A stretch of DNA of 64,000 nt from Phototrophicus methaneseepsis (GTDB taxonomy: Bacteria > Chloroflexota > Anaerolineae > Aggregatilineales > Phototrophicaceae), in the NCBI RefSeq assembly GCF_015500095.1, contig NZ_CP062983.1, positions 3,658,001 to 3,722,000 on the forward strand, read 5' to 3'. Under the pieces are notes generated by a model that did not search any database, was not told the origin of the DNA, and worked only from the letters and a program-made list of their open reading frames with translations. Made by a program: the position numbers and the translations under genes. The stretch's first letter is position 1. Each line of letters begins with the position of its first letter. Positions 1-64,000 of this stretch are shown here, one piece after another.

Positions 1-2706
1 GGTTCCCTGCGTCCAATCCAGGAGATTTGCAAATCGTGGCGAGAAACTTGCCAACACGGCAAAGCTGATAACACCGCCAATCACTATGAGCCCGATGGGC
101 AGTAGGGCTTTGCGACCAAACTTTAGAATGAGTACGACGATAATGGTCGTGGGCACGCTGAGAATGTAGGCGGCTACACTTTGTGTTAGGGCGATAGTGA
201 CTAACATCAGGAGGAGTGCGAATGTTATGGCAATACGCCAGTTCAACTGTTTTGTCGCAAACCATGCGCTGAGCGCAAAAGGCAGGCATCGCACAATGTA
301 AAGCGCGAGATTGTTCGGCGACCCGTAAATGCCTGCTAGGCGCCATGCACCATCTTCAGCCGTGATAATGGCATGACCCATGGCAAACTGAATCAGACTA
401 ACTGCGGCGACAATTGTTCCTGAGATAACCAACGTGGCAGCCCACTGTTTTTGGTAGCTGTCTCTTTGGTTATTTGTGCGCAAGATGAGGTAGAAAATTG
501 CTGGCTCAATGAAGAGGACACGCCATTCTGTGATAGCATAGCCTCTATATTGTGCCCATACTAAGGTAATCGTCGCCATGATGACCCAGGCGATTACCGC
601 ATAGTCTATGGCGGATAATTTTTTAATTGCTGTTGAGATAGTGCCCTGTCGGTAGGCTGGCGGAGTGACCTGATAGGTCTGTGCCCATGTTAAGGCCTGT
701 CGCGTTAACCATGCTGCGAAGGCTAATAAAACCAACACCTCAACAATTGGGAAAGCGAAGCTATAAAGCTCTACTGGGAAGACGTAGAACGGTGCATATA
801 GGATGATGAGCGTGATGGCGACATTGCTGCTGCGTATAAATAGAAGCAATAGCACGATGATAGCCAGCAGCGTCAATAGAAAGCCGGGTTGTAGAGCGAT
901 CAATCCACCTGTGATAACGACACCGAGCCCTAATTGAACAGCTTCACGGCGGAATATGAGCGGGCCACTATCCGTCCAGGTGAGCAGCATGCCTCCTGTT
1001 AAGATTAGGCTAGCCAAGAATGCCAATAGATATTCTGATGTGGTATTGAGAAATCCGCTGATGAAGGGGATCCGCTGGCTTAAGGTGCCCCAGGGTAAAT
1101 AGATGGCACTGACCAGAGAGGCGAGCAAGGCCGCGATTGTTGTCAGCATTGCAACGGCAATTTGCTGATCATAAGGCTGGCGTAGATTACCACTGCTTAC
1201 AGCGTAACCTGCCAGTGCCCAACGATCCCATCCGCGATCTGCTACGGCTTTTAGCGTGTGCACACCTTCGGATAGATTTTCTACAACGGGCACGAGTACT
1301 GTCTCCGGTTGGAGGGATGCGCTTCGTAAGAAGATGTAGCTGTTGCCCTGGTTATCGTGGGGAAGGGCGTTTGCTGTTTGATCGTCAACTGTGGGGTATA
1401 AAAAAGCAGCGACATCGCTTTTGCGGACGAGCATCGCCATATCTCTGCCATCGAATTGGAAGGATAAACGGCTATCGCTTGTTTCCAGCCATCCGATATC
1501 TGCACCGAGTGGCCCAAACGTCCATAAACCGCTGTAGGCAGCATAGGAAGTAACGGGGTGGTAGAGACCGTTTGTAGCGGCAGATGGGATATGTCGGTTT
1601 GCAATGGCGTTAAGTAGAGGGGTCGCTTCGCCCGTGGGGGTCAGCAAGGAAAATCCCCAGATTGCGTCTTGCTGTGCGGCATCTGGCTGCCACGTTTTCA
1701 GGATCATGCCACCTAGCCAGGGCCATTCGCGTTCCGCCCGTGCCAGGGCTTTCAGAGTGTAGTCCGTACGTGTATCGCTGTTGACCGTACCCCATATTGA
1801 TGATTCGCCTTGCCAGTCTTCCTGTGTGCTGTTCCAACCCCATTCACTGGCCCACAAAGGTTTGTGCCCATCATCATGGGCAACCATGACTTCTCTTAAA
1901 CCGATGATACGAGAGAAGTTAAGATGATTCTCCCTTACGGCACGATCTTCTGGTCCGGTGTCAAAGCCATAGGGTTTGGCTGCAACGCCATCCATATAGT
2001 CTTTCGCGCCAAAGGTATACAGTTGTTCCAGATAGCGCCAATCGCTGATATTACGACCACTGATTTCTGTTGTAGGCGCAAGTGCTGCTGTTAAAACTGT
2101 TGCATTAGCGTCTGTACTGTGGATCGCATCATAGCCAGCTTGCAGGAGCGCAGCATAATCTGCAACACGCGGCTCAGCGTCACCCCAGGCATCGTCGAGG
2201 TTGGGTTCATCCCATATTTGATAAGTGTGGATAATATCGGCATAGCGTGCTGCAAAGGCATGCGCAAAGCTCGCAAAATCAGCAATATCATCAGGCGGAG
2301 CTGTAAGTGAGGTACTTGTCCTGGCCCATTCCGGAGATTGGAAAAGCACGACGACGAGTTCGATGTCTGTTTGCTGCCGAAATGCATCGGCAATGATATC
2401 CCATGTTTGCCAATCATAGGTGCCTGGTGTTTGCTCTAGCTGATCCCAATAAGCATACTGCCGAACCCAATGAATCCCGGCTTGCTCCATCATGGTAAGC
2501 TGGTGGCTGAGTTCGTCGATACCATATTGTTGTAAATCTGCGTTGACGCCCAACCGATTTTCTGGGCGATAGGGCAGGTTGGCATCGGCTGTAGCGTCGG
2601 TATAACCACGCAGGTCATAATCTCGCGCGTCGATTGTCAGCGCGACGGTGGTCAGGCTACCTGCCAACGCGATGATAGAAATCAGAAATGTGAGGTAACG
2701 GCGCAT
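1..2706 (-). CDS. Clan GH-A glycosidase domain fused to O-antigen-ligase-like membrane domain (3' truncated)
   Basis: The frame opens at the ATG at 2706 and stays open for 902 codons to the window edge, so the C terminus is missing. Residues 1-25 are a hydrophobic signal anchor. Residues about 50-440 look like a clan GH-A (GH5/GH39-like) barrel: YQIWDEPNL puts a candidate acid/base Glu at 167 and LWASEWGWN a candidate nucleophile Glu at 288. After a beta-rich stretch, residues from about 510 onward are a run of membrane helices. Near residue 787 GIYGSPNNLALYIV resembles the Wzy/WaaL (O-antigen ligase, PF04932) signature, followed by a helix ending near ALTQS. The inferred role is membrane-bound assembly or trimming of a surface polysaccharide; the substrate is unknown. 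It starts 9 nt after the stop of the lipoprotein gene at 2716, so the two are probably cotranscribed. The domain calls come from motifs read by eye. Confidence 0.75.
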   Translation of the reverse strand, partial: MRRYLTFLISIIALAGSLTTVALTIDARDYDLRGYTDATADANLPYRPENRLGVNADLQQYGIDELSHQLTMMEQAGIHWVRQYAYWDQLEQTPGTYDWQTWDIIADAFRQQTDIELVVVLFQSPEWARTSTSLTAPPDDIADFASFAHAFAARYADIIHTYQIWDEPNLDDAWGDAEPRVADYAALLQAGYDAIHSTDANATVLTAALAPTTEISGRNISDWRYLEQLYTFGAKDYMDGVAAKPYGFDTGPEDRAVRENHLNFSRIIGLREVMVAHDDGHKPLWASEWGWNSTQEDWQGESSIWGTVNSDTRTDYTLKALARAEREWPWLGGMILKTWQPDAAQQDAIWGFSLLTPTGEATPLLNAIANRHIPSAATNGLYHPVTSYAAYSGLWTFGPLGADIGWLETSDSRLSFQFDGRDMAMLVRKSDVAAFLYPTVDDQTANALPHDNQGNSYIFLRSASLQPETVLVPVVENLSEGVHTLKAVADRGWDRWALAGYAVSSGNLRQPYDQQIAVAMLTTIAALLASLVSAIYLPWGTLSQRIPFISGFLNTTSEYLLAFLASLILTGGMLLTWTDSGPLIFRREAVQLGLGVVITGGLIALQPGFLLTLLAIIVLLLLFIRSSNVAITLIILYAPFYVFPVELYSFAFPIVEVLVLLAFAAWLTRQALTWAQTYQVTPPAYRQGTISTAIKKLSAIDYAVIAWVIMATITLVWAQYRGYAITEWRVLFIEPAIFYLILRTNNQRDSYQKQWAATLVISGTIVAAVSLIQFAMGHAIITAEDGAWRLAGIYGSPNNLALYIVRCLPFALSAWFATKQLNWRIAITFALLLMLVTIALTQSVAAYILSVPTTIIVVLILKFGRKALLPIGLIVIGGVISFAVLASFSPRFANLLDWTQGT

Positions 2707-2715
2707 GTCCTGCCT

Positions 2716-4329
2716 CTATGATGACCAGACAGGATACGCCGACTGGCCATCAAAAGTAAGTTGATAAGCTGCCCCAGATGTAACGTCAATGATCCATAGA
2801 TCACCCAGATAGATCACGGCGATCATCCTGCCATCCGGGCTCCAGACAAAATCATGAGATGTAAGCCCGGTACGCCCTGGCTGAATACCCGCTTGATTTT
2901 CCGATGGGAATAATACGCGGGCGTTGCTGCCATCTCGGTCTGCAACGATCAGATCATACCGATCATATTCGCCGTTTGCCGTTGGAATACGATCACGGGC
3001 ACGTAGATAAGCCAGATAGCCATTCTCGTATGTTGCCCCTGGTTCACTTACAGGGGGTGAGAATTTTGGCGATGACCACATGCCAGCTCCGTCAACAACG
3101 GTTGCGATTAATTCCCCATCCGGCGATCCGACTGTCAGGTTAAAAATAGGGCTGGACTCAACAGGCTCTGAGCCGGGTGGCGGTCCATGTACGACGAAGG
3201 CCAGGCGTTCGCCATCCCAGGACCAGGATAGGGATGTGCGCCATGACCAGGGGCCGGATGTCCTCAAATAGGGATAGTTGGCAACTGTAGATTCTTCGCC
3301 GTCCGCATTGATTATGCCAACAGAGTCTGCGCGTGACCACGCCAGTTGGCTACCATCAGGCGCCCATTGATAGACGGTTCCCCACCATCCGATATACCCA
3401 CCGATTGATTCTGGGACGAGCAACCGTGGATTGAGTGATTCGCCTGTAATGGGGTCAATGCGAGCCGTCCAGACGTTGTTGTGGGCTGTCCAGAATGGTG
3501 CTGCGGATGCGACTTCGCCAGTGGAGTAACTGATAACGTTGGTCTCACCGGGTACCCATTCTGCTTGCAAAACATCTGTCAGGACAAGGGGAATAGGATC
3601 ATTGGCCCCACTGGTATTGATCAGCCACAGTTCATTGACAAAATCATCGCTGTTATCAGGCTCAGCCGTATAGAGCAGATACTGTCCATCTGGCGACAAA
3701 CTCATGACCATATTGTCGAGGTCACTGTTCGCGGTCAACTGCTGTTTGGATTGTGTGTTCCCTTTGATCGCCCAGGCATTATTGTTATTGATGTAGGCTA
3801 ATGTGCCAGCGATTGGGATGGGGGTCGGGTCTTGTGTGCTCCCATAGACAATGAGTTCGTCAACAGGCTGTTCGATGATCGTCGGCTCGCCTGCCTGTGT
3901 ACGAGAGCGTTCAACTCCATCTTCAATCGTGATGCGGTAACAGACATTCTGACTGCCATTTTTGCCTGTCTGGACGATGTATTCCTCATCCGGCTGCAAT
4001 CCCTCGCGTGGGATGCGCCGCTGTTGATAGGCGATTTCTTCGACTTCGCATTCTGTGCGCTCTTCAACGCGGACAATCGTAATGCGGGTGCCATCCGTCA
4101 ATTGGATGAACTTAGGTGGTGTTACGCGGTCTAGCTCGCCTATTTCAATATCGAGGTCTGCAAGGAATTCATCAACCGTGCGCGATTCCGGCATTTCATA
4201 CGTGCGTTCAATGCCACCTTCTATCACAGAAACAACAGGGATGGATTCGGGTTCTTCTGGCATGCAGGCTGTGAAGAATAACATTGCAATCATCAGCAAT
4301 AGAATCATCACAAATGTGCTTTGACGCAT
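2716..4329 (-). CDS. Lipoprotein with DUF348 and G5 domains and a TolB/WD40-like propeller
   Basis: Numbering is from the ATG at 4329 (537 aa). A signal peptide ends in a lipobox (LFFTAC, Cys22). Residues about 35-70 match DUF348 (an ERTYEMPESRTVDEFLADL-type segment ending DRVTPP). Residues about 90-165 match the G5 domain (TGKNGSQNVCYRITIEDG, then PVDELIVYG). The rest is a beta-propeller with recurrent SPDG/APDG and W-S-W-DG blades. G5 and DUF348 occur in secreted proteins that bind or remodel cell wall, so a surface-attached wall-binding propeller is inferred. An upstream in-frame ATG at 4365 would add 12 residues and overlap the methyltransferase gene by 20 nt. I prefer 4329 because it gives a normal signal peptide, but neither start has a strong ribosome binding site. 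Confidence 0.8.
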   Translation of the reverse strand: MRQSTFVMILLLMIAMLFFTACMPEEPESIPVVSVIEGGIERTYEMPESRTVDEFLADLDIEIGELDRVTPPKFIQLTDGTRITIVRVEERTECEVEEIAYQQRRIPREGLQPDEEYIVQTGKNGSQNVCYRITIEDGVERSRTQAGEPTIIEQPVDELIVYGSTQDPTPIPIAGTLAYINNNNAWAIKGNTQSKQQLTANSDLDNMVMSLSPDGQYLLYTAEPDNSDDFVNELWLINTSGANDPIPLVLTDVLQAEWVPGETNVISYSTGEVASAAPFWTAHNNVWTARIDPITGESLNPRLLVPESIGGYIGWWGTVYQWAPDGSQLAWSRADSVGIINADGEESTVANYPYLRTSGPWSWRTSLSWSWDGERLAFVVHGPPPGSEPVESSPIFNLTVGSPDGELIATVVDGAGMWSSPKFSPPVSEPGATYENGYLAYLRARDRIPTANGEYDRYDLIVADRDGSNARVLFPSENQAGIQPGRTGLTSHDFVWSPDGRMIAVIYLGDLWIIDVTSGAAYQLTFDGQSAYPVWSS

Positions 4330-4345
4330 GAATCTTTTGAGAGGG

Positions 4346-5413
4346 TTAAACGCGTTCGAGTACATAAATTCTCGGATGTAATCCAGTAAGCGTAATCATT
4401 GATTGTGACTGTAAATGCCATTGCGGTAGAGATGGCAATGTGGCATCCATCAGTTTAACTTCGTGCGTGATGAGCGTGAATGTCGCACCTATTGCTGCTA
4501 CACGACTGGCTTCGTGTAACAAAGCTGGGTACAACCAAAGATTTTCATCATGGCTGCCGATATGTTGGCCAAACGGTAAATCAGCAACGATACGCGTTAC
4601 AGACTGGTTTGGTAGCGGCAACGCCTGAGAATCTGCCTGTATCAAACGGATTTGCGGCAGATTTGCTGCTGCGATATTTGCGTGAGATGCTGCGATTGCA
4701 TCTGGTGAAATATCGACGCCGATCATTTGCTTGGCTGGCATTTGCGCAGCGCGCTCGATGAGCATTGTGCCCGAACCACAGCCGATGTTCAAGAATATAT
4801 CATCATTATGCTGCTGTGTGAAATAGAGAAGTGCTGCAGCAACGGATGCGTTTAGGGCGCCGGGCATGTTAACAACACGCCAGGGGCGTGTTGCGAGAGG
4901 GCGGGGCGTCATACGAATGAGAGCTTGCCAAACGGGCATTCTCCCATGTTTTGCCGGCCTCAGGCGCAGCCACAAATCACCTTCATTGTCACGATGTGGG
5001 ATGCCAAGATGCAATGTGATTGCTGCGATCAGGCGCTGCATAACGGCTGTATGGGTGCCAGCGGCTGCCATGTGCCAATCTGCAAAATGGTCATTTGATG
5101 CCTGACGCACACGATCTAGCTCGGTTGTCAGGCGCGTGAAATGCTCATGGCCTAATAGCGCTTTGGGACGTGGTACTTCAAATTCAATAATGCGATAGAT
5201 GGCGATGACGGTTGCAAGTTGAGCGAGTTGGTCGCTCGGCCCATTGTATGCAAAAGTCACTTCACCATTCTGGGTGTGTCTATGTTCAATATGGGGCAGT
5301 TTGTCTTCGATTTCTGCCTGCGCGATATGTTCGAGACCTGGGGCGACTTCTGCTACATAGAGAAGTGCTTGTGGGTCATCCCGTTTTGTGGATTTCGATT
5401 TCGATTTTGGCAT
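4346..5413 (-). CDS. THUMP/Trm14-class RNA (guanine-N2) methyltransferase-like protein
   Basis: The C-terminal half is a Rossmann methyltransferase. IGCGSGTMLIE (about residue 208) is the SAM-binding loop, GVDISPDAI is motif II, and DLPFGQHIG (about residue 280) is the catalytic (N/D)-x-P-(F/Y) motif in the form typical of Trm14/TrmN/THUMPD tRNA guanine-N2 methyltransferases. The N-terminal part (LLYVAEVAPGLEHIAQAEIE) resembles the start of THUMP-containing family members, although it is short. The probable substrate is a tRNA or rRNA guanine; which one cannot be told. A GTG directly precedes the ATG at 5413 (at 5416) and either could be used, as no clear Shine-Dalgarno is seen. It lies between the PKD lipoprotein and the G5 lipoprotein, an odd housekeeping gene among envelope genes. 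Confidence 0.82.
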   Translation of the reverse strand: MPKSKSKSTKRDDPQALLYVAEVAPGLEHIAQAEIEDKLPHIEHRHTQNGEVTFAYNGPSDQLAQLATVIAIYRIIEFEVPRPKALLGHEHFTRLTTELDRVRQASNDHFADWHMAAAGTHTAVMQRLIAAITLHLGIPHRDNEGDLWLRLRPAKHGRMPVWQALIRMTPRPLATRPWRVVNMPGALNASVAAALLYFTQQHNDDIFLNIGCGSGTMLIERAAQMPAKQMIGVDISPDAIAASHANIAAANLPQIRLIQADSQALPLPNQSVTRIVADLPFGQHIGSHDENLWLYPALLHEASRVAAIGATFTLITHEVKLMDATLPSLPQWHLQSQSMITLTGLHPRIYVLERV

Positions 5414-5431
5414 CACGGATAATCAGGGTAA

Positions 5432-5455
5432 GGCCGCCCTTGCTACAGGGCGGCC
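5432..5455 (-). terminator. GC-rich hairpin after the PKD lipoprotein gene
   Basis: A perfect 9-bp inverted repeat (GGCCGCCCT / AGGGCGGCC) with a 6-nt loop lies 22 nt past the stop of the PKD lipoprotein gene. On the minus strand the run of T after it is weak, so it may attenuate rather than end transcription into the methyltransferase gene. Confidence 0.55.
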
Positions 5456-5477
5456 ATGCTTTTGTTAGGACCTGTCG

Positions 5478-8400
5478 TTATGACTTCAAGTGAGGAGCAA
5501 ATTCATTGCTGCCATCTGTTGTGATCTGGACCGCATTTGTCCCGTCAGCATTCATGATGTAAAGGTCCATGTCGCCTTGAGCATCTGAAACATACATGAT
5601 CTGCGTCGCATCTGCTGACCATGCAGGTGAAGATTCAACCGTATCATTGGTCATGATGCGTACCGTTTCGCCAGAGATCGGATTTACGAGGAAGACATCT
5701 TCATCAGCATCTTCCCGTGAGAGGTAGACGATACTCTCACTATCTGGTGACCAGCTTGGCTCGGTATCGTCGCGTTCATCTGCAGTCAGTTGGACCACAT
5801 TGACAGGATTTTCTGCTTCTAGGACGAAGATGTCAATGTTTCCTGTGCGATCTGACTGGAAAGCAATCCGTGTATTGTCGTGTGACCATGTTGGATGGCG
5901 ATCATCTGATGTTTCCGCTGTCAACGATACTTGATTTGATCCATCAGCATTCATGGTGAAGATATCCATGTCACCATTGCGATCCGAAGCAAAGGCCAAT
6001 TTGCTGCCATCTGGTGACCATGTTGGCTGGATATCTTCCGCTGGGTCATCCGTAAGCTGCTGCAGGCTCATGTCGGCGATGGTCAGGAGGTAGATATCAT
6101 GGTTGCCATTGCGGTCTGATGCGAATGCAAGTTGGGTACCATCTGGCGACCAAGCTGGATCTGTATCCTGTGAAGGATCATTTGTGACGTTGACGGGGTT
6201 GCTACCATCGTCATTGGCGACATAGATCTCCATGTTACCGTCACGATCTGTGACGAATGCCAGATCACCCGTTGGTGCTGACTGTTGCTCTGCTGCTGCC
6301 ACACTGATTGTTTGTGAAGTTGTCTCCGTTGTGCCAGCACCGTTGACAGTTAGGGTTACATTGTAATCGCTCGCCACTTCATAAGCGAAGGTGGCTGTGC
6401 TGTCGGTAGTGTTATCTGGCGTGCCATCTCCGTTGAAGTCCCATGCAAAGCTTTCAACAGTGCCCGTCGAGGTATTGGTGAAAGTTACCGTCAGCGGTGC
6501 TGTGCCACTGGCTGGGTCGGCTGTGAAGGCAGCGACAGGGGGTTCCGCTGCTGCACTCACTGTAATGGCCTGTGATGTGCTATCTGTTGTGCCAGCCCCT
6601 GTGACAGTCAGCGTTGCATTGAACGTTGCGGCTGCGTTATAGGTGTAGGTCGCCGTGCCATCAGTGGTGTTATCTGGCGTACCATCGCCGTTGAAGTCCC
6701 ATGCGAAGCTTTCAACGGTGCCCGTTGAGGTGTTGGTGAAAGTTACTGTCAGCGGTGCTGTGCCACTGGTTATATCAGCCGTGAACGCAGCGACAGGGGG
6801 TTGAGCCGGAGCTGCAACGCTGACAATCTGAGAGATGACATCAGCGGTACCGGCACCATTGACAGTCAATGTGACGTTGTAGTCACCTGCTGTGTCATAG
6901 GTGAAGGTGGCCGTGTCATTGGTTGTATTGTCTGCAATGCCATCGCCGTCAAAGTCCCAAGTCAGGCTATCGATGGTGCCTGTCGAGGTGTTGGTGAAGG
7001 TCACGGTGAGCGGTGCTGTGCCGCTGGCCGGGTCGGCTGTGAAGGCAGCAACTGGCGGCTGAGCCGGAGCGGCAACGCTGATGACCTGTGAAATCGTGTC
7101 AGACGTACCCGCACCTGTGACCGTTAGGGTTGCATTGTAATCGCCCGCCACTTCATAAGCGAAGGTAACTGTGCTGTCAGTGGTGTTATCTGGCGTACCA
7201 TCGCCATCAAAGTCCCAACTCAGGCTATCGATGGTGCCTGTTGAGGTATTGGTGAAGGCCACGGTGAGCGGTGCTGTCCCGCTGGCTGGGTCGGCTGTGA
7301 AGGCAGCAACAGGCGGCTGAGCCGGAGCGGCAACGCTGATGACCTGTGAAATTGTGTCAGACGTACCAGCTCCTGTGACGGTCAGTGTGGCATTGTAATC
7401 ACCTGCCACTTCATAAGCGAAGGTAACTGTGCTGTCAGTGGTGTTATCTGGCGTACCATCGCCGTCAAAGTCCCAACTCAGGCTATCGACGGTACCCGTT
7501 GAGGTATTGGTAAAGGTCACCGTCAGCGGAGCTGTCCCGCTGGCCGGGTCGGCTGTGAAGGCGGCCACAGGGGGTTGGGCCGGAGCAGCAACGCTGATGA
7601 CCTGTGAAATTGTGTCAGACGTATCTGCGCCATTGACAGTCAGTATGACGTTGTAGTCGCCTGCTGTGTCATAGGTGAAGGTGGCCGTGCCGTCGGTTGT
7701 ATTGTCTACGATGCCATCGCCGTCAAAGTCCCAACTTAGGCTGTCGACAGTGCCCGTTGAGGTATTGGTGAAGGTCACGGTGAGCGGTACTGTACCGCTA
7801 GTTGGGTCGGCTGTGAAGGCGGCGACAGGTGGTTCTGCAGCTTCACTTACTGTGATGGTTTGGGTTGAGGAGCTATTAGCTCCGTCATTATCGAGTGTCA
7901 GAGTGACGTCATAGTCACCTGGGACATCGTAAGTAAATTCAGCAGATGTGTCAGATGTGTTATCTGCAATGCCATCGCCATCAAAGTCCCAAGTCAGGCT
8001 CGTGTAAGTGCCTGCTTCTGTTGTGATGGTGAATGTGACAGATAACGGTGCTGTACCTGTTAAGGGCTGGGCACTAAAGCTAGTTTGGGGTGCCTCTGGA
8101 GCTTCGGGCTCTGTGACAGTTATTGTCGTGTTTGCTGAACCCGTCATGCCATCGCGAGACAGGAACAGAACAGCGATATATTGCCCTGGTTCATGGTATG
8201 TGAACTCGACCGTATTATCGGTTGAGTTGTCAACAGCGCCATCATTATTGAAATCCCATGCCAGTGCCGTATATGTTTCAGGATCCGTCGTATTGGTGAA
8301 GGTTACAGTCAGCGGGCTAGTGCCACTTGTAACGTCTGCTTCAAAGTCGGGCTGTGGGGCCTGTGGCGGTGCATTCACGACAATTTCTTGGGTCGCCGTA

Positions 8401-10778
8401 TCAGTTTGCCCGGCACCTGTCACTGTGAACCGTGCGGTATATGTACCAGGTTCATTGTACGTGTACGTCACAACGTTGTTGGTTGTGTTTTCTGGCGTGC
8501 CATCGTCGTTCAGGTCCCAGGCAAAGCTTTCGACAGTGCCGGATGCGTTGCCTGTGAATGTCACGGTCAACGGAGCATTGCCTGTTGTGAAATCAGCCGC
8601 AAAATCAGCTGATGGCGGTGTTAAGGCTTCAATTTGGATCGTGGTATTGACGACATCATCCCCACCGGGGCCGACGACTCGCAGCGTTGCGGTATATTCG
8701 CCTGCATCTTCATAGGTGAATTCTGGGCTGGTATCTGTGCTGTCGGTGATGCCATCACCATCAAAATCCCATTCGTAATTTGTGATTTCACCATAAGATT
8801 GGTTGGTGAATGAGACGGTCAATGGCGTGGTGCCTGCCGTAGGATCCGCTGTAAAGGCTGCTGTAGGCGGTAAGAACTCGATCACTTCTTCTACAGTGAT
8901 TTCAACGGAATGACTATCTTCGCCAACCGGGTTTGTCACAGTAAGTGATGCTGTGTATGTGCCTGCCTCAGCATATTCAAACGATGGGTTTGAGGCTGTG
9001 CTATCTGTAATACCATCGTCGTCGAAGTCCCAGTTGAAGGTCAGTTCATCGCCTGTTGATGTGTTTGTAAAGATGACATTCAAAGGAGCTTCACCAACGG
9101 TTGGGTTGGCATCGAAGTTTGCGACAGGCTCTTCCATAGGCGTCGTAACTGTGATGATTCTCTGGGCTGTCGCATTTCCACCAGAGCCAGTAGCTGTCAG
9201 TTTGACGGTGTACGTCCCGGAATTGATGAACTCAAAAGTGGGATTCTGTGCTGTACTGTCAGGTATCCCATCATTATTAAAGTCCCAGCTATAGCCGGTG
9301 ACATTGCCTGATGTTGTATTCGTGAAAGACACCGTTAGCGGGGCATTGCCTGTGTTTGTAGAGACGTTAAAGCCTGCAACAGGTGCATTAACAGGCTTAG
9401 ATGAAGTGATTTCTGCGGTGGTCGTACTTTGTCCGCCGGGGCCAAGGGCTGTCATGAATACCGTGAATTCGCCGGGTTGCTCAAAGACGTATGTTGGATT
9501 CCGGTCGGTGCTATCTGTGATGCCGTCTCCGTCAAAGTCCCATAAGATCATGGAAGTTTCGCCAGTGGTATTGTTATTGAACGTCACTGTTAAGGGGACG
9601 TTACCACTTGTGACACTGGGCTGGAAGCTTGCCACTGGTGCGGGGACTTGAGGATTCTCTACTGTAATCTGACGGACGGCTTGTGATGTGCCGCCAGGGC
9701 CAGATACCTGAAGGATGACGTTATAGGTGCCGACATCGCTAAATGTGTGCGATGGGTTTGCTTGCTGGCTTGTCTCGCCATCGCCAAAATCCCAGAAGCT
9801 CGACGTATAGTTGCCCGTTGTGGTGTTCGTGAAGCTTACGTTGAGCGGCGCTTCACCGCTTGTCGTACTGGGATTAAATGAGGCGTTTGGCGCGGATGGG
9901 CTCGTTACATTGATCTGGCGCGATACATTTGCCGTACCACCTGGCCCCGTGACACGTAAAGTTACGCTATAAACGCCTGGCGATTGGTAAGTGTGAACAG
10001 GGTTAATTTGATTGCTATTGCCTGTATCACCAAAATCCCAGGAGTAGCTGCTGATCTGCCCTTGTGATTGATTTGTAAATCGTACGACGAGCGGCGCGTT
10101 ACCAGATGTGCGATCTTGTGTGAATGAAGCGATTGGACGCGGAATCGTTGGCGTGCTTGTTGGTACTGGCGTTGGTGCCTGGTTCCGAACGCGGATATTG
10201 CCTGCTGTTGTTGTTTCCTGCCTGCCATCACGTAAGAAAACTCGCAAGCGCAACTGGTAAATGCCGTCGGGCGAGGCGGCAGTGTTCGTGTTCCAGATAC
10301 CCAGGCTGCCATTGAGCACTGGCGTCTGTATGATGCCGGTGATAGGGAACCATAGGTTGTTGGGGTTGGGGTCTGGCCCATATTCCAGGCGATATTGTAA
10401 GAAACTGGGGTGGCTGGCTGAACCAAGTACCTGCACATTGCCAGATGCTACATTGCCGGGAATAGGTGAGAGAATAATGATGCTCACCGGAGCCTGTGTT
10501 GATGTGGCGCCAGCAGGCAACTGCGCTGTTGGGAATGAGGAAATTGCAGTTGCAGCAGGCAGTGTCGGCAGCCCCAGCGGGGTTGCAGTGATGAAATCTT
10601 GTGTTGGAATGGCACCATCTGGCAATAAGGTGCGAGTAGGTGCTGCACCTGTTGCGGAAGGCGCAGGTGTTAGTGTTGCTTCTCCGCCGCCTGTTCCTAA
10701 GTTACAAGCGCTCAATGCCAGAGCACCAATGATGCTCAATATAATGAGCAAATAATGATTCCTAAAATGACGACGCAT
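5478..10778 (-). CDS. Giant surface lipoprotein: 15 PKD domains plus C-terminal TolB-like propeller
   Basis: 1766 aa. The signal peptide has lipobox ALSAC (Cys25), then a Thr/Pro/Ala-rich linker to about residue 90 and an Ig-like domain (about 95-200). Fifteen PKD domains follow from about 212 to 1496, each with an APLTVTFTN-type strand and WDFDGDG or WDFGDG. The last part (about 1500-1766) is a TolB/WD40-like propeller with repeated WSPDGTQLAFASDRNG-type blades. The last six PKD units are nearly identical. PKD arrays act as extracellular spacers or adhesion modules, and the WDFDGDG loops may bind calcium (inference). The protein is probably tethered to the membrane and projects outward. The gene is transcribed away from the two-component pair at 10955, with a shared intergenic region. 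No enzymatic domain is seen. Confidence 0.92.
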   Translation of the reverse strand: MRRHFRNHYLLIILSIIGALALSACNLGTGGGEATLTPAPSATGAAPTRTLLPDGAIPTQDFITATPLGLPTLPAATAISSFPTAQLPAGATSTQAPVSIIILSPIPGNVASGNVQVLGSASHPSFLQYRLEYGPDPNPNNLWFPITGIIQTPVLNGSLGIWNTNTAASPDGIYQLRLRVFLRDGRQETTTAGNIRVRNQAPTPVPTSTPTIPRPIASFTQDRTSGNAPLVVRFTNQSQGQISSYSWDFGDTGNSNQINPVHTYQSPGVYSVTLRVTGPGGTANVSRQINVTSPSAPNASFNPSTTSGEAPLNVSFTNTTTGNYTSSFWDFGDGETSQQANPSHTFSDVGTYNVILQVSGPGGTSQAVRQITVENPQVPAPVASFQPSVTSGNVPLTVTFNNNTTGETSMILWDFDGDGITDSTDRNPTYVFEQPGEFTVFMTALGPGGQSTTTAEITSSKPVNAPVAGFNVSTNTGNAPLTVSFTNTTSGNVTGYSWDFNNDGIPDSTAQNPTFEFINSGTYTVKLTATGSGGNATAQRIITVTTPMEEPVANFDANPTVGEAPLNVIFTNTSTGDELTFNWDFDDDGITDSTASNPSFEYAEAGTYTASLTVTNPVGEDSHSVEITVEEVIEFLPPTAAFTADPTAGTTPLTVSFTNQSYGEITNYEWDFDGDGITDSTDTSPEFTYEDAGEYTATLRVVGPGGDDVVNTTIQIEALTPPSADFAADFTTGNAPLTVTFTGNASGTVESFAWDLNDDGTPENTTNNVVTYTYNEPGTYTARFTVTGAGQTDTATQEIVVNAPPQAPQPDFEADVTSGTSPLTVTFTNTTDPETYTALAWDFNNDGAVDNSTDNTVEFTYHEPGQYIAVLFLSRDGMTGSANTTITVTEPEAPEAPQTSFSAQPLTGTAPLSVTFTITTEAGTYTSLTWDFDGDGIADNTSDTSAEFTYDVPGDYDVTLTLDNDGANSSSTQTITVSEAAEPPVAAFTADPTSGTVPLTVTFTNTSTGTVDSLSWDFDGDGIVDNTTDGTATFTYDTAGDYNVILTVNGADTSDTISQVISVAAPAQPPVAAFTADPASGTAPLTVTFTNTSTGTVDSLSWDFDGDGTPDNTTDSTVTFAYEVAGDYNATLTVTGAGTSDTISQVISVAAPAQPPVAAFTADPASGTAPLTVAFTNTSTGTIDSLSWDFDGDGTPDNTTDSTVTFAYEVAGDYNATLTVTGAGTSDTISQVISVAAPAQPPVAAFTADPASGTAPLTVTFTNTSTGTIDSLTWDFDGDGIADNTTNDTATFTYDTAGDYNVTLTVNGAGTADVISQIVSVAAPAQPPVAAFTADITSGTAPLTVTFTNTSTGTVESFAWDFNGDGTPDNTTDGTATYTYNAAATFNATLTVTGAGTTDSTSQAITVSAAAEPPVAAFTADPASGTAPLTVTFTNTSTGTVESFAWDFNGDGTPDNTTDSTATFAYEVASDYNVTLTVNGAGTTETTSQTISVAAAEQQSAPTGDLAFVTDRDGNMEIYVANDDGSNPVNVTNDPSQDTDPAWSPDGTQLAFASDRNGNHDIYLLTIADMSLQQLTDDPAEDIQPTWSPDGSKLAFASDRNGDMDIFTMNADGSNQVSLTAETSDDRHPTWSHDNTRIAFQSDRTGNIDIFVLEAENPVNVVQLTADERDDTEPSWSPDSESIVYLSREDADEDVFLVNPISGETVRIMTNDTVESSPAWSADATQIMYVSDAQGDMDLYIMNADGTNAVQITTDGSNEFAPHLKS
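6290..7840 (-). repeat. Six tandem 258-bp PKD-coding repeats
   Basis: PKD units 10-15 of the giant lipoprotein are encoded by head-to-tail copies with an exact 258-nt period (86 codons). For example, the sequence ctgagccggagcggc starts at 7059 and again at 7317. Units 11 and 12 differ by only two residues (Thr/Ala and Val/Ile), which indicates recent duplication or gene conversion. Units 1-9 upstream are much more diverged. Confidence 0.9.
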
Positions 10779-10793
10779 TGTGCCATCCCTTAT

Positions 10794-10822
10794 TTGAGTT
10801 CCATGTAGTCAGACTCTATTAT
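10794..10822 (+). promoter_or_regulatory. Sigma-70-type promoter for the response regulator/kinase operon
   Basis: TTGAGT, a 17-nt spacer and TATTAT lie in the divergent region upstream of the response regulator, giving a leader of about 125 nt. The same AT block read on the minus strand (10823-10818) is TATAAT and could be the -10 of the divergent PKD lipoprotein gene, so the two promoters may overlap. Based on sequence match only. Confidence 0.5.
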
Positions 10823-10954
10823 AGCGAATGTTACGATTCTTTACCTGACGAGTCAAAGGCGGTTAGGCTTCGCAGAGAATCCTTTAAGTTACATCCTTCA
10901 AGATACGCTCATCTTAACTTGTGTCGGAGGATAGCTTCGGCTAAACTCGATGTT

Positions 10955-11656
10955 ATGAAAGCTTTAATTGTTGACGACGAACAAGATATTCGGGAAGCCC
11001 TTGGCCGTAAGCTGCGACGGGAGAATTTTGAGGTTGTGGCTTGCAGTAATGGCCTGGAAGGACTTCGGACATTCCATGCTGAGCGACCAGATATCGTCAT
11101 CCTTGATATTGTGATGCCGGGTGAAATGAATGGTTTGACGGTTGCGAAGCGTATTCGTGAAATTGCTGATACACCGATTATGATGCTTTCCTCACAGGCC
11201 ATCACAGAACAAGATATTATTGATGGCTTGAATTCTGGTGCGGATGAATATTTGATCAAGCCAGTCCGCTTAAATGAGTTTATTGCTCGTGTTCAAGCGC
11301 TACTGAGACGTTCTCAGGTTGCTGTCAGCCAGGCAGAGCAGGCATATGATGACGGGTACTTGAACGTTGATTTACATCGCCGACACGTGTATGTGCAGGG
11401 CCGGAAGGTCCACCTAACCCCCACTGAGTTTAAGCTTTTAGCGGTGTTGATGGAAAATTCCGGGCGGGTTGTTAACCAGCGGGATTTGTTGGAGCAGGTT
11501 TGGGGGCGCGAATATATTGATGATGTTTACTATCCGCGCGTTTATGTGAGCCAGCTACGCCGCAAAATAGAAGCAGATCCTGCGAACCCGGTCTATATTC
11601 TTACGGAACATCGCGTAGGATATCGTTTTGAAAAGCACAAACCTCATGTTGATTAA
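10955..11656 (+). CDS. OmpR/PhoB-family response regulator
   Basis: 233 aa from the ATG at 10955. The receiver domain (1-118) has the acidic pair DDEQ at 7-9, phosphoacceptor Asp51 in VILDIVMP, a Ser in MMLSSQ and Lys in YLIKPVRL. The C-terminal winged-helix Trans_reg_C domain (about 135-230) has the usual LTPTEFKLL and GRVVNQRDLLEQVWG motifs. It is a DNA-binding regulator phosphorylated by a partner kinase, almost certainly the kinase encoded 40 nt downstream. The frame is open further upstream (to 10778), but MKALIVDDE is the normal family N terminus. A GGAGG lies 24 nt upstream, too far to be an ideal ribosome site. The divergent PKD lipoprotein is a plausible target. Confidence 0.93.
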   Translation: MKALIVDDEQDIREALGRKLRRENFEVVACSNGLEGLRTFHAERPDIVILDIVMPGEMNGLTVAKRIREIADTPIMMLSSQAITEQDIIDGLNSGADEYLIKPVRLNEFIARVQALLRRSQVAVSQAEQAYDDGYLNVDLHRRHVYVQGRKVHLTPTEFKLLAVLMENSGRVVNQRDLLEQVWGREYIDDVYYPRVYVSQLRRKIEADPANPVYILTEHRVGYRFEKHKPHVD

Positions 11657-11696
11657 GTATGATCGTTCACCCTAACTTATCCAGTTGTTTGTAGCC

Positions 11697-13931
11697 ATGC
11701 TACCTATAAACCCTTTTATTCTTATCTTCAATGCTTGTGCGCTGGCGCTTTCGCTGGCGTTTTTGCTTATGGTTTTATGGTACGACGCCAAAGCTGTAGT
11801 AAACCAATTATTTGCTTTATTTTTGTGCTTTATGGTGCTCTGGAACCTGGGTGTGGTGCTTGGCGAGGCCGGTAAATGGATTGATTCACAAGGGTATATT
11901 GTTTCTATTGGGAATTTTGTTTCTCACATTGGTTATGTAGCTTCAAATGCTATTTTGTATGCCCTCATCATTAAGGTCATTGGGCTTGAGATCCGATTTT
12001 TCCGTCCGCTTGCTACGCTGGCAGTTGTGGTCATTATCAGTTACAATGCATTTCTCATAGTCAATGACACAACCCTTGTTGCAGAACAAGCACCACCTGT
12101 TAACCCGATAAGCATCCTTTTATTTTCAATTGTCTCACTTGCTTTGTTATGGCGATACCGACAAAACAACATTAGTTATGATTTTATGATTGGGTCACTA
12201 ATCGTTATAGCAGGGCAGGTTGCGAATTTACTGAATGCGTCGTTAGGCTTATCGGCGGTTGCCAGCTCTATAGCTAGCTTTGGTTCTCTCATCATGGGAA
12301 CAAGCATTATTCGTCAGACAATTATCTGGCCTTTACGTAACCGAGAATCTCAGATTAAAGCCATACATGAAGTTAATGTGGCTATTACCAAGCGCGCTAC
12401 AGAGACCAACGCACTTGATGAAATTGCTATCCAAGCAGCAAAGTGGCTCCAGGCGGATGCTGTTGGCATCTTCAAAAGTTCTGAAAGACAAATGCGTCTC
12501 GTTGCAAGCTACCAACTACCAGAGCGCCTGCTAAATTATTCCGTGCCCTATGGAGAGACAATCGTTGGTAGGCTTGCAACGGAGAATCAAACGATCTTCA
12601 TCCGACAATATAATACCCAGTCATACTCGGACGAAATGCAACTCAGTGATATCTTCTTAGATTCAGCAGTTATCGGGTCCGTTATTGCTGTGCCCTTAAC
12701 TTATGATCAAGATATTATCGGTGGACTGGTTATTATTTCCGGTCGGTACGGCAAAGTGTTCCAACTTGAAGATGTTCGCCAGAGTGAATTATTAGCTGCC
12801 CAGGCTGCTGTATCGATTTCTGTAAATGATTTGTTCTTACAGCAGAAGTCCTTATTGCAAAGCTTGACAGAAGCGCATCATCAGCTTCAGGGCGTCATCT
12901 CCAGCACAGAAAACCCTGTATTAGCGGTAAACCGGGCGCTTGAGCTAACTTTCGCAAACACAAAGGCTCAGGAAATCTTACAATTGGAGCCGGAAGATGA
13001 AGGCAAACCGATATACAAACTACTCGATATTGATGTGATTCCAACCGATTTTCGCAATGTCATTCGTGCAGCGCGCAGACATGAAACCTATATGTACTCT
13101 CTAAGTGTTGCTGATAGGGAATACATGTGCCACATTGGCAAGTTGGGGGACCAACGAATAGAAGGGTGGGTTGGTGTTCTCAACGATGTAACAGAGTTAA
13201 AAGAGCTGGATCGCGTTAAGAGTGAGATGATCCGAATGACGAGCCATGATCTTAAGAACCCCATTCAGGCAGCAATTGCTAATCTTGATTTATTACGCGA
13301 TGATATTGATAGCGAACCCCTGGAAGGGGAGAGTAAAACAGAGATTAATTTGTCGCTCGATAACATTGAGCGACAGTTAAATAACATGCACCGGATTATT
13401 AGCGGCATTCTTGATTTAGAACGAGTTCGGGCAAGTGGGCTGCATGGGGATGTCTGCTCTGCGAGAGATGTCGCTTTTGAAGCTGTAGATCAGTTAATGC
13501 TCATGGCACGTGCCAAGAATGTGACTTTAAAGCTAAATATAGGGGCCTCAAAGCTCTCGTTTGTTGGAGATCAAACCCAATTTGAGCGAGCCTTGGTTAA
13601 CGTTATTGAGAATGCGATTAAATTTACGCCTGAATATGGTCGCGTTGACGTAGATGTGTATAATGACGACGATGATATTTTATTTTCAGTGACTGATACG
13701 GGAATTGGCATCCCTGAAGAGATGCAGACCCATATTTTTGAACGGTTTTACCGGGGCGAACAACCGGGTGCTGAGCATATCAGTGGTACAGGACTGGGAT
13801 TGAGCCTTGTGAGAACCGTCATTGAGAAACATGCTGGACGAATATGGCTGAAAAGCCAGAGCGGCCAGGGAACAACATTTTTTATTGCTGTTCCGCAAAC
13901 AACACCTGATTTTTTGACGCCTGAAGCTTGA
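11697..13931 (+). CDS. 7TM-GAF-PAS sensor histidine kinase
   Basis: About 744 aa. Seven hydrophobic segments in residues 1-220 resemble the histidine kinase 7TM sensor region. A GAF domain (about 235-390), a coiled linker and a PAS-like domain (about 400-505) follow. HisKA has SHDLKNPI (His near 515), and the HATPase_c domain has N-box NVIENAIKF (about 636), DTGIGIPEEM and GTGLGLSLV. It autophosphorylates and should donate to the response regulator just upstream. The frame also allows a TTG start at 11685, but the ATG at 11697 puts the first helix directly at the N terminus. The signal sensed is unknown. The lack of a large extracellular loop suggests detection in or near the membrane, or through GAF/PAS ligands. 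Confidence 0.92.
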   Translation: MLPINPFILIFNACALALSLAFLLMVLWYDAKAVVNQLFALFLCFMVLWNLGVVLGEAGKWIDSQGYIVSIGNFVSHIGYVASNAILYALIIKVIGLEIRFFRPLATLAVVVIISYNAFLIVNDTTLVAEQAPPVNPISILLFSIVSLALLWRYRQNNISYDFMIGSLIVIAGQVANLLNASLGLSAVASSIASFGSLIMGTSIIRQTIIWPLRNRESQIKAIHEVNVAITKRATETNALDEIAIQAAKWLQADAVGIFKSSERQMRLVASYQLPERLLNYSVPYGETIVGRLATENQTIFIRQYNTQSYSDEMQLSDIFLDSAVIGSVIAVPLTYDQDIIGGLVIISGRYGKVFQLEDVRQSELLAAQAAVSISVNDLFLQQKSLLQSLTEAHHQLQGVISSTENPVLAVNRALELTFANTKAQEILQLEPEDEGKPIYKLLDIDVIPTDFRNVIRAARRHETYMYSLSVADREYMCHIGKLGDQRIEGWVGVLNDVTELKELDRVKSEMIRMTSHDLKNPIQAAIANLDLLRDDIDSEPLEGESKTEINLSLDNIERQLNNMHRIISGILDLERVRASGLHGDVCSARDVAFEAVDQLMLMARAKNVTLKLNIGASKLSFVGDQTQFERALVNVIENAIKFTPEYGRVDVDVYNDDDDILFSVTDTGIGIPEEMQTHIFERFYRGEQPGAEHISGTGLGLSLVRTVIEKHAGRIWLKSQSGQGTTFFIAVPQTTPDFLTPEA

Positions 13932-13941
13932 GAGTGATTAC

Positions 13942-14910
13942 ATGCCTGGAACGACGAAGACTTTTATAGCCATCGTTTTATTTCTCATAGTCATTTACCC
14001 AATCCAAACTCAAGAAAACACACCTACAGAAACACTGGAAGCTCCACAATCATTTCCAGACACAACAATCGCCGAAGCATTCAACCAAGACGACCTTTCT
14101 ATCCTAGTTGGAAACGTCCAGCGCCCGAACGGCATCACTTGGTTCAATGGGGACCTCTACACAGCGTGTAACGGCGATTGGACCTTATACCAAATTGATG
14201 ACACAACAGGGGAGACACAAACATTCATCTTCGGAGTGCAGGATGTCCATAGCCTCTACATGGAAGAAACCGAAGAGGGCTTTAATATATGGGCTCCTGA
14301 TTTTGCCACAAACCAAATTACATTAATAACCCAAGATCGCAGCAACCCAGATCCTGTTTCTGATTCCATCGAAGGTCCATGGGGTATAACGACCTTTGAT
14401 GAAGAAACTTTCCTGGTAACCAGCCTAAAAGACAACAGTATTATCCAAGTCAATAAATCTGGGGAGAGCAACCCATATCTTGATGGCCTACGCTCCCCAG
14501 CTGGTATTACTAGGGACGATAAATTTGTCTATGTTGCAAACAATGGTAGCGCAAGACGTGCTATTGAGTGGTTTGATCCATCAGAGGAAGAACCTGAATT
14601 ACAAAGTCTAGTGAACGGCCTACAAAACACCTCAAACTTAGTTCTAGCCCCCGATGGTTTGTTGTACTTCACATATGCTTTAGGAACACGAGGGGTTGTT
14701 GGACGTGTTGATCCTGAAGTCTGCCGTGAAGATGGCTGTATAAATGAGGACGTAGAAATTGTCCTATTTACAGAATTACCTGCTCCGCTTGCAGGGTTAG
14801 CCTTTTCAGATGATATGAGGTTGTTCGTACATGCCATCTACCGCCCAGAGATATACTGGGTTTCCCTGTATGGAACAGAGGACACTTCAACTGAAGGGGC
14901 CAATAGCTAG
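13942..14910 (+). CDS. Secreted NHL/SMP-30-like beta-propeller protein
   Basis: 322 aa starting 10 nt after the kinase stop, so probably the third gene of the operon. An N-terminal hydrophobic segment (about residues 7-22) is a signal peptide or anchor. The body has recurrent strands of the NHL/SMP-30 type (RPNGITWFNGDLYTAC, GPWGITTFDEETFLVT, SPAGITRDDKFVYVANNG, NLVLAPDGLLYFTYA), which suggests a six-bladed propeller. A Cys pair near residue 258 (CREDGC) could form a disulfide. No catalytic metal-site pattern is convincing. It may be an extracytoplasmic partner of the sensor kinase (inference from operon position only). Compared with its neighbours the gene is noticeably richer in A. Confidence 0.8.
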   Translation: MPGTTKTFIAIVLFLIVIYPIQTQENTPTETLEAPQSFPDTTIAEAFNQDDLSILVGNVQRPNGITWFNGDLYTACNGDWTLYQIDDTTGETQTFIFGVQDVHSLYMEETEEGFNIWAPDFATNQITLITQDRSNPDPVSDSIEGPWGITTFDEETFLVTSLKDNSIIQVNKSGESNPYLDGLRSPAGITRDDKFVYVANNGSARRAIEWFDPSEEEPELQSLVNGLQNTSNLVLAPDGLLYFTYALGTRGVVGRVDPEVCREDGCINEDVEIVLFTELPAPLAGLAFSDDMRLFVHAIYRPEIYWVSLYGTEDTSTEGANS

Positions 14911-14916
14911 TTTTTG

Positions 14917-14984
14917 TGGTGGCATTCTACTTGCCTAGGGGTTCCAGCAAGAGTATTCCTACCAAGGCAAGTAGAATGCCACCA
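14917..14984. terminator. Long inverted repeat at convergent gene ends
   Basis: Arms 14917-14936 and 14965-14984 are perfect 20-bp complements separated by 28 nt. The right arm lies inside the last codons of the small membrane protein gene, and its stop codon sits in the left arm. On the plus strand the repeat is followed by TTTT, and on the minus strand by CAAAAA. It probably stops or stabilises the plus-strand transcript ending at 14910, but the long loop is unusual for an intrinsic terminator. Confidence 0.55.
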
Positions 14985-15175
14985 TTTTGCAGCAGAATAT
15001 GAACAACTTCCCAGATCGGCTCCTCAGTCGCCAGGCCTGTTAGCCGAGCAAGTGTTGCCAACACAATTAAAACAATGCCAGCTAAAATAGGTAAGCCACG
15101 GTTCCGAGCTAACCAGGTCGACAAGCCACGAATTAGCCTTGTCAGAGCGTTGGATTGATCAATGCGCTTAAACAT
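14927..15175 (-). CDS. Small two-helix membrane protein
   Basis: 82 aa. A basic amphipathic N terminus is followed by two hydrophobic helices (about 29-48 and 58-78) joined by a short loop with TEEPIWE. The gene begins 13 nt after hflX and is probably the last member of the plsX-TPR-trmFO-hflX operon. I do not recognise a family. Its C-terminal codons form one arm of a perfect 20-bp inverted repeat, so the coding end and the transcript end are physically linked. Confidence 0.6.
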   Translation of the reverse strand: MFKRIDQSNALTRLIRGLSTWLARNRGLPILAGIVLIVLATLARLTGLATEEPIWEVVHILLQNGGILLALVGILLLEPLGK

Positions 15176-15188
15176 AGGTTACCAGCTT

Positions 15189-16502
15189 CTACGTATTCTC
15201 GTAAGCAAAATCCTGATATCGATCTTGTGCTGACTTCGGTATTTCAACGTCCAGTATCATGCCTTCAGCAGAGCTTTCTTGTGTCAGAACACGCCCAATT
15301 CTGTATAGTCTGGACACGAGATCGCCGCGCTCAAAAGGGATCTGAAGCGTAATACGCACAAGTTCCTGCGCAAAAACACGCTCGATTGCCTCTAGTAATT
15401 CGGGCACACCTTCGCCGGTTCTGGCAGAAATGCATACTTGCTCCCGATACATATCAGAATCCGGGAATTGCGGTGGCGTATCACCAGCCCATCGGTCAAT
15501 TTTATTCCATACCAATATTCGCGGCATGGATGGTACATCAATTTCTGCCAGTGTATCTTCGACGACATCGATATGTGCGACTACATTAGGGTGGGAAATA
15601 TCCACCATATGTAAGAGCATGCTCGCTTCTTGCGTTTCTTCCAATGTTGCACGGAACGCCGCAATAAGGGTCGTGGGCAGCTTCTGGATAAAACCGACAG
15701 TGTCAGTTAATAAGACTTGTCGTCCAGAAGGTAGGGCCGTCCGGCGTGTTGTTGGGTCCAACGTCGCAAATAGCTGGTCCTGGGCATAGACAGATGCATT
15801 TGTCAGATGATTGAGCAGGGTAGATTTACCTGCATTGGTATAGCCAACCAGAGCGATCACAGGAATGCCTGTCTTACGTCGCTGCTGCCGATGTTGACTC
15901 CGATGCTGACGTACACCTTCAAGATCGCGCTTAATGCGGTCGATCTTCCGGCCAATCTCGCGTCGGTCGACTTCTAGCTGCGTTTCACCAGGACCGCGTA
16001 ACCCCACACCGCCAACACCACTACCAGCAGCGCTACCACCAGCCTGACGCGCAAGGTGGGTCCACTGTCGGGTCAGACGCGGTAGGCGATATTCGTATTG
16101 AGCCAGTTCAACCTGAAGGGAACCTTCTTTTGTTTTGGCATGTTGTGCGAATATGTCCAAGATCAACGCAGAGCGATCTAGCAATTTGATGTCATTACCA
16201 AACACTTTGGAAATTTCGCGCTGATGGCGTGGCGATAGCTCATCGTCGAAGATAACAGCATCTGCTTCAAGCTCTTTAATCACAGCCTGAACTTCTTCGA
16301 GCTTACCACTCCCAATAAAGGTTGCTGGAACAATGCTATTTAACGTTTGTGTCGTTTGGCCGACGACCTCCATACCAGCTGTCTCAGCCAACAGAGCAAG
16401 CTCACTCAATGAATCCTGTAACGATATCACTGAATTTGTACCACGTACTTCTGCACCTACTAAAAAAGCACGCTCAACTTTGGGAAATTCGTTTTGATGC
16501 AA
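15189..16502 (-). CDS. hflX: HflX-family ribosome-splitting GTPase
   Basis: 437 aa. The N-terminal HflX domain (about 10-110) has the usual SGKLEEVQ and FDDELSPRHQRE segments, followed by a coiled linker with GGVGLRGPGETQLEVDRR. The G domain has G1 GYTNAGKSTL, a switch region ATLDPTTRR, G3 DTVGF and G4 NKID. HflX binds the 50S subunit and splits stalled ribosomes after stress. The start is a TTG at 16502 preceded by a good AAGGA eight nt upstream. It follows trmFO by 20 nt in the minus-strand operon. Confidence 0.95.
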   Translation of the reverse strand: MHQNEFPKVERAFLVGAEVRGTNSVISLQDSLSELALLAETAGMEVVGQTTQTLNSIVPATFIGSGKLEEVQAVIKELEADAVIFDDELSPRHQREISKVFGNDIKLLDRSALILDIFAQHAKTKEGSLQVELAQYEYRLPRLTRQWTHLARQAGGSAAGSGVGGVGLRGPGETQLEVDRREIGRKIDRIKRDLEGVRQHRSQHRQQRRKTGIPVIALVGYTNAGKSTLLNHLTNASVYAQDQLFATLDPTTRRTALPSGRQVLLTDTVGFIQKLPTTLIAAFRATLEETQEASMLLHMVDISHPNVVAHIDVVEDTLAEIDVPSMPRILVWNKIDRWAGDTPPQFPDSDMYREQVCISARTGEGVPELLEAIERVFAQELVRITLQIPFERGDLVSRLYRIGRVLTQESSAEGMILDVEIPKSAQDRYQDFAYENT

Positions 16503-16522
16503 AGGAAAAGTCCTTCGTCTAT

Positions 16523-17893
16523 TTACAATTGTCTCGACACAGAATTTGTCATTTCACTTGTCAGATATGTGTCATCAGATTCAAGAATATCCGCTTTCAT
16601 ATCTTCCAAGGCACGTGCAGCATAAGCTTTTTTCCGTTCACCTTTGCCGCGCACTTTTTTCTCTAACTCAGGCAAAATACCAAAATTAGCTTTCATAGGC
16701 TGGAAGTCTTCAGGATCAGTTTCTGTTACATAATGGCACAAAGCACCTAACATTGTTGTCTCTGACGGAACCCAAGATTGCTTGTTCATAAGGTGATGTG
16801 CCAAATTCAAACCCGCTAGCAGGCCAGTACCAATATTACCAGCATATCCCTCAATACCTGTAATCTGCCCAGCAAAGTAAAGATCATCTCGCTTACGGAA
16901 TTGCATTGTTGGGTATAAGAGAGTAGGGGCGTTCATAAAGGTATTTCGATGCATCTGTCCCATACGTACGAACGATGCATTCTCTAAGCCTGATATCATT
17001 CGCAAGATTTCCGCCTGCTGGCCCCAGCGAATATTGGTCTGGAAGCCAACGATATTATATAGACTACCCGCCAAGTTGTCTTTGCGAAGCTGCACCACTG
17101 CATAGGGACGCTGATTCGTGTGAGGATTCCATATACCTACAGGACGCATAGGTCCATAAGCAAGTGTTTCATCACCCCGGCTTGCTAACTGTTCAATAGG
17201 TACACAGCCTTCAAAGAAATGAGGGTCTTCACGCTCAAAATCACGGAGTTCTATTCTCTCGGCCGTCTTTAGCGCCTCAACAAAGCGTAGGTACTGCTCT
17301 TTATCCATAGGGCAATTAATATAATCGCCTTCATCATCTTCACCACGATCATAACGATTCCCCAGAAATGCGATAGACATATCAATGGACTCTGCCGTGA
17401 CAATAGGAGAAATCGCATCATAGAAATAAAGATATTCTTCTCCTGTCAGAATGCCGATTTCCTTCGCAAGGGTAGGTGAAGTCAATGGCCCCGTCGCTAC
17501 AATCACCGGCACATCTTCTGGGATTTTCGTTACTTCTTCACGAATAATCTCTATGTTTGGATGTTGAGTCAGCGCATCAGTGACCAAAGTCGAAAACAGT
17601 TCACGGTCAACAGCTAATGCGCCACCCGCAGCAACGGATGATCTCTCTGCGCAATCTATCAACAAAGATTTAAGCAGTTTCATTTCATGTTGCAGCAAGC
17701 CTGTCGCGCGGTCCGGCAATTTGGACCCCAGAGAATTACTACAAACCAGCTCAGCCAGCCGATCACTGACATGTGCTCCTGTTGATTTTTGCGGGCGCAT
17801 TTCATAAAGCTTAACAGAAATACCGCGTTGGGCTAATTGCCATGCTGCCTCAGAGCCTGCTAAACCACCACCAATAACCGTTACTATACTCAC
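16523..17893 (-). CDS. trmFO: Methylenetetrahydrofolate-tRNA-(uracil-5-)-methyltransferase
   Basis: 456 aa, the usual TrmFO length. The N terminus has the FAD-binding [16 protein letters not shown], then the family motifs [12 protein letters not shown] and [22 protein letters not shown] lies in the C-terminal FAD region, and [12 protein letters not shown] ends the family domain. The enzyme uses methylene-THF and FADH2 to make m5U54 in the tRNA T-loop. It starts at a GTG with GGAG nine nt upstream; an overlapping ATG four nt earlier is out of frame. An 80-nt gap separates it from the TPR gene before it. Confidence 0.96.
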
Positions 17894-17973
17894 TCATATA
17901 CTCCGTAACACACAACATCATCTTACTATTTTACTCTAGAATACGTTCTTTTTAGAACGCGTATTTTATCTAC

Positions 17974-19092
17974 CTATATAGAAGCGGGGTCAATTTGTTT
18001 AAGCAATCTCAATAACGATTCGCGGTCTTGAGGGGTTACTTCACCATTATTTAAAAGCTCCAGAATCACGCTTCTAGATCCTTCAAAATCCCCAGTACGG
18101 AACAATGCAACTGCCATTTGATACTTCAGAGCATGTTCCCATGGATGGTCTGGATTGAACTGCAAAGCAAAATGGTAAGCATCTAAAGCTTCTATGTATT
18201 GGTGCGTTTGCATGTAGGCATTTGCCAACCGTTCATATACACGCGATCGAGTCACATCAATCCCCAGTGGGTTCTTACTATGTAGCAAAAACCGCTGAAG
18301 AATATCTATGACTTCTCTTGGACGGCTTTGATATTCTTCGAGAATTTCCGACTGGTTAAGCAGTGCTTCTGTGTGTAATGACTTATCTGTAGCTGAGTTC
18401 GTCAATTCAATCGCTTCAGCGCCTGTATCTAGTGCGCGATTCAGGTCAATTTTCCTCAGGGCGCGGGTCTGTAACAGTAAAACCTGCACAGACCACTGCT
18501 GTGGCAACTCCGACGGATAGGTATCCAGGGCCTTTGTCAGATACATATCTGCTTTTATAGGATCACGCCGCTCATAAAAAGCAATGAACCCAAGCCGTTC
18601 ATAGACATAAGCCGTTAGCTCCGGCACATGGCTTGCCGTAAATAGTGCCTGACGTAAGTAAGTCTCTGCTTGCTCCACATCAGTAAGGATCAACGAGACG
18701 CGGCCTATCTGATAGTAGATCCAACCCAGGTTTTCATAATCTGGATGCGACCCCATAATCTCGAGATAGTGTTCTTTTGCACGCAGTAAATCCGATTTTT
18801 CCATAAAACCAACAAGTGCTGTCTCATAGCGCATCAACAGACTATCAGCGATAAGTTCCCGTATTTGAGGGCGATCCTGGGGATTAATACTTAGCAGCTC
18901 AACGGCTTGATCCACATCACGTAACACATCATCAGGCTTTTGTACCAACAGCTTAAGCCGGCTCCTTGCCAGCAAAAGACTGGCGCGCATCTCCTTATCA
19001 GGGTCTGCACGCAATGACTTTGCGATGAGATTTTCAGCTCGTTTAATATCTCGGTTATCAAGATATGACTGAATTTGCCGAAGTGCGACCAT
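17974..19092 (-). CDS. Cytoplasmic tetratricopeptide-repeat protein
   Basis: 372 aa, almost all helical, with at least eight TPR-like pairs such as GWIYYQIGRVSLILTDVEQA and VYERLANAYMQTHQYIEALD. No signal peptide or transmembrane helix is present. An ATG at 19092 has AGGA nine nt upstream. The gene starts 14 nt after plsX, so the two are cotranscribed. The family is a general protein-interaction scaffold and no partner can be named from the sequence. Confidence 0.8.
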   Translation of the reverse strand: MVALRQIQSYLDNRDIKRAENLIAKSLRADPDKEMRASLLLARSRLKLLVQKPDDVLRDVDQAVELLSINPQDRPQIRELIADSLLMRYETALVGFMEKSDLLRAKEHYLEIMGSHPDYENLGWIYYQIGRVSLILTDVEQAETYLRQALFTASHVPELTAYVYERLGFIAFYERRDPIKADMYLTKALDTYPSELPQQWSVQVLLLQTRALRKIDLNRALDTGAEAIELTNSATDKSLHTEALLNQSEILEEYQSRPREVIDILQRFLLHSKNPLGIDVTRSRVYERLANAYMQTHQYIEALDAYHFALQFNPDHPWEHALKYQMAVALFRTGDFEGSRSVILELLNNGEVTPQDRESLLRLLKQIDPASI

Positions 19093-19106
19093 AACATGTA
19101 TCCTGT

Positions 19107-20120
19107 CTATTCTGTGCCAGCTGTATTGCTTTTAGATGCAAAGTGTTGTCGCAACATATCCACTGTACCACCCAAAACGGCTTTACGAGCCTGATTGATA
19201 GCGCTCTTCACACCTTCCGCATTCGAACTACCATGCCCAATGATGACAATACCATCAACACCCAGTAGGGGAGCACCGCCAATTGCATTCGTGTCGAGAC
19301 GACTGCGAACACTGTTCAGTGCCGGACGTAATAGCAATCCACCAAGCTTTGCGCGCCAGCTCTTGTTGACCTCTTGACGGAGTAAGTTGGTAAAGTAGCG
19401 GATTGTGCTCTCAAATGTCTTTAGGAAAACATTGCCTACAAATCCATCAAACACAATGACTTCTGCATTTTGCGTGAGAATTTCTTTTGGCTCAATATGA
19501 CCAACGTAATTAATCTCACTCTTTTGCAAAAGTGCCTGTGTAGCAGCCAACATCTGGTTGCCTTTACCTTCTTCTTCACCAATAGATAAAGTCGCAACAC
19601 GCGGCGGATCATAAGACAGGGCACTACGTGCATAAATGCTGCCCATTTCTGCAAATTGCACCAGCCATTCCGGCTTTACATCTGCATTAGCGCCAATATC
19701 CAATACAATGATCGGATGATCATATATGGGGTATATGGCTGTAAGCGCTGGGCGCTTTACCCCGGGAATACGACGTAATGTACTTAATGTCGCGATCGCC
19801 ATTGCAGCCCCTGTATTACCCATCGTCACAAAGGCATCAGCTTTACCATCTTTCACAAGTTGCATCCCCACATGCATAGATGATTTTTCGTAGCCTCTCG
19901 TGACGTCGCCTGCCTTCGTGCTCATCGCAATTTCTTGGGGAGCATCCAGAATTTCAATATTCATTCCAGTTGTATCGTGTTTTTCTAATTCCTTTTGGAT
20001 ACGATGGATCGGACCTACCAGAATAATATCAACGTGAAACTCTTTCGCAGCTAGTACCGCGCCCGCGACATCTGGCTCAGGACGATTATCTGTCCCTAAG
20101 GCGTCTACAACAATTCGCAT
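19107..20120 (-). CDS. plsX: Phosphate acyltransferase PlsX
   Basis: 337 aa. It begins MRIVVDALGTDNRPEPDVAG, a variant of the family MD(A)MGGD-type start, and has the family segments TMGNTGAAMAIA, DIGANADVKPEWL and DGFVGNVFLKTFE. PlsX converts acyl-ACP to acyl-phosphate for glycerol-3-phosphate acyltransferase PlsY in phospholipid synthesis. The reading frame extends upstream, but AGGAG directly before the double ATG at 20123/20120 fixes the start there; I use the second ATG because its spacing is better. It leads a five-gene minus-strand operon. The first glycine-rich motif is less conserved than usual (ALGTD in place of MGGD). Confidence 0.94.
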   Translation of the reverse strand: MRIVVDALGTDNRPEPDVAGAVLAAKEFHVDIILVGPIHRIQKELEKHDTTGMNIEILDAPQEIAMSTKAGDVTRGYEKSSMHVGMQLVKDGKADAFVTMGNTGAAMAIATLSTLRRIPGVKRPALTAIYPIYDHPIIVLDIGANADVKPEWLVQFAEMGSIYARSALSYDPPRVATLSIGEEEGKGNQMLAATQALLQKSEINYVGHIEPKEILTQNAEVIVFDGFVGNVFLKTFESTIRYFTNLLRQEVNKSWRAKLGGLLLRPALNSVRSRLDTNAIGGAPLLGVDGIVIIGHGSSNAEGVKSAINQARKAVLGGTVDMLRQHFASKSNTAGTE

Positions 20121-20179
20121 CATTTCTCCTAAACAGGGGGTTTTTGTGGCTTGCTTAAGTGTACACAAGTTTAAAAGGG

Positions 20180-20208
20180 ATACTATGGTATGGATAAATG
20201 TTTGTAAA
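20180..20208 (-). promoter_or_regulatory. Promoter for the plsX operon
   Basis: On the minus strand TTTACA, 17 nt and TAGTAT lie about 60 nt upstream of the plsX ATG. It is divergent from the tRNA-Leu promoter at 20230-20257. Match by eye only. Confidence 0.5.
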
Positions 20209-20229
20209 GAATCATGTCGGGTTAAGGGA

Positions 20230-20257
20230 TTGACACAACAAGGCTCACCAGTATAAT
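20230..20257 (+). promoter_or_regulatory. Consensus sigma-70 promoter of tRNA-Leu
   Basis: A perfect TTGACA, 16-nt spacer and perfect TATAAT lie 13 nt before the mature 5' end of the tRNA. This is the strongest promoter match in the window. Confidence 0.88.
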
Positions 20258-20270
20258 TTGATAGTCATCA

Positions 20271-20353
20271 GCCCTGGTGGCGGAACTGGCAGACGCGCAC
20301 GGTTGAGGGCCGTGTCCTTAAACGGGGTGGAGGTTCGAGTCCTCTCCAGGGCA
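20271..20353 (+). tRNA. tRNA-Leu (anticodon GAG)
   Basis: The acceptor stem is GCCCTGG/CCAGGGC with discriminator A. The anticodon stem CACGG/CCGTG encloses loop TTGAGGG, giving anticodon GAG. A long variable arm and GGTTCGAGTCC T-arm are present, as expected for a class II tRNA. Length is 83 nt and CCA is not encoded. Confidence 0.95.
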
Positions 20354-20358
20354 TTGCA

Positions 20359-20386
20359 AAAGCTCCTAATCATTAGGGGCTTTTTT
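20359..20386 (+). terminator. Intrinsic terminator after tRNA-Leu
   Basis: AGCTCCTAAT / ATTAGGGGCT forms a stem with one G-U pair, followed by TTTTTT, starting 7 nt after the tRNA. Confidence 0.88.
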
Positions 20387-20518
20387 AATTCCTATCTGCA
20401 TTAATTTTTGGTTCATTCATTTGCGATCAAATTAAGATGGCAGTAAACTGCATAATAGGCTAATGACTCCGCAGGATTTACGGCAAACTGCGACTATCAC
20501 ACATTAGGAGAGGCACAG

Positions 20519-21568
20519 ATGCCCGACTCTGGCGAGACACTGTATGAGGCGTACCAATTAGTCGAAAAAGGAGATCTGGCCCAAGCCAGGGCTTTAATCG
20601 AACCTCTCTTAGACAGTGACCCCACAAACGAAGATGCACTCTGGATATATGCGCATGCTGCTGAGGATAAAGAAGCAGGACAAAATGCTTTAAGGCGGTT
20701 GAGTCGCTTAAATCCTGATTATCCTGGTCTACAAACACTCCTTGCAGACACAGGTGTCGTCACAACACAAGCTAGGACCTCAACACCTGTTGTTGATGAG
20801 CCCATCCTGGAACCTGATCTAAGTGAATCCGTCAGTCCCAATTATGCGTATGACATAGACAGTGATTTGGATGATATAGATGCGGAATTGGCAGAAGATG
20901 AATCGGGCCGGAGTGGACGTTCATTCTTGTATCTGATCCTGGCCGGACTCGTTGTTGTTGTCATCGTTCTGCTGCTACTCAACGCTGCGGCAAGTAGTAA
21001 TACGCCTTCGCAAGTTGCTGATAATGCTACACAGACTTCAGAACCTATCACCAGCGAACCCACATCGGAGGAGATGGTGCCGATTCAGCCGGAGTCGACG
21101 GTAGCTAATATGACGACTGAAGAACCAACACCCACTATGGAAAGTATGTCTGTCGATGTGACAGATGTCGAAGCTACAGACGAAGCTATCGAGCCAACAA
21201 CTGCCGCCCAGAATGTAGATGAGTCTATGAGTGGTGAGTTTGCTTCTATTGAGGCATTGCTTGCAGATCAAGCTCTTGCTGAAGATGGTATTGTGATGTC
21301 TCAAACAGCTTTGGGCGACACATTAATGATCAATATCTGCTCGCTGCCGGGGCCTGATGCAACACCACACATTCGAGAAGTATTTGAGACTCTAGGCCAA
21401 GAACCTGAAGAAACTTTAGCTGGTGCTGCGGCTATTGGTGTAGGGTTAACCGACTGTGCAACAAACACCTTGTTCCGCACAGTCGGCGTAAGTACGAGTG
21501 ATGCTAGAGATTTTGCGAACGGCACCTTGGACAGCCGTGAGTTCGAGGCGCTCTGGCGACCATTCTAA
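20519..21568 (+). CDS. Single-pass membrane protein with N-terminal TPR and C-terminal extracytoplasmic domain
   Basis: 349 aa. Residues 5-75 form two TPR-like helical pairs (ETLYEAYQLVEKGDLAQARA and LWIYAHAAEDKEAGQNALRR). An acidic linker leads to a transmembrane helix at about 140-161, then a Thr/Glu/Pro-rich low-complexity stretch (about 165-240) and a compact domain (about 245-349) with two Cys (LMINICSLP and LTDCATN) that could form a disulfide. This implies an N-in/C-out topology. The start has a clear ribosome site (GGAGAGG, about 6 nt before the ATG). The family is not recognised. It could link a cytoplasmic scaffold to the cell surface. Confidence 0.75.
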   Translation: MPDSGETLYEAYQLVEKGDLAQARALIEPLLDSDPTNEDALWIYAHAAEDKEAGQNALRRLSRLNPDYPGLQTLLADTGVVTTQARTSTPVVDEPILEPDLSESVSPNYAYDIDSDLDDIDAELAEDESGRSGRSFLYLILAGLVVVVIVLLLLNAAASSNTPSQVADNATQTSEPITSEPTSEEMVPIQPESTVANMTTEEPTPTMESMSVDVTDVEATDEAIEPTTAAQNVDESMSGEFASIEALLADQALAEDGIVMSQTALGDTLMINICSLPGPDATPHIREVFETLGQEPEETLAGAAAIGVGLTDCATNTLFRTVGVSTSDARDFANGTLDSREFEALWRPF

Positions 21569-21576
21569 GGTAGAGG

Positions 21577-23238
21577 TTATAGTTCCTCTTCCTCCAAGCC
21601 AGATTCCTCAAGTTGTTCTTCAATCCTGGGCAAACGGACAGTCATAGTCGTCCCTTTGCCCAGTTTGCTCTTTACGTCAATTTGCCCATTATGATTTTCA
21701 ATCACGCCATAGCTGATAAAGAGCCCCAGTCCTGTACCATCTTCCTTTGTTGTCACAAATGGCTCGAAGATATTATCGATGAGATTTTCAGGGATGCCGC
21801 TCCCAGTATCTTCAAAGATGATGGCGATATTCTGATTATTGACCTTAGACAGCACAGAGAGCCGACCACCACCTGGCATAGCTGCCTTAGCGTTCAAAAT
21901 CAAATTAAGGAAAACCTGTTCGAGTTGATCACGGTTACCATGCACGTAAATTGAGGCATCAACATCGACCTGTACATTAATATTCTCATGCTCCAGGTAT
22001 TTCCGGCTGAGTGTCAGCACATTTTGGAGCGCATCGTAAATATTAACAACTTCCATGCTGGGCTTTTCGCTGCCACTTTGGCGTGTAAATTGGAGCAAAC
22101 GCTCTACAATGCGACTAATGCGCTTGGCGCTCTTCAGCGTTTCCTCAATATCTGTAGGTGATACAGCAATACCACTGTTTACGTCCTCTAGCATGTCTTC
22201 CATAATCAAGAGGATGGGGGTCAGCGGGTTGTTGATTTCATGTGCAATGCCAGCAGCTAATCGACCAATAGAAGCGAGCTTCTCAGAACGTATCAGCAGC
22301 TGCTGTGCATCTTCGAGTTCTTTTGTGCGCTGTTGAACCTTAATTTCCAGGTCTTCAGCAAGGTTTGCTTTCAGTTCGTATAGCTCAGCATTACGTAATG
22401 ATAGGGTTGCCTGACGACCAATTCCCTCGAAGAGTCGCAAGCGTGTAACCTCTAATTGAGCATTGCCGAGCAGCATGATAAATCCATATAACTCGCCAGC
22501 TATTTTCAGCGGTACCGCAGTGCCAAACCGATAATCTGCGTCAATGAGGATGTGCTCATCATTGTTCCACACAAAAGCTTCATTGTTTTCCAGAAAAAAT
22601 CTAATAAGCTCCTGTGGGGCGGGCACATATTGATCAACCAATTCGCCATTATCATAGCTGGCACGATAATTTGTTACCTCGCCACGCTCATCGGTGCGAT
22701 AAATTGCAGCAAACTCGCAAGGCATAAGGTCAATGACAAGATAAAGGAGCAAGCTCACGAGGTCTTCTATCTGGAGATTGTTATTGAGCTCTTCACTCAC
22801 CCGAAGTAGAGCTTCTAGATCTGTTGTGCGTGATTGTAAATCACGGCGTAATTGGTGAGATTCAATTTTACTCTTCGCACGGGCAATGAGCTCACGCGGC
22901 TCAATAGGCTTCGGAATATAATCATCAGCGCCCAATTGCAAGCCTTGAGCAACATCTGTAGGCTGGTCTTTAGCTGTCACCATGATAGTCGGGATATTAG
23001 ATGTTGTTTCATTTTGACGAAGAATTTGCAACACTTCAAAACCATCCATAACGGGCATCATCACATCCAACAGAATGAGATCGGGCGCTAACCGCTTTGC
23101 TTGCTCGATGCCGTCTGGGCCATTATAGGCACATACTGCTTTATACCCATAAGAGGCTAACATGCGTGTCATGAGGTCTGCAGCCGTTTTCTGATCATCG
23201 ATAACCAATACCAAAACTTCTTTGGCTTGTTCTGTCAT
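21577..23238 (-). CDS. Hybrid REC-GAF-histidine kinase
   Basis: 553 aa and soluble. The receiver domain (8-125) has IDD at 13-15, phosphoacceptor Asp58 in LILLDVMMP and Lys in YIPKPIEP. A coiled linker, a GAF domain (about 150-300), a long coiled coil, a HisKA domain with GIAHEINNPL (His near 334) and an HATPase domain with DTGSGIPENL, GTGLGLFISYG follow. The N-terminal receiver means its kinase activity is probably set by another kinase's phosphotransfer. The H-box HEINNPLTP is of the NtrB/HPK4-like type. It ends converging 8 nt from the anchored TPR gene and has no response regulator next to it. Confidence 0.92.
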   Translation of the reverse strand: MTEQAKEVLVLVIDDQKTAADLMTRMLASYGYKAVCAYNGPDGIEQAKRLAPDLILLDVMMPVMDGFEVLQILRQNETTSNIPTIMVTAKDQPTDVAQGLQLGADDYIPKPIEPRELIARAKSKIESHQLRRDLQSRTTDLEALLRVSEELNNNLQIEDLVSLLLYLVIDLMPCEFAAIYRTDERGEVTNYRASYDNGELVDQYVPAPQELIRFFLENNEAFVWNNDEHILIDADYRFGTAVPLKIAGELYGFIMLLGNAQLEVTRLRLFEGIGRQATLSLRNAELYELKANLAEDLEIKVQQRTKELEDAQQLLIRSEKLASIGRLAAGIAHEINNPLTPILLIMEDMLEDVNSGIAVSPTDIEETLKSAKRISRIVERLLQFTRQSGSEKPSMEVVNIYDALQNVLTLSRKYLEHENINVQVDVDASIYVHGNRDQLEQVFLNLILNAKAAMPGGGRLSVLSKVNNQNIAIIFEDTGSGIPENLIDNIFEPFVTTKEDGTGLGLFISYGVIENHNGQIDVKSKLGKGTTMTVRLPRIEEQLEESGLEEEEL

Positions 23239-23451
23239 TATCTTATCTCCGTGTATAGCGGCTGAGTATTTACCAATTTTTGCGCGCTACGATTAAGAAT
23301 GATTGATGTGCGAATTGTCTTTATGTTGATAGACATTACTCTAGCGCATTTCGCATGCGCAGTTCATAATGACTTTCTATATTCTAAATGCAAACATAAT
23401 GATCGACATTAAGGATATGAGATTTACCGTATCTTGGATATGTGAAGGCTT

Positions 23452-24651
23452 ATGAACGCGAAGCAATCTATCTTATTAGGTGTCATCGTTGGTCTGTTCC
23501 TTGCACTAGCGTTCGCCTTTGGTTTCATCAGTAATGATTTATTGGAAACAGCCAGCGCCTCGGCGAATGAGCCAGCCGCCGTCACAAATTACGGGCTGCT
23601 AGCAGAAACACAGAATCTCATTGATCAAGTATATTTAAGAGAACAGCCGTCTCCTGATGTACGAGAATATGCTGCTATTAGAGGCATACTCTCTACACTA
23701 GAGGATCCCAATACCTATTTTATTGAACCCCCAGTCGCCCAAAGTGAAGCCGATGTGCTGGCTGGCACGTATGGTGGCATCGGTGTACAGGTTCAGCTCA
23801 GTGAGGATGGTAGGCTATTGTTGTTCCCATTCGCAGATAGTCCTGCGATTACAGCCGGTATTGAAGACGGCGATGAACTTATCGCGATAAATGGCGCGGA
23901 TATTACTTTTAGCCTGGGGCCAGATGCTATAGATCAGATGCTCAGAGGGGAAGTCAAAAAGGGTAGTGGGGTTGAAATCACAGTTCAACATGCAAATAGC
24001 GACATGCCAGAGACGTTCTTCATTGAATTTGCTGTTATTAATGTGCCGTCAGTCACATGGCGCGTATTGACAGAAAACGAAGAAATTGGTTATGTTCAAA
24101 TCCTACGGTTCACAAACAGAACACCTGATGAGCTCGAAGATGCGCTAACTGGACTGCTAGATAGTGACATCTCAGCACTCATATTGGATTTGCGCAATAA
24201 TACAGGTGGCTTACTTCCAGAATCTGTTGCTGTTGCGAATCAGTTCATTGATGGCGGTACAATCACTTATGAAATGCGCAAGAATAGTGAGCGAGCACTG
24301 GATGCAGAGCCAGGAGGCTTGGCAACAGATATTCCGCTAGTGATCCTCGTGAATCATAGTACTGCAAGTGCAGCGGAACTCGTCGCTGGCGCGTTACTTG
24401 ACTATGAACGCGGTATCCTCATTGGCCAGAAAACTTATGGCAAGGGAACCGTGCAGCAGATATTTTTGTTATCTGATGGCTCATCCGTACATATAACGGC
24501 GGCAGAGTGGCTTACGCCTAATAAGAATCGCATCGATGGGGTAGGGATAACTCCGACTATTGAAATGATTCCCGATGAAAATGGTCGCGATGTTGAGTTA
24601 GGTGAAGGTATTCGTTACTTATCTGAAGACCTTGCTGAATCAGTTAATTAA
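23452..24651 (+). CDS. ctpA: C-terminal processing protease (S41, CtpA/Prc-like)
   Basis: 399 aa. An N-terminal signal anchor (about 7-27) precedes a PDZ domain (about 95-175) and the S41 catalytic core. The Ser-Lys dyad is visible: Ser306 in NHSTASAAEL and Lys331 in KTYGKGTVQ, 25 residues apart as in the family. These proteases trim or degrade envelope proteins at the C terminus. The start has AAGG 6 nt upstream. It is divergent from the REC-kinase gene and followed after 23 nt by smpB. Confidence 0.94.
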   Translation: MNAKQSILLGVIVGLFLALAFAFGFISNDLLETASASANEPAAVTNYGLLAETQNLIDQVYLREQPSPDVREYAAIRGILSTLEDPNTYFIEPPVAQSEADVLAGTYGGIGVQVQLSEDGRLLLFPFADSPAITAGIEDGDELIAINGADITFSLGPDAIDQMLRGEVKKGSGVEITVQHANSDMPETFFIEFAVINVPSVTWRVLTENEEIGYVQILRFTNRTPDELEDALTGLLDSDISALILDLRNNTGGLLPESVAVANQFIDGGTITYEMRKNSERALDAEPGGLATDIPLVILVNHSTASAAELVAGALLDYERGILIGQKTYGKGTVQQIFLLSDGSSVHITAAEWLTPNKNRIDGVGITPTIEMIPDENGRDVELGEGIRYLSEDLAESVN

Positions 24652-24674
24652 GCAACCACAGAAAGTTTTATGCT

Positions 24675-25148
24675 ATGGCAAAGAAATCCCAAACAGATGG
24701 GCGTAAAGTCGTCAGCCGGAACCGACGTGCTCGTCATGATTATGACCTGGAAGCTACCTATGATGCCGGATTGGTCCTGATGGGATCCGAGATTAAATCA
24801 ATCCGCGATAATAAGGTGAACCTCACAGATGGCTTTATCCAGGAGCGCGATGGCGAACTCTGGCTTATGAATGCACACATCGCCCCTTATGATAAAGCGC
24901 CTATCTATGGCCACACGGATCCTCGGCGCCCCAGAAAGCTATTGTTGCATCGCAAAGAGATTAGCCAGATTATGACGCGAATTCGTGAGCGGAGTTATAC
25001 AGCTGTTCCCTTAACTTTGTATCTGGAACGCGGTTTGGCTAAAGTAGAAATCGCAATTGCACGTGGCAAGAAACAGTACGATAAACGAGCAGCCATTGCA
25101 GAGCGTGATGCAAATCGTGCTATCCAGCGAGCGCTGAAGGAGCGTTGA
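24675..25148 (+). CDS. smpB: SsrA-binding protein SmpB
   Basis: 157 aa, the family length. It has the typical start of NRRARHDYDLEATYDAGLVL, GSEIKSIRDNKVNLTDGF, and the basic C-terminal tail KKQYDKRAAIAERDANRAI. SmpB carries tmRNA into stalled ribosomes for trans-translation. No ssrA gene was recognised in the window. It sits 23 nt after the CtpA-type protease. Confidence 0.97.
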   Translation: MAKKSQTDGRKVVSRNRRARHDYDLEATYDAGLVLMGSEIKSIRDNKVNLTDGFIQERDGELWLMNAHIAPYDKAPIYGHTDPRRPRKLLLHRKEISQIMTRIRERSYTAVPLTLYLERGLAKVEIAIARGKKQYDKRAAIAERDANRAIQRALKER

Positions 25149-25163
25149 TAAGAAAGGCTCATT

Positions 25164-25964
25164 GTGATCAAAAACGCAATATGGCCATCTTCGATTAGAG
25201 ACATCAACGAGCTGGAAGATGATCAAAAACAAGCGATATATGCACATCTTATCCCAGAATGGGTCTTTGCGGATTACGGTATTGATCCGGAAACCCACAC
25301 TCGAAATGGTCATCGCGTAATACATTTCCATTGTCCAAAAGGTAGTAGGGCAATGGAAATTTCTATACAACGCGATGCCACTGAGCAAGACCCTATGTTG
25401 TACCTGAATATGGCGGATACATTTCAGAATCAATTATTGGTATTACTCGTTGTCGTCAACGATATGGATAGTGAGCGATATAATATCGATGTTGATCAAG
25501 CGGGCAATCTGACACAGTTAGGGACAGAGTCGCGTAACATTCCGGCTGAACTCGCTGCTATGAGGGCAGGGCTAGCGCCTGGACAAATCCGTGTGGGTAT
25601 GCGGGCTTTCAAACAATCTGTTCCCATCTTTGAGACATTTGTCAGCAACATGGGACATGATTTGTTCCTTATCGAACCCCTGGCTTATCATAATGCCATC
25701 GTGTTCGAACGTTATGGGTTTAACTATATCCGCGGTTTGCAAGACATGCGCCGTATTCATACGGAATTTCAGCCAGGCGGAAACCTCTATCAACAATTAG
25801 ATGACGAGAATCCATTTCGTCAAGTAAGATACGCAAAATCGATTCGCGGTCGGTCCTGGGCCATTCATGACGGTATACTTGGTTATCCTTATACCGGCTT
25901 CCAGATGTATAAACGTATCGGTATCAATGCTGGGGTAAACACATTTCCTGATGCCATCTGGTAG
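25164..25964 (+). CDS. Conserved-looking protein of unknown function
   Basis: 266 aa, soluble, without signal peptide. I do not recognise a family. Visible traits are a helical start (SIRDINELEDDQKQAIYAHL), an alpha/beta middle with a hydrophobic strand QLLVLLVVVNDMDSERYNID, and an aromatic-rich end (RGRSWAIHDGILGYPYTGF). It begins at a GTG with AAAGG about 8 nt upstream, 15 nt after smpB. Its last 14 nt overlap the start of the STAND NTPase gene in another frame, which argues for translational coupling and a joint role. The composition is ordinary for the window, with no sign of transfer. Confidence 0.7.
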   Translation: MIKNAIWPSSIRDINELEDDQKQAIYAHLIPEWVFADYGIDPETHTRNGHRVIHFHCPKGSRAMEISIQRDATEQDPMLYLNMADTFQNQLLVLLVVVNDMDSERYNIDVDQAGNLTQLGTESRNIPAELAAMRAGLAPGQIRVGMRAFKQSVPIFETFVSNMGHDLFLIEPLAYHNAIVFERYGFNYIRGLQDMRRIHTEFQPGGNLYQQLDDENPFRQVRYAKSIRGRSWAIHDGILGYPYTGFQMYKRIGINAGVNTFPDAIW

Positions 25965-28377
25965 TACAACAAAACTTTCCTTCACTCCCCGTGCTATCAA
26001 ACAAACACTCAACGCGCTGATTCAGCCTGCAAATCTTCAAAACGACTTGTTGTATTCAAAGCTGGTTGAACAGCGCATACAACACCCATACTATGAAGGC
26101 TTTGACCTCCACGAGGCTCGTGTTCATGCCTTATTATCATTGACCGAAGAAATGATTCTCTCAGTATTTAACGATATTCGTGAGGGTCTATACATCGGCC
26201 ATGACATTCCTAAGACACGAGATATTGCGTTAAATCAGATTAACCAATATGCAATCCACGCAGCGCCTGTACTGTTGGAGTGGGCTTTCTTATATTATCG
26301 CTTTGTGATGTCAAAGCTAAATATCTCTTTGGATGATTTTGCTGATGCGGCACGTATTCACAGACGAACAGCTCAGCGTTATCAAGCAGATGCTATCCAG
26401 GCGCTTTATTTGCATTTTACAGATAGGGAGCTCTCTGTCCGTAGAGAAACTCAGGCCGCAAGGATAATCGCACGTCTACCAGACTCTACGCAACTAATAG
26501 ACCGCGTAGATATTCTTGAGCGAGCAAGAGAGCTTTTTGCAAAAGAGGGAACTGCCTTTGTACTACTTGCCGGACCTTCCGGCATCGGCAAAACAGCTAT
26601 TGCGTGTCAAATTGTACGAGACGTTGTAAAGAGCCGGTTGTTTGACCTCAGTTTATGGCTTGAGGCTCCATCAAGCCATAAAGAGATACTGCAAGCTTTT
26701 CAAAACAGTATTGAGCCTAACGAATTAGCGCATCAATCAAATTTACAGCTCGATTTTATTCAGTACAGCCAGCGATACAATATCTTGCTCATCCTGGATG
26801 ATGCTCAATTTACTAATGACGAAATGGCACAAATCACTCATTTACTTGCTCATTGCTGCGTCATTATGACGAGCCTGGTAACATACCGAGCCCACGCTGG
26901 CGTTTCAGTACTGCGCATAGGTGATTTAAATAGCGAGTATGCACACGCTTATACGCATAAGCTTGCAACCAACCAAGGGCTAAGTACAGCAGAAGCAAAC
27001 AGCGTTGCGCAAATTGTGATGGCAGAGGTTGGGGGAAATCCCTCTGCAATACAACTCGCGCTAGGCGCAATTTTGGGCTATGAACAGAGTATGCCAACAC
27101 CTTTTTCTGTGCTACAACGCTTTACACGGGAAAACCCTCAGATACTTGTTCCTTTGATATTTCTGGCATCTATGGGTTCAGAAGGCATTCATCGTCACGA
27201 GGTGGATCCTATAGCTGGAGTAGATTCGAGCTTAATTTCCGAAAATGCGCTGGCATTTTTGCGTCGCCGCCTCTTCATTGAATACAACAATCAAAAGCAG
27301 TTGTTCCGGATGCGTGGGAGCATAACCAAGCAGTTGTTAAGCACATTACAACCCGAAGATATCACACATAGGGTAGGGCAGATTACCACGTTTATTTTGC
27401 AACGCCTGCCTATTCTGCCAGAATCCAGCCAGCAAAAGATACTTGCAGCTTATCTAAGCACAAAATGGCAACTTTATGTAGATCTTCACCAGTTGGTTGA
27501 GCAGCATCACATGCTTGCACGCAGGGCTAACCATACATATGTCTGGTTCACTAATATCAAGCGTTATATTGACTCTGTAAATGAAGTTTCTCCTTCTATT
27601 CTAGCCACATACGCATATTGTCTTCGTAGATTGTCGCGCTTTGAGGAAGCTCATAATGCATGTGAAATCGCTATTGAGAGCGCTGGGCGCGATGGCGATT
27701 TCCTGGCTATGGGGTGGGGGTTAGCAGAATTAGGGGCTGTGTTTCTAAGTCTAGGTGCGTATAGAAAAGCTCAGGAGGCTCTTTCGCGTGCTCATGATAT
27801 CGCTATGCAATATCATGCTGACGAACTTTACATCTATGTAAGCAAATTCCGTACTCGGTTAAGCTTGGATACAGGGAATTATGCTCAGGCGCAAGAAATC
27901 ATACAGACTCTACCAAACCATGTTGATATCCTCATGTTACAAGTAGAAGTGAATATCAACATGCAGGATTGGAACATTGCGACGAAAACACTAGGCATTA
28001 TTGAGGAAGCAATTCCTAATGATAGTGGAATAGGGCATGTAAGATTCGCAGAGCTCAATCTGCTGCGAGGCAAGTTGTATTATGAGCAGAAGCTATACCT
28101 AGGTGCAGCCGAGTACTTCCGTACAGCAGCGAGCCAATTTGAGGAACAGTCGATGTTCTTACAGCAGGGCCGGTGTTTGACAAATGCAGCAGCAGCATTG
28201 CTGCATACAGAATATATTGATGAGGCGTGGTTGCTTCTGCAACAAAGCCACGGAATCCAGCTTGATTTAGGTGATGCCGTCGGTCTGCAAGCAACTCGGA
28301 CAAATATCACATTTGCACAGCAAAAAATCGATACAGATAGCGCTCTCACGCTTGACGACGATGCGTTTGATCAGTAG
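25951..28377 (+). CDS. STAND (NB-ARC-like) NTPase with N-terminal HTH-like region and C-terminal TPRs
   Basis: 808 aa. The N-terminal helical region (1-190) includes an HTH-like segment SLDDFADAARIHRRTAQRYQ near 130-150. The P-loop domain starts near 185: Walker A GPSGIGKTAI (Lys214), Walker B ILLILDDAQ (Asp283/284), and GGNPSAIQLAL, the GxP motif typical of NB-ARC/SWACOS proteins. A winged-helix region (about 390-480) and a long TPR-like array (about 540-790) follow. STAND proteins are switch-like sensors that oligomerise on ligand binding; bacterial members act as transcription regulators or in anti-phage defence. With an HTH-like part and no nuclease or other effector visible, a regulatory role is the more likely here. 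The tRNA-Glu promoter lies in its last codons. Confidence 0.8.
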   Translation: MPSGSTTKLSFTPRAIKQTLNALIQPANLQNDLLYSKLVEQRIQHPYYEGFDLHEARVHALLSLTEEMILSVFNDIREGLYIGHDIPKTRDIALNQINQYAIHAAPVLLEWAFLYYRFVMSKLNISLDDFADAARIHRRTAQRYQADAIQALYLHFTDRELSVRRETQAARIIARLPDSTQLIDRVDILERARELFAKEGTAFVLLAGPSGIGKTAIACQIVRDVVKSRLFDLSLWLEAPSSHKEILQAFQNSIEPNELAHQSNLQLDFIQYSQRYNILLILDDAQFTNDEMAQITHLLAHCCVIMTSLVTYRAHAGVSVLRIGDLNSEYAHAYTHKLATNQGLSTAEANSVAQIVMAEVGGNPSAIQLALGAILGYEQSMPTPFSVLQRFTRENPQILVPLIFLASMGSEGIHRHEVDPIAGVDSSLISENALAFLRRRLFIEYNNQKQLFRMRGSITKQLLSTLQPEDITHRVGQITTFILQRLPILPESSQQKILAAYLSTKWQLYVDLHQLVEQHHMLARRANHTYVWFTNIKRYIDSVNEVSPSILATYAYCLRRLSRFEEAHNACEIAIESAGRDGDFLAMGWGLAELGAVFLSLGAYRKAQEALSRAHDIAMQYHADELYIYVSKFRTRLSLDTGNYAQAQEIIQTLPNHVDILMLQVEVNINMQDWNIATKTLGIIEEAIPNDSGIGHVRFAELNLLRGKLYYEQKLYLGAAEYFRTAASQFEEQSMFLQQGRCLTNAAAALLHTEYIDEAWLLLQQSHGIQLDLGDAVGLQATRTNITFAQQKIDTDSALTLDDDAFDQ

Positions 28378-28380
28378 AAT
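28352..28380 (+). promoter_or_regulatory. Promoter of tRNA-Glu inside the end of the NTPase gene
   Basis: TTGACG, a 17-nt spacer and TAGAAT end 12 nt before the tRNA. The elements overlap the last nine codons of the STAND NTPase gene. Confidence 0.75.
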
Positions 28381-28392
28381 GCTCTTTCAGAT

Positions 28393-28465
28393 GCCCCATT
28401 CGTCTAGTGGCCCAGGACGCCGCCCTCTCAAGGCGGAAACAGGAGTTCGAGTCTCCTATGGGGCA
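28393..28465 (+). tRNA. tRNA-Glu (anticodon CTC)
   Basis: The acceptor stem is GCCCCAT/ATGGGGC with discriminator A. The anticodon stem CCGCC/GGCGG encloses loop CTCTCAA, giving anticodon CTC. The T-arm is AGGAGTTCGAGTCTCCT. Length is 73 nt and CCA is not encoded. Confidence 0.95.
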
Positions 28466-28466
28466 C

Positions 28467-28496
28467 AAAAAGAAACCCTTCGTGGGTTTCTTTTGA
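28467..28496 (+). terminator. Intrinsic terminator after tRNA-Glu
   Basis: AAAAGAAACCC / GGGTTTCTTTT is a perfect 11-bp stem with a TTCGT loop, immediately after the tRNA. Confidence 0.9.
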
Positions 28497-28507
28497 TTTA
28501 TACACAC

Positions 28508-28541
28508 TTTACTACATATACGGGCGATTATATGTAGTAAA
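28508..28541. repeat. Perfect 13-bp inverted repeat, candidate operator
   Basis: TTTACTACATATA (28508-28520) and its exact complement TATATGTAGTAAA (28529-28541) are separated by 8 nt. It is AT-rich, lies after the tRNA-Glu terminator and 52 nt before the P-loop ATPase gene. The geometry, with arm centres 21 bp apart or two helical turns, suits a dimeric repressor, though a cruciform or RNA hairpin is also possible. Confidence 0.6.
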
Positions 28542-28593
28542 AACAGATATATTTTTATCATGAGTAAACACATTACCTCAATAGGGGTATCTA

Positions 28594-29682
28594 ATGCGTA
28601 AGCAATCCGCCTCTTTCCGTCAAAGGGAAACCGAATATGTGATGCGTGCATGGGCTGCCAGCGAGTCGTGTAATTTAGTTGGCGTTGGCAGCGTGGGCAA
28701 ATCTAATTTCCTGCAGCATCTGGCTGATCCAGATACGCGCCAAAACTACGGGCTGACCTCACTCCGCATCACCACGATTATATTAGACCCATATCTTCTT
28801 GGTCCGCTCCCTGAAACGCCAGATAAGCAATTCCGTGTATGGGCAGCCTATGAACTAATGATGCACCGACTTTATATGGCTTTTTACCCTTTTAAAGAAT
28901 TTGGCGAAGAAGCATCCCTTTTCTATGAAGCCTACCAAGCGCTGCAAGATGGCACAAATCCCCTATTCGCTTATATGGGGATCCGATACTTTGAGCTGGG
29001 CTTACAATTCTTACTTAAAAAAGATCATCGACTTATTTTTATGTTTGACGAGTTTGACGCTTGGCTCCGGCTCATGCCGCCTGCTTTATTCCAGGGTTTG
29101 CGCGGCTTACGCGATAACTACAAATCTCAATTGATGTATCTGACCTTTACGCGTAAGCCATTACTGGATGTCATTGATGATCTATCTCTGAACAGGCAGG
29201 AATTAGAGCCATTCTATGAACTTTTCACGGATAATACGTTCTATATAGGCCCATATGCTGATAAAGATGCGCAAGATATGCTCTCTCGCCTCGAACAGCG
29301 TAATCAGCTCCAACTTCCTGAGCATGTAAAACATTTTTTACTTAGTGTTAGCGGTAATCATGCAGGATTGCTGCGTGCTGCGTTCAAATCACGGGAATTG
29401 GTGCAAAACCTGCCCCAACAGTATGACTATCCCCAGGCCCTTTCTGCATTAGCGAATAGCGCCCACCTTCAAACAGAAGCACAAGTTATATGGGACAGCT
29501 TAAATGCTAATGAGCAGACCACTCTCAATCTTATTGTGCGAAATCAGCCTCTGAATACAACTTATCAGCAAAGTGTTGCGGATTTGGTTGCTAAGGGGTT
29601 ACTAACAACGAACCGGAAAGATCATACGTTGCAGATCATGCCACCGCTATTCAGAGTATTCATCGCCAACGATAAGAAATGA
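28594..29682 (+). CDS. P-loop ATPase (AAA/STAND-like) with winged-helix-like C terminus
   Basis: 362 aa and soluble. Walker A is GVGSVGKSN (Lys36), Walker B RLIFMFDEFD (Asp152, Glu153), and the sensor-like YLTFTRKPL follows at about 180. The residues after 215 are helical, with a VSGNHAGLLRAA sensor-2-like motif and a final region (TLNLIVRNQPL, then VADLVAKGLL) resembling a winged helix. This architecture is shared by archaeal-type ATPases and Orc/STAND proteins. No effector domain is present. The start codon has GGGG eight nt upstream. A perfect inverted repeat precedes it, and the YigZ gene starts 1 nt after its stop, so they are cotranscribed. The function is unknown. Confidence 0.75.
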   Translation: MRKQSASFRQRETEYVMRAWAASESCNLVGVGSVGKSNFLQHLADPDTRQNYGLTSLRITTIILDPYLLGPLPETPDKQFRVWAAYELMMHRLYMAFYPFKEFGEEASLFYEAYQALQDGTNPLFAYMGIRYFELGLQFLLKKDHRLIFMFDEFDAWLRLMPPALFQGLRGLRDNYKSQLMYLTFTRKPLLDVIDDLSLNRQELEPFYELFTDNTFYIGPYADKDAQDMLSRLEQRNQLQLPEHVKHFLLSVSGNHAGLLRAAFKSRELVQNLPQQYDYPQALSALANSAHLQTEAQVIWDSLNANEQTTLNLIVRNQPLNTTYQQSVADLVAKGLLTTNRKDHTLQIMPPLFRVFIANDKK

Positions 29683-29683
29683 T

Positions 29684-30286
29684 ATGCCCTACAAAATTCC
29701 GGCTGCGAGACATCGCACAGAGCTAGAAATTAAACGATCCGTTTTCATTACAACTGCTGATTTTTCGGAGACGCCAGAAGCTGCGCGGGAATTCATTCAT
29801 ACGATACGCGCGGAGATGCCAGATGCGAATCATCATGTTTATGCTTATCGCGCTGGCTATGGTAGTAGTATCACAGAAGGCATGAGCGATGCGGGAGAAC
29901 CAAGTGGAACTTCAGCCCCCCCTACTCTAAGTGTGTTACGCGGATCCGACATTGGTGATATTGTCTTAGTTACAACGCGTTACTTCGGAGGCACGAAGTT
30001 AGGGACCGGCGGACTAGTCAGGGCTTATACAGAAGCTGCCCAATTATGCCTGGAGACATTGCCAACCGAACTTAAGATCGCCAAAGTTGAGCTAATTATT
30101 ACTCTACACTATCGGTTTTATGACGCTTTAACGCGGTTGCTGCCTAGTTTCGATGCTGAAACCAAGGATACAGATTTTAGTGAAAATGTTAGTGTACTCA
30201 TCAGCTTGCCTGCAATACATCAAGAAGCATTACAGGCAAGCGTGGTAGAACTAACAAACGGGACAGCAGTGATCGATAGTTATTGA
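29684..30286 (+). CDS. yigZ: YigZ/IMPACT-family (UPF0029) protein
   Basis: 200 aa, the usual length. The family motifs are clear: RSVFITTADF, HHVYAYRAG, SDAGEPSGTS and TTRYFGGTKLGTGGLVRAY, followed by the small C-terminal ferredoxin-like domain. The eukaryotic relative IMPACT affects translational control by binding Gcn1; the bacterial role is unsettled. It follows the P-loop ATPase by 1 nt. Its stop region overlaps the convergent TPR gene by 7 nt. Confidence 0.92.
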   Translation: MPYKIPAARHRTELEIKRSVFITTADFSETPEAAREFIHTIRAEMPDANHHVYAYRAGYGSSITEGMSDAGEPSGTSAPPTLSVLRGSDIGDIVLVTTRYFGGTKLGTGGLVRAYTEAAQLCLETLPTELKIAKVELIITLHYRFYDALTRLLPSFDAETKDTDFSENVSVLISLPAIHQEALQASVVELTNGTAVIDSY

Positions 30287-32319
30287 CCCCACTCATCTTC
30301 ACTGATTTTTTGAGCAATATATGCTCGTAACGCTGCAAGCTCACTGCTTCTTGGCGAGATTACCTCTGCCCTGGCAATGAACTGCTTTGCATCATCGTAC
30401 TGTTCATTATCGAATAGCATCCGCCCTGCCCTGAGTAACAAAGGTACATGTGCCGGATTTTCTTTCAAGCCTTTATTCAAGTAGTTGAAGGCCAAATCTT
30501 CCGCATCTGTTTCCCATAAGCAAGCTGCCAGCAATTCCATAACATCTGGATTACCAGGGATCACTTTATCTGCGTCAAGGAGCACCTCAATTGCGGATTC
30601 ATCCTCATCTACAGCCATATATGCCCTAGCAAGTACGAGATAGCCATTGATAAAAAGTGGCGCTTCTTCAACCACTTCTTCCAGGAATTCTAGCGTCGAA
30701 TCAGAAGGCACATTACCTGCATCAATGATAGATGCAGCTTCTCCAAACATAAATTCAAATTCAGAGTTTTTGCATACAAGCTTCAGAGATTCAATCTCTG
30801 TCTGTACCTCAAGTTCTTGCGCTTGGGCGCGCGCATCCTCCAGCAGAGACAATGCATTTGCATTCTCTTCATTTAAAATAAGCAAACGAGCCAATGTAAT
30901 TTGATTATCGACTGTTCGAGCTTGTTCAAGAGCATCCTCAGCTATCGCAATGCCTGGCTCAACGTCATCTACTTCGATTGCTTCTAGAAGATCGTTAATA
31001 TGAACCCGTTCCTGATCTTCCTGCAGCAGTAGTTCGAAAATCTCCCAGAAACGATCCGTGTCAATGTACATGAGCAGCATTGCTAAGTTATAGAGAACAT
31101 CCAACCCGCTAGGTATTCCGATAAGTCCTTGTTCATAGGCAAATATCGCCTCACGCGCGACCGCATCTTTTTCTGATATGTCCACGTTGATGAGTCTGGG
31201 CACAGGCATACCTGTTTGAAGTGCAAGTTGGAGCAAGTTGCCGTAATCAACATATAGGTAGGGATCGCTATCCACACCTGATTTTACCTGTAAGAGCGTT
31301 TCTTGGAGTATTTGGATGCCTCGCATAACATCCCCAACTTCTGAAGCCCTTAATGCCCTTTTGCGGCCAAGGATAATGCTCTCTGGCGATTCATCAGCCG
31401 CATTCTCCAGCAGTTTCGCGGCTTCTCGGATATAGCCAGCACGCCAAAGCGCATCTGCCAGCACGACGGCGGCCACAGGATCATAATTCCATTCCTGCAG
31501 GATCGCCGGAATTTCTTCTACAAGAAGATCACCAATTACGATAAATCCAGGCAGGAAACTACGTGCAATAGCTGAAGCAGTGGCCCACAGGCTAACGGAG
31601 TTATCGGCTTGTGTCGCTGCTTGGGTTAGTGCCTGGAAATCAGCCAGGATTTCATCATCCTCCCAGTCCCATTCCCACAGATGCAAGAACAGCTTACGCT
31701 CCCAATCAAACACAGGACGAGCGATTTCGCTGATATCTGTTTTCTGTGTCTCAAAAATAGGCGTGCTGTTGTTCTTAACCTGAGCTTCTATATGATCCGC
31801 AATTTTTTGAGCAGCTGTTGGCAGAAGAGCAACTACCCCATCCCAATCCAATGCATCAAAATGAAACGCTTCTGTTTCATCATTATCGAGCAGGTCATTC
31901 TCTAAATAGATCGTTAAGCGAAGTTGATCGCCTTCCGCAAGTACCCTGCCCCACAAAGCAATATTTTCATCCAGGTCGTCGAGTTGCCAATCATCTATTT
32001 CGAACAAGCTATCTGTCGGTGTAAGCTCGTAAGTCTCTAGATCTTTGTCATCATCAAGCCGGAGAGGTAGCCGATAAACAGTGACATCCTGCCACATATC
32101 CAGCAAATAACCGAATATCGCCCAGATAGCATGTGCTTTTTGCTGGTCTACATCACTTAAAAAAGGCCACATACCAATGCGATATACTGTTTTCTGCACC
32201 AGTGCAGATTCATCCAACTCAGCTACTGAACCAAATATCGCTGAGGATTGCGGTTGCCCAACGGGTTGAAAATTAATCGTGATAAGTTTTCTGGCTAATG
32301 CGTCGAAATTATCGCTCAT
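30280..32319 (-). CDS. Large soluble TPR-repeat protein
   Basis: 679 aa. The N-terminal 170 residues form an alpha/beta region that is not TPR-like (QSSAIFGSVAELDESALVQK, a long acidic stretch after it). The remainder is a helical repeat array with TPR consensus features (AVVLADALWRAGYIREAAKL, NGYLVLARAYMAVDEDESA, LLRAGRMLFDNEQYDDAKQF). There is no signal peptide or membrane helix. The protein is strongly acidic. The start is an ATG at 32319 with GAAAG upstream. No catalytic motif was found, so a scaffold role is inferred. Confidence 0.8.
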   Translation of the reverse strand: MSDNFDALARKLITINFQPVGQPQSSAIFGSVAELDESALVQKTVYRIGMWPFLSDVDQQKAHAIWAIFGYLLDMWQDVTVYRLPLRLDDDKDLETYELTPTDSLFEIDDWQLDDLDENIALWGRVLAEGDQLRLTIYLENDLLDNDETEAFHFDALDWDGVVALLPTAAQKIADHIEAQVKNNSTPIFETQKTDISEIARPVFDWERKLFLHLWEWDWEDDEILADFQALTQAATQADNSVSLWATASAIARSFLPGFIVIGDLLVEEIPAILQEWNYDPVAAVVLADALWRAGYIREAAKLLENAADESPESIILGRKRALRASEVGDVMRGIQILQETLLQVKSGVDSDPYLYVDYGNLLQLALQTGMPVPRLINVDISEKDAVAREAIFAYEQGLIGIPSGLDVLYNLAMLLMYIDTDRFWEIFELLLQEDQERVHINDLLEAIEVDDVEPGIAIAEDALEQARTVDNQITLARLLILNEENANALSLLEDARAQAQELEVQTEIESLKLVCKNSEFEFMFGEAASIIDAGNVPSDSTLEFLEEVVEEAPLFINGYLVLARAYMAVDEDESAIEVLLDADKVIPGNPDVMELLAACLWETDAEDLAFNYLNKGLKENPAHVPLLLRAGRMLFDNEQYDDAKQFIARAEVISPRSSELAALRAYIAQKISEDEWGQ

Positions 32320-32402
32320 AAAGACATCTTTCAGTTATGTAAAAATCATGCAGCAATAATAACGCTATGCTCTCAACAAGACTACAGTAAATGCCTAGAA
32401 GC

Positions 32403-32435
32403 AAAAAGCGCGCGGCATACGCCCACGCACTTTTT
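32403..32435 (-). terminator. Terminator after the SH3b-repeat protein gene
   Basis: Read on the minus strand AAAAAGTGCGTGGGC pairs with GCCGCGCGCTTTTT through G-C and two G-U pairs and ends in TTTTT, 25 nt past the stop at 32460. On the plus strand the G-U pairs become mismatches, which gives its direction. Confidence 0.78.
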
Positions 32436-32459
32436 CTTTAGAATGGACTTCTACAGTAG

Positions 32460-34391
32460 CTAGAAGCTAATCACTGGGACTGTTGTGTAATCACCGCGGA
32501 ACAAAACAAACTGGTTATTTAACCATCCCCGGCCAAAAGCGCCTTCAACGTAGTACCAGACGCCATCGCCAGTGCGGCCAACAACAGCCAATTCAGTACC
32601 ACCAGGGGCCGTCGCTACCACAGCAAAACCAGCATTCGGGCCTGAACGGATATTCAGGAAGCCGGTATTTACAATGACAACATTTCCTGTCGCAGCAACA
32701 GGTTCACCTGTTGCAGTTGTTCCTGTGGAGATCTGACCACTTATCGTCGAAATACCACGGCAGACAGACGTTACACCCTCTCGCGGTACGATAACTTCTG
32801 CCAAGACGAGGCCGACAGTGCCATCCTGCAGTTCAAAGATCGTAAATTCACCACGACGGCCAACAATGTAGCCTTCAGTCCCATTCGGCAGCACGAAAGA
32901 ATCGCGATTGGCGATACCATCAAAACGAATAGGATGATCGCCAACGGTCACACCAACCTGATCACTACCGCAGGAAAGCAAGCGCAGTTCAACAGCATCC
33001 ATCCAACCCGTACCAACACCCTCAACACTGGCATAATACCACGTTGTGCCATCAACGGTTCGCTGGCCTAGTAACGGATAGATTGTTGATGGATCATTTG
33101 GCACGCTGGTGGCGATATGCATGGCATTGTAGCTCGGTTCTGCGTACATATCTTTGCCAACGAGAGAGATACCTGTGACTTGCTGTCCACTCGTGACAGT
33201 CGCACCACCACCACCCTGGCCTAAGCTCGCGACATCTGTAATCACAATAGCATCGCTGATAACCGGAATTGTGCTGTAATCACCACGGAATAGAATGAAC
33301 TCGTTGTTCAACCAACCCCGACCAAAGGCGCCTTCAACAAGCATCCAAACATCATCTGTTGCACGACCGATCACAGCAAGCTCTGTACCACCCGGCACAG
33401 TAGCTACAATAGCGTAACCTGCACCTGGACCCGTGCGGATGTTCAAGAAACCTGTGTTGATGATTGCACGATTACCAGCCAGAACAGGCGTTGCAGCACC
33501 ACCGCCCTGCCCCAGAGAAGCTAAGCTATTTGCATTCACAATAGCCGGCAGGTTATCGCAAACGGAGTAAACATCATTTGATCGTGGTGCAACCGCGTTG
33601 ACATCAACCAGGCCTAAAGTGCCATCTGGCAGTTGGAAGCGGTAATAAATATTGCCAACGCCACCAAATCCTAACAGCAACCCTTCGACATTCGCTGGTA
33701 ACAGATAGCTATCTTTGTTAGAGATACCTTCAAAACGAATCGGTGTCTCGGCCGTCGTTACGCCAACTGTTTCTGGCCCACAATCGAGGATGCGAATCTG
33801 GACATCGTCCATCCAACCTGTACCCACGCCTGAGACACTTACTAGATACCAGGTAACACCATCAACGTTCCGTTGATCAAGCAATGGATAGACTGTTAAT
33901 GGATCATTTGGCACGCTGGTTGCGATATGCATCGAGTCATAATCTGGCTGAGCGAACATATCCTTACCGAGGAGTGAAACGCCTGTAACATAGCCTTTAC
34001 CCGCTAAAGACGGCACACCAATACCGGCAGCAGGAGCCTGGACTTCAATTTGTGAAGTATCAACCAGGGGAACATTTGTAAAATCACCACGTGGTAAGGT
34101 GTAAGTGATATTGACCCATCCCGCGCCGACTTCTGTCGATACGTAATACCAGACATTATCTGCTGCAGTACCTAGGACGGGCAATTCTGTACCACCGACC
34201 ACGGTTAGAAGAACGGCATAGCTTGCACTTGGCCCCGTTCTTATGTTTAAAAAGCTTGTATTAACCACCAATTTCGGTTGTGCAAAGGCGACACGTCCAC
34301 TAGTCTGGGCAGACGCCGGCGCACTCATCACAAGACCAAACATAAGCGCTAAGACACAGCTGAGTAGCGCTATGCGGCTTTGAGGTTTCAT
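32460..34391 (-). CDS. Secreted bacterial SH3 (SH3b) repeat protein
   Basis: 643 aa. The signal peptide ends near VMSAPASAQ (about residue 29). Three SH3b domains lie at about 39-110, 304-375 and 571-643, each with a VNTGFLNIRTGP-type start and GRGWLNNxFILFRGDY-type end. Between them are two copies of a longer module of about 190 residues (GVSLLGKDM, then SVPNDP and GVGTGWMD, ending with paired Cys such as LDCGPE and SVCDN). SH3b domains usually bind peptidoglycan peptides. The ribosome site is excellent (AGGAGG before ATG). No catalytic domain is present, so it may be a wall-bound structural or targeting protein. The last residues form a complete SH3b, so the gene is not truncated. Confidence 0.88.
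   Translation of the reverse strand: MKPQSRIALLSCVLALMFGLVMSAPASAQTSGRVAFAQPKLVVNTSFLNIRTGPSASYAVLLTVVGGTELPVLGTAADNVWYYVSTEVGAGWVNITYTLPRGDFTNVPLVDTSQIEVQAPAAGIGVPSLAGKGYVTGVSLLGKDMFAQPDYDSMHIATSVPNDPLTVYPLLDQRNVDGVTWYLVSVSGVGTGWMDDVQIRILDCGPETVGVTTAETPIRFEGISNKDSYLLPANVEGLLLGFGGVGNIYYRFQLPDGTLGLVDVNAVAPRSNDVYSVCDNLPAIVNANSLASLGQGGGAATPVLAGNRAIINTGFLNIRTGPGAGYAIVATVPGGTELAVIGRATDDVWMLVEGAFGRGWLNNEFILFRGDYSTIPVISDAIVITDVASLGQGGGGATVTSGQQVTGISLVGKDMYAEPSYNAMHIATSVPNDPSTIYPLLGQRTVDGTTWYYASVEGVGTGWMDAVELRLLSCGSDQVGVTVGDHPIRFDGIANRDSFVLPNGTEGYIVGRRGEFTIFELQDGTVGLVLAEVIVPREGVTSVCRGISTISGQISTGTTATGEPVAATGNVVIVNTGFLNIRSGPNAGFAVVATAPGGTELAVVGRTGDGVWYYVEGAFGRGWLNNQFVLFRGDYTTVPVISF
32470..34280 (-). 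repeat. Internal 810-bp duplication in the SH3b protein gene
   Basis: The SH3b-plus-linker module is repeated with an offset of 810 nt (270 codons). For instance ggatcatttggcacgctgg occurs at 33091 and at 33901. The third SH3b domain at the gene's end marks the start of a further, incomplete unit. Confidence 0.8.
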
Positions 34392-34668
34392 CGACCCCTC
34401 CTGATGATTCCCTTGATAGGGTTTTTGACTGGATAATGATAACTTAATTATAGCCTGTAAGCTTTAGTATAAGGCGATGGCAACCTTTGAGCAAATTGAT
34501 TTCTTAAGACATTTCTATCTTTTCTCGCACCTTAGAAGAGGCCAAACGCCCCCTGGCGTAGTGTCAGCGTGGGTTTCTCGTCACTTAGGCGGTTGTTGCT
34601 TTGACATTCAGCACCGCTTACTATGAGGTTAACCTGTTCAACAAGTGATATCAATAAAGGGAAAGCCA
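34392..34668. other. Longest gene-free stretch, about 280 nt
   Basis: It separates the SH3b protein gene (minus) from the L,D-transpeptidase gene (plus). A minus-strand TATAAT lies at 34452-34447 for the SH3b gene, without a good -35 partner. A 49-codon plus-strand frame (34477-34626) has no homology I recognise. Nothing else stands out. Confidence 0.5.
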
Positions 34669-35724
34669 ATGCGGTATACATTGTTTAGTTTCTTATTCGC
34701 ACTGACTTTTATATTTTCTGGCGGATTCATCTCAGCTCAGGATTCGTGTGTGGAAGATTGTACACAGCCAGACTATGGCTTGAGTGCGAACGAGCTTGCA
34801 GCGATTAATGAAGTTGAGCTTCAGTATTTAGAACCTGATCAGAAACTCATGCATGATCGGCGATATATGAGCGTTACAGGGACGACGCCAGTGTATGATG
34901 CCCCCGGCGGCAATGTTGTCCGCACAATCAGCGAAGGCTTTAATTATGTGACGGCCTCAACAGATGATAACGGCTGGACCCAGATTAATGACGGTGAGTG
35001 GGTGCAGTCTGAATTCTTGACTGATGTAAACTGGAATGTCTCATCATTTACCGGTATTTTGCTACCAGATGAGATGCCGGAATACACAATTGCCTGGGCA
35101 CTAGTCAACATGTACCCGAGCAAAACACCTGGGGGTAATCCATCTGAGTCATTTGACCTCATCTATCGCTATACGGAATTACACATCTTCGCCACAGAAA
35201 TCGTTGACGGCTTTCGCTGGTATCAGGTTGGCGAAGATATGTGGGTCCACCAGCACCGAGTTGCTAAAATCCAGCCGCTGCAAGAAATCCCTGAAGGCGT
35301 AAATACAGAACGCTGGGTCAGTATTGATTTATATGAGCAGGTCTTAATTGCCTACGAAGGGACGCGGCCTGTCTTTGCCACGCTCATTGCAACGGGGCTG
35401 GATCGCTGGCCTACAGTTGAAGGCACCTTCCAAATCTATTATCGGCATCAACGTGAATATATGAGTTGGGGCACCGTTGGCGATGACTATTATTCGCTAG
35501 AAGAAGTTCCCTGGACGATGTATTTCGACGATGGGCGCGCACTACATGGGGCCTATTGGCATGATGGTTTCGGCTACCGCCGCAGTCACGGTTGTGTCAA
35601 CATGAGCATTACAGATGCACATTGGCTTTACGAGTGGGTCGTTGAAGTGATGGGGTCACGCTCTTCAGCAGATATTGAAGAAGGCCCCTTCGTCTATGTG
35701 TACAGCAGCGGAACCTATGCTTAG
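34669..35724 (+). CDS. Secreted L,D-transpeptidase (YkuD domain)
   Basis: 351 aa from the ATG at 34669. The signal peptide runs to about residue 24 (GGFISAQ). Residues about 60-210 hold SH3-like segments (TTPVYDAPGGNVVRTI, DNGWTQINDGEWV). The C-terminal YkuD domain has the catalytic signature RRSHGCVNM with Cys309 and the upstream His in LHGAYWHDG. L,D-transpeptidases make 3-3 cross-links in peptidoglycan or attach proteins to it. An in-frame ATG 24 nt upstream exists, but AAAGGGAAAG sits just before 34669 and this start gives a clean signal peptide. Two neighbouring Cys near residue 22-28 (DSCVEDC) may form a disulfide. Confidence 0.92.
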   Translation: MRYTLFSFLFALTFIFSGGFISAQDSCVEDCTQPDYGLSANELAAINEVELQYLEPDQKLMHDRRYMSVTGTTPVYDAPGGNVVRTISEGFNYVTASTDDNGWTQINDGEWVQSEFLTDVNWNVSSFTGILLPDEMPEYTIAWALVNMYPSKTPGGNPSESFDLIYRYTELHIFATEIVDGFRWYQVGEDMWVHQHRVAKIQPLQEIPEGVNTERWVSIDLYEQVLIAYEGTRPVFATLIATGLDRWPTVEGTFQIYYRHQREYMSWGTVGDDYYSLEEVPWTMYFDDGRALHGAYWHDGFGYRRSHGCVNMSITDAHWLYEWVVEVMGSRSSADIEEGPFVYVYSSGTYA

Positions 35725-35764
35725 CCTCATTCGTACTTAGGTCCTTAGCCTAATCCTGTTAACT

Positions 35765-35788
35765 GAGCGCCCTATCCAGGGCGCTTTT
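35765..35788 (+). terminator. Terminator after the L,D-transpeptidase gene
   Basis: AGCGCCCT / AGGGCGCT is a perfect 8-bp stem with a 4-nt loop followed by TTTT. It ends only 21 nt before the putative TTG start of the HisZ-like gene. Confidence 0.88.
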
Positions 35789-35809
35789 ACGTTCTTAGAC
35801 AGATCTCTT

Positions 35810-37276
35810 TTGGCTCGCCCACATTCCACCATTGAACTGACTATAAAGCAAGCTATCATCTACCTATATCCAATTGCTGACCACACCATAGGCCCGCTTC
35901 AAATGAGCCGAGATTTATCACAAAAACTCAGCGAGCATCTCTCGCTGTATGGTTATCAACATCGTGAAATGTCCATCATCCAGCCAGCAGAGATATTTTT
36001 AACGCGCGCTGGGGATACCATAATTCACAGGCTGTTTGTCTTCGATCGCTACGGACAGGCAATGGCGCTCAGGCCAGAATTTACGTCTGCGGCAGCCCGT
36101 CAGTATGTTCTTGATAAGCATTCAGACATAATGCGCTGGCATTTCGTTGGCCCAGTTTTTGAAGATTTGCCGGAATCCCCTTTTAAGAATCAACGTGCTA
36201 GCGTCGGCGCTGAACTGCTCAATGCAGAGGGTGTATTTGCCGATCAAGAGATCATCACCATGGCAGCAAAGGGCGTGCAAGATCTTCCGTTGGCAGATTG
36301 GAAGCTCGTAATCGGTAACGTAGCGCTACAAAAGCACCTACTCACAATGGATTCAGGCGATAATCGTCAGTATCGTCTCCTGCTTGACCAACGAGAAACG
36401 CTAAAAACTGCTGGCCTTGATGAAGCAGAGCAACGGTTGCGCGCAACTCTTTCTCAGTTGCAGGACGAAGCTCATACGATGTCGAATGGGACCGTTGTCA
36501 ATAGCTCTCAGCCGGGTTTGTCAACAAACCGAATGCTCGATGTCTTGCTTGATTCGACACAATATGGCACGACAATGGGAAGCCGTTCCAGAGAGGATAT
36601 TGCTGAACGCATCCTACATAAGCATTTACGCGCTCGTGATGCCGAAAATCTGATTCAGATGTTGAAAATCTTTGCAGAATGGACTGCATTGCGTGGGAAA
36701 CCTGAAGAAGTTTTCCCTCAGGTAGAAGCAATGCTCACCTCTGATGACGACTATGGACATGAGCTACTGCATCAATGGCAAGAGATGATTCAGCTCATCA
36801 CGCTAAGCGGCATTCCTGAAGATCGAATCATCTTACAACCCAACCTGGCACGCAATTGGGAGTATTACACAGGAGTTGTCTTTGGCTTAGAAGTCGAAGA
36901 TCAGTATATTGCAGCAGGCGGTCGCTATGATGATCTCGCTCAACTAGTGACTGATTCTGAGCAGAAAATCCCTGCAGTCGGCTTTACATATTACGTTGAT
37001 ACATTGCAAGCAATCTTAGGACCAGAACACGAGCCATCATTGACCGTCGCGAACCTGATTGTAACGCCGGAGACATTTGCAATGGGTTCTCAATGGGCTG
37101 ATCTACTGCGGCAAGCTGGTATAGCGACAATCCTAAGCCAGGATGAATCACCGCAGTATACGCAAACCCTCTATATACAACCAAATGGTGACGTTCGCTT
37201 TAACGATAAAGTTTACGATAAAAACAAAATCAACGACCTCGTCGTGGCACTAAGGGATACACCATCATATGAATAA
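35810..37276 (+). CDS. hisZ: HisZ-like ATP phosphoribosyltransferase regulatory subunit (class II HisRS paralogue)
   Basis: 488 aa. It has the class II synthetase core: a motif 1 region LYGYQHREMSIIQP, motif 2 ALRPEFTSAAAR, the HisRS/HisZ signature RNWEYYTGVVFG and motif 3 AAGGRYDDLA. HisZ proteins are catalytically inactive HisRS relatives that complex with HisG and confer feedback by histidine. This one is longer than the usual ~390 aa, with an insert around residues 190-310 and a remnant anticodon-type end (NLIVTPETFAMGSQWADLL). Adjacency to hisG (8-nt overlap) supports HisZ rather than HisRS. The start is a TTG; the next ATG at 35903 would remove residues that seem to align with the family N terminus. 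A TATAAA at 35842 could serve the shorter form. Confidence 0.82.
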   Translation: MARPHSTIELTIKQAIIYLYPIADHTIGPLQMSRDLSQKLSEHLSLYGYQHREMSIIQPAEIFLTRAGDTIIHRLFVFDRYGQAMALRPEFTSAAARQYVLDKHSDIMRWHFVGPVFEDLPESPFKNQRASVGAELLNAEGVFADQEIITMAAKGVQDLPLADWKLVIGNVALQKHLLTMDSGDNRQYRLLLDQRETLKTAGLDEAEQRLRATLSQLQDEAHTMSNGTVVNSSQPGLSTNRMLDVLLDSTQYGTTMGSRSREDIAERILHKHLRARDAENLIQMLKIFAEWTALRGKPEEVFPQVEAMLTSDDDYGHELLHQWQEMIQLITLSGIPEDRIILQPNLARNWEYYTGVVFGLEVEDQYIAAGGRYDDLAQLVTDSEQKIPAVGFTYYVDTLQAILGPEHEPSLTVANLIVTPETFAMGSQWADLLRQAGIATILSQDESPQYTQTLYIQPNGDVRFNDKVYDKNKINDLVVALRDTPSYE

Positions 37277-38273
37277 CTTCACACTCGCATTGCCCAGCAA
37301 AGGTGCCATTGCAGATCCAACGATTAACTTTCTCAGCAACTGCGGCTTAAAGATTGTAAAGCCGAACCCACGCCAATATACAGGCGATATTCCGGCAATT
37401 GATGGCCTCTCCGTGCTATTCCAGCGTGTCAAGGATGTGGCCTACAAAGTTGCTGATGGTACAGCTCAACTTGGCATTACCGGCTATGATGTCGTCTGTG
37501 AGAACCCAAATGATGATACTATCGTCATCCATGATAAGTTGGGTTATGGTCAGTGCAGCCTTGTCGTTGCCGTACCGGAGTCGTGGGTTGATGTTGAAAA
37601 TATGTATGACCTAGCTGATGTGGCTATCGATATGCGCGATAATCAACGCCGGAACTTGCGCGTAGCAACAACGTTTCCACATCAAACTCGCCAGTTCCTA
37701 CACGCACACCATATCCATCACTTCACTATTGTTAAGGCTGATGGCGCAATTGAAGCAGCACCTACGATTGGTTATGCGGATATGATCGTTGACCTCACGC
37801 AAACTGGGACCACATTGCGTGAAAATCATCTCAAGATGCTACCGGATGGTGTCATTACAGAATCACAGGCTTGCTTAATTGGCAACAAGAAAGCGCTGCT
37901 AAGCCACCCCGAACTCATGCAGATGACAAAAACATTGTTGGAATACATTGATGCAGCGATGAACGCCCGCAAAATCTATCAGGTCACTGTTGATATTCAG
38001 GGAGAAAGTGCTGAGAGCATCGCTCATCGCATTTTGCAGGATAACAATACACGAGGATTAATTGGGCCGACGATTGCGCCTATTTATACGCAAAACAGTA
38101 GCGATAAATGGTTTACCGCTACTGTAACCGTACAACATAGCAATTTGCTCGCTGCGACAAACTATCTGCGTTCAATTGGTGGGCGGCATGCTCTGGTGAT
38201 GCCTGCGCGTTATGTGTTCATGGAATCTTCACATACGTATGATGCGCTGGAAGTTAAATTGGCCTCAAGCTAA
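37269..38273 (+). CDS. hisG: ATP phosphoribosyltransferase, long form
   Basis: 334 aa. The catalytic part has FTLALPSKGAIADPTINFL, LGITGYDVVCEN and YADMIVDLTQTGTTLRENHL, the PRPP-binding loop. Residues about 230-330 match the HisG C-terminal regulatory domain (RGLIGPTIAPI, then ATVTVQHSNLLAATNYLRSIGGR-type strands and ALVMPARYVF). HisG makes phosphoribosyl-ATP, the first step of histidine synthesis. Long-form HisG normally carries its own histidine-binding domain and does not need HisZ, yet it overlaps a HisZ-like gene here. It ends overlapping the convergent APH-fold gene by 9 nt. Confidence 0.93.
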   Translation: MNNFTLALPSKGAIADPTINFLSNCGLKIVKPNPRQYTGDIPAIDGLSVLFQRVKDVAYKVADGTAQLGITGYDVVCENPNDDTIVIHDKLGYGQCSLVVAVPESWVDVENMYDLADVAIDMRDNQRRNLRVATTFPHQTRQFLHAHHIHHFTIVKADGAIEAAPTIGYADMIVDLTQTGTTLRENHLKMLPDGVITESQACLIGNKKALLSHPELMQMTKTLLEYIDAAMNARKIYQVTVDIQGESAESIAHRILQDNNTRGLIGPTIAPIYTQNSSDKWFTATVTVQHSNLLAATNYLRSIGGRHALVMPARYVFMESSHTYDALEVKLASS

Positions 38274-39518
38274 TGAGTCTTCAACTCGGTCAAAGACCTC
38301 ATCAATAAGGCTCCGCTGACCAGCACTCTCAGCGCCCATTTCAAGCGCCATCACAAAGCCCAATAAGCTAATCTCCGGCGGAAAGCGATCATTGTCAGCT
38401 AGATTCATCGTCAATAAGGGGCAGCACATCAGTGCTGCCTTCATATAGGCCCGCCAGTCTGGGCGTAGCCAATCACGCTCCTTTAGCAAAAGAAGCGTCG
38501 GGATCAAAACACGGTCAATCTTGCTATCCAGGAACATATGCCGAATAGATGGCAACTTATAGTCATGCTCGACGAGCCAACGATTTGAACTCGTATCCAG
38601 GCTGATGTTTAGCGTGGCTTGTTTTTCCTGGGGATAATACATCCACATCGCGAAGACATTGTGGAAAAGAGGCTTCACAATATCCAACAGTGGCGAATGT
38701 TCACCAGCGAATGCAGGGTCAAAATACAGCAAACTAGGCGGTTTCGATTGGCTCTGAAGGAATACATTCCCATTGTGGGCATCACCGTGACCAATGACAG
38801 CAGGACCATCCTGTGCTGGATTAAGCAAGGCTGTTGCCTTTTCTATCAGATGGTTCAGGGTTACGGTATAAAGCTGACCGTTAACTTCCCAGTTTGCATC
38901 ACGTACATCATGTAACGAATAGGTGCCGCCCGGCAGTGCAACCTCCATTAGATCATCAGCACTTCCGCTTCCATAGAAGCGTGTTAGTCGCCCTTGTGTG
39001 ATGCGATGATAGAACAACTGATGTATAGGCGCTTTAGCTGCTTCCTCAGCCGTTTGCCACTCTAAAGAAGCTTCATAATGCTGCATAAGTGCATCGTCAG
39101 ATGCGTTCTGAGCTTCTATCAACGATTCGACATTTGCCGGATCGCCGTTTTCAATCTCCCATGCCACTTCAAACACAGAGGGGTCTGTAATGACCTCATA
39201 AATCAACATCTGCTTACCCGGCTCCTCAGAGCGGTAAACAGGCTGGATCACGTTGTATCCAGCCTTCGCAAGCATCTCCGCATTATAATACTCATCAATG
39301 ACCGTATCCGTCTCTGTGTGGGACTTGAAGAAATAGCGCTTCCCACCTTCGACCGCCATAAAACCATTGAAAGAATTCAACGAAACGGCTGATGGCCGCA
39401 GCGAAACCTCCGTGATGTGAAACGGTAGGTTTTGTTGCATAAATGTCAGCAGCAGGTTTTCTGCTTCGTTCTGGTTTTGATATTGTAAGTCACGGACCTG
39501 TTGCAACGTATCGGACAT
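38265..39518 (-). CDS. Aminoglycoside phosphotransferase (APH)-fold kinase
   Basis: 417 aa. The APH/choline-kinase catalytic loop is VIGHGDAHNGNVFL (Asp near 243, Asn near 248), and the metal-binding Asp follows in LLYFDPAFAGEHSPLLD. An N-lobe strand GKRYFFKSH contains a candidate ATP-binding Lys. The family phosphorylates small hydroxyl substrates. No resistance role is implied, and the substrate cannot be deduced. It lies 12 nt after hisD on the same strand, so a link to amino acid or sugar metabolism is possible but unproven. Confidence 0.8.
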   Translation of the reverse strand: MSDTLQQVRDLQYQNQNEAENLLLTFMQQNLPFHITEVSLRPSAVSLNSFNGFMAVEGGKRYFFKSHTETDTVIDEYYNAEMLAKAGYNVIQPVYRSEEPGKQMLIYEVITDPSVFEVAWEIENGDPANVESLIEAQNASDDALMQHYEASLEWQTAEEAAKAPIHQLFYHRITQGRLTRFYGSGSADDLMEVALPGGTYSLHDVRDANWEVNGQLYTVTLNHLIEKATALLNPAQDGPAVIGHGDAHNGNVFLQSQSKPPSLLYFDPAFAGEHSPLLDIVKPLFHNVFAMWMYYPQEKQATLNISLDTSSNRWLVEHDYKLPSIRHMFLDSKIDRVLIPTLLLLKERDWLRPDWRAYMKAALMCCPLLTMNLADNDRFPPEISLLGFVMALEMGAESAGQRSLIDEVFDRVEDSLA

Positions 39519-39530
39519 ACAAGATACTAC

Positions 39531-40844
39531 CTAGTCTTCGTTCAGGATTTGATTGCGAATCCGCAAAGCCTGCGCATGTGCCGGGAAACCCTCATAATCT
39601 GCGAGCATGGCGACGTTCTCTTGTAGGTAATCATAGCCTTCGCGGGAAAGATACCCTACCCCGCTACGCTTTAAGAAGTCCCAAATGCTGACTGAAGAAA
39701 ATGTTTTGGCAAAGCCACCCGTCGGTAAAATTGCATTCAATCCGAGCGCATAATTGGCCGTCGGGATCGGTGTCATATCACCCAGCAAGATTTCACCCGC
39801 ATTATTGATTTTGTTCAAGGCGATGAATGGGTCTTTAACCATGACTTCGAGATGTTCCGGTGCATAGTCATTGACGAAAGCAATGGATTCATCGAGGCTA
39901 CCCGTCAACATGACACCGCCATAGTTGCTTAACACAGTTTCGACGAATTCGCGCCGCCATGCGGGCAGTTCGGCAATATATTCAGGGAGAATTTCAAGAG
40001 CTTTTTCAGCGACTTCTTTACTGTGTGTAACTAAGATGGCTGCTGAATCTGGGCCATGTTCGGCTTCAACAAGTAAATCCAATGCTGCCAGACGCGGATC
40101 CGCGTTCTCATCAGCCAGAATAATGGATTCACTTGGGCCAGCTGGCAGGCCCACATCAACGGTACCATAAAGCAACCGTTTAGCAGAAGAAACGTAACTA
40201 CTGCCTGGGCCAATGATTTTATCTACAGCCGGAATTGTCTCAGTGCCAAAGGCTACAGCCGCAATCGATTGAATACCACCTACGACATACACCTCATCAA
40301 TGCCGCATATTTCCGCAGCCACCAACGAAGCATCATCCGCTTTACCATCTGGACGTGGTGGGGTTACGACGACCACACGGGGCACACCAGCAACTTTAGC
40401 AGGCGTCGCTAGCATGAGCATCACTGAGGGAAAAGCACCTTTACCACGGGGAACGTAGAGCGCTGCACTGGCTATCGGGCTTATCTTCTCACCAGCCATA
40501 ATACCGGGCTTCACTTCTGTGAACCACATTTTCTCCGGCATTTGCTCTTCATGGAAAGTCCGAATATTGTCATAAGCCATTTCAATGGCAGCGATCAACT
40601 TCGGGTCCAGGTTCGCACGCGCCGCTGCAAAATCCTCTGGCGTTGCGCGCAGCATATCCGCAGTGAAGTTCTCCGCATCGAATTTGCGAGCATATTTCAC
40701 GACAGCTTCGTTGCCATTGGCACGGATGTCATCAATGACCTCTTGTGCCAATGGGAGCAAATCCCGGATGTCTTGTTCGGCACGCGTCATAATTTTGGCG
40801 CGCTGTTCAGCCGTGAGCTTGTCAAGTTCCCAGTACTGTATCAT
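39531..40844 (-). CDS. hisD: Histidinol dehydrogenase
   Basis: 437 aa, the family length. Family segments include GNEAVVKYARKFD, SAALYVPRGKGAFPSVMLM, DKIIGPGSSYVSSAKRLLYG, AEHGPDSAA and the catalytic YAPEHLEVM Glu-His. HisD oxidises histidinol to histidine in two NAD-dependent, zinc-requiring steps. The ATG has GGGGAA upstream. It is separated from sqdB by a terminator. Together with hisZG on the other strand it forms a partial, scattered histidine locus. Confidence 0.96.
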   Translation of the reverse strand: MIQYWELDKLTAEQRAKIMTRAEQDIRDLLPLAQEVIDDIRANGNEAVVKYARKFDAENFTADMLRATPEDFAAARANLDPKLIAAIEMAYDNIRTFHEEQMPEKMWFTEVKPGIMAGEKISPIASAALYVPRGKGAFPSVMLMLATPAKVAGVPRVVVVTPPRPDGKADDASLVAAEICGIDEVYVVGGIQSIAAVAFGTETIPAVDKIIGPGSSYVSSAKRLLYGTVDVGLPAGPSESIILADENADPRLAALDLLVEAEHGPDSAAILVTHSKEVAEKALEILPEYIAELPAWRREFVETVLSNYGGVMLTGSLDESIAFVNDYAPEHLEVMVKDPFIALNKINNAGEILLGDMTPIPTANYALGLNAILPTGGFAKTFSSVSIWDFLKRSGVGYLSREGYDYLQENVAMLADYEGFPAHAQALRIRNQILNED

Positions 40845-40906
40845 GTTGAATTCCCCAAAGCATGAATAGAAAACGAGTGAAAACGGAAATGGCTAAAAAC
40901 GGAAAT

Positions 40907-40936
40907 AAAAAGCGCAGGACAATGTGCCCCGCGCCT
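40907..40936 (-). terminator. Terminator after sqdB
   Basis: Read on the minus strand, AAGGCGCGGG and CCTGCGCTTTTT pair (with G-U) around a 9-nt loop and end in a T run, 22 nt past the sqdB stop. It insulates hisD from sqdB. Confidence 0.75.
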
Positions 40937-40957
40937 TAGATGTCATGCTAAACGCAT

Positions 40958-42151
40958 TTACCGGACTGGTTCAATTACCTCTGAACGACGACGAGAACCA
41001 TCCCAGCGGATATCCGGCACGAGGATGTCCATTTTAGTGCGGATACGATCGGCATGATGTCGTAGATCTTCAATCATCAGCTTCATCTCGGATTTCACAT
41101 CCTGAGATGGCTCGTAACCAATCTTAACCAGGTTATCGCGATCCGGATTATAGTAATGCTGTTCCAACTCAGTACGCGGATTTTCATAGTGGCGGATCTG
41201 AACATCCAACCCTAATTCAGAACCCACTTCCTGTGTCATCTCTGCTAGTTCTTTGATGCTGTATGATTCTGCAAACTGGTTGAAAACGCGGAATTCACCA
41301 GCTTCTGGCGGGTTCTCGACAGCGAGTTGCAAACAGCGCATTGAATCACGCAATGGCAAGAAGGCGCGAGTCATTGTACCAGCCCCATACAACGTCAGGG
41401 GGTGCTCAACGGCAGCCTGTGCACAAAAACGATTGATCGCTGTGCCGAAGCTCTGGTCAAAGTCCAGCCGGGTTGCCAGCCGAGGATCATCTCCCATGCC
41501 AACCCAACGTGACCCAAAGACTACACCCTGCATAATATCTGTAGCACGAATGCCCCAGATTTTGCTGGCGAACATCGTGTTATGGGAATCATGGACCTTG
41601 CTTTGATGGTACCAGCTACCCGCCTGACGTGGGAAAGGCAGACGATCTTTGCGACCACGATATTCCACTTCGAAGAAACCTTCGGGAATATCGACGTTTG
41701 GCTGACCGTATTCGCCCATCGTCCCGAGCTTCACCAGATGGGCTTGCGGTGCAACTTCTTTAATAGCCCATAAAATATTCATGTTGGTGGTGATATTGTT
41801 GACTTGTGTCCAGACGCTGTGCTTCTGATCCATCATAGAATAGGGTGCTGATGGCATCTGCGCCAGGTGGACGATCGCGTCCGGCTGAAATTCGCCAATG
41901 AACGATTCGACGAAGTCATAATCGCACAAATCGCCAACACGAAAATCGAGATCTGTACCGAAATGCTCTTTAAAAGCGGCCAACCGCTCGCCATGGTCGT
42001 AAATCGGGATGGCGCTCATGCTGTTGACTTCTGCGACCCATTCGCGGCGCAGCAATTTATCCACACCCGCCACTGTATGGCCCTGAGACGTCAGATATTG
42101 GGCCAGGGCCCATCCCAGATAACCATCAATACCGGCGATAAATACCTTCAT
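40958..42151 (-). CDS. sqdB: UDP-sulfoquinovose synthase (SQD1/SqdB)
   Basis: 397 aa. It is an extended short-chain dehydrogenase: NAD loop GIDGYLGWALA, catalytic Thr/Tyr/Lys in KLGTMGEYG and SWYHQSKVHDSHN. The long stretch GIRATDIMQGVVFG, FGTAINRFCAQAAVEHPLT, GEFRVFNQF and EQHYYNPDRDNL is characteristic of SQD1 rather than of generic UDP-glucose epimerases. The enzyme adds sulfite to UDP-glucose to make UDP-sulfoquinovose, the head group donor for the sulfolipid SQDG. The frame extends upstream, but GGAG seven nt before the ATG at 42151 and the family N terminus MKVFIAGIDG fix the start. The glycosyltransferase partner (sqdX/sqdD) is not in the window. Confidence 0.93.
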   Translation of the reverse strand: MKVFIAGIDGYLGWALAQYLTSQGHTVAGVDKLLRREWVAEVNSMSAIPIYDHGERLAAFKEHFGTDLDFRVGDLCDYDFVESFIGEFQPDAIVHLAQMPSAPYSMMDQKHSVWTQVNNITTNMNILWAIKEVAPQAHLVKLGTMGEYGQPNVDIPEGFFEVEYRGRKDRLPFPRQAGSWYHQSKVHDSHNTMFASKIWGIRATDIMQGVVFGSRWVGMGDDPRLATRLDFDQSFGTAINRFCAQAAVEHPLTLYGAGTMTRAFLPLRDSMRCLQLAVENPPEAGEFRVFNQFAESYSIKELAEMTQEVGSELGLDVQIRHYENPRTELEQHYYNPDRDNLVKIGYEPSQDVKSEMKLMIEDLRHHADRIRTKMDILVPDIRWDGSRRRSEVIEPVR

Positions 42152-42266
42152 CAATAACTCCGATGCTTCATTTATAGTCGTACACAGCTTTACAAACACC
42201 ATATCGTGCTGTGTGTTACGACTCCGATTCACGAGTTTAAGAGTCTAGCCAACCCCCTGAGAGAAG

Positions 42267-43349
42267 TCAAGGAAGCGCCTGTGCCAGCTCAGGCTCAAAA
42301 GATGGGATATACCCCGTAACAGCTAGTAGTTCTGCATTGAGGATGCTAGAGCCTGCTGCACCTCGAATAGTATTATGCGATAATGCCGCGAATTTGTAAC
42401 CAAGCACAGGGCACTCACGCAAACGGCCAATAGATGTCATCATCCCCTTGCCAGCATCACGATCACGGCGTGGCTGTGGACGATCTATCTGGCTTAAGTA
42501 CTGCAAGGGCTTCTCTGGGGCCGAAGGCAGCAACGCAACACGGCTGTCTCCCTGGTAAGTCCCCCATGCTGTGATGATCTCATCAATTGAAGGCTTGGAT
42601 TCCAGATCAACAGAGATGTTCACAAGATGACCATCTATCACAGGAACCCGCGTACAAGTTGCGCTGACGACAGCATCAAAAAGGTCAATTTGACCAGCGA
42701 CATACGTACCCAGCATCTTCAGAGACTCAGTCTGCATTTTATCTTCATCCCCGCCGACATAGGGGATGACATTATCGAGAATATCCAGCGAAGCAACGCC
42801 AGGGTACCCTGCCCCGCTGATAGCTTGCTCTGAAACCACACTCACGCGGCGGATGCCAAACTGGCGTAGGGGTGCCAGGGCCATCACAAGTGGCATGACT
42901 GTACAGTTGCTATTCGCAATCAGAGCACCTGTTGTCCAATCACGATTTGCACGTTGAACATCAACGAGTTGAACGTGATCTGCATTGACTTCAGGGATAA
43001 GCAGTGGCACATCTTTTGCCATGCGATGTGCGCCCGCATTTGTGCATACAATATGCCCTGCTGAGGCAAGCTGAGGTTCGCGATCTACAGCAGCCTCTTT
43101 AGGTAGTGCACTAAAGACGAGCGGTGCATCCAACTCTGCATCAAGCGGCTTTACAGTGAGATCAACAACAGACTCTGGCGGATTGCCATTAAGAACCCAG
43201 TTGACAGCATCGCCATAGCGCTTACCCGCACTGCTTTTCCCTACAAGCTCAGTCACCTGGAACCAGGGATGATCTTCTAATAACTGGATAAACCGCTGCC
43301 CTACTGCACCTGTCGCTCCTAAAACGGCGACATCGATCTTCTTCGACAT
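42267..43349 (-). CDS. asd: Aspartate-semialdehyde dehydrogenase (fungal/archaeal-like class)
   Basis: 360 aa. The NADP loop is LGATGAVGQRFI; the active-site Cys lies in NSNCTVMPL (about residue 149) with a later catalytic region EQAISGAGYPG; the C terminus has RGAAGSSILNAELL. The PGVASLDILDNVIPYVGGDEDK-type stretch is closer to the archaeal and yeast enzymes than to the E. coli enzyme. It reduces aspartyl phosphate to the semialdehyde in lysine/threonine/methionine synthesis. GAGGAA lies about 6 nt before the ATG. It is divergent from the SufR-like regulator. Confidence 0.94.
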   Translation of the reverse strand: MSKKIDVAVLGATGAVGQRFIQLLEDHPWFQVTELVGKSSAGKRYGDAVNWVLNGNPPESVVDLTVKPLDAELDAPLVFSALPKEAAVDREPQLASAGHIVCTNAGAHRMAKDVPLLIPEVNADHVQLVDVQRANRDWTTGALIANSNCTVMPLVMALAPLRQFGIRRVSVVSEQAISGAGYPGVASLDILDNVIPYVGGDEDKMQTESLKMLGTYVAGQIDLFDAVVSATCTRVPVIDGHLVNISVDLESKPSIDEIITAWGTYQGDSRVALLPSAPEKPLQYLSQIDRPQPRRDRDAGKGMMTSIGRLRECPVLGYKFAALSHNTIRGAAGSSILNAELLAVTGYIPSFEPELAQALP

Positions 43350-43422
43350 GGCTGCATTCCTCGTACTTTTTCAGAAATCGTGGGTATTTCTGTATAAACC
43401 TGAGCACATCCTCACATCGTAT

Positions 43423-43450
43423 CATTGTTACGCTGTGTTTGACAACGATG
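43423..43450. promoter_or_regulatory. Imperfect inverted repeat in the asd/sufR-like divergent region
   Basis: CATTGTT (43423-43429) and AACGATG (43444-43450) form a 7-bp inverted repeat with one mismatch, arm centres 21 bp apart. The CAAC/GTTG flavour is reminiscent of SufR sites but does not match their published spacing as I know it. It could be an autoregulatory operator. Confidence 0.35.
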
Positions 43451-43459
43451 TCTTGCCGT

Positions 43460-43488
43460 TTGACAAGGGTGACATGCAAAGCTACACT
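43460..43488 (+). promoter_or_regulatory. Candidate promoter for the SufR-like gene
   Basis: TTGACA, a 17-nt spacer and TACACT (4 of 6 matches at -10) lie about 60 nt upstream of the ATG. Confidence 0.45.
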
Positions 43489-43549
43489 TTTTATAGTGCG
43501 TTCTTTCTTTTATGATTTCATCTGATAAACAGTATGTTCGTAAACGACC

Positions 43550-44191
43550 ATGCATACGATGCAAGATACACGCCGACATATTCTCGAAATTCTACGAGAG
43601 CGTGAAGAAGCGACCGTGAGCGAAATTGTTGACGAGTTATGTCAACGGCGCGGCGAGAGCATCACGGCAGTGACTGTGCGCCATCATCTCGGCATCTTGC
43701 AAAATGATCAGATGATTACAATCTCCACAACAAAACATCGCCGAAGTCCAGGACGACCTCAACACCTGTATACACTCACCAGCGTTGCTGAGAATCAATT
43801 TGCTAATAACTATCAGGACCTAGCAACCAATCTCCTGAAGGAATTGCGCACAGCATTACCAGAGAAAGATGTCAACGTCATTCTGGAAGGCGTTGCAGAT
43901 TCAATGGCTTCTTCTGCTTGCGTACCAGAAGGGCCCATTGAAGAGCGTATTTCATCAGCTATCGAATATATGAATGGGCATGGATACGAAGCCGCCTACG
44001 AACCCACTGAGGGAGGCTACCTACTTTACACCTACAATTGTCCTTATCATGCTATCTCTAAATCTGATAGCGCGCTGTGCCAGATGGATATGCGGCTAAT
44101 CGCCTCAATGATTGGCGTTGTGCCACGCCTTGTCTCACAAATCGCTGATGGCTCAGCGGCTTGCTCGTATTTTATCCCCGTCCCCTCCTGA
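43550..44191 (+). CDS. SufR-like Fe-S-sensing transcriptional regulator
   Basis: 213 aa. The N-terminal winged helix (about 5-75) has TVSEIVDELCQR and AVTVRHHLGILQNDQMI as recognition region, ending with a SPGRPQHLYTLT wing, as in the DeoR/ArsR-like SufR family. The C-terminal half has four candidate Fe-S ligands: Cys in SSACVPEG, NCPYHAI, ALCQMDM and SAACSYFI; the last three match the SufR pattern. SufR represses suf/isc genes when it holds a cluster. Its neighbour 188 nt downstream is an A-type Fe-S carrier, which fits. A second ATG lies 9 nt downstream of the chosen start. Confidence 0.85.
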   Translation: MHTMQDTRRHILEILREREEATVSEIVDELCQRRGESITAVTVRHHLGILQNDQMITISTTKHRRSPGRPQHLYTLTSVAENQFANNYQDLATNLLKELRTALPEKDVNVILEGVADSMASSACVPEGPIEERISSAIEYMNGHGYEAAYEPTEGGYLLYTYNCPYHAISKSDSALCQMDMRLIASMIGVVPRLVSQIADGSAACSYFIPVPS

Positions 44192-44306
44192 TTTTTAGCT
44201 GAACCCTAATTCATTCTCATAGGCATTCGGTCGTATTTGGTTCTAAATACTGCCATATGTTACGGATATTCTGTTATCCTTATAATAATGATCGCTATCT
44301 GTTTTA

Positions 44307-44335
44307 TTGACGCTTTTTAGGGCCTGTGCTATAGT
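44307..44335 (+). promoter_or_regulatory. Sigma-70 promoter of the A-type Fe-S carrier gene
   Basis: TTGACG, a 17-nt spacer and TATAGT, about 45 nt upstream of the ATG. The carrier therefore has its own promoter separate from the regulator gene. Confidence 0.75.
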
Positions 44336-44379
44336 TTTCCTAGTATGCATCAACAATCGTAAATAGGAGCCACCAAATC

Positions 44380-44802
44380 ATGGCTGTGATTGAAGAACCC
44401 CAGACCTTAAGTGTAGAGGAAGCCGCACTGATTGTGACACCCGCTGCAGTCGGCGTTATTAAGAATCTGTTGGAACAGCGCAATATCCCGGATCACGCTC
44501 TGCGCGTGTTCGTTACGGGTGGCGGTTGCTCTGGTTTACAATATGGTATGTCTTTCGAGGCAGAAGCGCAGGATTACGATGCTGTTGTTGAAAAAGACGG
44601 CGTCCGCCTCCTGGTTGACCCAACCAGCCTTGTTTATCTCAAAGGTGCCACCATCGACTTTGTTGACAGCCTGATTGGCGGCGGCTTCCGCATTGATAAT
44701 CCCAATGCCGTTTCACAATGCGGTTGTGGTCACTCCTTCAAAGCGGAAAATGGCGAAGGCGCTGCCGAAGGTGGTTGCAGTACCTGCAGCAGCAGCTACT
44801 AA
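44380..44802 (+). CDS. A-type iron-sulfur carrier (IscA/ErpA/HesB family)
   Basis: 140 aa. The HesB/IscA domain has the three cluster ligands in place: Cys in GGGCSGLQYG (about residue 49) and QCGCGHSF (about 113 and 115). An unusual tail follows with GGCSTCSSSY, adding a CxxC pair. A-type carriers accept Fe-S clusters from the Suf/Isc scaffold and hand them to apoproteins. AGGAG lies 11 nt before the ATG, slightly long. It sits downstream of the SufR-like regulator and ends at a strong bidirectional terminator. Confidence 0.93.
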   Translation: MAVIEEPQTLSVEEAALIVTPAAVGVIKNLLEQRNIPDHALRVFVTGGGCSGLQYGMSFEAEAQDYDAVVEKDGVRLLVDPTSLVYLKGATIDFVDSLIGGGFRIDNPNAVSQCGCGHSFKAENGEGAAEGGCSTCSSSY

Positions 44803-44821
44803 GACATCTCTCAACTCAACA

Positions 44822-44849
44822 AAAAACGCCCACAGTTGTGGGCGTTTTT
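44822..44849. terminator. Bidirectional terminator between iscA-like and SH3 genes
   Basis: AAAAACGCCCACA / TGTGGGCGTTTTT is a near-perfect symmetrical stem with A and T runs on both sides, between convergent genes ending at 44802 and 44868. Confidence 0.9.
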
Positions 44850-44867
44850 AATTCCTCCATAGACCAC

Positions 44868-45644
44868 TTAGCGCCTGAGAAAAGATACAAACAGACCAAG
44901 CGCGCCACCAGCAGCCAGCAGCAGTACAGGCACAATTGGCGCCATATCGCCTGCGGCAAAGGTATTGATTGCTGCCTCAAGAGCATCTGGCGTTGCTGTT
45001 GGGATAATAGGACCTGTTGCCGTTGGCGTCCGGCGCGCAGCCACAAAATCAGGCGGAAACGTAAACGTCGGTAGTGGGCCGGAAGCACTGGAAGAGCTGT
45101 TGCCACTACTGATTTCCAGTTCGCGCGAGCTTTCTCCCAAGTTATCACTTTCAGCAGTCACATTGACGTCTACAGTAGCATTTGGGTCGGGCGTGCCACC
45201 TTCCGGCACCAGGTTGACGACAGCCGTGGGTGTTGAGAATGGATCAATCGGAGGAATGAGCGATTCATCGCCATTGATCGTCACAAGTTCACCAAAGACC
45301 CAACCTCGCCCACTTGGAGATTGGTCAAAGGCAAATTGGTACCAGCTAAAATAAACACCTGTAACAGTATAGTTGACCCCTGCATCCAATTGGCCCAGTA
45401 ATTCGCCAGAAGGGTCTGGATCCAGGCGCACATTGGCACTTTCGGCGCTTAACACCAGTGACACCGGGGCTTCGGCGGTTGGCGTCCACGTTGGCGTTGG
45501 CGTAGAAATTGTGATATCTGTGGGCAATGCTCCTTGTGTGGGTAAATCAATAACGACTGGCGTTGGCGATACAAAAGTTTGTGCCATAGCCAGGGGGATG
45601 GAAACAAATAGAATCAATAGCAATACGAGTGTGCGATGTAGCAT
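44868..45644 (-). CDS. Secreted/anchored SH3-domain protein
   Basis: About 258 aa from the ATG at 45644 (a TTG at 45650 is an alternative). The signal peptide ends near PLAMAQ. A Thr/Pro linker follows, then one bacterial SH3 domain (SLVLSAESANVRLDPDPSG to GRGWVFGELVTI, about 62-125). A long Ser/Thr/Pro-rich region and a C-terminal membrane helix (MAPIVPVLLLAAGGALGLFVSF) with a basic end (LRR) finish it, like a C-terminal anchor. It is the last gene of a three-gene minus-strand operon with the LysM-M23 and propeller genes. It probably binds wall peptides outside the membrane. Confidence 0.8.
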   Translation of the reverse strand: MLHRTLVLLLILFVSIPLAMAQTFVSPTPVVIDLPTQGALPTDITISTPTPTWTPTAEAPVSLVLSAESANVRLDPDPSGELLGQLDAGVNYTVTGVYFSWYQFAFDQSPSGRGWVFGELVTINGDESLIPPIDPFSTPTAVVNLVPEGGTPDPNATVDVNVTAESDNLGESSRELEISSGNSSSSASGPLPTFTFPPDFVAARRTPTATGPIIPTATPDALEAAINTFAAGDMAPIVPVLLLAAGGALGLFVSFLRR

Positions 45645-45665
45645 AAGCAATCTACCCAGGGAAAT

Positions 45666-47243
45666 TTATCGTTGAATCTGATTGATGGGGTTATCTCGGC
45701 CTTGCTCAGCTTGAGCAAGAGTTTCGTCACGTTGCATAAAGCCCTGATATTCTAATCCGTTCCAACCTGTGACAACCCATCCGTCCATCACAAAAGATGG
45801 CACTGAGAAAGCGCAATTCTCGCAATCTGCTGGTATCCATTCGCCATTATAACGACGAGCAATATGCAAGTGCGTCGCGCTAGAAAAACCCCCGGCACAG
45901 GCAGCGTGCCCTGTAGGGTCCCCTACGGCGACTGTCGTTCCCGCTGCAATACGCTCTGTTGAAGCCAGATGTAAGTAGAGGATAGTCCAGCCAGTTTCTT
46001 CGATGCCATCCCCGTCCAGGTCCAACACCACAACGCCTTCATCGCTGCGTGCAATAATGCCAGGAGCAACAGCCCTCACCCATGAGGTGGAAGTGTAGCA
46101 AAAATTACTCCCTGCGGGGCGTTCATCCGGCGGCGCAAAATCAACCGCGGACCATGCACTTCCTGCACCCCAACCGCCATGTGGGCCGCCCGTATAAAAC
46201 CAAACTTCGTCTTCTGCGAAAGGCAATGCCATTTGCGGTTGTTGCAAGTTCGCTGGTACAGGGTCGCTACTAGCTATGAAAGGGTCCCCAAATAGCTGTG
46301 CATACAACGCAGAAAAACCATTTGTGCTGATGTCATATTGCCAGTGCGGCAATGTGGTGTTCAAACTGAAGAAGTATTGTAATGCGGCACTGGCTGCATT
46401 TAATTCCGGTGCGTAAAACAACCGCGAGCCATCTGGTAATTGCAATATGGTCGCGCCATCATACTTACGGGCATAGTAACCTCGGTTGATTTCGTTGGCT
46501 GCCCAGGATAACTGCTTATAAAGCCCTCCTCGGTCAATCGCTCCTGAATCATCCATGCTGATGAGCGGATGGGTCAATAAGTACTCAAAAGGCTGTGGAT
46601 TTTGCAACCAGCCAGCCCGATACTCCAGGAGCGTCAACAGCAAACGCGGATCAACACTGTATTCCAGGGAAACACGTTCAACAATCTGTGCTGCCGTTAG
46701 AGTATCCATGCGCTCTGTGCCATCATTCAGGCTTGTGCGTACTTCATCCGTCGCTAGCTTGATATAACCAACCTGCTGGGCCACAAAGGATGCAACATCA
46801 AAGTCAATGCTTTCCGGTCCACGCACGAGACGCCCATCTGGCATGATGACCTCAGTAGGGGTTTGTGCAGTTGGCGCGCCGGGCAACCTCAACACCTGCC
46901 CTACTGAGAGTAAATCAGGGTTTGGCAAGTCATTTTCTGCGAGTAAGCTTTCAAGCGTGACATTATAATTGGCAGCGATAATCGAAAGCGTCTCACCAGG
47001 TTGAACAACATGCTCTTCTGCTATAGAAGCTGTATCGTTGATATCTGCCGGAGCTAACGTCGGAATGACAGCTTCGCTATCAGGCGCGCTGATAACAGAA
47101 TCATCCACAGTGCTTGCCTGCGGATCAATCTGCACAACTTGATTAGATGGTGTCGATGTAATCACAATGACTGTCGGGGATGAACAACTCGTCCCCAACA
47201 GCATCAAGATAGAAATGAATGACCAGAAAATTCGTTTTTGCAA
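45666..47243 (-). CDS. LysM and M23 (LytM-type) lipoprotein peptidase
   Basis: 525 aa. The signal peptide ends in a lipobox-like LLGTSC (Cys20). A LysM domain (about 78-122) has the classic HVVQPGETLSIIAANYNVT and LLSVGQVLRLPG. The C-terminal M23 domain (about 370-500) has a possible first Zn segment PHGGWGAGSAWSAVDFAPP and the final THLHIARR; its spacing is atypical, so activity is uncertain. M23 enzymes cut or, when degenerate, regulate cutting of peptidoglycan cross-links. The start is TTG, 2 nt after the propeller gene stop, so translation is probably coupled. Confidence 0.88.
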   Translation of the reverse strand: MQKRIFWSFISILMLLGTSCSSPTVIVITSTPSNQVVQIDPQASTVDDSVISAPDSEAVIPTLAPADINDTASIAEEHVVQPGETLSIIAANYNVTLESLLAENDLPNPDLLSVGQVLRLPGAPTAQTPTEVIMPDGRLVRGPESIDFDVASFVAQQVGYIKLATDEVRTSLNDGTERMDTLTAAQIVERVSLEYSVDPRLLLTLLEYRAGWLQNPQPFEYLLTHPLISMDDSGAIDRGGLYKQLSWAANEINRGYYARKYDGATILQLPDGSRLFYAPELNAASAALQYFFSLNTTLPHWQYDISTNGFSALYAQLFGDPFIASSDPVPANLQQPQMALPFAEDEVWFYTGGPHGGWGAGSAWSAVDFAPPDERPAGSNFCYTSTSWVRAVAPGIIARSDEGVVVLDLDGDGIEETGWTILYLHLASTERIAAGTTVAVGDPTGHAACAGGFSSATHLHIARRYNGEWIPADCENCAFSVPSFVMDGWVVTGWNGLEYQGFMQRDETLAQAEQGRDNPINQIQR

Positions 47244-47245
47244 AT

Positions 47246-48589
47246 CTATTCGTCATAACTCCATACAGCGAACGTGCCGTTATCTACTGTGATAGGCGTC
47301 GCTGCTGCGTCCGATACATCGCGTATTTGTACAAGAGATACGGGTGAATCTGCAAGCATCAATTCCGTATAAACCAGATACTGGCTATCTGGGGACCATA
47401 TCCGATGGCTTTGGGAGAATTGATCAAAGTAAAGCAGCATATAGATAAAGTTACTCGTTGGGATAAATGTATTCAGAGGGGTGCTCAAGCCAGATGCTGT
47501 GTCAAGGATGTGCCATGTCAGCGAAACAAGGTCCTGTGCAGGCTGTGGTGCATCAAACTGATGCTGAATCGTCATCGGCTGCGCAGGCCGATTGATGCTA
47601 TCAACTGGCGTTTCCGGGGTTACAAAGGCAATTTTCTGACTATCCGGAGACCAGAAAAACCCAACAACGCCTTCAATCTCGCTTTGTGCGATCAATGCCC
47701 CACTGGTAGCTTCCACAACATTCAGCGTATTCAATCCGCGCTCATCAAGGATGCGATAAGCGACATAACGACCATCGGGCGACCAGGAAAAAGACACACT
47801 GCCAATGATATTCTGCACCAGTGGCAGAATGATGCCATCTTCAATCACAACGAGGTCCGCACCGCGACCTTGTTCTGTCGGGATTCCAACAAGAAGCCGA
47901 TTATCAACAGGAGACCACGCCGGAGCCTGGAACGTACCGGAGGAGCTTTGCTCAAAGCTGGTATCAAAATCATTTTGTAGAGCGCTATAAATACTTAAAT
48001 CCTGGTTATTCAGATGCAGCAATATGCGGGTTCCATCAGCACTCCAACTGTAATAAAGTGGCGCTGCCTGAGTCACTGTTTGGCGAGTCGTCGTCGCGTC
48101 TACATCATGGACAAGTTCCAGGTAAAGCCCCCCATTGTTAAAATCACTGACGAGCATTGCCAGATCAAAACAACGGTTTTCTGCATCGCAAGCTGTTGGG
48201 GACCAAGCAGCGTAAATAATAGTCTCTGCCGTACCTTCAAATGCTGCAATACCTCGATTCTGGCTATCTGGGGCGATGTAAGCCGCCGTTTCGAACGTCT
48301 GGGAAAACTCTAAATCGCAGCAGAAGTAAGCGAGTCGGCCATCCGTGCTCCAAGTCGGCCACTGGTATCGATGGACAGGCGTCCCATCCTCTGTCATGGC
48401 GAAGATGGTCCTTGAAGATCCATCAAATGTATAAACGTTATGGTCGTCCCCAATATACGCGATTTGGCCCGGTATAGCCGCCTCATCAACTTCACCTAGG
48501 CCCAAAGCGGGCACGCATAAAGCAAAGGCAAAAATAAGCCCTGCGACAAACTTAAAAGAGACTTTTGTTAAAAATCGTCTAAACAACAT
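47246..48589 (-). CDS. Secreted TolB/WD40-like propeller protein
   Basis: 447 aa. An N-terminal hydrophobic signal (about 12-32) is followed by a propeller with blades marked WSTDGRLAYF, WSPVDNRLLVGI, WSPDGRYVAYRI, WSPDSQKIAFVT and WSPDSQYLVYTE. No enzymatic residues are apparent. GGAGC lies 8 nt before the ATG. It leads the operon with the LysM-M23 and SH3 proteins, suggesting a shared envelope task. Confidence 0.85.
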   Translation of the reverse strand: MLFRRFLTKVSFKFVAGLIFAFALCVPALGLGEVDEAAIPGQIAYIGDDHNVYTFDGSSRTIFAMTEDGTPVHRYQWPTWSTDGRLAYFCCDLEFSQTFETAAYIAPDSQNRGIAAFEGTAETIIYAAWSPTACDAENRCFDLAMLVSDFNNGGLYLELVHDVDATTTRQTVTQAAPLYYSWSADGTRILLHLNNQDLSIYSALQNDFDTSFEQSSSGTFQAPAWSPVDNRLLVGIPTEQGRGADLVVIEDGIILPLVQNIIGSVSFSWSPDGRYVAYRILDERGLNTLNVVEATSGALIAQSEIEGVVGFFWSPDSQKIAFVTPETPVDSINRPAQPMTIQHQFDAPQPAQDLVSLTWHILDTASGLSTPLNTFIPTSNFIYMLLYFDQFSQSHRIWSPDSQYLVYTELMLADSPVSLVQIRDVSDAAATPITVDNGTFAVWSYDE

Positions 48590-48607
48590 GATCAGAGCTC
48601 CAACCTG

Positions 48608-48636
48608 TTGGGCATGAAGATCAGACCTAGTATACT
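48608..48636 (+). promoter_or_regulatory. Candidate promoter for the SCP2 gene
   Basis: TTGGGC, a 17-nt spacer and TATACT, about 50 nt upstream of the SCP2 ATG. Confidence 0.5.
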
Positions 48637-48687
48637 ATGATCGTTAGTGGGACTGTGACTTTTTCAAAAGAGTTAGGAGATACTCAG

Positions 48688-49014
48688 ATGCCAACACAAG
48701 AAGAAATCGCCGCCGTATTCCCAGAGATGATGGCGCGCTTCCAACCGGAAAAGGCCGAAGGCACAAACGTAACCATTCAATTCGACCTGAGCGGCGATAA
48801 TGGTGGGCTATACTGGGTGACAATTGCTGATGGCACAGCAGAATACGGTGAAGGCTCAAAAGAGGCTGATATGACAGTAAAAGCTTCTGCCGATGACTTT
48901 TACGCGCTCGTCAACGGAGACTTGAACCCTATGCAGGCTGTGATGTTCGGCAAAGTAAAGGTATCTGATGTGGGCCTGGGCATGAAAATGATGAGCATCT
49001 TCAACCTGGGATAG
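48688..49014 (+). CDS. SCP2 sterol-binding-domain protein
   Basis: 108 aa. A single SCP2 domain fills the protein: NVTIQFDLSGDNGGLYWVTI, then EADMTVKASADDFYALVNG and PMQAVMFGKVKVSDVGLGMKM, the family's end motif. SCP2 domains bind hydrophobic ligands such as fatty acyls or isoprenoids in the cytoplasm. TAGGAGA lies about 9 nt before the ATG at 48688; an upstream in-frame ATG at 48637 lies within the promoter and is rejected. Monocistronic, closed by a strong terminator. Confidence 0.9.
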   Translation: MPTQEEIAAVFPEMMARFQPEKAEGTNVTIQFDLSGDNGGLYWVTIADGTAEYGEGSKEADMTVKASADDFYALVNGDLNPMQAVMFGKVKVSDVGLGMKMMSIFNLG

Positions 49015-49036
49015 TTACCTTCGCTTATAGCTAAAA

Positions 49037-49064
49037 GAAAAAGCCGCATAACTGCGGCTTTTTC
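49037..49064. terminator. Terminator between SCP2 and HEAT genes
   Basis: GAAAAAGCCGCA / TGCGGCTTTTTC is a perfect 12-bp stem with loop TAAC. It lies between convergent genes and is symmetrical enough to serve both. Confidence 0.9.
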
Positions 49065-49093
49065 TTCTGGGATGGCTTATTCAAATGAGGTTG

Positions 49094-50104
49094 CTAGTCA
49101 TCTGTAGGCATATCGAAATCGCCTAGCATCAAATCTCCACTGAGCAAGCTGGCATTACCAATCGCATCATCGATAATATCCATCAGAATCACATCATCGG
49201 CTTCTTCAGCATCTTCGAGAGCATGCTCTAGCAAGCGCATGGCTTCACGTCCGCCGATTTCGCCCAGGGACCAGGCGACTGTCATACGCGCTTCGCTATC
49301 TCCCTCGTTATAGATACGAATGAGTGCCGGAACGGCTTCTTCTATCTGGAGCTCCCCGGCCGCACGTGCTGCGGCAACGCGTACAGCTTCGTCGTTGTTT
49401 TCCAGTTCTTCCAGGATAATGTCTGCCCAACGATCATCGCAGGTATGACCCATGGCGATGACAGAACTAAGATGCAGATCCGGGTCATCGCTGCGATACG
49501 CTTCGTTGATATGGGTCATCACATTGGTATGACTCGAATTTGAAATAGATTCCAACGCTGCGGAGCGCAGTAGAACCGATTCCTGACGATCTTCCAGAAG
49601 TTGGAAGAGACGCTGAAGCACAGGCTCGACATGACGTTCGCGTATTTTGCCCAATTCACCAAGCAGGACGAAATTGCCTAGAGCACGGCCTGCACCAGAA
49701 CGGACAAGTAAAGACTCATCATGAGACAGAGCATGCATCAACACATGCAGTGTTTCGAAGGTTTCACTCTCACTGAGCAACTCAAGAGCGACCTGACGTA
49801 TTTGCGCATCAGCATCGCTCATAGCCAGAATGCCGATACGTTCAAAATCCATGTCCTGATTGCTATCAGAGACATCAACCATCATCTGCAGCAAGACATG
49901 CTTTTGTGTCATTCCTAAAGAATCCCAGGCGCGCTGGAAGTCCATCAACTGTGTGTCAGTCAGGCCAGACAACCCATACAGGCTATCTGGGTCTGGCATA
50001 TGACCTTCTTCATTGCCGATTTGCTGCAACGCTTCTTCAAACGTCGGATACGCATCGGCGTCATCTTGTGTATATTGGAATGGGGCGTTCATAGAGATAC
50101 GCAC
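49094..50104 (-). CDS. HEAT-repeat protein
   Basis: 336 aa and acidic. After an N-terminal region with no repeats (1-65), about seven HEAT/PBS-lyase-type repeats follow, such as VRSGAGRALGNFVLLGELGK, LRSAALESISN, VRVAAARAAGELQIEEAVPA and ARMTVAWSLGEIGGREAMR. There is no signal peptide. HEAT arrays bind other proteins. The start is uncertain: AAGGAG lies 3 nt before the GTG at 50104 and 15 nt before an ATG at 50092. It begins 49 nt after the RseP-type protease gene on the same strand and may be cotranscribed. Confidence 0.82.
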   Translation of the reverse strand: MRISMNAPFQYTQDDADAYPTFEEALQQIGNEEGHMPDPDSLYGLSGLTDTQLMDFQRAWDSLGMTQKHVLLQMMVDVSDSNQDMDFERIGILAMSDADAQIRQVALELLSESETFETLHVLMHALSHDESLLVRSGAGRALGNFVLLGELGKIRERHVEPVLQRLFQLLEDRQESVLLRSAALESISNSSHTNVMTHINEAYRSDDPDLHLSSVIAMGHTCDDRWADIILEELENNDEAVRVAAARAAGELQIEEAVPALIRIYNEGDSEARMTVAWSLGEIGGREAMRLLEHALEDAEEADDVILMDIIDDAIGNASLLSGDLMLGDFDMPTDD

Positions 50105-50153
50105 ATACTCCTTAGCTTTTGTTTCAGTTCGGACTGTTGGTACAAACTACTCA

Positions 50154-51638
50154 TTAGGTGGGCAACGTCAGCGGGTTGATGATGTCATAGATGATAATCA
50201 ACACCGCAAGCCCCAGGATGATATACATACAAACACTGATGATCGTCGCCTCAATACGTGGTGATATGGGTTTACCACGCAGCACTTCGATCAAAACAAA
50301 CAGGATACGGCCCCCATCTAAGGGCGGCACGGGGAGCAGGTTCGTAATACCAAGGAAAATGCTCACCATAGCGATAAAGTTGAGGATGAGCTGCGGTGTG
50401 CCATCATCGATACTTTGCTGCAAGAACCTAGCACCAATACGGCTAATACCAACCACGCTCACTGGGCGCGCTTCTTCAGGGCTAATGGTGCCTTCGATCA
50501 AGCTGCGAGGCAGTGAAATGACGGTACCAATGATCTCGCCTGTCTGGTTAATGCCGTAAGAGACAGCTTTATCAAGAGGCTGAGGAATCATAGCTTCTTG
50601 CGCGACGCTATTCACGAAGATAACTCCGTTGTTCGTCGCGTAAACAGCATCAATCACCACACCGATACGGCCCTCCCCTGCTGGCGGGTTCACACGTGGT
50701 GTCAGGGTCACCTGATAAGGTTCCCCATCACGAAGAATATCCAGCAGAATAGTCTGCCCTTCTTTTTCTATAACTCGCGCTTGCATCGTGCTAATAGGGT
50801 CTTCCAGGTCAAATTGAACACCATCTAAAGCTGTGATCAAGTCGCCGGGGCGCAACCGAGCTGCTTCGGCTGGAGAGCCTTCCGCAATCCCGCCGACAAA
50901 AATATAGGGGCTGAGGGTATCCACTCCAGGTGTCAGGGTTACTTCATATTCATCACCCGTCTCTGCTCGACGCAGGCTGAGCGTGATAGGTTCATCCTGG
51001 CTTGCAACCAACTGCTGCAAGAAATCTTGCGTCGTGGGGAACATCTCACCGTTGACGCGCTCAATTACATCACCAATTTCAACACCGGCTTGTGCAAATA
51101 CACTGTTTTGTGGCACCTGGACAAGCTGGGTTCGTGCTCCGACAACTTCAGGCAGGCCAATGAGCGCCACAATGATAAAAAGGACGATTGCGGATGCAAC
51201 ATTCGCAAGAGCACCGGCGGCCATAAAGATGATACGAGACCCTGCGCTAGCATCCTGTAGGGCTACCATATCTTCATCAGCAACCCCGCGTTCCCGCAGT
51301 TGGGAACGCATATCTTCATAACGATGCTTTGGTTTTTCCTCAGCATCGTCTTCATCTGCTTCTGCCACTTCCTCATTGACTGGCCCAGCCATGTCTTCGC
51401 CGAGTGGCATCACATAACCACCAATAGGCAACCAATTTAAGACAATTTCCGTCTCACCCCATCGAAATAACCGGGCAAGGCGCGGCGGCCAGCCAATGCC
51501 AAATTCCAACACGCTGATGCCAGCCATCTTCGCTGCGAGAAAATGCCCTAGCTCGTGGATGATAATTGCCGGAATCAGCACCAGGGCAAACGCCAGCACA
51601 GACATTAGGAACTCGTTTTGGAGCAATCCTTGTAACAT
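50154..51638 (-). CDS. rseP: RseP-type site-2 (M50) zinc metalloprotease
   Basis: 494 aa. The first membrane helix carries the zinc motif IIIHELGHF (His28, Glu29, His32). Two PDZ domains follow (about 195-270 and 280-360), then the third zinc ligand region NLLPVPPLDGG (about 440) and a last helix. A poorly conserved acidic insert (EEVAEADEDDAEEKPKHR) follows the first helix. These proteases cut membrane-spanning anti-sigma factors or signal peptide remnants. No anti-sigma gene is adjacent. GGTGAT lies close before the ATG. Confidence 0.95.
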   Translation of the reverse strand: MLQGLLQNEFLMSVLAFALVLIPAIIIHELGHFLAAKMAGISVLEFGIGWPPRLARLFRWGETEIVLNWLPIGGYVMPLGEDMAGPVNEEVAEADEDDAEEKPKHRYEDMRSQLRERGVADEDMVALQDASAGSRIIFMAAGALANVASAIVLFIIVALIGLPEVVGARTQLVQVPQNSVFAQAGVEIGDVIERVNGEMFPTTQDFLQQLVASQDEPITLSLRRAETGDEYEVTLTPGVDTLSPYIFVGGIAEGSPAEAARLRPGDLITALDGVQFDLEDPISTMQARVIEKEGQTILLDILRDGEPYQVTLTPRVNPPAGEGRIGVVIDAVYATNNGVIFVNSVAQEAMIPQPLDKAVSYGINQTGEIIGTVISLPRSLIEGTISPEEARPVSVVGISRIGARFLQQSIDDGTPQLILNFIAMVSIFLGITNLLPVPPLDGGRILFVLIEVLRGKPISPRIEATIISVCMYIILGLAVLIIIYDIINPLTLPT

Positions 51639-51711
51639 TAATGATCACCTATCAACTGTCGACGTGATTGGGTGGATTATCCACTATATCTTTCGTACAT
51701 TTCATACACGC

Positions 51712-51741
51712 ATTATAAGCGCCACTTTCACTCAGTGGCAA
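51712..51741 (-). promoter_or_regulatory. Candidate rseP promoter overlapped by an inverted repeat
   Basis: On the minus strand TTGCCA, 18 nt and a perfect TATAAT lie about 75 nt before the rseP ATG. The inverted repeat GCCACT-N7-AGTGGC (51721-51739) covers the spacer and part of the -35, a position suited to a repressor site. Confidence 0.55.
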
Positions 51742-51798
51742 GCGATGGTCATTAACAGCGGTTAAGCGCAGGGAGAACGTACTCTGGATATATAGGGA

Positions 51799-52767
51799 CT
51801 AGATCAGGGTTGCCGGGCCACCTGGTGTGGCGACCAGAGTATCCAATATACCAGATAGCGTCCCCAGGCGATTTCTTACCTCATCAACGCTATCCGATGT
51901 ACAGATACAATGTACATTTGGGCCAGCATCCAGGGTATAGCACACCTCAACACCATCAGCCCGCCATTCACGCACGGCTTCCATAATCGCAAGTGTTGGG
52001 GGCTGCCAATAGAAAAGTGGCGGACGGCTCGTCATCATAACAGCGTGCATCAAATTACTGTCTTCTTCTACAACTGTCGCTAATGTGGCGAAATCTTGGT
52101 TGATAATGGCCTGACGACATACATCAAACCTTGCTTGAGCGCCTGCGACACGTGCTTCCTGTAAATCGCTTGTCGAAGCTGTGCGATGCCCCGCCTGAGA
52201 ACCCGTTTTCTTATGTGCTTGGCTCACAACCGCAATCACATCAACAAGGTTCCAATAATCTGGGCTTGCGAAGGATTCAGCGTAGCTGTCTTCATGCGTC
52301 TCTGCAGCAAACCATTCTACAAAGCCACTTGGCACAGAGCGAGAAGCGGACCCGGAGCCAATACGCGCGATCGTCGTTAGCTCCCTTTCAGTTAATTCTT
52401 CCTCGGCTGCTGCAACCGCAGCAACCGTTAACGCCGCAAAGGCTGCCGCTGAGGAAGCGATACCTGCGCCCATCGGGAAGTTGTTTGACGATGACACATG
52501 GGCGTGAATAGCCAAACCAAGACGCCGCCGGATGCGTTCGAGATGGTCGCTGACACGCAGGCGAGCTTGTTCGCTCGCAATTGTCCCGTTAATCTCCAAT
52601 ATATCCTGATCTAGATTCTCATCCCAGGTCACCGAGGTATCTGTATAGACACTCGCCAAATTCATACTAATCGTTGAATTCATAGGTAAGCGCAAAACTT
52701 CGTTGCGGTTCCCCCAATATTTAATGAACGCGATGTTTGGATGCGCACGAGCCGTAGCAGTCTTCAT
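51799..52767 (-). CDS. mvaD: Mevalonate (di)phosphate decarboxylase family, predicted phosphomevalonate decarboxylase
   Basis: 322 aa, GHMP superfamily. It has the family start NIAFIKYWGNRN, the ATP loop SSSNNFPMGAGIASSAAAF (about 93-111), the GSGSASRS active-site Arg region and YTLDAGPNVH with the catalytic Asp. Family members make isopentenyl diphosphate from mevalonate diphosphate, or isopentenyl phosphate from mevalonate phosphate. In Roseiflexus (Chloroflexota) the homologue was shown to be a phosphomevalonate decarboxylase. Because an IPK gene and no phosphomevalonate kinase lie next door, I favour the monophosphate substrate here. The site deviates from the usual CRS-x-x-GG pattern to SRSVPSG. 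The ATG at 52767 is preferred over a GTG at 52773. Confidence 0.93.
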   Translation of the reverse strand: MKTATARAHPNIAFIKYWGNRNEVLRLPMNSTISMNLASVYTDTSVTWDENLDQDILEINGTIASEQARLRVSDHLERIRRRLGLAIHAHVSSSNNFPMGAGIASSAAAFAALTVAAVAAAEEELTERELTTIARIGSGSASRSVPSGFVEWFAAETHEDSYAESFASPDYWNLVDVIAVVSQAHKKTGSQAGHRTASTSDLQEARVAGAQARFDVCRQAIINQDFATLATVVEEDSNLMHAVMMTSRPPLFYWQPPTLAIMEAVREWRADGVEVCYTLDAGPNVHCICTSDSVDEVRNRLGTLSGILDTLVATPGGPATLI

Positions 52768-52839
52768 GGGCACTTGCCTTATTCGTCATAATATCAATCA
52801 TGGTCTGATTGTACCTACCCTGCCGCCAAGCACTAGGGC

Positions 52840-52867
52840 TTGTTGTCACAGTGTGCTGTTTTATAAT
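52840..52867 (+). promoter_or_regulatory. Promoter of the isoprenoid operon
   Basis: TTGTTG, a 16-nt spacer and perfect TATAAT, about 35 nt before the GTG start of the UbiA-type gene. It drives the three plus-strand genes. Confidence 0.6.
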
Positions 52868-52900
52868 CTGCTGCGGGCAGCTAATACTTGGAGCAAACAC

Positions 52901-53806
52901 GTGCAAGCACTCTCTGGTCTCATCCGCACGATGCGACCCAGGCAATGGACCAAAAATATCCTTTTTGTCTTTCCGGCGCTCATATTTGATGGACAACTTT
53001 TTGAGCTAACGCCCTTTTTGCGGGTCACTTTTGCGGCGTTGTTACTCATTCTGGCATCTGGTTCTGTCTATATCATGAATGACCTGGTCGACATTGAAAA
53101 AGACCGGGCACATCCACGCAAAAAGAACCGGCCCCTACCGTCCGGCCAGCTCCCTGTACCGCTGGCAATTGGCACAGCGATCACGCTGCCAATCATTACG
53201 GTCTTGATAGCTTTTGCATGGGAACCGAACCTCGCCGCTGTTCTAATCACTTATCTCATCGTCCAGGTGGCTTACTCCTTCTATCTTAAAAATGTGGTTA
53301 TTCTGGATGTGCTCACAGTCACAGCTGGCTTTATGCTGCGCGTGATTGCGGGCGTGGTGGTGATTGATGTGGCGAACTTTTCGCCCTGGCTTTATGCATG
53401 TTCTGGATTATTAGCCCTGTTCCTGATCGTTGGCAAGCGACGTCAGGAGTATGTGCAATTAGGCGAACATGCACTCAACACACGCCCTATATTTAAAAAT
53501 TACAACCTTCCCTTGCTTGACGATATGCTGCGCATGGTGATGACCTCAACATTCATCACGTATGTGCTCTATACCATTGAAACGGATACCGTCAAGATGT
53601 TAGACGTCAATTTAACCCTGCTGACCGTACCCTTTGTGATTTATGGGCTGTTTTACTATATGTATCTCATTCATGTTAAAGGTGAAGGCGGCGCACCCGA
53701 TGAGGTCCTGTTGACAGATCGCAACCTGCAAATTGATATTGCGCTCTGGGGGCTGACATTTGTATTTTTGATTTATTTACTCCCGGCAATCATTAATCAG
53801 CCATGA
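52901..53806 (+). CDS. UbiA-family prenyltransferase, decaprenyl-phosphate phosphoribosyltransferase-like
   Basis: 301 aa with about eight membrane helices. LIRTMRPRQWTKNILF at the N terminus and the first Asp motif NDLVDIEKDRAHPRKKNRPL are those of the phosphoribosyl-polyprenyl-phosphate synthase branch of UbiA proteins (Rv3806c-like). KRRQEY and a long DRNLQIDIALWGLTF end follow. That branch transfers phosphoribose from PRPP to a polyprenyl phosphate on the cytoplasmic face of the membrane. The frame is open from 52703, but GGAG seven nt before the GTG at 52901 fixes the start. Its stop overlaps the mevalonate kinase start by 4 nt, so it is coupled to the mevalonate genes. Confidence 0.88.
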   Translation: MQALSGLIRTMRPRQWTKNILFVFPALIFDGQLFELTPFLRVTFAALLLILASGSVYIMNDLVDIEKDRAHPRKKNRPLPSGQLPVPLAIGTAITLPIITVLIAFAWEPNLAAVLITYLIVQVAYSFYLKNVVILDVLTVTAGFMLRVIAGVVVIDVANFSPWLYACSGLLALFLIVGKRRQEYVQLGEHALNTRPIFKNYNLPLLDDMLRMVMTSTFITYVLYTIETDTVKMLDVNLTLLTVPFVIYGLFYYMYLIHVKGEGGAPDEVLLTDRNLQIDIALWGLTFVFLIYLLPAIINQP

Positions 53807-54729
53807 CGATATCAGCTTCTGCCCCTGCGAAAATTATCCTCTTTGGTGAGCATGCTGTTGTTTATGGGGAGCCGGCTATCGCCGTCCCTGTCACTGCATT
53901 GCAGGCCACAGCGGATATATCACCATCCGACGATGGGTTTAAGATCATTGCGTATGATCTGGATGATGCCATTATTCGCTACAACACTTATGCTGAAGAC
54001 CAACCCCTTCAACGCGTTCTCACCTTGTTACAAGATGTACATCACTGTGATCTACCGTCGGTAAGCATTGGCGTTCGCTCCCATATTCCTATGGCAAGCG
54101 GCTTAGGTAGCGGTGCTGCTGTGACGACGGCAATTGCACGAGCCGTCACACAGGCAATGGGTAAAACGCTTTCACTGGATGCTCTGAACCGTATTGTCTA
54201 CGAAGTTGAGACAATCCATCATGGCACGCCGAGCGGCATAGATAACACGGTGATTGTGTATGAACAGCCTATCTATTTCGTTCGTGAGCAGCCCATTGAG
54301 CACTTGATGATTGGGCAGCCCTTTACCCTGATTGTCGCTGATACAGGTGAGACAGCGCTCACGCATATCGCTGTCGGGGACGTGCGCAAGTTGGTTACAT
54401 CGGAACCCGAACAGTATCGCCCCATGATTCGTGAAATAGGCAAACTCACAAAATTAGCGCGCCAGCATCTGGAAGCTGGTGAAATCAAGGCGCTTGGCCC
54501 TCTAATGGATACCAATCATGCGTGGTTACAACAGCTCACTGTATCATCCCCAAAATTGGATCAACTGGTGACTGCGGCCAGAGCAGCGGGGGCCTTAGGT
54601 GCAAAACTAAGCGGTGGCGGTCGCGGCGGTAATATGATCGCTCTCGTTCAGCCTGAAGCCGCTGGTGATGTGATGGCAGCTCTGACTTCCAATGGCGCAG
54701 TTTCCGTATTACAGACGATGGTAAATTAG
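53803..54729 (+). CDS. mvk: Mevalonate kinase
   Basis: 308 aa, GHMP kinase. It has the family start SAPAKIILFGEHAVVYG, the ATP loop PMASGLGSGAAV (about 96-107), the ETIHHGTPSGIDN motif with the catalytic Asp, and the C-terminal GAKLSGGGRGGN. It phosphorylates mevalonate to mevalonate 5-phosphate. The ATG overlaps the UbiA-type gene's stop (ATGA), and the IPK start lies 2 nt after its own stop. Confidence 0.95.
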   Translation: MTISASAPAKIILFGEHAVVYGEPAIAVPVTALQATADISPSDDGFKIIAYDLDDAIIRYNTYAEDQPLQRVLTLLQDVHHCDLPSVSIGVRSHIPMASGLGSGAAVTTAIARAVTQAMGKTLSLDALNRIVYEVETIHHGTPSGIDNTVIVYEQPIYFVREQPIEHLMIGQPFTLIVADTGETALTHIAVGDVRKLVTSEPEQYRPMIREIGKLTKLARQHLEAGEIKALGPLMDTNHAWLQQLTVSSPKLDQLVTAARAAGALGAKLSGGGRGGNMIALVQPEAAGDVMAALTSNGAVSVLQTMVN

Positions 54730-54731
54730 CA

Positions 54732-55526
54732 ATGACGAAATCAATCACCCTCATCAAACTTGGCGGATCTCTCATCACAGATAAAAACGTTCAGTCCAGC
54801 TATAAGGCGGATGTCGTCGCTCGTCTGGCCCGCGAGATGAAAGCAGCACAGCAGGCACAGCCCGATCTCAGTCTGGTTATTGGGCACGGCAGCGGCTCTT
54901 TTGGGCATTTTGAAGCAAAGAAGCATAATACAATCGCAGGTGTACACACACCAGAAGAATGGTATGGGTTTACGCGAGTTGCGGTTGCTGCGTCACAACT
55001 AAGCCAATATGTTGCGGAAACATTGTTAGATGCTGAGCTACCCGTTTTCCGGGTACAGCCCAGTGCTTCTGTTGTCTCTGATGAAGGTGTCATCCAGCAA
55101 ATGGCCCTGCATAACATTCGTACAGCGCTCACGATGGGCTTAATCCCCCTGGTTCATGGTGATGTTGCTCTGGATATTACGCTGGGCGGCACAATCACAT
55201 CGACAGAGACTATCTTTGCCTATCTTGCGCGATATCTACCTGTTGATCGCATTTTATTAATTGGCGTGGAATCTGGCGTTTATGATCAAACGGGTTCAAT
55301 CATCCCACACATTACTTCCCATAATCTGGAGCAGCATGAAGCCGCTTTAGGACATTCTGCTGGTGTTGATGTGACCGGGGGTATGTACACTAAAGTCATG
55401 GATATGCTGGCACTTGCTAATGTGCGAGATCAACTCAGTGTGCGCATTATGAGTGGTACCGAACCTGGGTTGCTCACACAAACCTTGCTTAACAAAGCAG
55501 AACCGGGCACCCTGATTACAGGATGA
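54732..55526 (+). CDS. ipk: Isopentenyl phosphate kinase
   Basis: 264 aa, amino acid kinase fold. The start LIKLGGSLITDK and the motif VIGHGSGSFGHF with the diagnostic catalytic His (His59) identify IPK rather than aspartokinase, UMP kinase or glutamate kinase. LIGVESGVYDQ and DVTGGMYTKVMDML complete the nucleotide site. It converts isopentenyl phosphate to isopentenyl diphosphate, the last step of the alternative mevalonate pathway. It ends 2 nt from the convergent ABC permease gene. Confidence 0.95.
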   Translation: MTKSITLIKLGGSLITDKNVQSSYKADVVARLAREMKAAQQAQPDLSLVIGHGSGSFGHFEAKKHNTIAGVHTPEEWYGFTRVAVAASQLSQYVAETLLDAELPVFRVQPSASVVSDEGVIQQMALHNIRTALTMGLIPLVHGDVALDITLGGTITSTETIFAYLARYLPVDRILLIGVESGVYDQTGSIIPHITSHNLEQHEAALGHSAGVDVTGGMYTKVMDMLALANVRDQLSVRIMSGTEPGLLTQTLLNKAEPGTLITG

Positions 55527-55528
55527 TA

Positions 55529-56296
55529 TTATCTGGGCAGGCGGTCCGCTAAACGATTCATCAACATCAAAGTGACGACAATAGCGAGGCCAGGGGCAAT
55601 GGCGGGCCAGCTAGCCACTCTAAAGCTGTTCCGTCCTTCAGATAGCATGATGCCCCAATCTGGCTGACCAGGATCACCAAATCCTAAGAAGCTAAGGGCG
55701 GCTCCATTCATGATGGCATAACTAAATACCACCAGACCATAGGCACGCAGCACGGACCATATGCCACGGAGAATGTGTCGCCGGAGGACAGCTGTCCTTG
55801 TGCTGCCCATCGCATGGGCAGCAAGAACGTAGTCTGTAACCCCTATTTGCTGTGAAGCACTGCGTACAACCAGCGCAATTGGGGCAACTTGGGCAATGCC
55901 TACAGCAAAATACAGGGCTAAGCTCCCCTGCCCCATGAGTGTCAGAACGGTTAAAGCAAGTAATAAACCGGGTATCGCTAGCACAGCATGTATCACAGCC
56001 AAAATAGCCTGATTGAAATAACTGTTTGAACTCACGCTGATAAGGCCCAATGTACTGCCAGTAACCACAGCGAGCAACGTGCTGATAAACGCCCCCCCTA
56101 GCGTATACCGCCCTCCATACAACAGACGGGACCACACATCTCGCCCCAGATAATCTGTGCCTAGGATGTGTTCTGTATTGGGCATAAGTAGTTGATCCTC
56201 TGTGCTCGTCAGCATGGGGTCAGCATGTGTGAGGAGTGGTGCAAAAAGCAGCATAAACCCTATCAATGCAACTGAACCCCACAAAACCTTATTCAT
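55529..56296 (-). CDS. Peptide/nickel-type ABC transporter permease (DppC-like)
   Basis: 255 aa with about five to six membrane helices. GTDYLGRDVWSRLLYGGRYTL near residue 45 is the classical DppC/OppC start, and the EAA loop includes AHAMGSTRTAVLRRHILRG. It lies last in the binding protein-permease-permease operon, overlapping the preceding permease by 4 nt. No ATPase gene follows. Confidence 0.92.
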   Translation of the reverse strand: MNKVLWGSVALIGFMLLFAPLLTHADPMLTSTEDQLLMPNTEHILGTDYLGRDVWSRLLYGGRYTLGGAFISTLLAVVTGSTLGLISVSSNSYFNQAILAVIHAVLAIPGLLLALTVLTLMGQGSLALYFAVGIAQVAPIALVVRSASQQIGVTDYVLAAHAMGSTRTAVLRRHILRGIWSVLRAYGLVVFSYAIMNGAALSFLGFGDPGQPDWGIMLSEGRNSFRVASWPAIAPGLAIVVTLMLMNRLADRLPR

Positions 56297-57198
56297 CGAG
56301 TTACGCTCGCTATTCTCAGCCTGGGGTCCAAGTAATAGGATGCGAGATCAGCTATCAACGTTAGCACAACGTAGGCGATAGCTGTGATGAGCACGACACC
56401 CTGCACAACGGGATAGTCCTGCTGGAGCGTTGCGCGTAATAACAACGTCCCCATGCCACTGCGCTGGAAGATACTCTCAGTGATGACCGTCCCACTCAGT
56501 AAGTATCCAAATTGAAGGACGATAACGGGCAAAATAACAGCTAATGTAGGCCGTAAAACATGGACCCACTGAATCCTCTGTGCTTTTAACCCTTTCCCGA
56601 CAGCGACCTGGATGTAAGGTTGCTGCATGACATCATGCACTTGTGCTTGTATAACTCTGGCGATAGCGCCACTTGTGTGGAATCCCAATACCATTACTGG
56701 TAACCACGGCTGACTGCGCAGTCCATCAATAGCGGTTGCCAACATAAATACAACCAGCGTGCCCGTCCAATAAACGGGTATGGCAAGAGACAGGTCGATA
56801 AACGCGTTGGCAAGCCTGCGCAGTGCTATTTTTGTGGAGGCCACCGCTGTGTAGCCAATGGAAATGCCAAGGACAACAGCGAGAAGCGTACTATAGCCAG
56901 CAAGCCAGAGCGTATTGCCGAGCTGTTGAGAGATCATCTCACGTACAGTTAGGCCTGTATAAAGTGAGCGTCCCCAATTGCCACTCAGCACGTCGAGCCA
57001 ATAATGGACATATTGCCCAGGTAGTGGTGCATCAATACCAGAAAGCTGTCGCTGTAAAGCGATTTCGCTCTCAGTTAGTCCAGCCTCCCCTGCCTGCGCA
57101 GAGATTGGATCTCCGGGTAGAATCCTCAGAGTAATAAATGTGATTGTGACGGCCAGCCAGATTGTGAGCAATGCACCTGTGAGACGACTGATGAGCAC
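56293..57198 (-). CDS. Peptide/nickel-type ABC transporter permease (DppB-like)
   Basis: 301 aa with six membrane helices. ITLRILPGDPISAQAG is the DppB/OppB N-terminal motif, and the EAA loop has VAVGKGLKAQRIQWVHVLRP. It forms a heterodimer with the DppC-like partner. The start is a GTG 6 nt after the binding protein gene's stop. Confidence 0.92.
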   Translation of the reverse strand: MLISRLTGALLTIWLAVTITFITLRILPGDPISAQAGEAGLTESEIALQRQLSGIDAPLPGQYVHYWLDVLSGNWGRSLYTGLTVREMISQQLGNTLWLAGYSTLLAVVLGISIGYTAVASTKIALRRLANAFIDLSLAIPVYWTGTLVVFMLATAIDGLRSQPWLPVMVLGFHTSGAIARVIQAQVHDVMQQPYIQVAVGKGLKAQRIQWVHVLRPTLAVILPVIVLQFGYLLSGTVITESIFQRSGMGTLLLRATLQQDYPVVQGVVLITAIAYVVLTLIADLASYYLDPRLRIASVTR

Positions 57199-57204
57199 AA
57201 GACA

Positions 57205-58824
57205 TTATTCCGATGGGACAATGGCAACATTGTTCATAAGAGGGAACCAACCATATGGGTCAAACATCAGCCCGCTTACCTGAGAGCGATGTGCATTGAG
57301 GTTGACGTAATCGCGGATAGGCAAAATGAGCGCTTGCTGCATGATGATGGCTTGCGCCGTGCCATATTGAATCCGACGATCTTCCGCGTCAGTCGATTGC
57401 ACGGCTTGTAATAACGCAGAATCCAGGTTGGAATCGGAATAGCCTGTCCAATTCAGCTCGCTGGTGCCCAAGAATCGATCCAGCAAATAGGATGGCTCAA
57501 GGCCGAAGGTATCAAATGAGACGAGATTATAATTGCCTTCTGAGACAGCTTCATCTAAGCCCGTATAACCTGGAACAGGCTCAATCACAGTCTGGATGCC
57601 GACAGCAGCCCATTGATCACGTAAGAGTTGCATAACCTCCGGCACGTGGCCCCAGGGTGGCTGTATAACAGTGATTTGTAATGGCTCCCCATCGCGTTCT
57701 AGGATGCCATCTCCATCGCTATCTGCATAGCCACTTGATGTGAGTAGTTGAGTTGCTTGCGCTGGATTGTAATCATATACACCGCGCACCCCGGCATTAT
57801 AGTAAAGGCTATTTGCAGAAACGGGACCCCAGGCAACAGGCGAAAAGCCCTGGAAAACGGATTCTATGATACCGCTCCGGTTGGTAGCGTACAGAAGGGC
57901 CTGTCGTACGGCCAGGTCATCCGTCGGTGCGACTTGAGTATTCATGTAGAATTGCAGAGGTTGCCCTGGCACTGCAACAGGGTCTAGTTGAACGGCGTCG
58001 CTGTTCGCAAAGCCACGTGCGTCTGTTGGTAGTAACTCACCCATAATATCCGCATCGCCGGATTCAAGTGCAACAGAGCGCGTTGGTGGGTCTTCAAAAA
58101 AACGATATTCGATAATATCGACGGCGTTTTCTTCCGGCATTTCGTAAAAGCTGGGTCCCCATGCATAATCTTCGTATCGCTCAATCGTGATATGATCACC
58201 GGGGATATACTCCACAAATCGGAATGGGCCTGTACCAATCTGATGGTACTGGTACAACAGACGATTGTATTCCTCGCCGCCGGGCAGTGCATTCACTGTT
58301 GCGAGCGCCGCAGGGCTGGCAATACCCAAGTAAACCTGGGCCAATCCATCCATGAGCGGCTGATAAGGTTGTGAGAGCTGCAATTCAATCGTGTAATCAT
58401 CCACGACGCGGTACCCAGCCAACGGGCCTAACAGCCCACGAGCACGTTGAGACAGCGTTTCTGAGTATGTAACACGATCCAGATTAAAGCGAACGGATTC
58501 CGCATCTAATGGCGTGCCATCGTGGAATGTTACATCTTGTCTCAGATGGAACGTGTAAATCAGACCATCTTCTGAGATATCCCAGCTTTGCGCTAAGCCA
58601 GGCACAAATTCATTCGTTTGCGGATCTCGGTATACTAAAGTGTCATATACTTGGCGTAAGACAATCCCTAGTTCAGTCGATTGGTTGATGTGGGGATCAA
58701 TACCACTGACTTGGAGCGTCAGCCCGTATATCAGACGATTTGGCGTATCTTCTACCGGGGTGCTGCCACAACCAGTCACAACGAATATCACGAAAACCAG
58801 GGTTGCAATTGCCGACTTGCGCAT
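57205..58824 (-). CDS. Family 5 extracellular solute-binding lipoprotein (DppA/OppA-like)
   Basis: 539 aa. The signal peptide ends in VVTGC (Cys19). Family 5 traits include WDISEDGLIYTFHLRQDVTF, HDGTPLDAESVRFNLDR and IGTGPFRFVEYIPGD. It binds the substrate (oligopeptide, nickel or sugar; not distinguishable) and delivers it to the two permeases encoded next. The frame is open to 58911, but AAAGGA six nt before the ATG at 58824 and the lipoprotein signal show the true start. Confidence 0.92.
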   Translation of the reverse strand: MRKSAIATLVFVIFVVTGCGSTPVEDTPNRLIYGLTLQVSGIDPHINQSTELGIVLRQVYDTLVYRDPQTNEFVPGLAQSWDISEDGLIYTFHLRQDVTFHDGTPLDAESVRFNLDRVTYSETLSQRARGLLGPLAGYRVVDDYTIELQLSQPYQPLMDGLAQVYLGIASPAALATVNALPGGEEYNRLLYQYHQIGTGPFRFVEYIPGDHITIERYEDYAWGPSFYEMPEENAVDIIEYRFFEDPPTRSVALESGDADIMGELLPTDARGFANSDAVQLDPVAVPGQPLQFYMNTQVAPTDDLAVRQALLYATNRSGIIESVFQGFSPVAWGPVSANSLYYNAGVRGVYDYNPAQATQLLTSSGYADSDGDGILERDGEPLQITVIQPPWGHVPEVMQLLRDQWAAVGIQTVIEPVPGYTGLDEAVSEGNYNLVSFDTFGLEPSYLLDRFLGTSELNWTGYSDSNLDSALLQAVQSTDAEDRRIQYGTAQAIIMQQALILPIRDYVNLNAHRSQVSGLMFDPYGWFPLMNNVAIVPSE

Positions 58825-59003
58825 ATATATCCTTTTGTCGAATGAGGCAATGATATATTTGGGTGCAGTATGCATACATATGCCAGCCATTGTAATAGGC
58901 GCATCTGACAACGCAAGCCTCGACAGTTGTACGAGTCACCTCAATAATAGTAAACAGTTGACTTGTACCCGATTGTTACCTCTTATGGTAATTTGGAGTC
59001 ATC

Positions 59004-59909
59004 ATGACCTATGCCCCACCCCCGCTGATCGCACCGCCTAAAGAAGAGGAAGTTCATCCTTATCGGCGAGTCTGGCGCAGCTTAACACAAGAAACAGCGA
59101 TTTTAGCAATTGTATGTACAGCCGTGTTCATCCTCTTCCAGTATCTACCCATCCGTATACCCGCTATTGCGGAACCGATACTGAATTATGGACTCGCATT
59201 CCTGCCACTGGCTTTGTGGATCATCCTGGCTCGTTTTCCAGAGACGAGGGTGCCCTTACCACGAACTGGTTTGAATACGACAGTGGTGCTCTCAGCCTTG
59301 CTTGCTGCCGCGGTTGGTATTCCTGTTGTCAATACGGTGATACAGCCCGCCAACTGGTTATCTGTAGAGTCGGCCCCCGTGCGTGTAATTGGCTATATGT
59401 TGACGGCAGGCATCGTTCAGGAATTCATCAAGTTCCTGGTCGTCCGTTTTGTAGCAGGTGGACGATTCTTCCGAATCCGCGAAGATAGTGTGGCGTTTAA
59501 TATGGCGGCGGCTGTTGGTTATATCACAGTGTTGAACCTGGCCTACGTGGTCAATAATGCAGCTTCGCCTGATTTCGTCGCACTACGCGTTTTACATCAC
59601 GTTGCAATGAATACAGCTGGCAGCCTGATCATCAGCTATGGCTTTGCCCAAACCTGGTTTGCCAATGTAAGCCCTTTCATGCTGCCGTTCACGCTGGTCA
59701 TCGCCTCTTTTGTCAACGGGTTGATTATCCCGCTGCGTTCAGGCTTTATGAATGCATCACTGGGTATCAGTGGCGCTTCTGCACAGCCTTTGTTTGGCCT
59801 GGGGTTTAGCCTTGGGGTGTTGTTAGCAGCAGTCGCCATAATCTCATTCTTTTATAGAGTCGCGGCTGAACAAGAACGAATTGCTCGGCAAACGAGGGGT
59901 AATTTATGA
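59004..59909 (+). CDS. PrsW-like intramembrane protease family member with altered Glu motif
   Basis: 301 aa with about eight membrane helices. The conserved PrsW block is recognisable: AGIVQEFIKFLVV (about residue 137) stands where family members have E-E-x-x-K, then DSVAFNMAAAVGY and HHVAMNTAGSLIISYGFA with the His. The first Glu is replaced by Gln, while the second Glu and Lys are kept. PrsW starts regulated proteolysis of anti-sigma factors in Bacillus; activity here is uncertain. GGAG lies 6 nt before the ATG. The stop overlaps the next gene by 4 nt. Confidence 0.78.
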   Translation: MTYAPPPLIAPPKEEEVHPYRRVWRSLTQETAILAIVCTAVFILFQYLPIRIPAIAEPILNYGLAFLPLALWIILARFPETRVPLPRTGLNTTVVLSALLAAAVGIPVVNTVIQPANWLSVESAPVRVIGYMLTAGIVQEFIKFLVVRFVAGGRFFRIREDSVAFNMAAAVGYITVLNLAYVVNNAASPDFVALRVLHHVAMNTAGSLIISYGFAQTWFANVSPFMLPFTLVIASFVNGLIIPLRSGFMNASLGISGASAQPLFGLGFSLGVLLAAVAIISFFYRVAAEQERIARQTRGNL

Positions 59910-60505
59910 TTTTTGAGACATTTACCTCAGGAAATGAAGGCCTGTCTCAAAAACAGCGCTGGGCAACACTCTTTACGATCATTGCGGGGATTGCTCTGCT
60001 GTTATTCGGCCTCATTATGCGTGGTCAGATCGTAAATGCAGAAGCGCAATACAGCGATACGCGTATCGGCCTCCGGCTCAGTTATCCTCATGGCTGGTTG
60101 CTGGATACAGCGGCAGATGAATATGTCTTCCGGGTACGTAATATGACACGACCGGGCTTTAAGACAACGATTCAGATTTCGGTGCGACCTGTGAGTGCAG
60201 CGACGACAGAACGCAATGTTGCGGATCAATTAGCGCGTACGAGGGCATTATCACTGCAAGATTATCGTGTGCTCAGTATCTCATCAACGACATTGAATGA
60301 TATTCCTGTGCAGGCCATGTCCTATACCTACAGCGATCAGAACACCAGCCCGTTTTTGCAAAGCTTTTCCACTGTAGTCGAGGGTTTGGATATCCTCACA
60401 ATTCAACGTGGGCAGGCAATTATCATTACATTCCGTGCAGAAGCGAGTGATTTCGAAGAAGAGTACATTCACTTCGAACAATTTTTGAATACGTTGGAAT
60501 TTTAG
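59906..60505 (+). CDS. Membrane-anchored protein of unknown function, PsbP/DcrB-like fold possible
   Basis: 199 aa. A cytoplasmic N terminus (about 1-20) and one transmembrane helix (about 22-40) precede an external domain of 155 residues. It opens with GLRLSYPHGWLLDTAADEYVF, reminiscent of the PsbP/Mog1/DcrB fold where a lone beta domain begins with a similar Y-P-x-G-W motif, and ends FEEEYIHFEQFLNTLEF. No catalytic residues are evident. It starts in the ATGA overlap with the PrsW-like gene, and the trypsin-fold gene starts 1 nt after its stop. Such coupling makes it a plausible substrate or sensor partner of the PrsW-like protein. Confidence 0.72.
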   Translation: MIFETFTSGNEGLSQKQRWATLFTIIAGIALLLFGLIMRGQIVNAEAQYSDTRIGLRLSYPHGWLLDTAADEYVFRVRNMTRPGFKTTIQISVRPVSAATTERNVADQLARTRALSLQDYRVLSISSTTLNDIPVQAMSYTYSDQNTSPFLQSFSTVVEGLDILTIQRGQAIIITFRAEASDFEEEYIHFEQFLNTLEF

Positions 60506-60506
60506 T

Positions 60507-62795
60507 ATGTCTTACTTGCGCAAATGCCAATTCTACTGGACAGCTTTTGTGTTCTTGTTATTGAGCACGTTTTATGTCGAAAGTCAGGATAACTTGTCAC
60601 CTGATCTCGACATTGACCGCCTTAAACGGGCGACGGTGTTCATCATGCAAGTAGAAAGTCAAAATCTAACGACGACTTGCGTCGGAACAGGGACGCTGGT
60701 TCGTTATGATGGCTTAATTTTGACCAATGCATTCCATACTGTACAGAGCGATCAGTGTCCTGGCGATATTCTATTTGTTGCTCTGACGCTAGATTCCGAT
60801 GAACCCCCTGTACCCAAGTACCGTGCAGAAGTGGTCCAGGCAAACGTTGGTCTTGATATTGCCTTGTTGCGCATCACCCAGGATTTTGATGGGCGTGAGT
60901 TAGAAGAAGATAGCTTACCGATCTTACCGTTTGTGCAACTGGCTGATGACACGGTCGATATTATTGATCAAACAGTGACTGTATTGGGCTATCCAGATAT
61001 TGGCAACTCGGTCGTCCAGGCCCAGAGAGGCTCAATCACCTCTTATATCGCTGAGCCAAGCGGTGGTGAGGCATCCTGGATGAAAATCAGAACACTGGAT
61101 GCCTCACCTATTCCTGGTACCATGACAGGCGGTGCAGCTTATACACGTGCGGGCAACCTGATTGGTATCCTCACGTCTGCGCCAACATCCCAGAATCAGG
61201 CAACGAGTGAATGCGTCACCATTGAAGATACCAATCTGGACGGCTTCATCAACAGCAATGATCGCTGTATCCCTGTTGGAGAGGCCATCAGCGTACTGCG
61301 TTCGGTGACGCTGGCGAGGCCTCTGGTACAGGCAGCTTCATTAGGGTTACAGATAAACTTACTGACCTCCCCTATTTACCGTGTGGAAAGCGTCAGTTCG
61401 CCAACAATTAGCAATCCGTTCTTTGCCCCAGCGATCGATAATAATCAACCAACGACAGTGCTCCGTTCTGCACCTGCCGGGACCGATAGCTTGTATCTCT
61501 TTTTCGACTATCGAAACATGACCCCAGAAACAGTTTATGAAGTGCGTGTGACCGTTGATGGCATCCCGAATCAGGCGTTGAGCTTACCCCCTGTGCGCTG
61601 GAGTGGTGGCACAAATGGGTTGTGGTACGTTGGTGCAACGAATCAGACACGCCCAAATGGCCGATATGAATATCGTGTTTTTGTAGATGGCGTAGAAGCG
61701 GCAGCATCAGCCATTAACGTCGGTGGTGTTGCAGAAGACGCGCCATTTTTCGGCAATATCACCTTTGGCTTGCTCAATCAATCAGGCGACTTAAGCGGCT
61801 CTGGCTATGTGCTGCCGACGGGAAATACCGCAACAGCTCGCTTTATTCATCGCAACATGGTCCCAGGCGTTACAAACTGGACGTCAATCTGGTCCTTTAA
61901 TGGTGAACGTATCGAAGGCTCACGTACATCCGGCACATGGGAAAATACAGGTGAGTTGAATACGGGCATTACCAGCTTGCAGCCTGCCGGCGGTCTATCA
62001 CCGGGGAATTATCGTTTGGAGCTGTTTATTGATAATTCCCTGGCTGCTCTAGGCGATGTTACAGTAGCAGGCTCACAATCTGGCCCATTGGCTCGTGTGT
62101 TTACCAATGTGGAGTTCAGACGTGCTAACAGCCTTGTAGCGGAGCCTAGTGAGAATACAGGAACGAACTTCCCTGACGGTGCTTATACGCTTTATGCTTA
62201 TTTTGACTGGGAGCAGATCGAACCGGGGACGTTGTGGACACTTCAGTGGTCTGTGGATAATGAGGTTTTCTACCGTCAAACAATCCCCTGGAGCAGTTCG
62301 CTCAGCGGCAGTGATTTTACGATGCAGCTAACAGCGCCCGGCGGCTTGCCAGATGGCACTTATAGTGTGGACTTGCTCATCAATGATATTGTCCTGGCAC
62401 AGGGTGAAGTTAGCATTGGTATTGGGCAGTTACCCATTGATCGGCTGAATCAGGCCGAGGGTGTGCGCCTGGGCGGCCAAATCATCGACCTGGAGACCAA
62501 CAAGGGCATTGAGGCAGCTAGTATCTTCATCATTAGCGATCAATTCGCTGTTGAAGATTTCGTCAATGTCGAAACAGGTTGGAATGAAAGCCAGCTTTAT
62601 GCCGTCGCCACAACAGACCGAGATGGCTATTTTGAGGTTGACCGCCCTCTTCAGTTTGATACGCCTTATAGTGTATTGATTGAAGTCGAGGGGTATCTCC
62701 CCGTCAGTGTTGATGGTTATGAAGTGACCCGTGAACGCCTGCAACAAGAAGGCGGTAACCCGCTTGAAATTCTGATACCTTTAACTCGTGACTGA
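60507..62795 (+). CDS. Secreted trypsin-fold protein with Thr in place of the catalytic Ser, plus beta domains
   Basis: 762 aa. A signal peptide (about 8-26) precedes a trypsin/DegP-like domain (about 38-265). His77 is in TNAFHTV, Asp117 in LDIALLRI, and GTMTGGAAY puts Thr207 where GNSGG supplies Ser. About 300 residues later three similar beta domains follow (each with a T-x-R/TLYAYFDW-type strand, then S/G-rich TDGxY-type turns) and a C-terminal carboxypeptidase-regulatory-like domain (about 655-760). Whether Thr207 can act as nucleophile is unclear; it may be a peptide-binding pseudoprotease. It is the third gene of a coupled trio with the PrsW-like protein. Confidence 0.82.
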   Translation: MSYLRKCQFYWTAFVFLLLSTFYVESQDNLSPDLDIDRLKRATVFIMQVESQNLTTTCVGTGTLVRYDGLILTNAFHTVQSDQCPGDILFVALTLDSDEPPVPKYRAEVVQANVGLDIALLRITQDFDGRELEEDSLPILPFVQLADDTVDIIDQTVTVLGYPDIGNSVVQAQRGSITSYIAEPSGGEASWMKIRTLDASPIPGTMTGGAAYTRAGNLIGILTSAPTSQNQATSECVTIEDTNLDGFINSNDRCIPVGEAISVLRSVTLARPLVQAASLGLQINLLTSPIYRVESVSSPTISNPFFAPAIDNNQPTTVLRSAPAGTDSLYLFFDYRNMTPETVYEVRVTVDGIPNQALSLPPVRWSGGTNGLWYVGATNQTRPNGRYEYRVFVDGVEAAASAINVGGVAEDAPFFGNITFGLLNQSGDLSGSGYVLPTGNTATARFIHRNMVPGVTNWTSIWSFNGERIEGSRTSGTWENTGELNTGITSLQPAGGLSPGNYRLELFIDNSLAALGDVTVAGSQSGPLARVFTNVEFRRANSLVAEPSENTGTNFPDGAYTLYAYFDWEQIEPGTLWTLQWSVDNEVFYRQTIPWSSSLSGSDFTMQLTAPGGLPDGTYSVDLLINDIVLAQGEVSIGIGQLPIDRLNQAEGVRLGGQIIDLETNKGIEAASIFIISDQFAVEDFVNVETGWNESQLYAVATTDRDGYFEVDRPLQFDTPYSVLIEVEGYLPVSVDGYEVTRERLQQEGGNPLEILIPLTRD

Positions 62796-62819
62796 TAAAA
62801 GGCCGATGAAAGTGAATCC

Positions 62820-63611
62820 ATGGCGAAGAAACAACGATTAGATATTCTCGTTCATGAGCGCGGTATGGCACCAAGCCGCGCCAAAGCTCAAGCGCTTATC
62901 ATGGCGGGAGATGTCTTTGTAAATGGAGAGCGCGTCGATAAAGCAGGCACTCGTTTTGCTGATGATGTAGAAATATTCGTCAAGGCACAGCCCCCTTATG
63001 TGAGCCGGGGCGGCGAGAAGTTAGCCGGTGCTCTGGAGGCTTTTTCATTTGATGTGAGCGAGATGGTCGCCGCTGATGTTGGCGCAAGTACCGGCGGCTT
63101 TACAGATTGCCTACTGCAAAAAAATGCAAAAAAAGTCTATGCAATTGACGTTGGCTATGGGCAGCTAGCACACAAATTGCGCATTGATGAACGCGTTATC
63201 GTTATGGAACGCACCAATGCCCGTTATCTGGATGCACTGCCGGAACAAATTGATCTCGCTGTGATTGACGCGTCGTTTATCTCCCTCAAACTTTTGCTGC
63301 CCAAAGTCAAATTATGGATGAAACCCCAAGCCCATGTTATTGCCTTAATCAAGCCGCAGTTTGAAGCTGGTAAATCGCAGGTCGGTAAAGGTGGCGTTGT
63401 CAAAGATCAAGACGTTCACGCTCAGATTTTGCGTGATATTCTGCATACCTCGATCGAAGAAGGTTTCCAGGTTGCTGGTCTAACAATCTCCCCTATCAAA
63501 GGGCTAAAAGAAGGCAATACGGAATTCCTTACATGGCTAACCTGGGGTAACGAGCCAACAGACTTTGATCTTGATCAAGCGATTATGACCGTGCTTGAAA
63601 TGGATATATAA
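62820..63611 (+). CDS. tlyA: TlyA-family rRNA 2'-O-methyltransferase
   Basis: 263 aa. An S4 RNA-binding domain (about 7-65) precedes a FtsJ-like methyltransferase with SAM loop DVGASTGGFTDCLL (about 87) and the K-D-K-E-type residues (Lys in SRGGEKL, Asp in DLAVIDASF, Lys in ALIKPQFE, Glu in GNTEFL). Mycobacterial TlyA methylates 16S and 23S rRNA cytidines. The family was misnamed haemolysin; no haemolytic role is implied. It begins 24 nt after the trypsin-fold gene. Confidence 0.95.
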   Translation: MAKKQRLDILVHERGMAPSRAKAQALIMAGDVFVNGERVDKAGTRFADDVEIFVKAQPPYVSRGGEKLAGALEAFSFDVSEMVAADVGASTGGFTDCLLQKNAKKVYAIDVGYGQLAHKLRIDERVIVMERTNARYLDALPEQIDLAVIDASFISLKLLLPKVKLWMKPQAHVIALIKPQFEAGKSQVGKGGVVKDQDVHAQILRDILHTSIEEGFQVAGLTISPIKGLKEGNTEFLTWLTWGNEPTDFDLDQAIMTVLEMDI

Positions 63612-63667
63612 CACGCTTTCGCGACTCGCTTAAGTGGGCTGGTCTATACGCGTCTTGTATGAACCGC

Positions 63668-63673
63668 TATAAT
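63668..63673 (+). promoter_or_regulatory. -10-like element before lepA
   Basis: A perfect TATAAT lies 41 nt upstream of the lepA start. No good -35 is present at the expected distance, so this is weak evidence. Confidence 0.3.
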
Positions 63674-63713
63674 CAAATGATCTTGATACCGCCCATTGGC
63701 ACCTAGGTAGCTC

Positions 63714-64000
63714 ATGACGCAATCGCATATTCGTAATTTCTCAATCATCGCACACGTTGACCATGGTAAGAGTACCCTGGCCGACCGTATGCTGGAAATG
63801 ACTCAGACAGTCGCTGACCGCAAGATGCAAGCGCAGCTCCTTGATAGTATGGATCTGGAGCGCGAACGCGGTGTGACGATCAAAGCTTCTGCCGTTCGGA
63901 TGATGTACAAAGCAAAAGACGGCGAGACTTACATGATTAACCTGATCGACACGCCCGGTCATGTAGACTTTACCTATGAAGTGAGCCGCGCTTTACAGGC
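63714..64000 (+). CDS. lepA: Elongation factor 4 (LepA), 3' truncated by the window
   Basis: The frame is open for 95 codons from the ATG at 63714 to the edge. It starts [20 protein letters not shown] (G1), has [20 protein letters not shown] (G2) and IDTPGHVDF (G3) and matches LepA closely, more than BipA/TypA, which lacks the [14 protein letters not shown] order with RNFSIIAH. LepA is a GTPase that acts on ribosomes under stress or during initiation/biogenesis. It follows tlyA by about 100 nt. Confidence 0.93.

What the first reader, a model, noticed from the sequence alone, without database searches (positions are those of the whole stretch)
51799..55526. Alternative mevalonate pathway gene cluster in a bacterium
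An mvaD-family decarboxylase, mevalonate kinase and isopentenyl phosphate kinase with its diagnostic His are clustered, and phosphomevalonate kinase is absent nearby. The set predicts mevalonate phosphate to isopentenyl phosphate to IPP, a route demonstrated in Roseiflexus and in modified form in archaea but rare among bacteria.
Basis: partly seen in the sequence, partly recalled or inferred. Interest (0 to 1): 0.68.

Follow-up and report, generated by a model that had tools for sequence, protein, structure and literature searches.

The report
Known alternative mevalonate pathway, Chloroflexota genome
This bacterium makes isoprenoid building blocks by a detour of the mevalonate pathway that removes carbon dioxide before adding the second phosphate; the detour is real here but already established in its phylum, so the locus is ordinary, apart from showing that its relatives use at least two different routes for the same step.

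Summary
Window 51799-52773(-) encodes an MvaD-family decarboxylase, 53803-54729(+) a mevalonate kinase and 54732-55526(+) an isopentenyl phosphate kinase (IPK) with its catalytic His. The decarboxylase is 57% identical to the Anaerolinea thermophila mevalonate-5-phosphate decarboxylase (PDB 6n0x) and shares its substrate-pocket residues (Asn, Arg, His where canonical diphosphate enzymes have Lys, Ile, Met). I searched the whole one-contig genome. It has no recognisable phosphomevalonate kinase, dxr or ispG. Thiolase, HMG-CoA synthase and HMG-CoA reductase lie 6-10 kb beyond the window, and type-2 IPP isomerase about 8 kb before it. Verdict: new member of a known kind, low interest. The context is more interesting. 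Most class members without this decarboxylase instead carry the archaeal aconitase-X/UbiD route with IPK, sometimes beside the same neighbour genes (precedent: Ca. Promineifilum breve). A few genomes, one in the window's own order, have lost IPK and carry a basic residue at the specificity position, suggesting reversion to the classical route.

The parts
51799..52773 (-). mevalonate-5-phosphate decarboxylase (MPD; MvaD family). ORF from GTG 52773; ATG at 52767 is the likelier start
   Evidence: TIGR01240 258 bits; best PDB match 6n0x, A. thermophila enzyme, 384 bits, 57% identity; pocket residues Asn22, Arg28, His196 of the 324-aa ORF
52931..53806 (+). UbiA-family prenyltransferase, decaprenyl-phosphate phosphoribosyltransferase-like. 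The open frame begins at 52703, but family similarity starts near residue 69, so GTG 52901 or ATG 52931 is the likelier start
   Evidence: NF008977 234.7 bits (cut-off 234), PF01040; conserved next to MVK and IPK in relatives
53803..54729 (+). mevalonate kinase (MVK)
   Evidence: TIGR00549 257 bits against cut-off 163; best PDB match mevalonate kinase 2x7i
54732..55526 (+). isopentenyl phosphate kinase (IPK)
   Evidence: NF040647 166 bits against cut-off 120; fosfomycin-kinase models far below their cut-offs; PDB IPK 8u0k and 3k4o; 11 of 11 invariant residues incl. His59
50154..51638 (-). RseP-type site-2 metalloprotease, conserved neighbour downstream of the decarboxylase (context, not pathway)
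   Evidence: TIGR00054 207.7 bits against cut-off 147.6; found beside the decarboxylase in 64 of 80 named relatives' loci

Best explanation
The cluster encodes the lower half of the haloarchaea/Chloroflexota-type alternative mevalonate pathway. Mevalonate kinase makes mevalonate 5-phosphate. The MvaD-family enzyme phosphorylates its 3-hydroxyl with ATP and eliminates phosphate and CO2 to give isopentenyl phosphate. IPK then phosphorylates this to isopentenyl diphosphate, and a type-2 isomerase elsewhere in the genome makes dimethylallyl diphosphate. Mevalonate comes from a thiolase/HMG-CoA synthase/HMG-CoA reductase operon a few kb beyond the window. This is the genome's only detectable isoprenoid precursor route. 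Shown: gene content, family membership, pocket residues, absence of the competing genes tested. Inferred: substrate preference and flux.
For: Family matches over cut-off for all three enzymes. Decarboxylase closest in the PDB to the A. thermophila phosphomevalonate decarboxylase 6n0x, 384 bits, against 198 bits for the staphylococcal diphosphate enzyme 2hk2. Asn and His occupy the two sites that differ between 6n0x and the deposited variant 6n0z (Lys, Met), and Arg sits at the position eLife 2013 Table 4 lists as Arg/Thr in Chloroflexi. In the genome: no PMK (TIGR01220; GHMP census), no dxr, no ispG, no AcnX; HMGR, archaeal-type HMG-CoA synthase 525 bits and a thiolase in one operon, IDI2 420 bits. 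In class relatives a basic residue at the Lys21 position goes with missing IPK (4 of 5) while non-basic residues, as here, go with IPK (71 of 73), Fisher p = 5e-5, not corrected for shared ancestry. Gene order conserved in named Phototrophicales/Anaerolineae relatives.
Against: No enzyme assay. The general NCBIfam model would still name the decarboxylase 'diphosphomevalonate decarboxylase', and it scores below the cut-off of the haloarchaeal phosphate-type model NF040704 (205 of 475). At two positions of eLife Table 4 it keeps the MDD-like Ser. The His position is not a clean predictor: one relative with Met there (L181) still has IPK. The Pfam P-loop PMK search had no positive control. Genome completeness is 95.7%, so a missed gene is possible.
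Confidence: 0.93

Rival explanations
1. The decarboxylase is a classical diphosphomevalonate decarboxylase; an unrecognised kinase (or mevalonate kinase acting twice) makes mevalonate diphosphate, and IPK only salvages isopentenyl phosphate.
For: TIGR01240 model scores over cut-off; IPKs do coexist with classical pathways in plants and animals (eLife 2013).
Against: No PMK by GHMP census or TIGR01220; pocket residues Asn/Arg/His match the phosphate-type enzyme; most relatives with a basic residue at that site lack IPK, and this one has neither feature.
Confidence: 0.04
2. The decarboxylase is dual-specific, so both branches run.
For: Closely related folds; the 6n0z variant and the Thomas et al. 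2019 study cited in PMC9254496 show specificity can be shifted by mutation.
Against: The Roseiflexus enzyme had no measurable activity on the diphosphate (eLife 2013 Table 3); no source of mevalonate diphosphate in this genome.
Confidence: 0.02
3. The AAK-family gene is a fosfomycin kinase rather than an IPK.
For: Fosfomycin kinases FomA/FosC are the nearest relatives of IPK and are hit weakly.
Against: IPK model 166 bits over cut-off 120, against 58 and 49 bits for FosC and FomA with cut-offs 350 and 550; operon with mevalonate kinase conserved across relatives; 137 of 150 class genomes match the IPK model (131 over cut-off) and none has dxr.
Confidence: 0.01

Closest known systems
Alternative mevalonate pathway of Roseiflexus castenholzii (Dellas et al. 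2013, eLife, PMC3857490)
   Same: MPD plus IPK, no PMK, no DXP-pathway genes; Arg at the phosphate-pocket position
   Different: Asn rather than Leu at the Lys21-equivalent site and Ser rather than Ala at the Ser139 site; that paper found IPK only in the class Chloroflexi, this genome belongs to the Anaerolineae/Phototrophicales side of the phylum
Anaerolinea thermophila mevalonate-5-phosphate decarboxylase (PDB 6n0x; Thomas et al. 2019, cited in PMC9254496)
   Same: 57% identity over the whole length, same Asn, Arg and His pocket residues, same broad lineage
   Different: Cys rather than Ser at one pocket position in 6n0x; no functional difference is predicted
Haloarchaea-type pathway (Haloferax volcanii)
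   Same: Same reaction order and enzyme set
   Different: Decarboxylase of another subfamily: NF040704 below its cut-off here
Archaeal mevalonate pathway via trans-anhydromevalonate phosphate, found in the Chloroflexota bacterium Ca. Promineifilum breve (Kanno et al. 2024, cited in PMC13001223)
   Same: Also converts mevalonate phosphate to isopentenyl phosphate and ends with IPK
   Different: Uses aconitase-X dehydratase plus a UbiD-family decarboxylase; aconitase-X is absent from this genome

Membership tests
Alternative (haloarchaea/Chloroflexota-type) mevalonate pathway | MvaD-family decarboxylase with phosphate-type pocket | tested here: met
   Asn/Arg/His as in 6n0x; 57% identity
Alternative (haloarchaea/Chloroflexota-type) mevalonate pathway | Isopentenyl phosphate kinase with catalytic His | tested here: met
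   NF040647 over cut-off; 11 of 11 invariant residues
Alternative (haloarchaea/Chloroflexota-type) mevalonate pathway | No phosphomevalonate kinase in the genome | tested here: met
   GHMP census and TIGR01220; the P-loop type (PF04275) search had no positive control
Alternative (haloarchaea/Chloroflexota-type) mevalonate pathway | Upper pathway (HMG-CoA synthase, HMG-CoA reductase) and IPP isomerase present | tested here: met
Alternative (haloarchaea/Chloroflexota-type) mevalonate pathway | Decarboxylase prefers mevalonate 5-phosphate | not testable with these tools
   needs an enzyme assay
Haloarchaeal phosphomevalonate decarboxylase subfamily (NF040704) | Score over curated cut-off | tested here: not met
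   205 of 475 bits: same reaction predicted, different subfamily
Classical mevalonate pathway (PMK + diphosphomevalonate decarboxylase) | Phosphomevalonate kinase | tested here: not met
Archaeal (AcnX/UbiD) mevalonate pathway | Aconitase-X dehydratase | tested here: not met
   no PF04412 match in G000
MEP/DXP pathway | dxr and ispG | tested here: not met

The most novel reading that the evidence does not exclude
Within one bacterial class the conversion of mevalonate phosphate to IPP has been swapped repeatedly among three routes (phosphate decarboxylase + IPK; archaeal aconitase-X/UbiD + IPK; regained classical PMK + diphosphate decarboxylase), partly in situ beside the same RseP/HEAT-repeat genes. 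In the window's own order one genome (G107) seems to have lost IPK, gained a second mevalonate-kinase-like kinase and changed the decarboxylase pocket (Asn to Arg, His to Asn): a natural reversal of the specificity switch.
Probability: 0.4. Interest if true: 0.5.

Novelty: new member of a known kind. Interest (0 to 1): 0.22.

Why it matters
It confirms that a whole bacterial lineage makes isoprenoids by the detour first shown in Roseiflexus, and that the general family model misnames the decarboxylase as a diphosphate enzyme. Its value is as a reference point: sister lineages with the archaeal route, or with apparent reversions to the classical route, make the question of how these pathways replace one another testable with present-day enzymes.

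Tried and rejected
Fosfomycin kinase instead of IPK: rejected on model scores and operon context. Hidden PMK among GHMP genes: the two remaining GHMP genes are homoserine-kinase-like. Hidden MEP pathway: dxr and ispG absent. Archaeal AcnX route in this genome: absent. P-loop PMK (PF04275): no hit, but the control genomes also gave none, so uninformative. Met at the His position as a marker of IPK loss: not consistent (L181 has Met and IPK; L198 has Met and no IPK match). The key paper on the A. thermophila enzyme (Thomas 2019) and the Ca. Promineifilum paper (Kanno 2024) are not held, so both are cited through papers that cite them. The promoter/terminator scan gave nothing above shuffled expectation.

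Full report
What is there. The window lies in G000:C1:3658001-3722000, a 5.63 Mb genome in one contig, 95.7% complete. The decarboxylase (51799-52773, minus strand) points away from a three-gene operon on the plus strand: a UbiA-family prenyltransferase, mevalonate kinase and IPK. The UbiA stop overlaps the MVK start by 4 bases (ATGA), and MVK and IPK are 2 bases apart. NCBIfam scores are over the curated cut-offs for diphosphomevalonate decarboxylase, mevalonate kinase and isopentenyl phosphate kinase. These are full-length matches and not chance.

Identity of the decarboxylase. The best solved relative is 6n0x, which PMC9254496 names as the Anaerolinea thermophila phosphomevalonate decarboxylase with mevalonate 5-phosphate bound. 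It scores 384 bits and is 57% identical, against 198 bits and 37% for the staphylococcal-type diphosphate enzyme 2hk2. The sibling entry 6n0z differs from 6n0x, in the aligned stretch, at two places, Asn to Lys and His to Met, which are the residues of canonical diphosphate enzymes. The window protein has Asn and His there. It also has Arg where eLife 2013 Table 4 gives Arg/Thr for Chloroflexi and a variable residue (Ile in S. epidermidis) for classical enzymes. The purpose of the 6n0z changes is my inference from the alignment and from the sentence in PMC9254496 that Thomas et al. changed specificity by mutagenesis; the original paper was not available.

Rest of the pathway. IPK has all 11 residues listed as invariant, including the catalytic His. 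HMG-CoA reductase (3730570-3731682) forms an operon with an archaeal-type HMG-CoA synthase and a thiolase just beyond the window (L071 6179-9730). Type-2 IPP isomerase is at 3648836-3649828, about 8 kb before the window. Only four GHMP-family genes exist in the genome: mevalonate kinase, the decarboxylase and two homoserine-kinase-like genes. TIGR01220 phosphomevalonate kinase, dxr, ispG and aconitase-X are not found. The P-loop phosphomevalonate kinase search is uninformative because its controls were also silent.

How common it is. In 150 genomes sampled across the class, dxr occurs in none. A match to the IPK model occurs in 137, of which 131 are over the cut-off and a few of the rest are glutamate-kinase-like. 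The MvaD-family decarboxylase occurs in 79. The best 80 hits of a collection-wide search are all Chloroflexota, mostly Anaerolineae, with a Phototrophicales genome second, and most of the 80 have the Asn/His pair (74 by alignment). The order IPK-MVK-UbiA / decarboxylase-RseP-HEAT repeat protein is conserved in the window's family and close named relatives. The pathway is thus a standing feature of the lineage. It has been described for the phylum since 2013 (PMC3857490) and is listed there in later papers (PMC9254496, PMC11052028).

Support from natural variation. Among 78 class decarboxylases with a readable residue at the Lys21-equivalent site, Lys or Arg occurs in five, and four of those genomes lack IPK; of the other 73, two lack IPK (Fisher p = 5e-5). 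This ignores shared ancestry, and some genomes are incomplete. G013, the exception with Lys and IPK, also carries the aconitase-X route. G107, in the window's own order and 97% complete, has Arg and Asn instead of Asn and His. It has no true IPK, a mevalonate kinase closely related to the window's (L162) and a second, divergent MVK-like kinase (L077), which is what a return to the classical route would look like. In the FastTree tree its decarboxylase does not group with its order mates, so transfer is possible.

A second route in the class. Fifty-eight of the 71 genomes without an MvaD-family decarboxylase carry aconitase-X, against 13 of the 79 with it (three of the 58 have only the fused 600-aa type or pieces of it, which probably has another function). 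In the two clusters scanned with Pfam, UbiD-family decarboxylase, aconitase-X large and small subunits and IPK sit together (L126, L090), and in L126 and L127 IPK is directly followed by RseP and then the HEAT-repeat gene, the same neighbours that flank the decarboxylase here. The archaeal route in a Chloroflexota bacterium was reported in 2024 (Kanno et al., cited in PMC13001223), so this extends a known observation.

Verdict. Observation confirmed, interpretation supported, locus ordinary for its phylum. Not shown here: enzyme specificity and flux.

Noticed in passing
class survey; L126 3652-7457, L090 1379-7558: 58 of 71 class genomes lacking the MvaD-family decarboxylase carry aconitase-X; in the clusters scanned it sits with a UbiD-family decarboxylase, the small AcnX subunit and IPK, the archaeal mevalonate route, sometimes beside the same RseP/HEAT neighbours. 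One species is published (Ca. Promineifilum breve); the breadth may not be.
   Followed up: partly
G107: L076 5959-6966, L077 5536-6558, L162 2853-3926: In the window's own order, a genome without IPK has an extra MVK-like kinase and a decarboxylase with Arg/Asn instead of Asn/His in the pocket: possible reversion to the classical pathway.
   Followed up: partly
L083-L087, L122-L125 (families f6 and f38): Divergent decarboxylases with Leu/Met at the Lys21 site; the two scanned score best with the haloarchaeal and bisphosphomevalonate models though below their cut-offs, resembling the Leu-type pocket reported for Roseiflexus; perhaps a second phosphate-type subfamily in the class.
   Followed up: partly
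window 52901-53806: A decaprenyl-phosphate phosphoribosyltransferase-like UbiA gene leads the MVK-IPK operon and is conserved there; its role in this lineage (a polyprenyl-phosphate user) is unexplained.
   Followed up: no
L181 and L198 (Brevefilum sp.; Anaerolineaceae): Leu/Met and Phe/Met pocket variants; L181's genome has IPK, L198's shows none, so the His position alone does not predict the route.
   Followed up: partly
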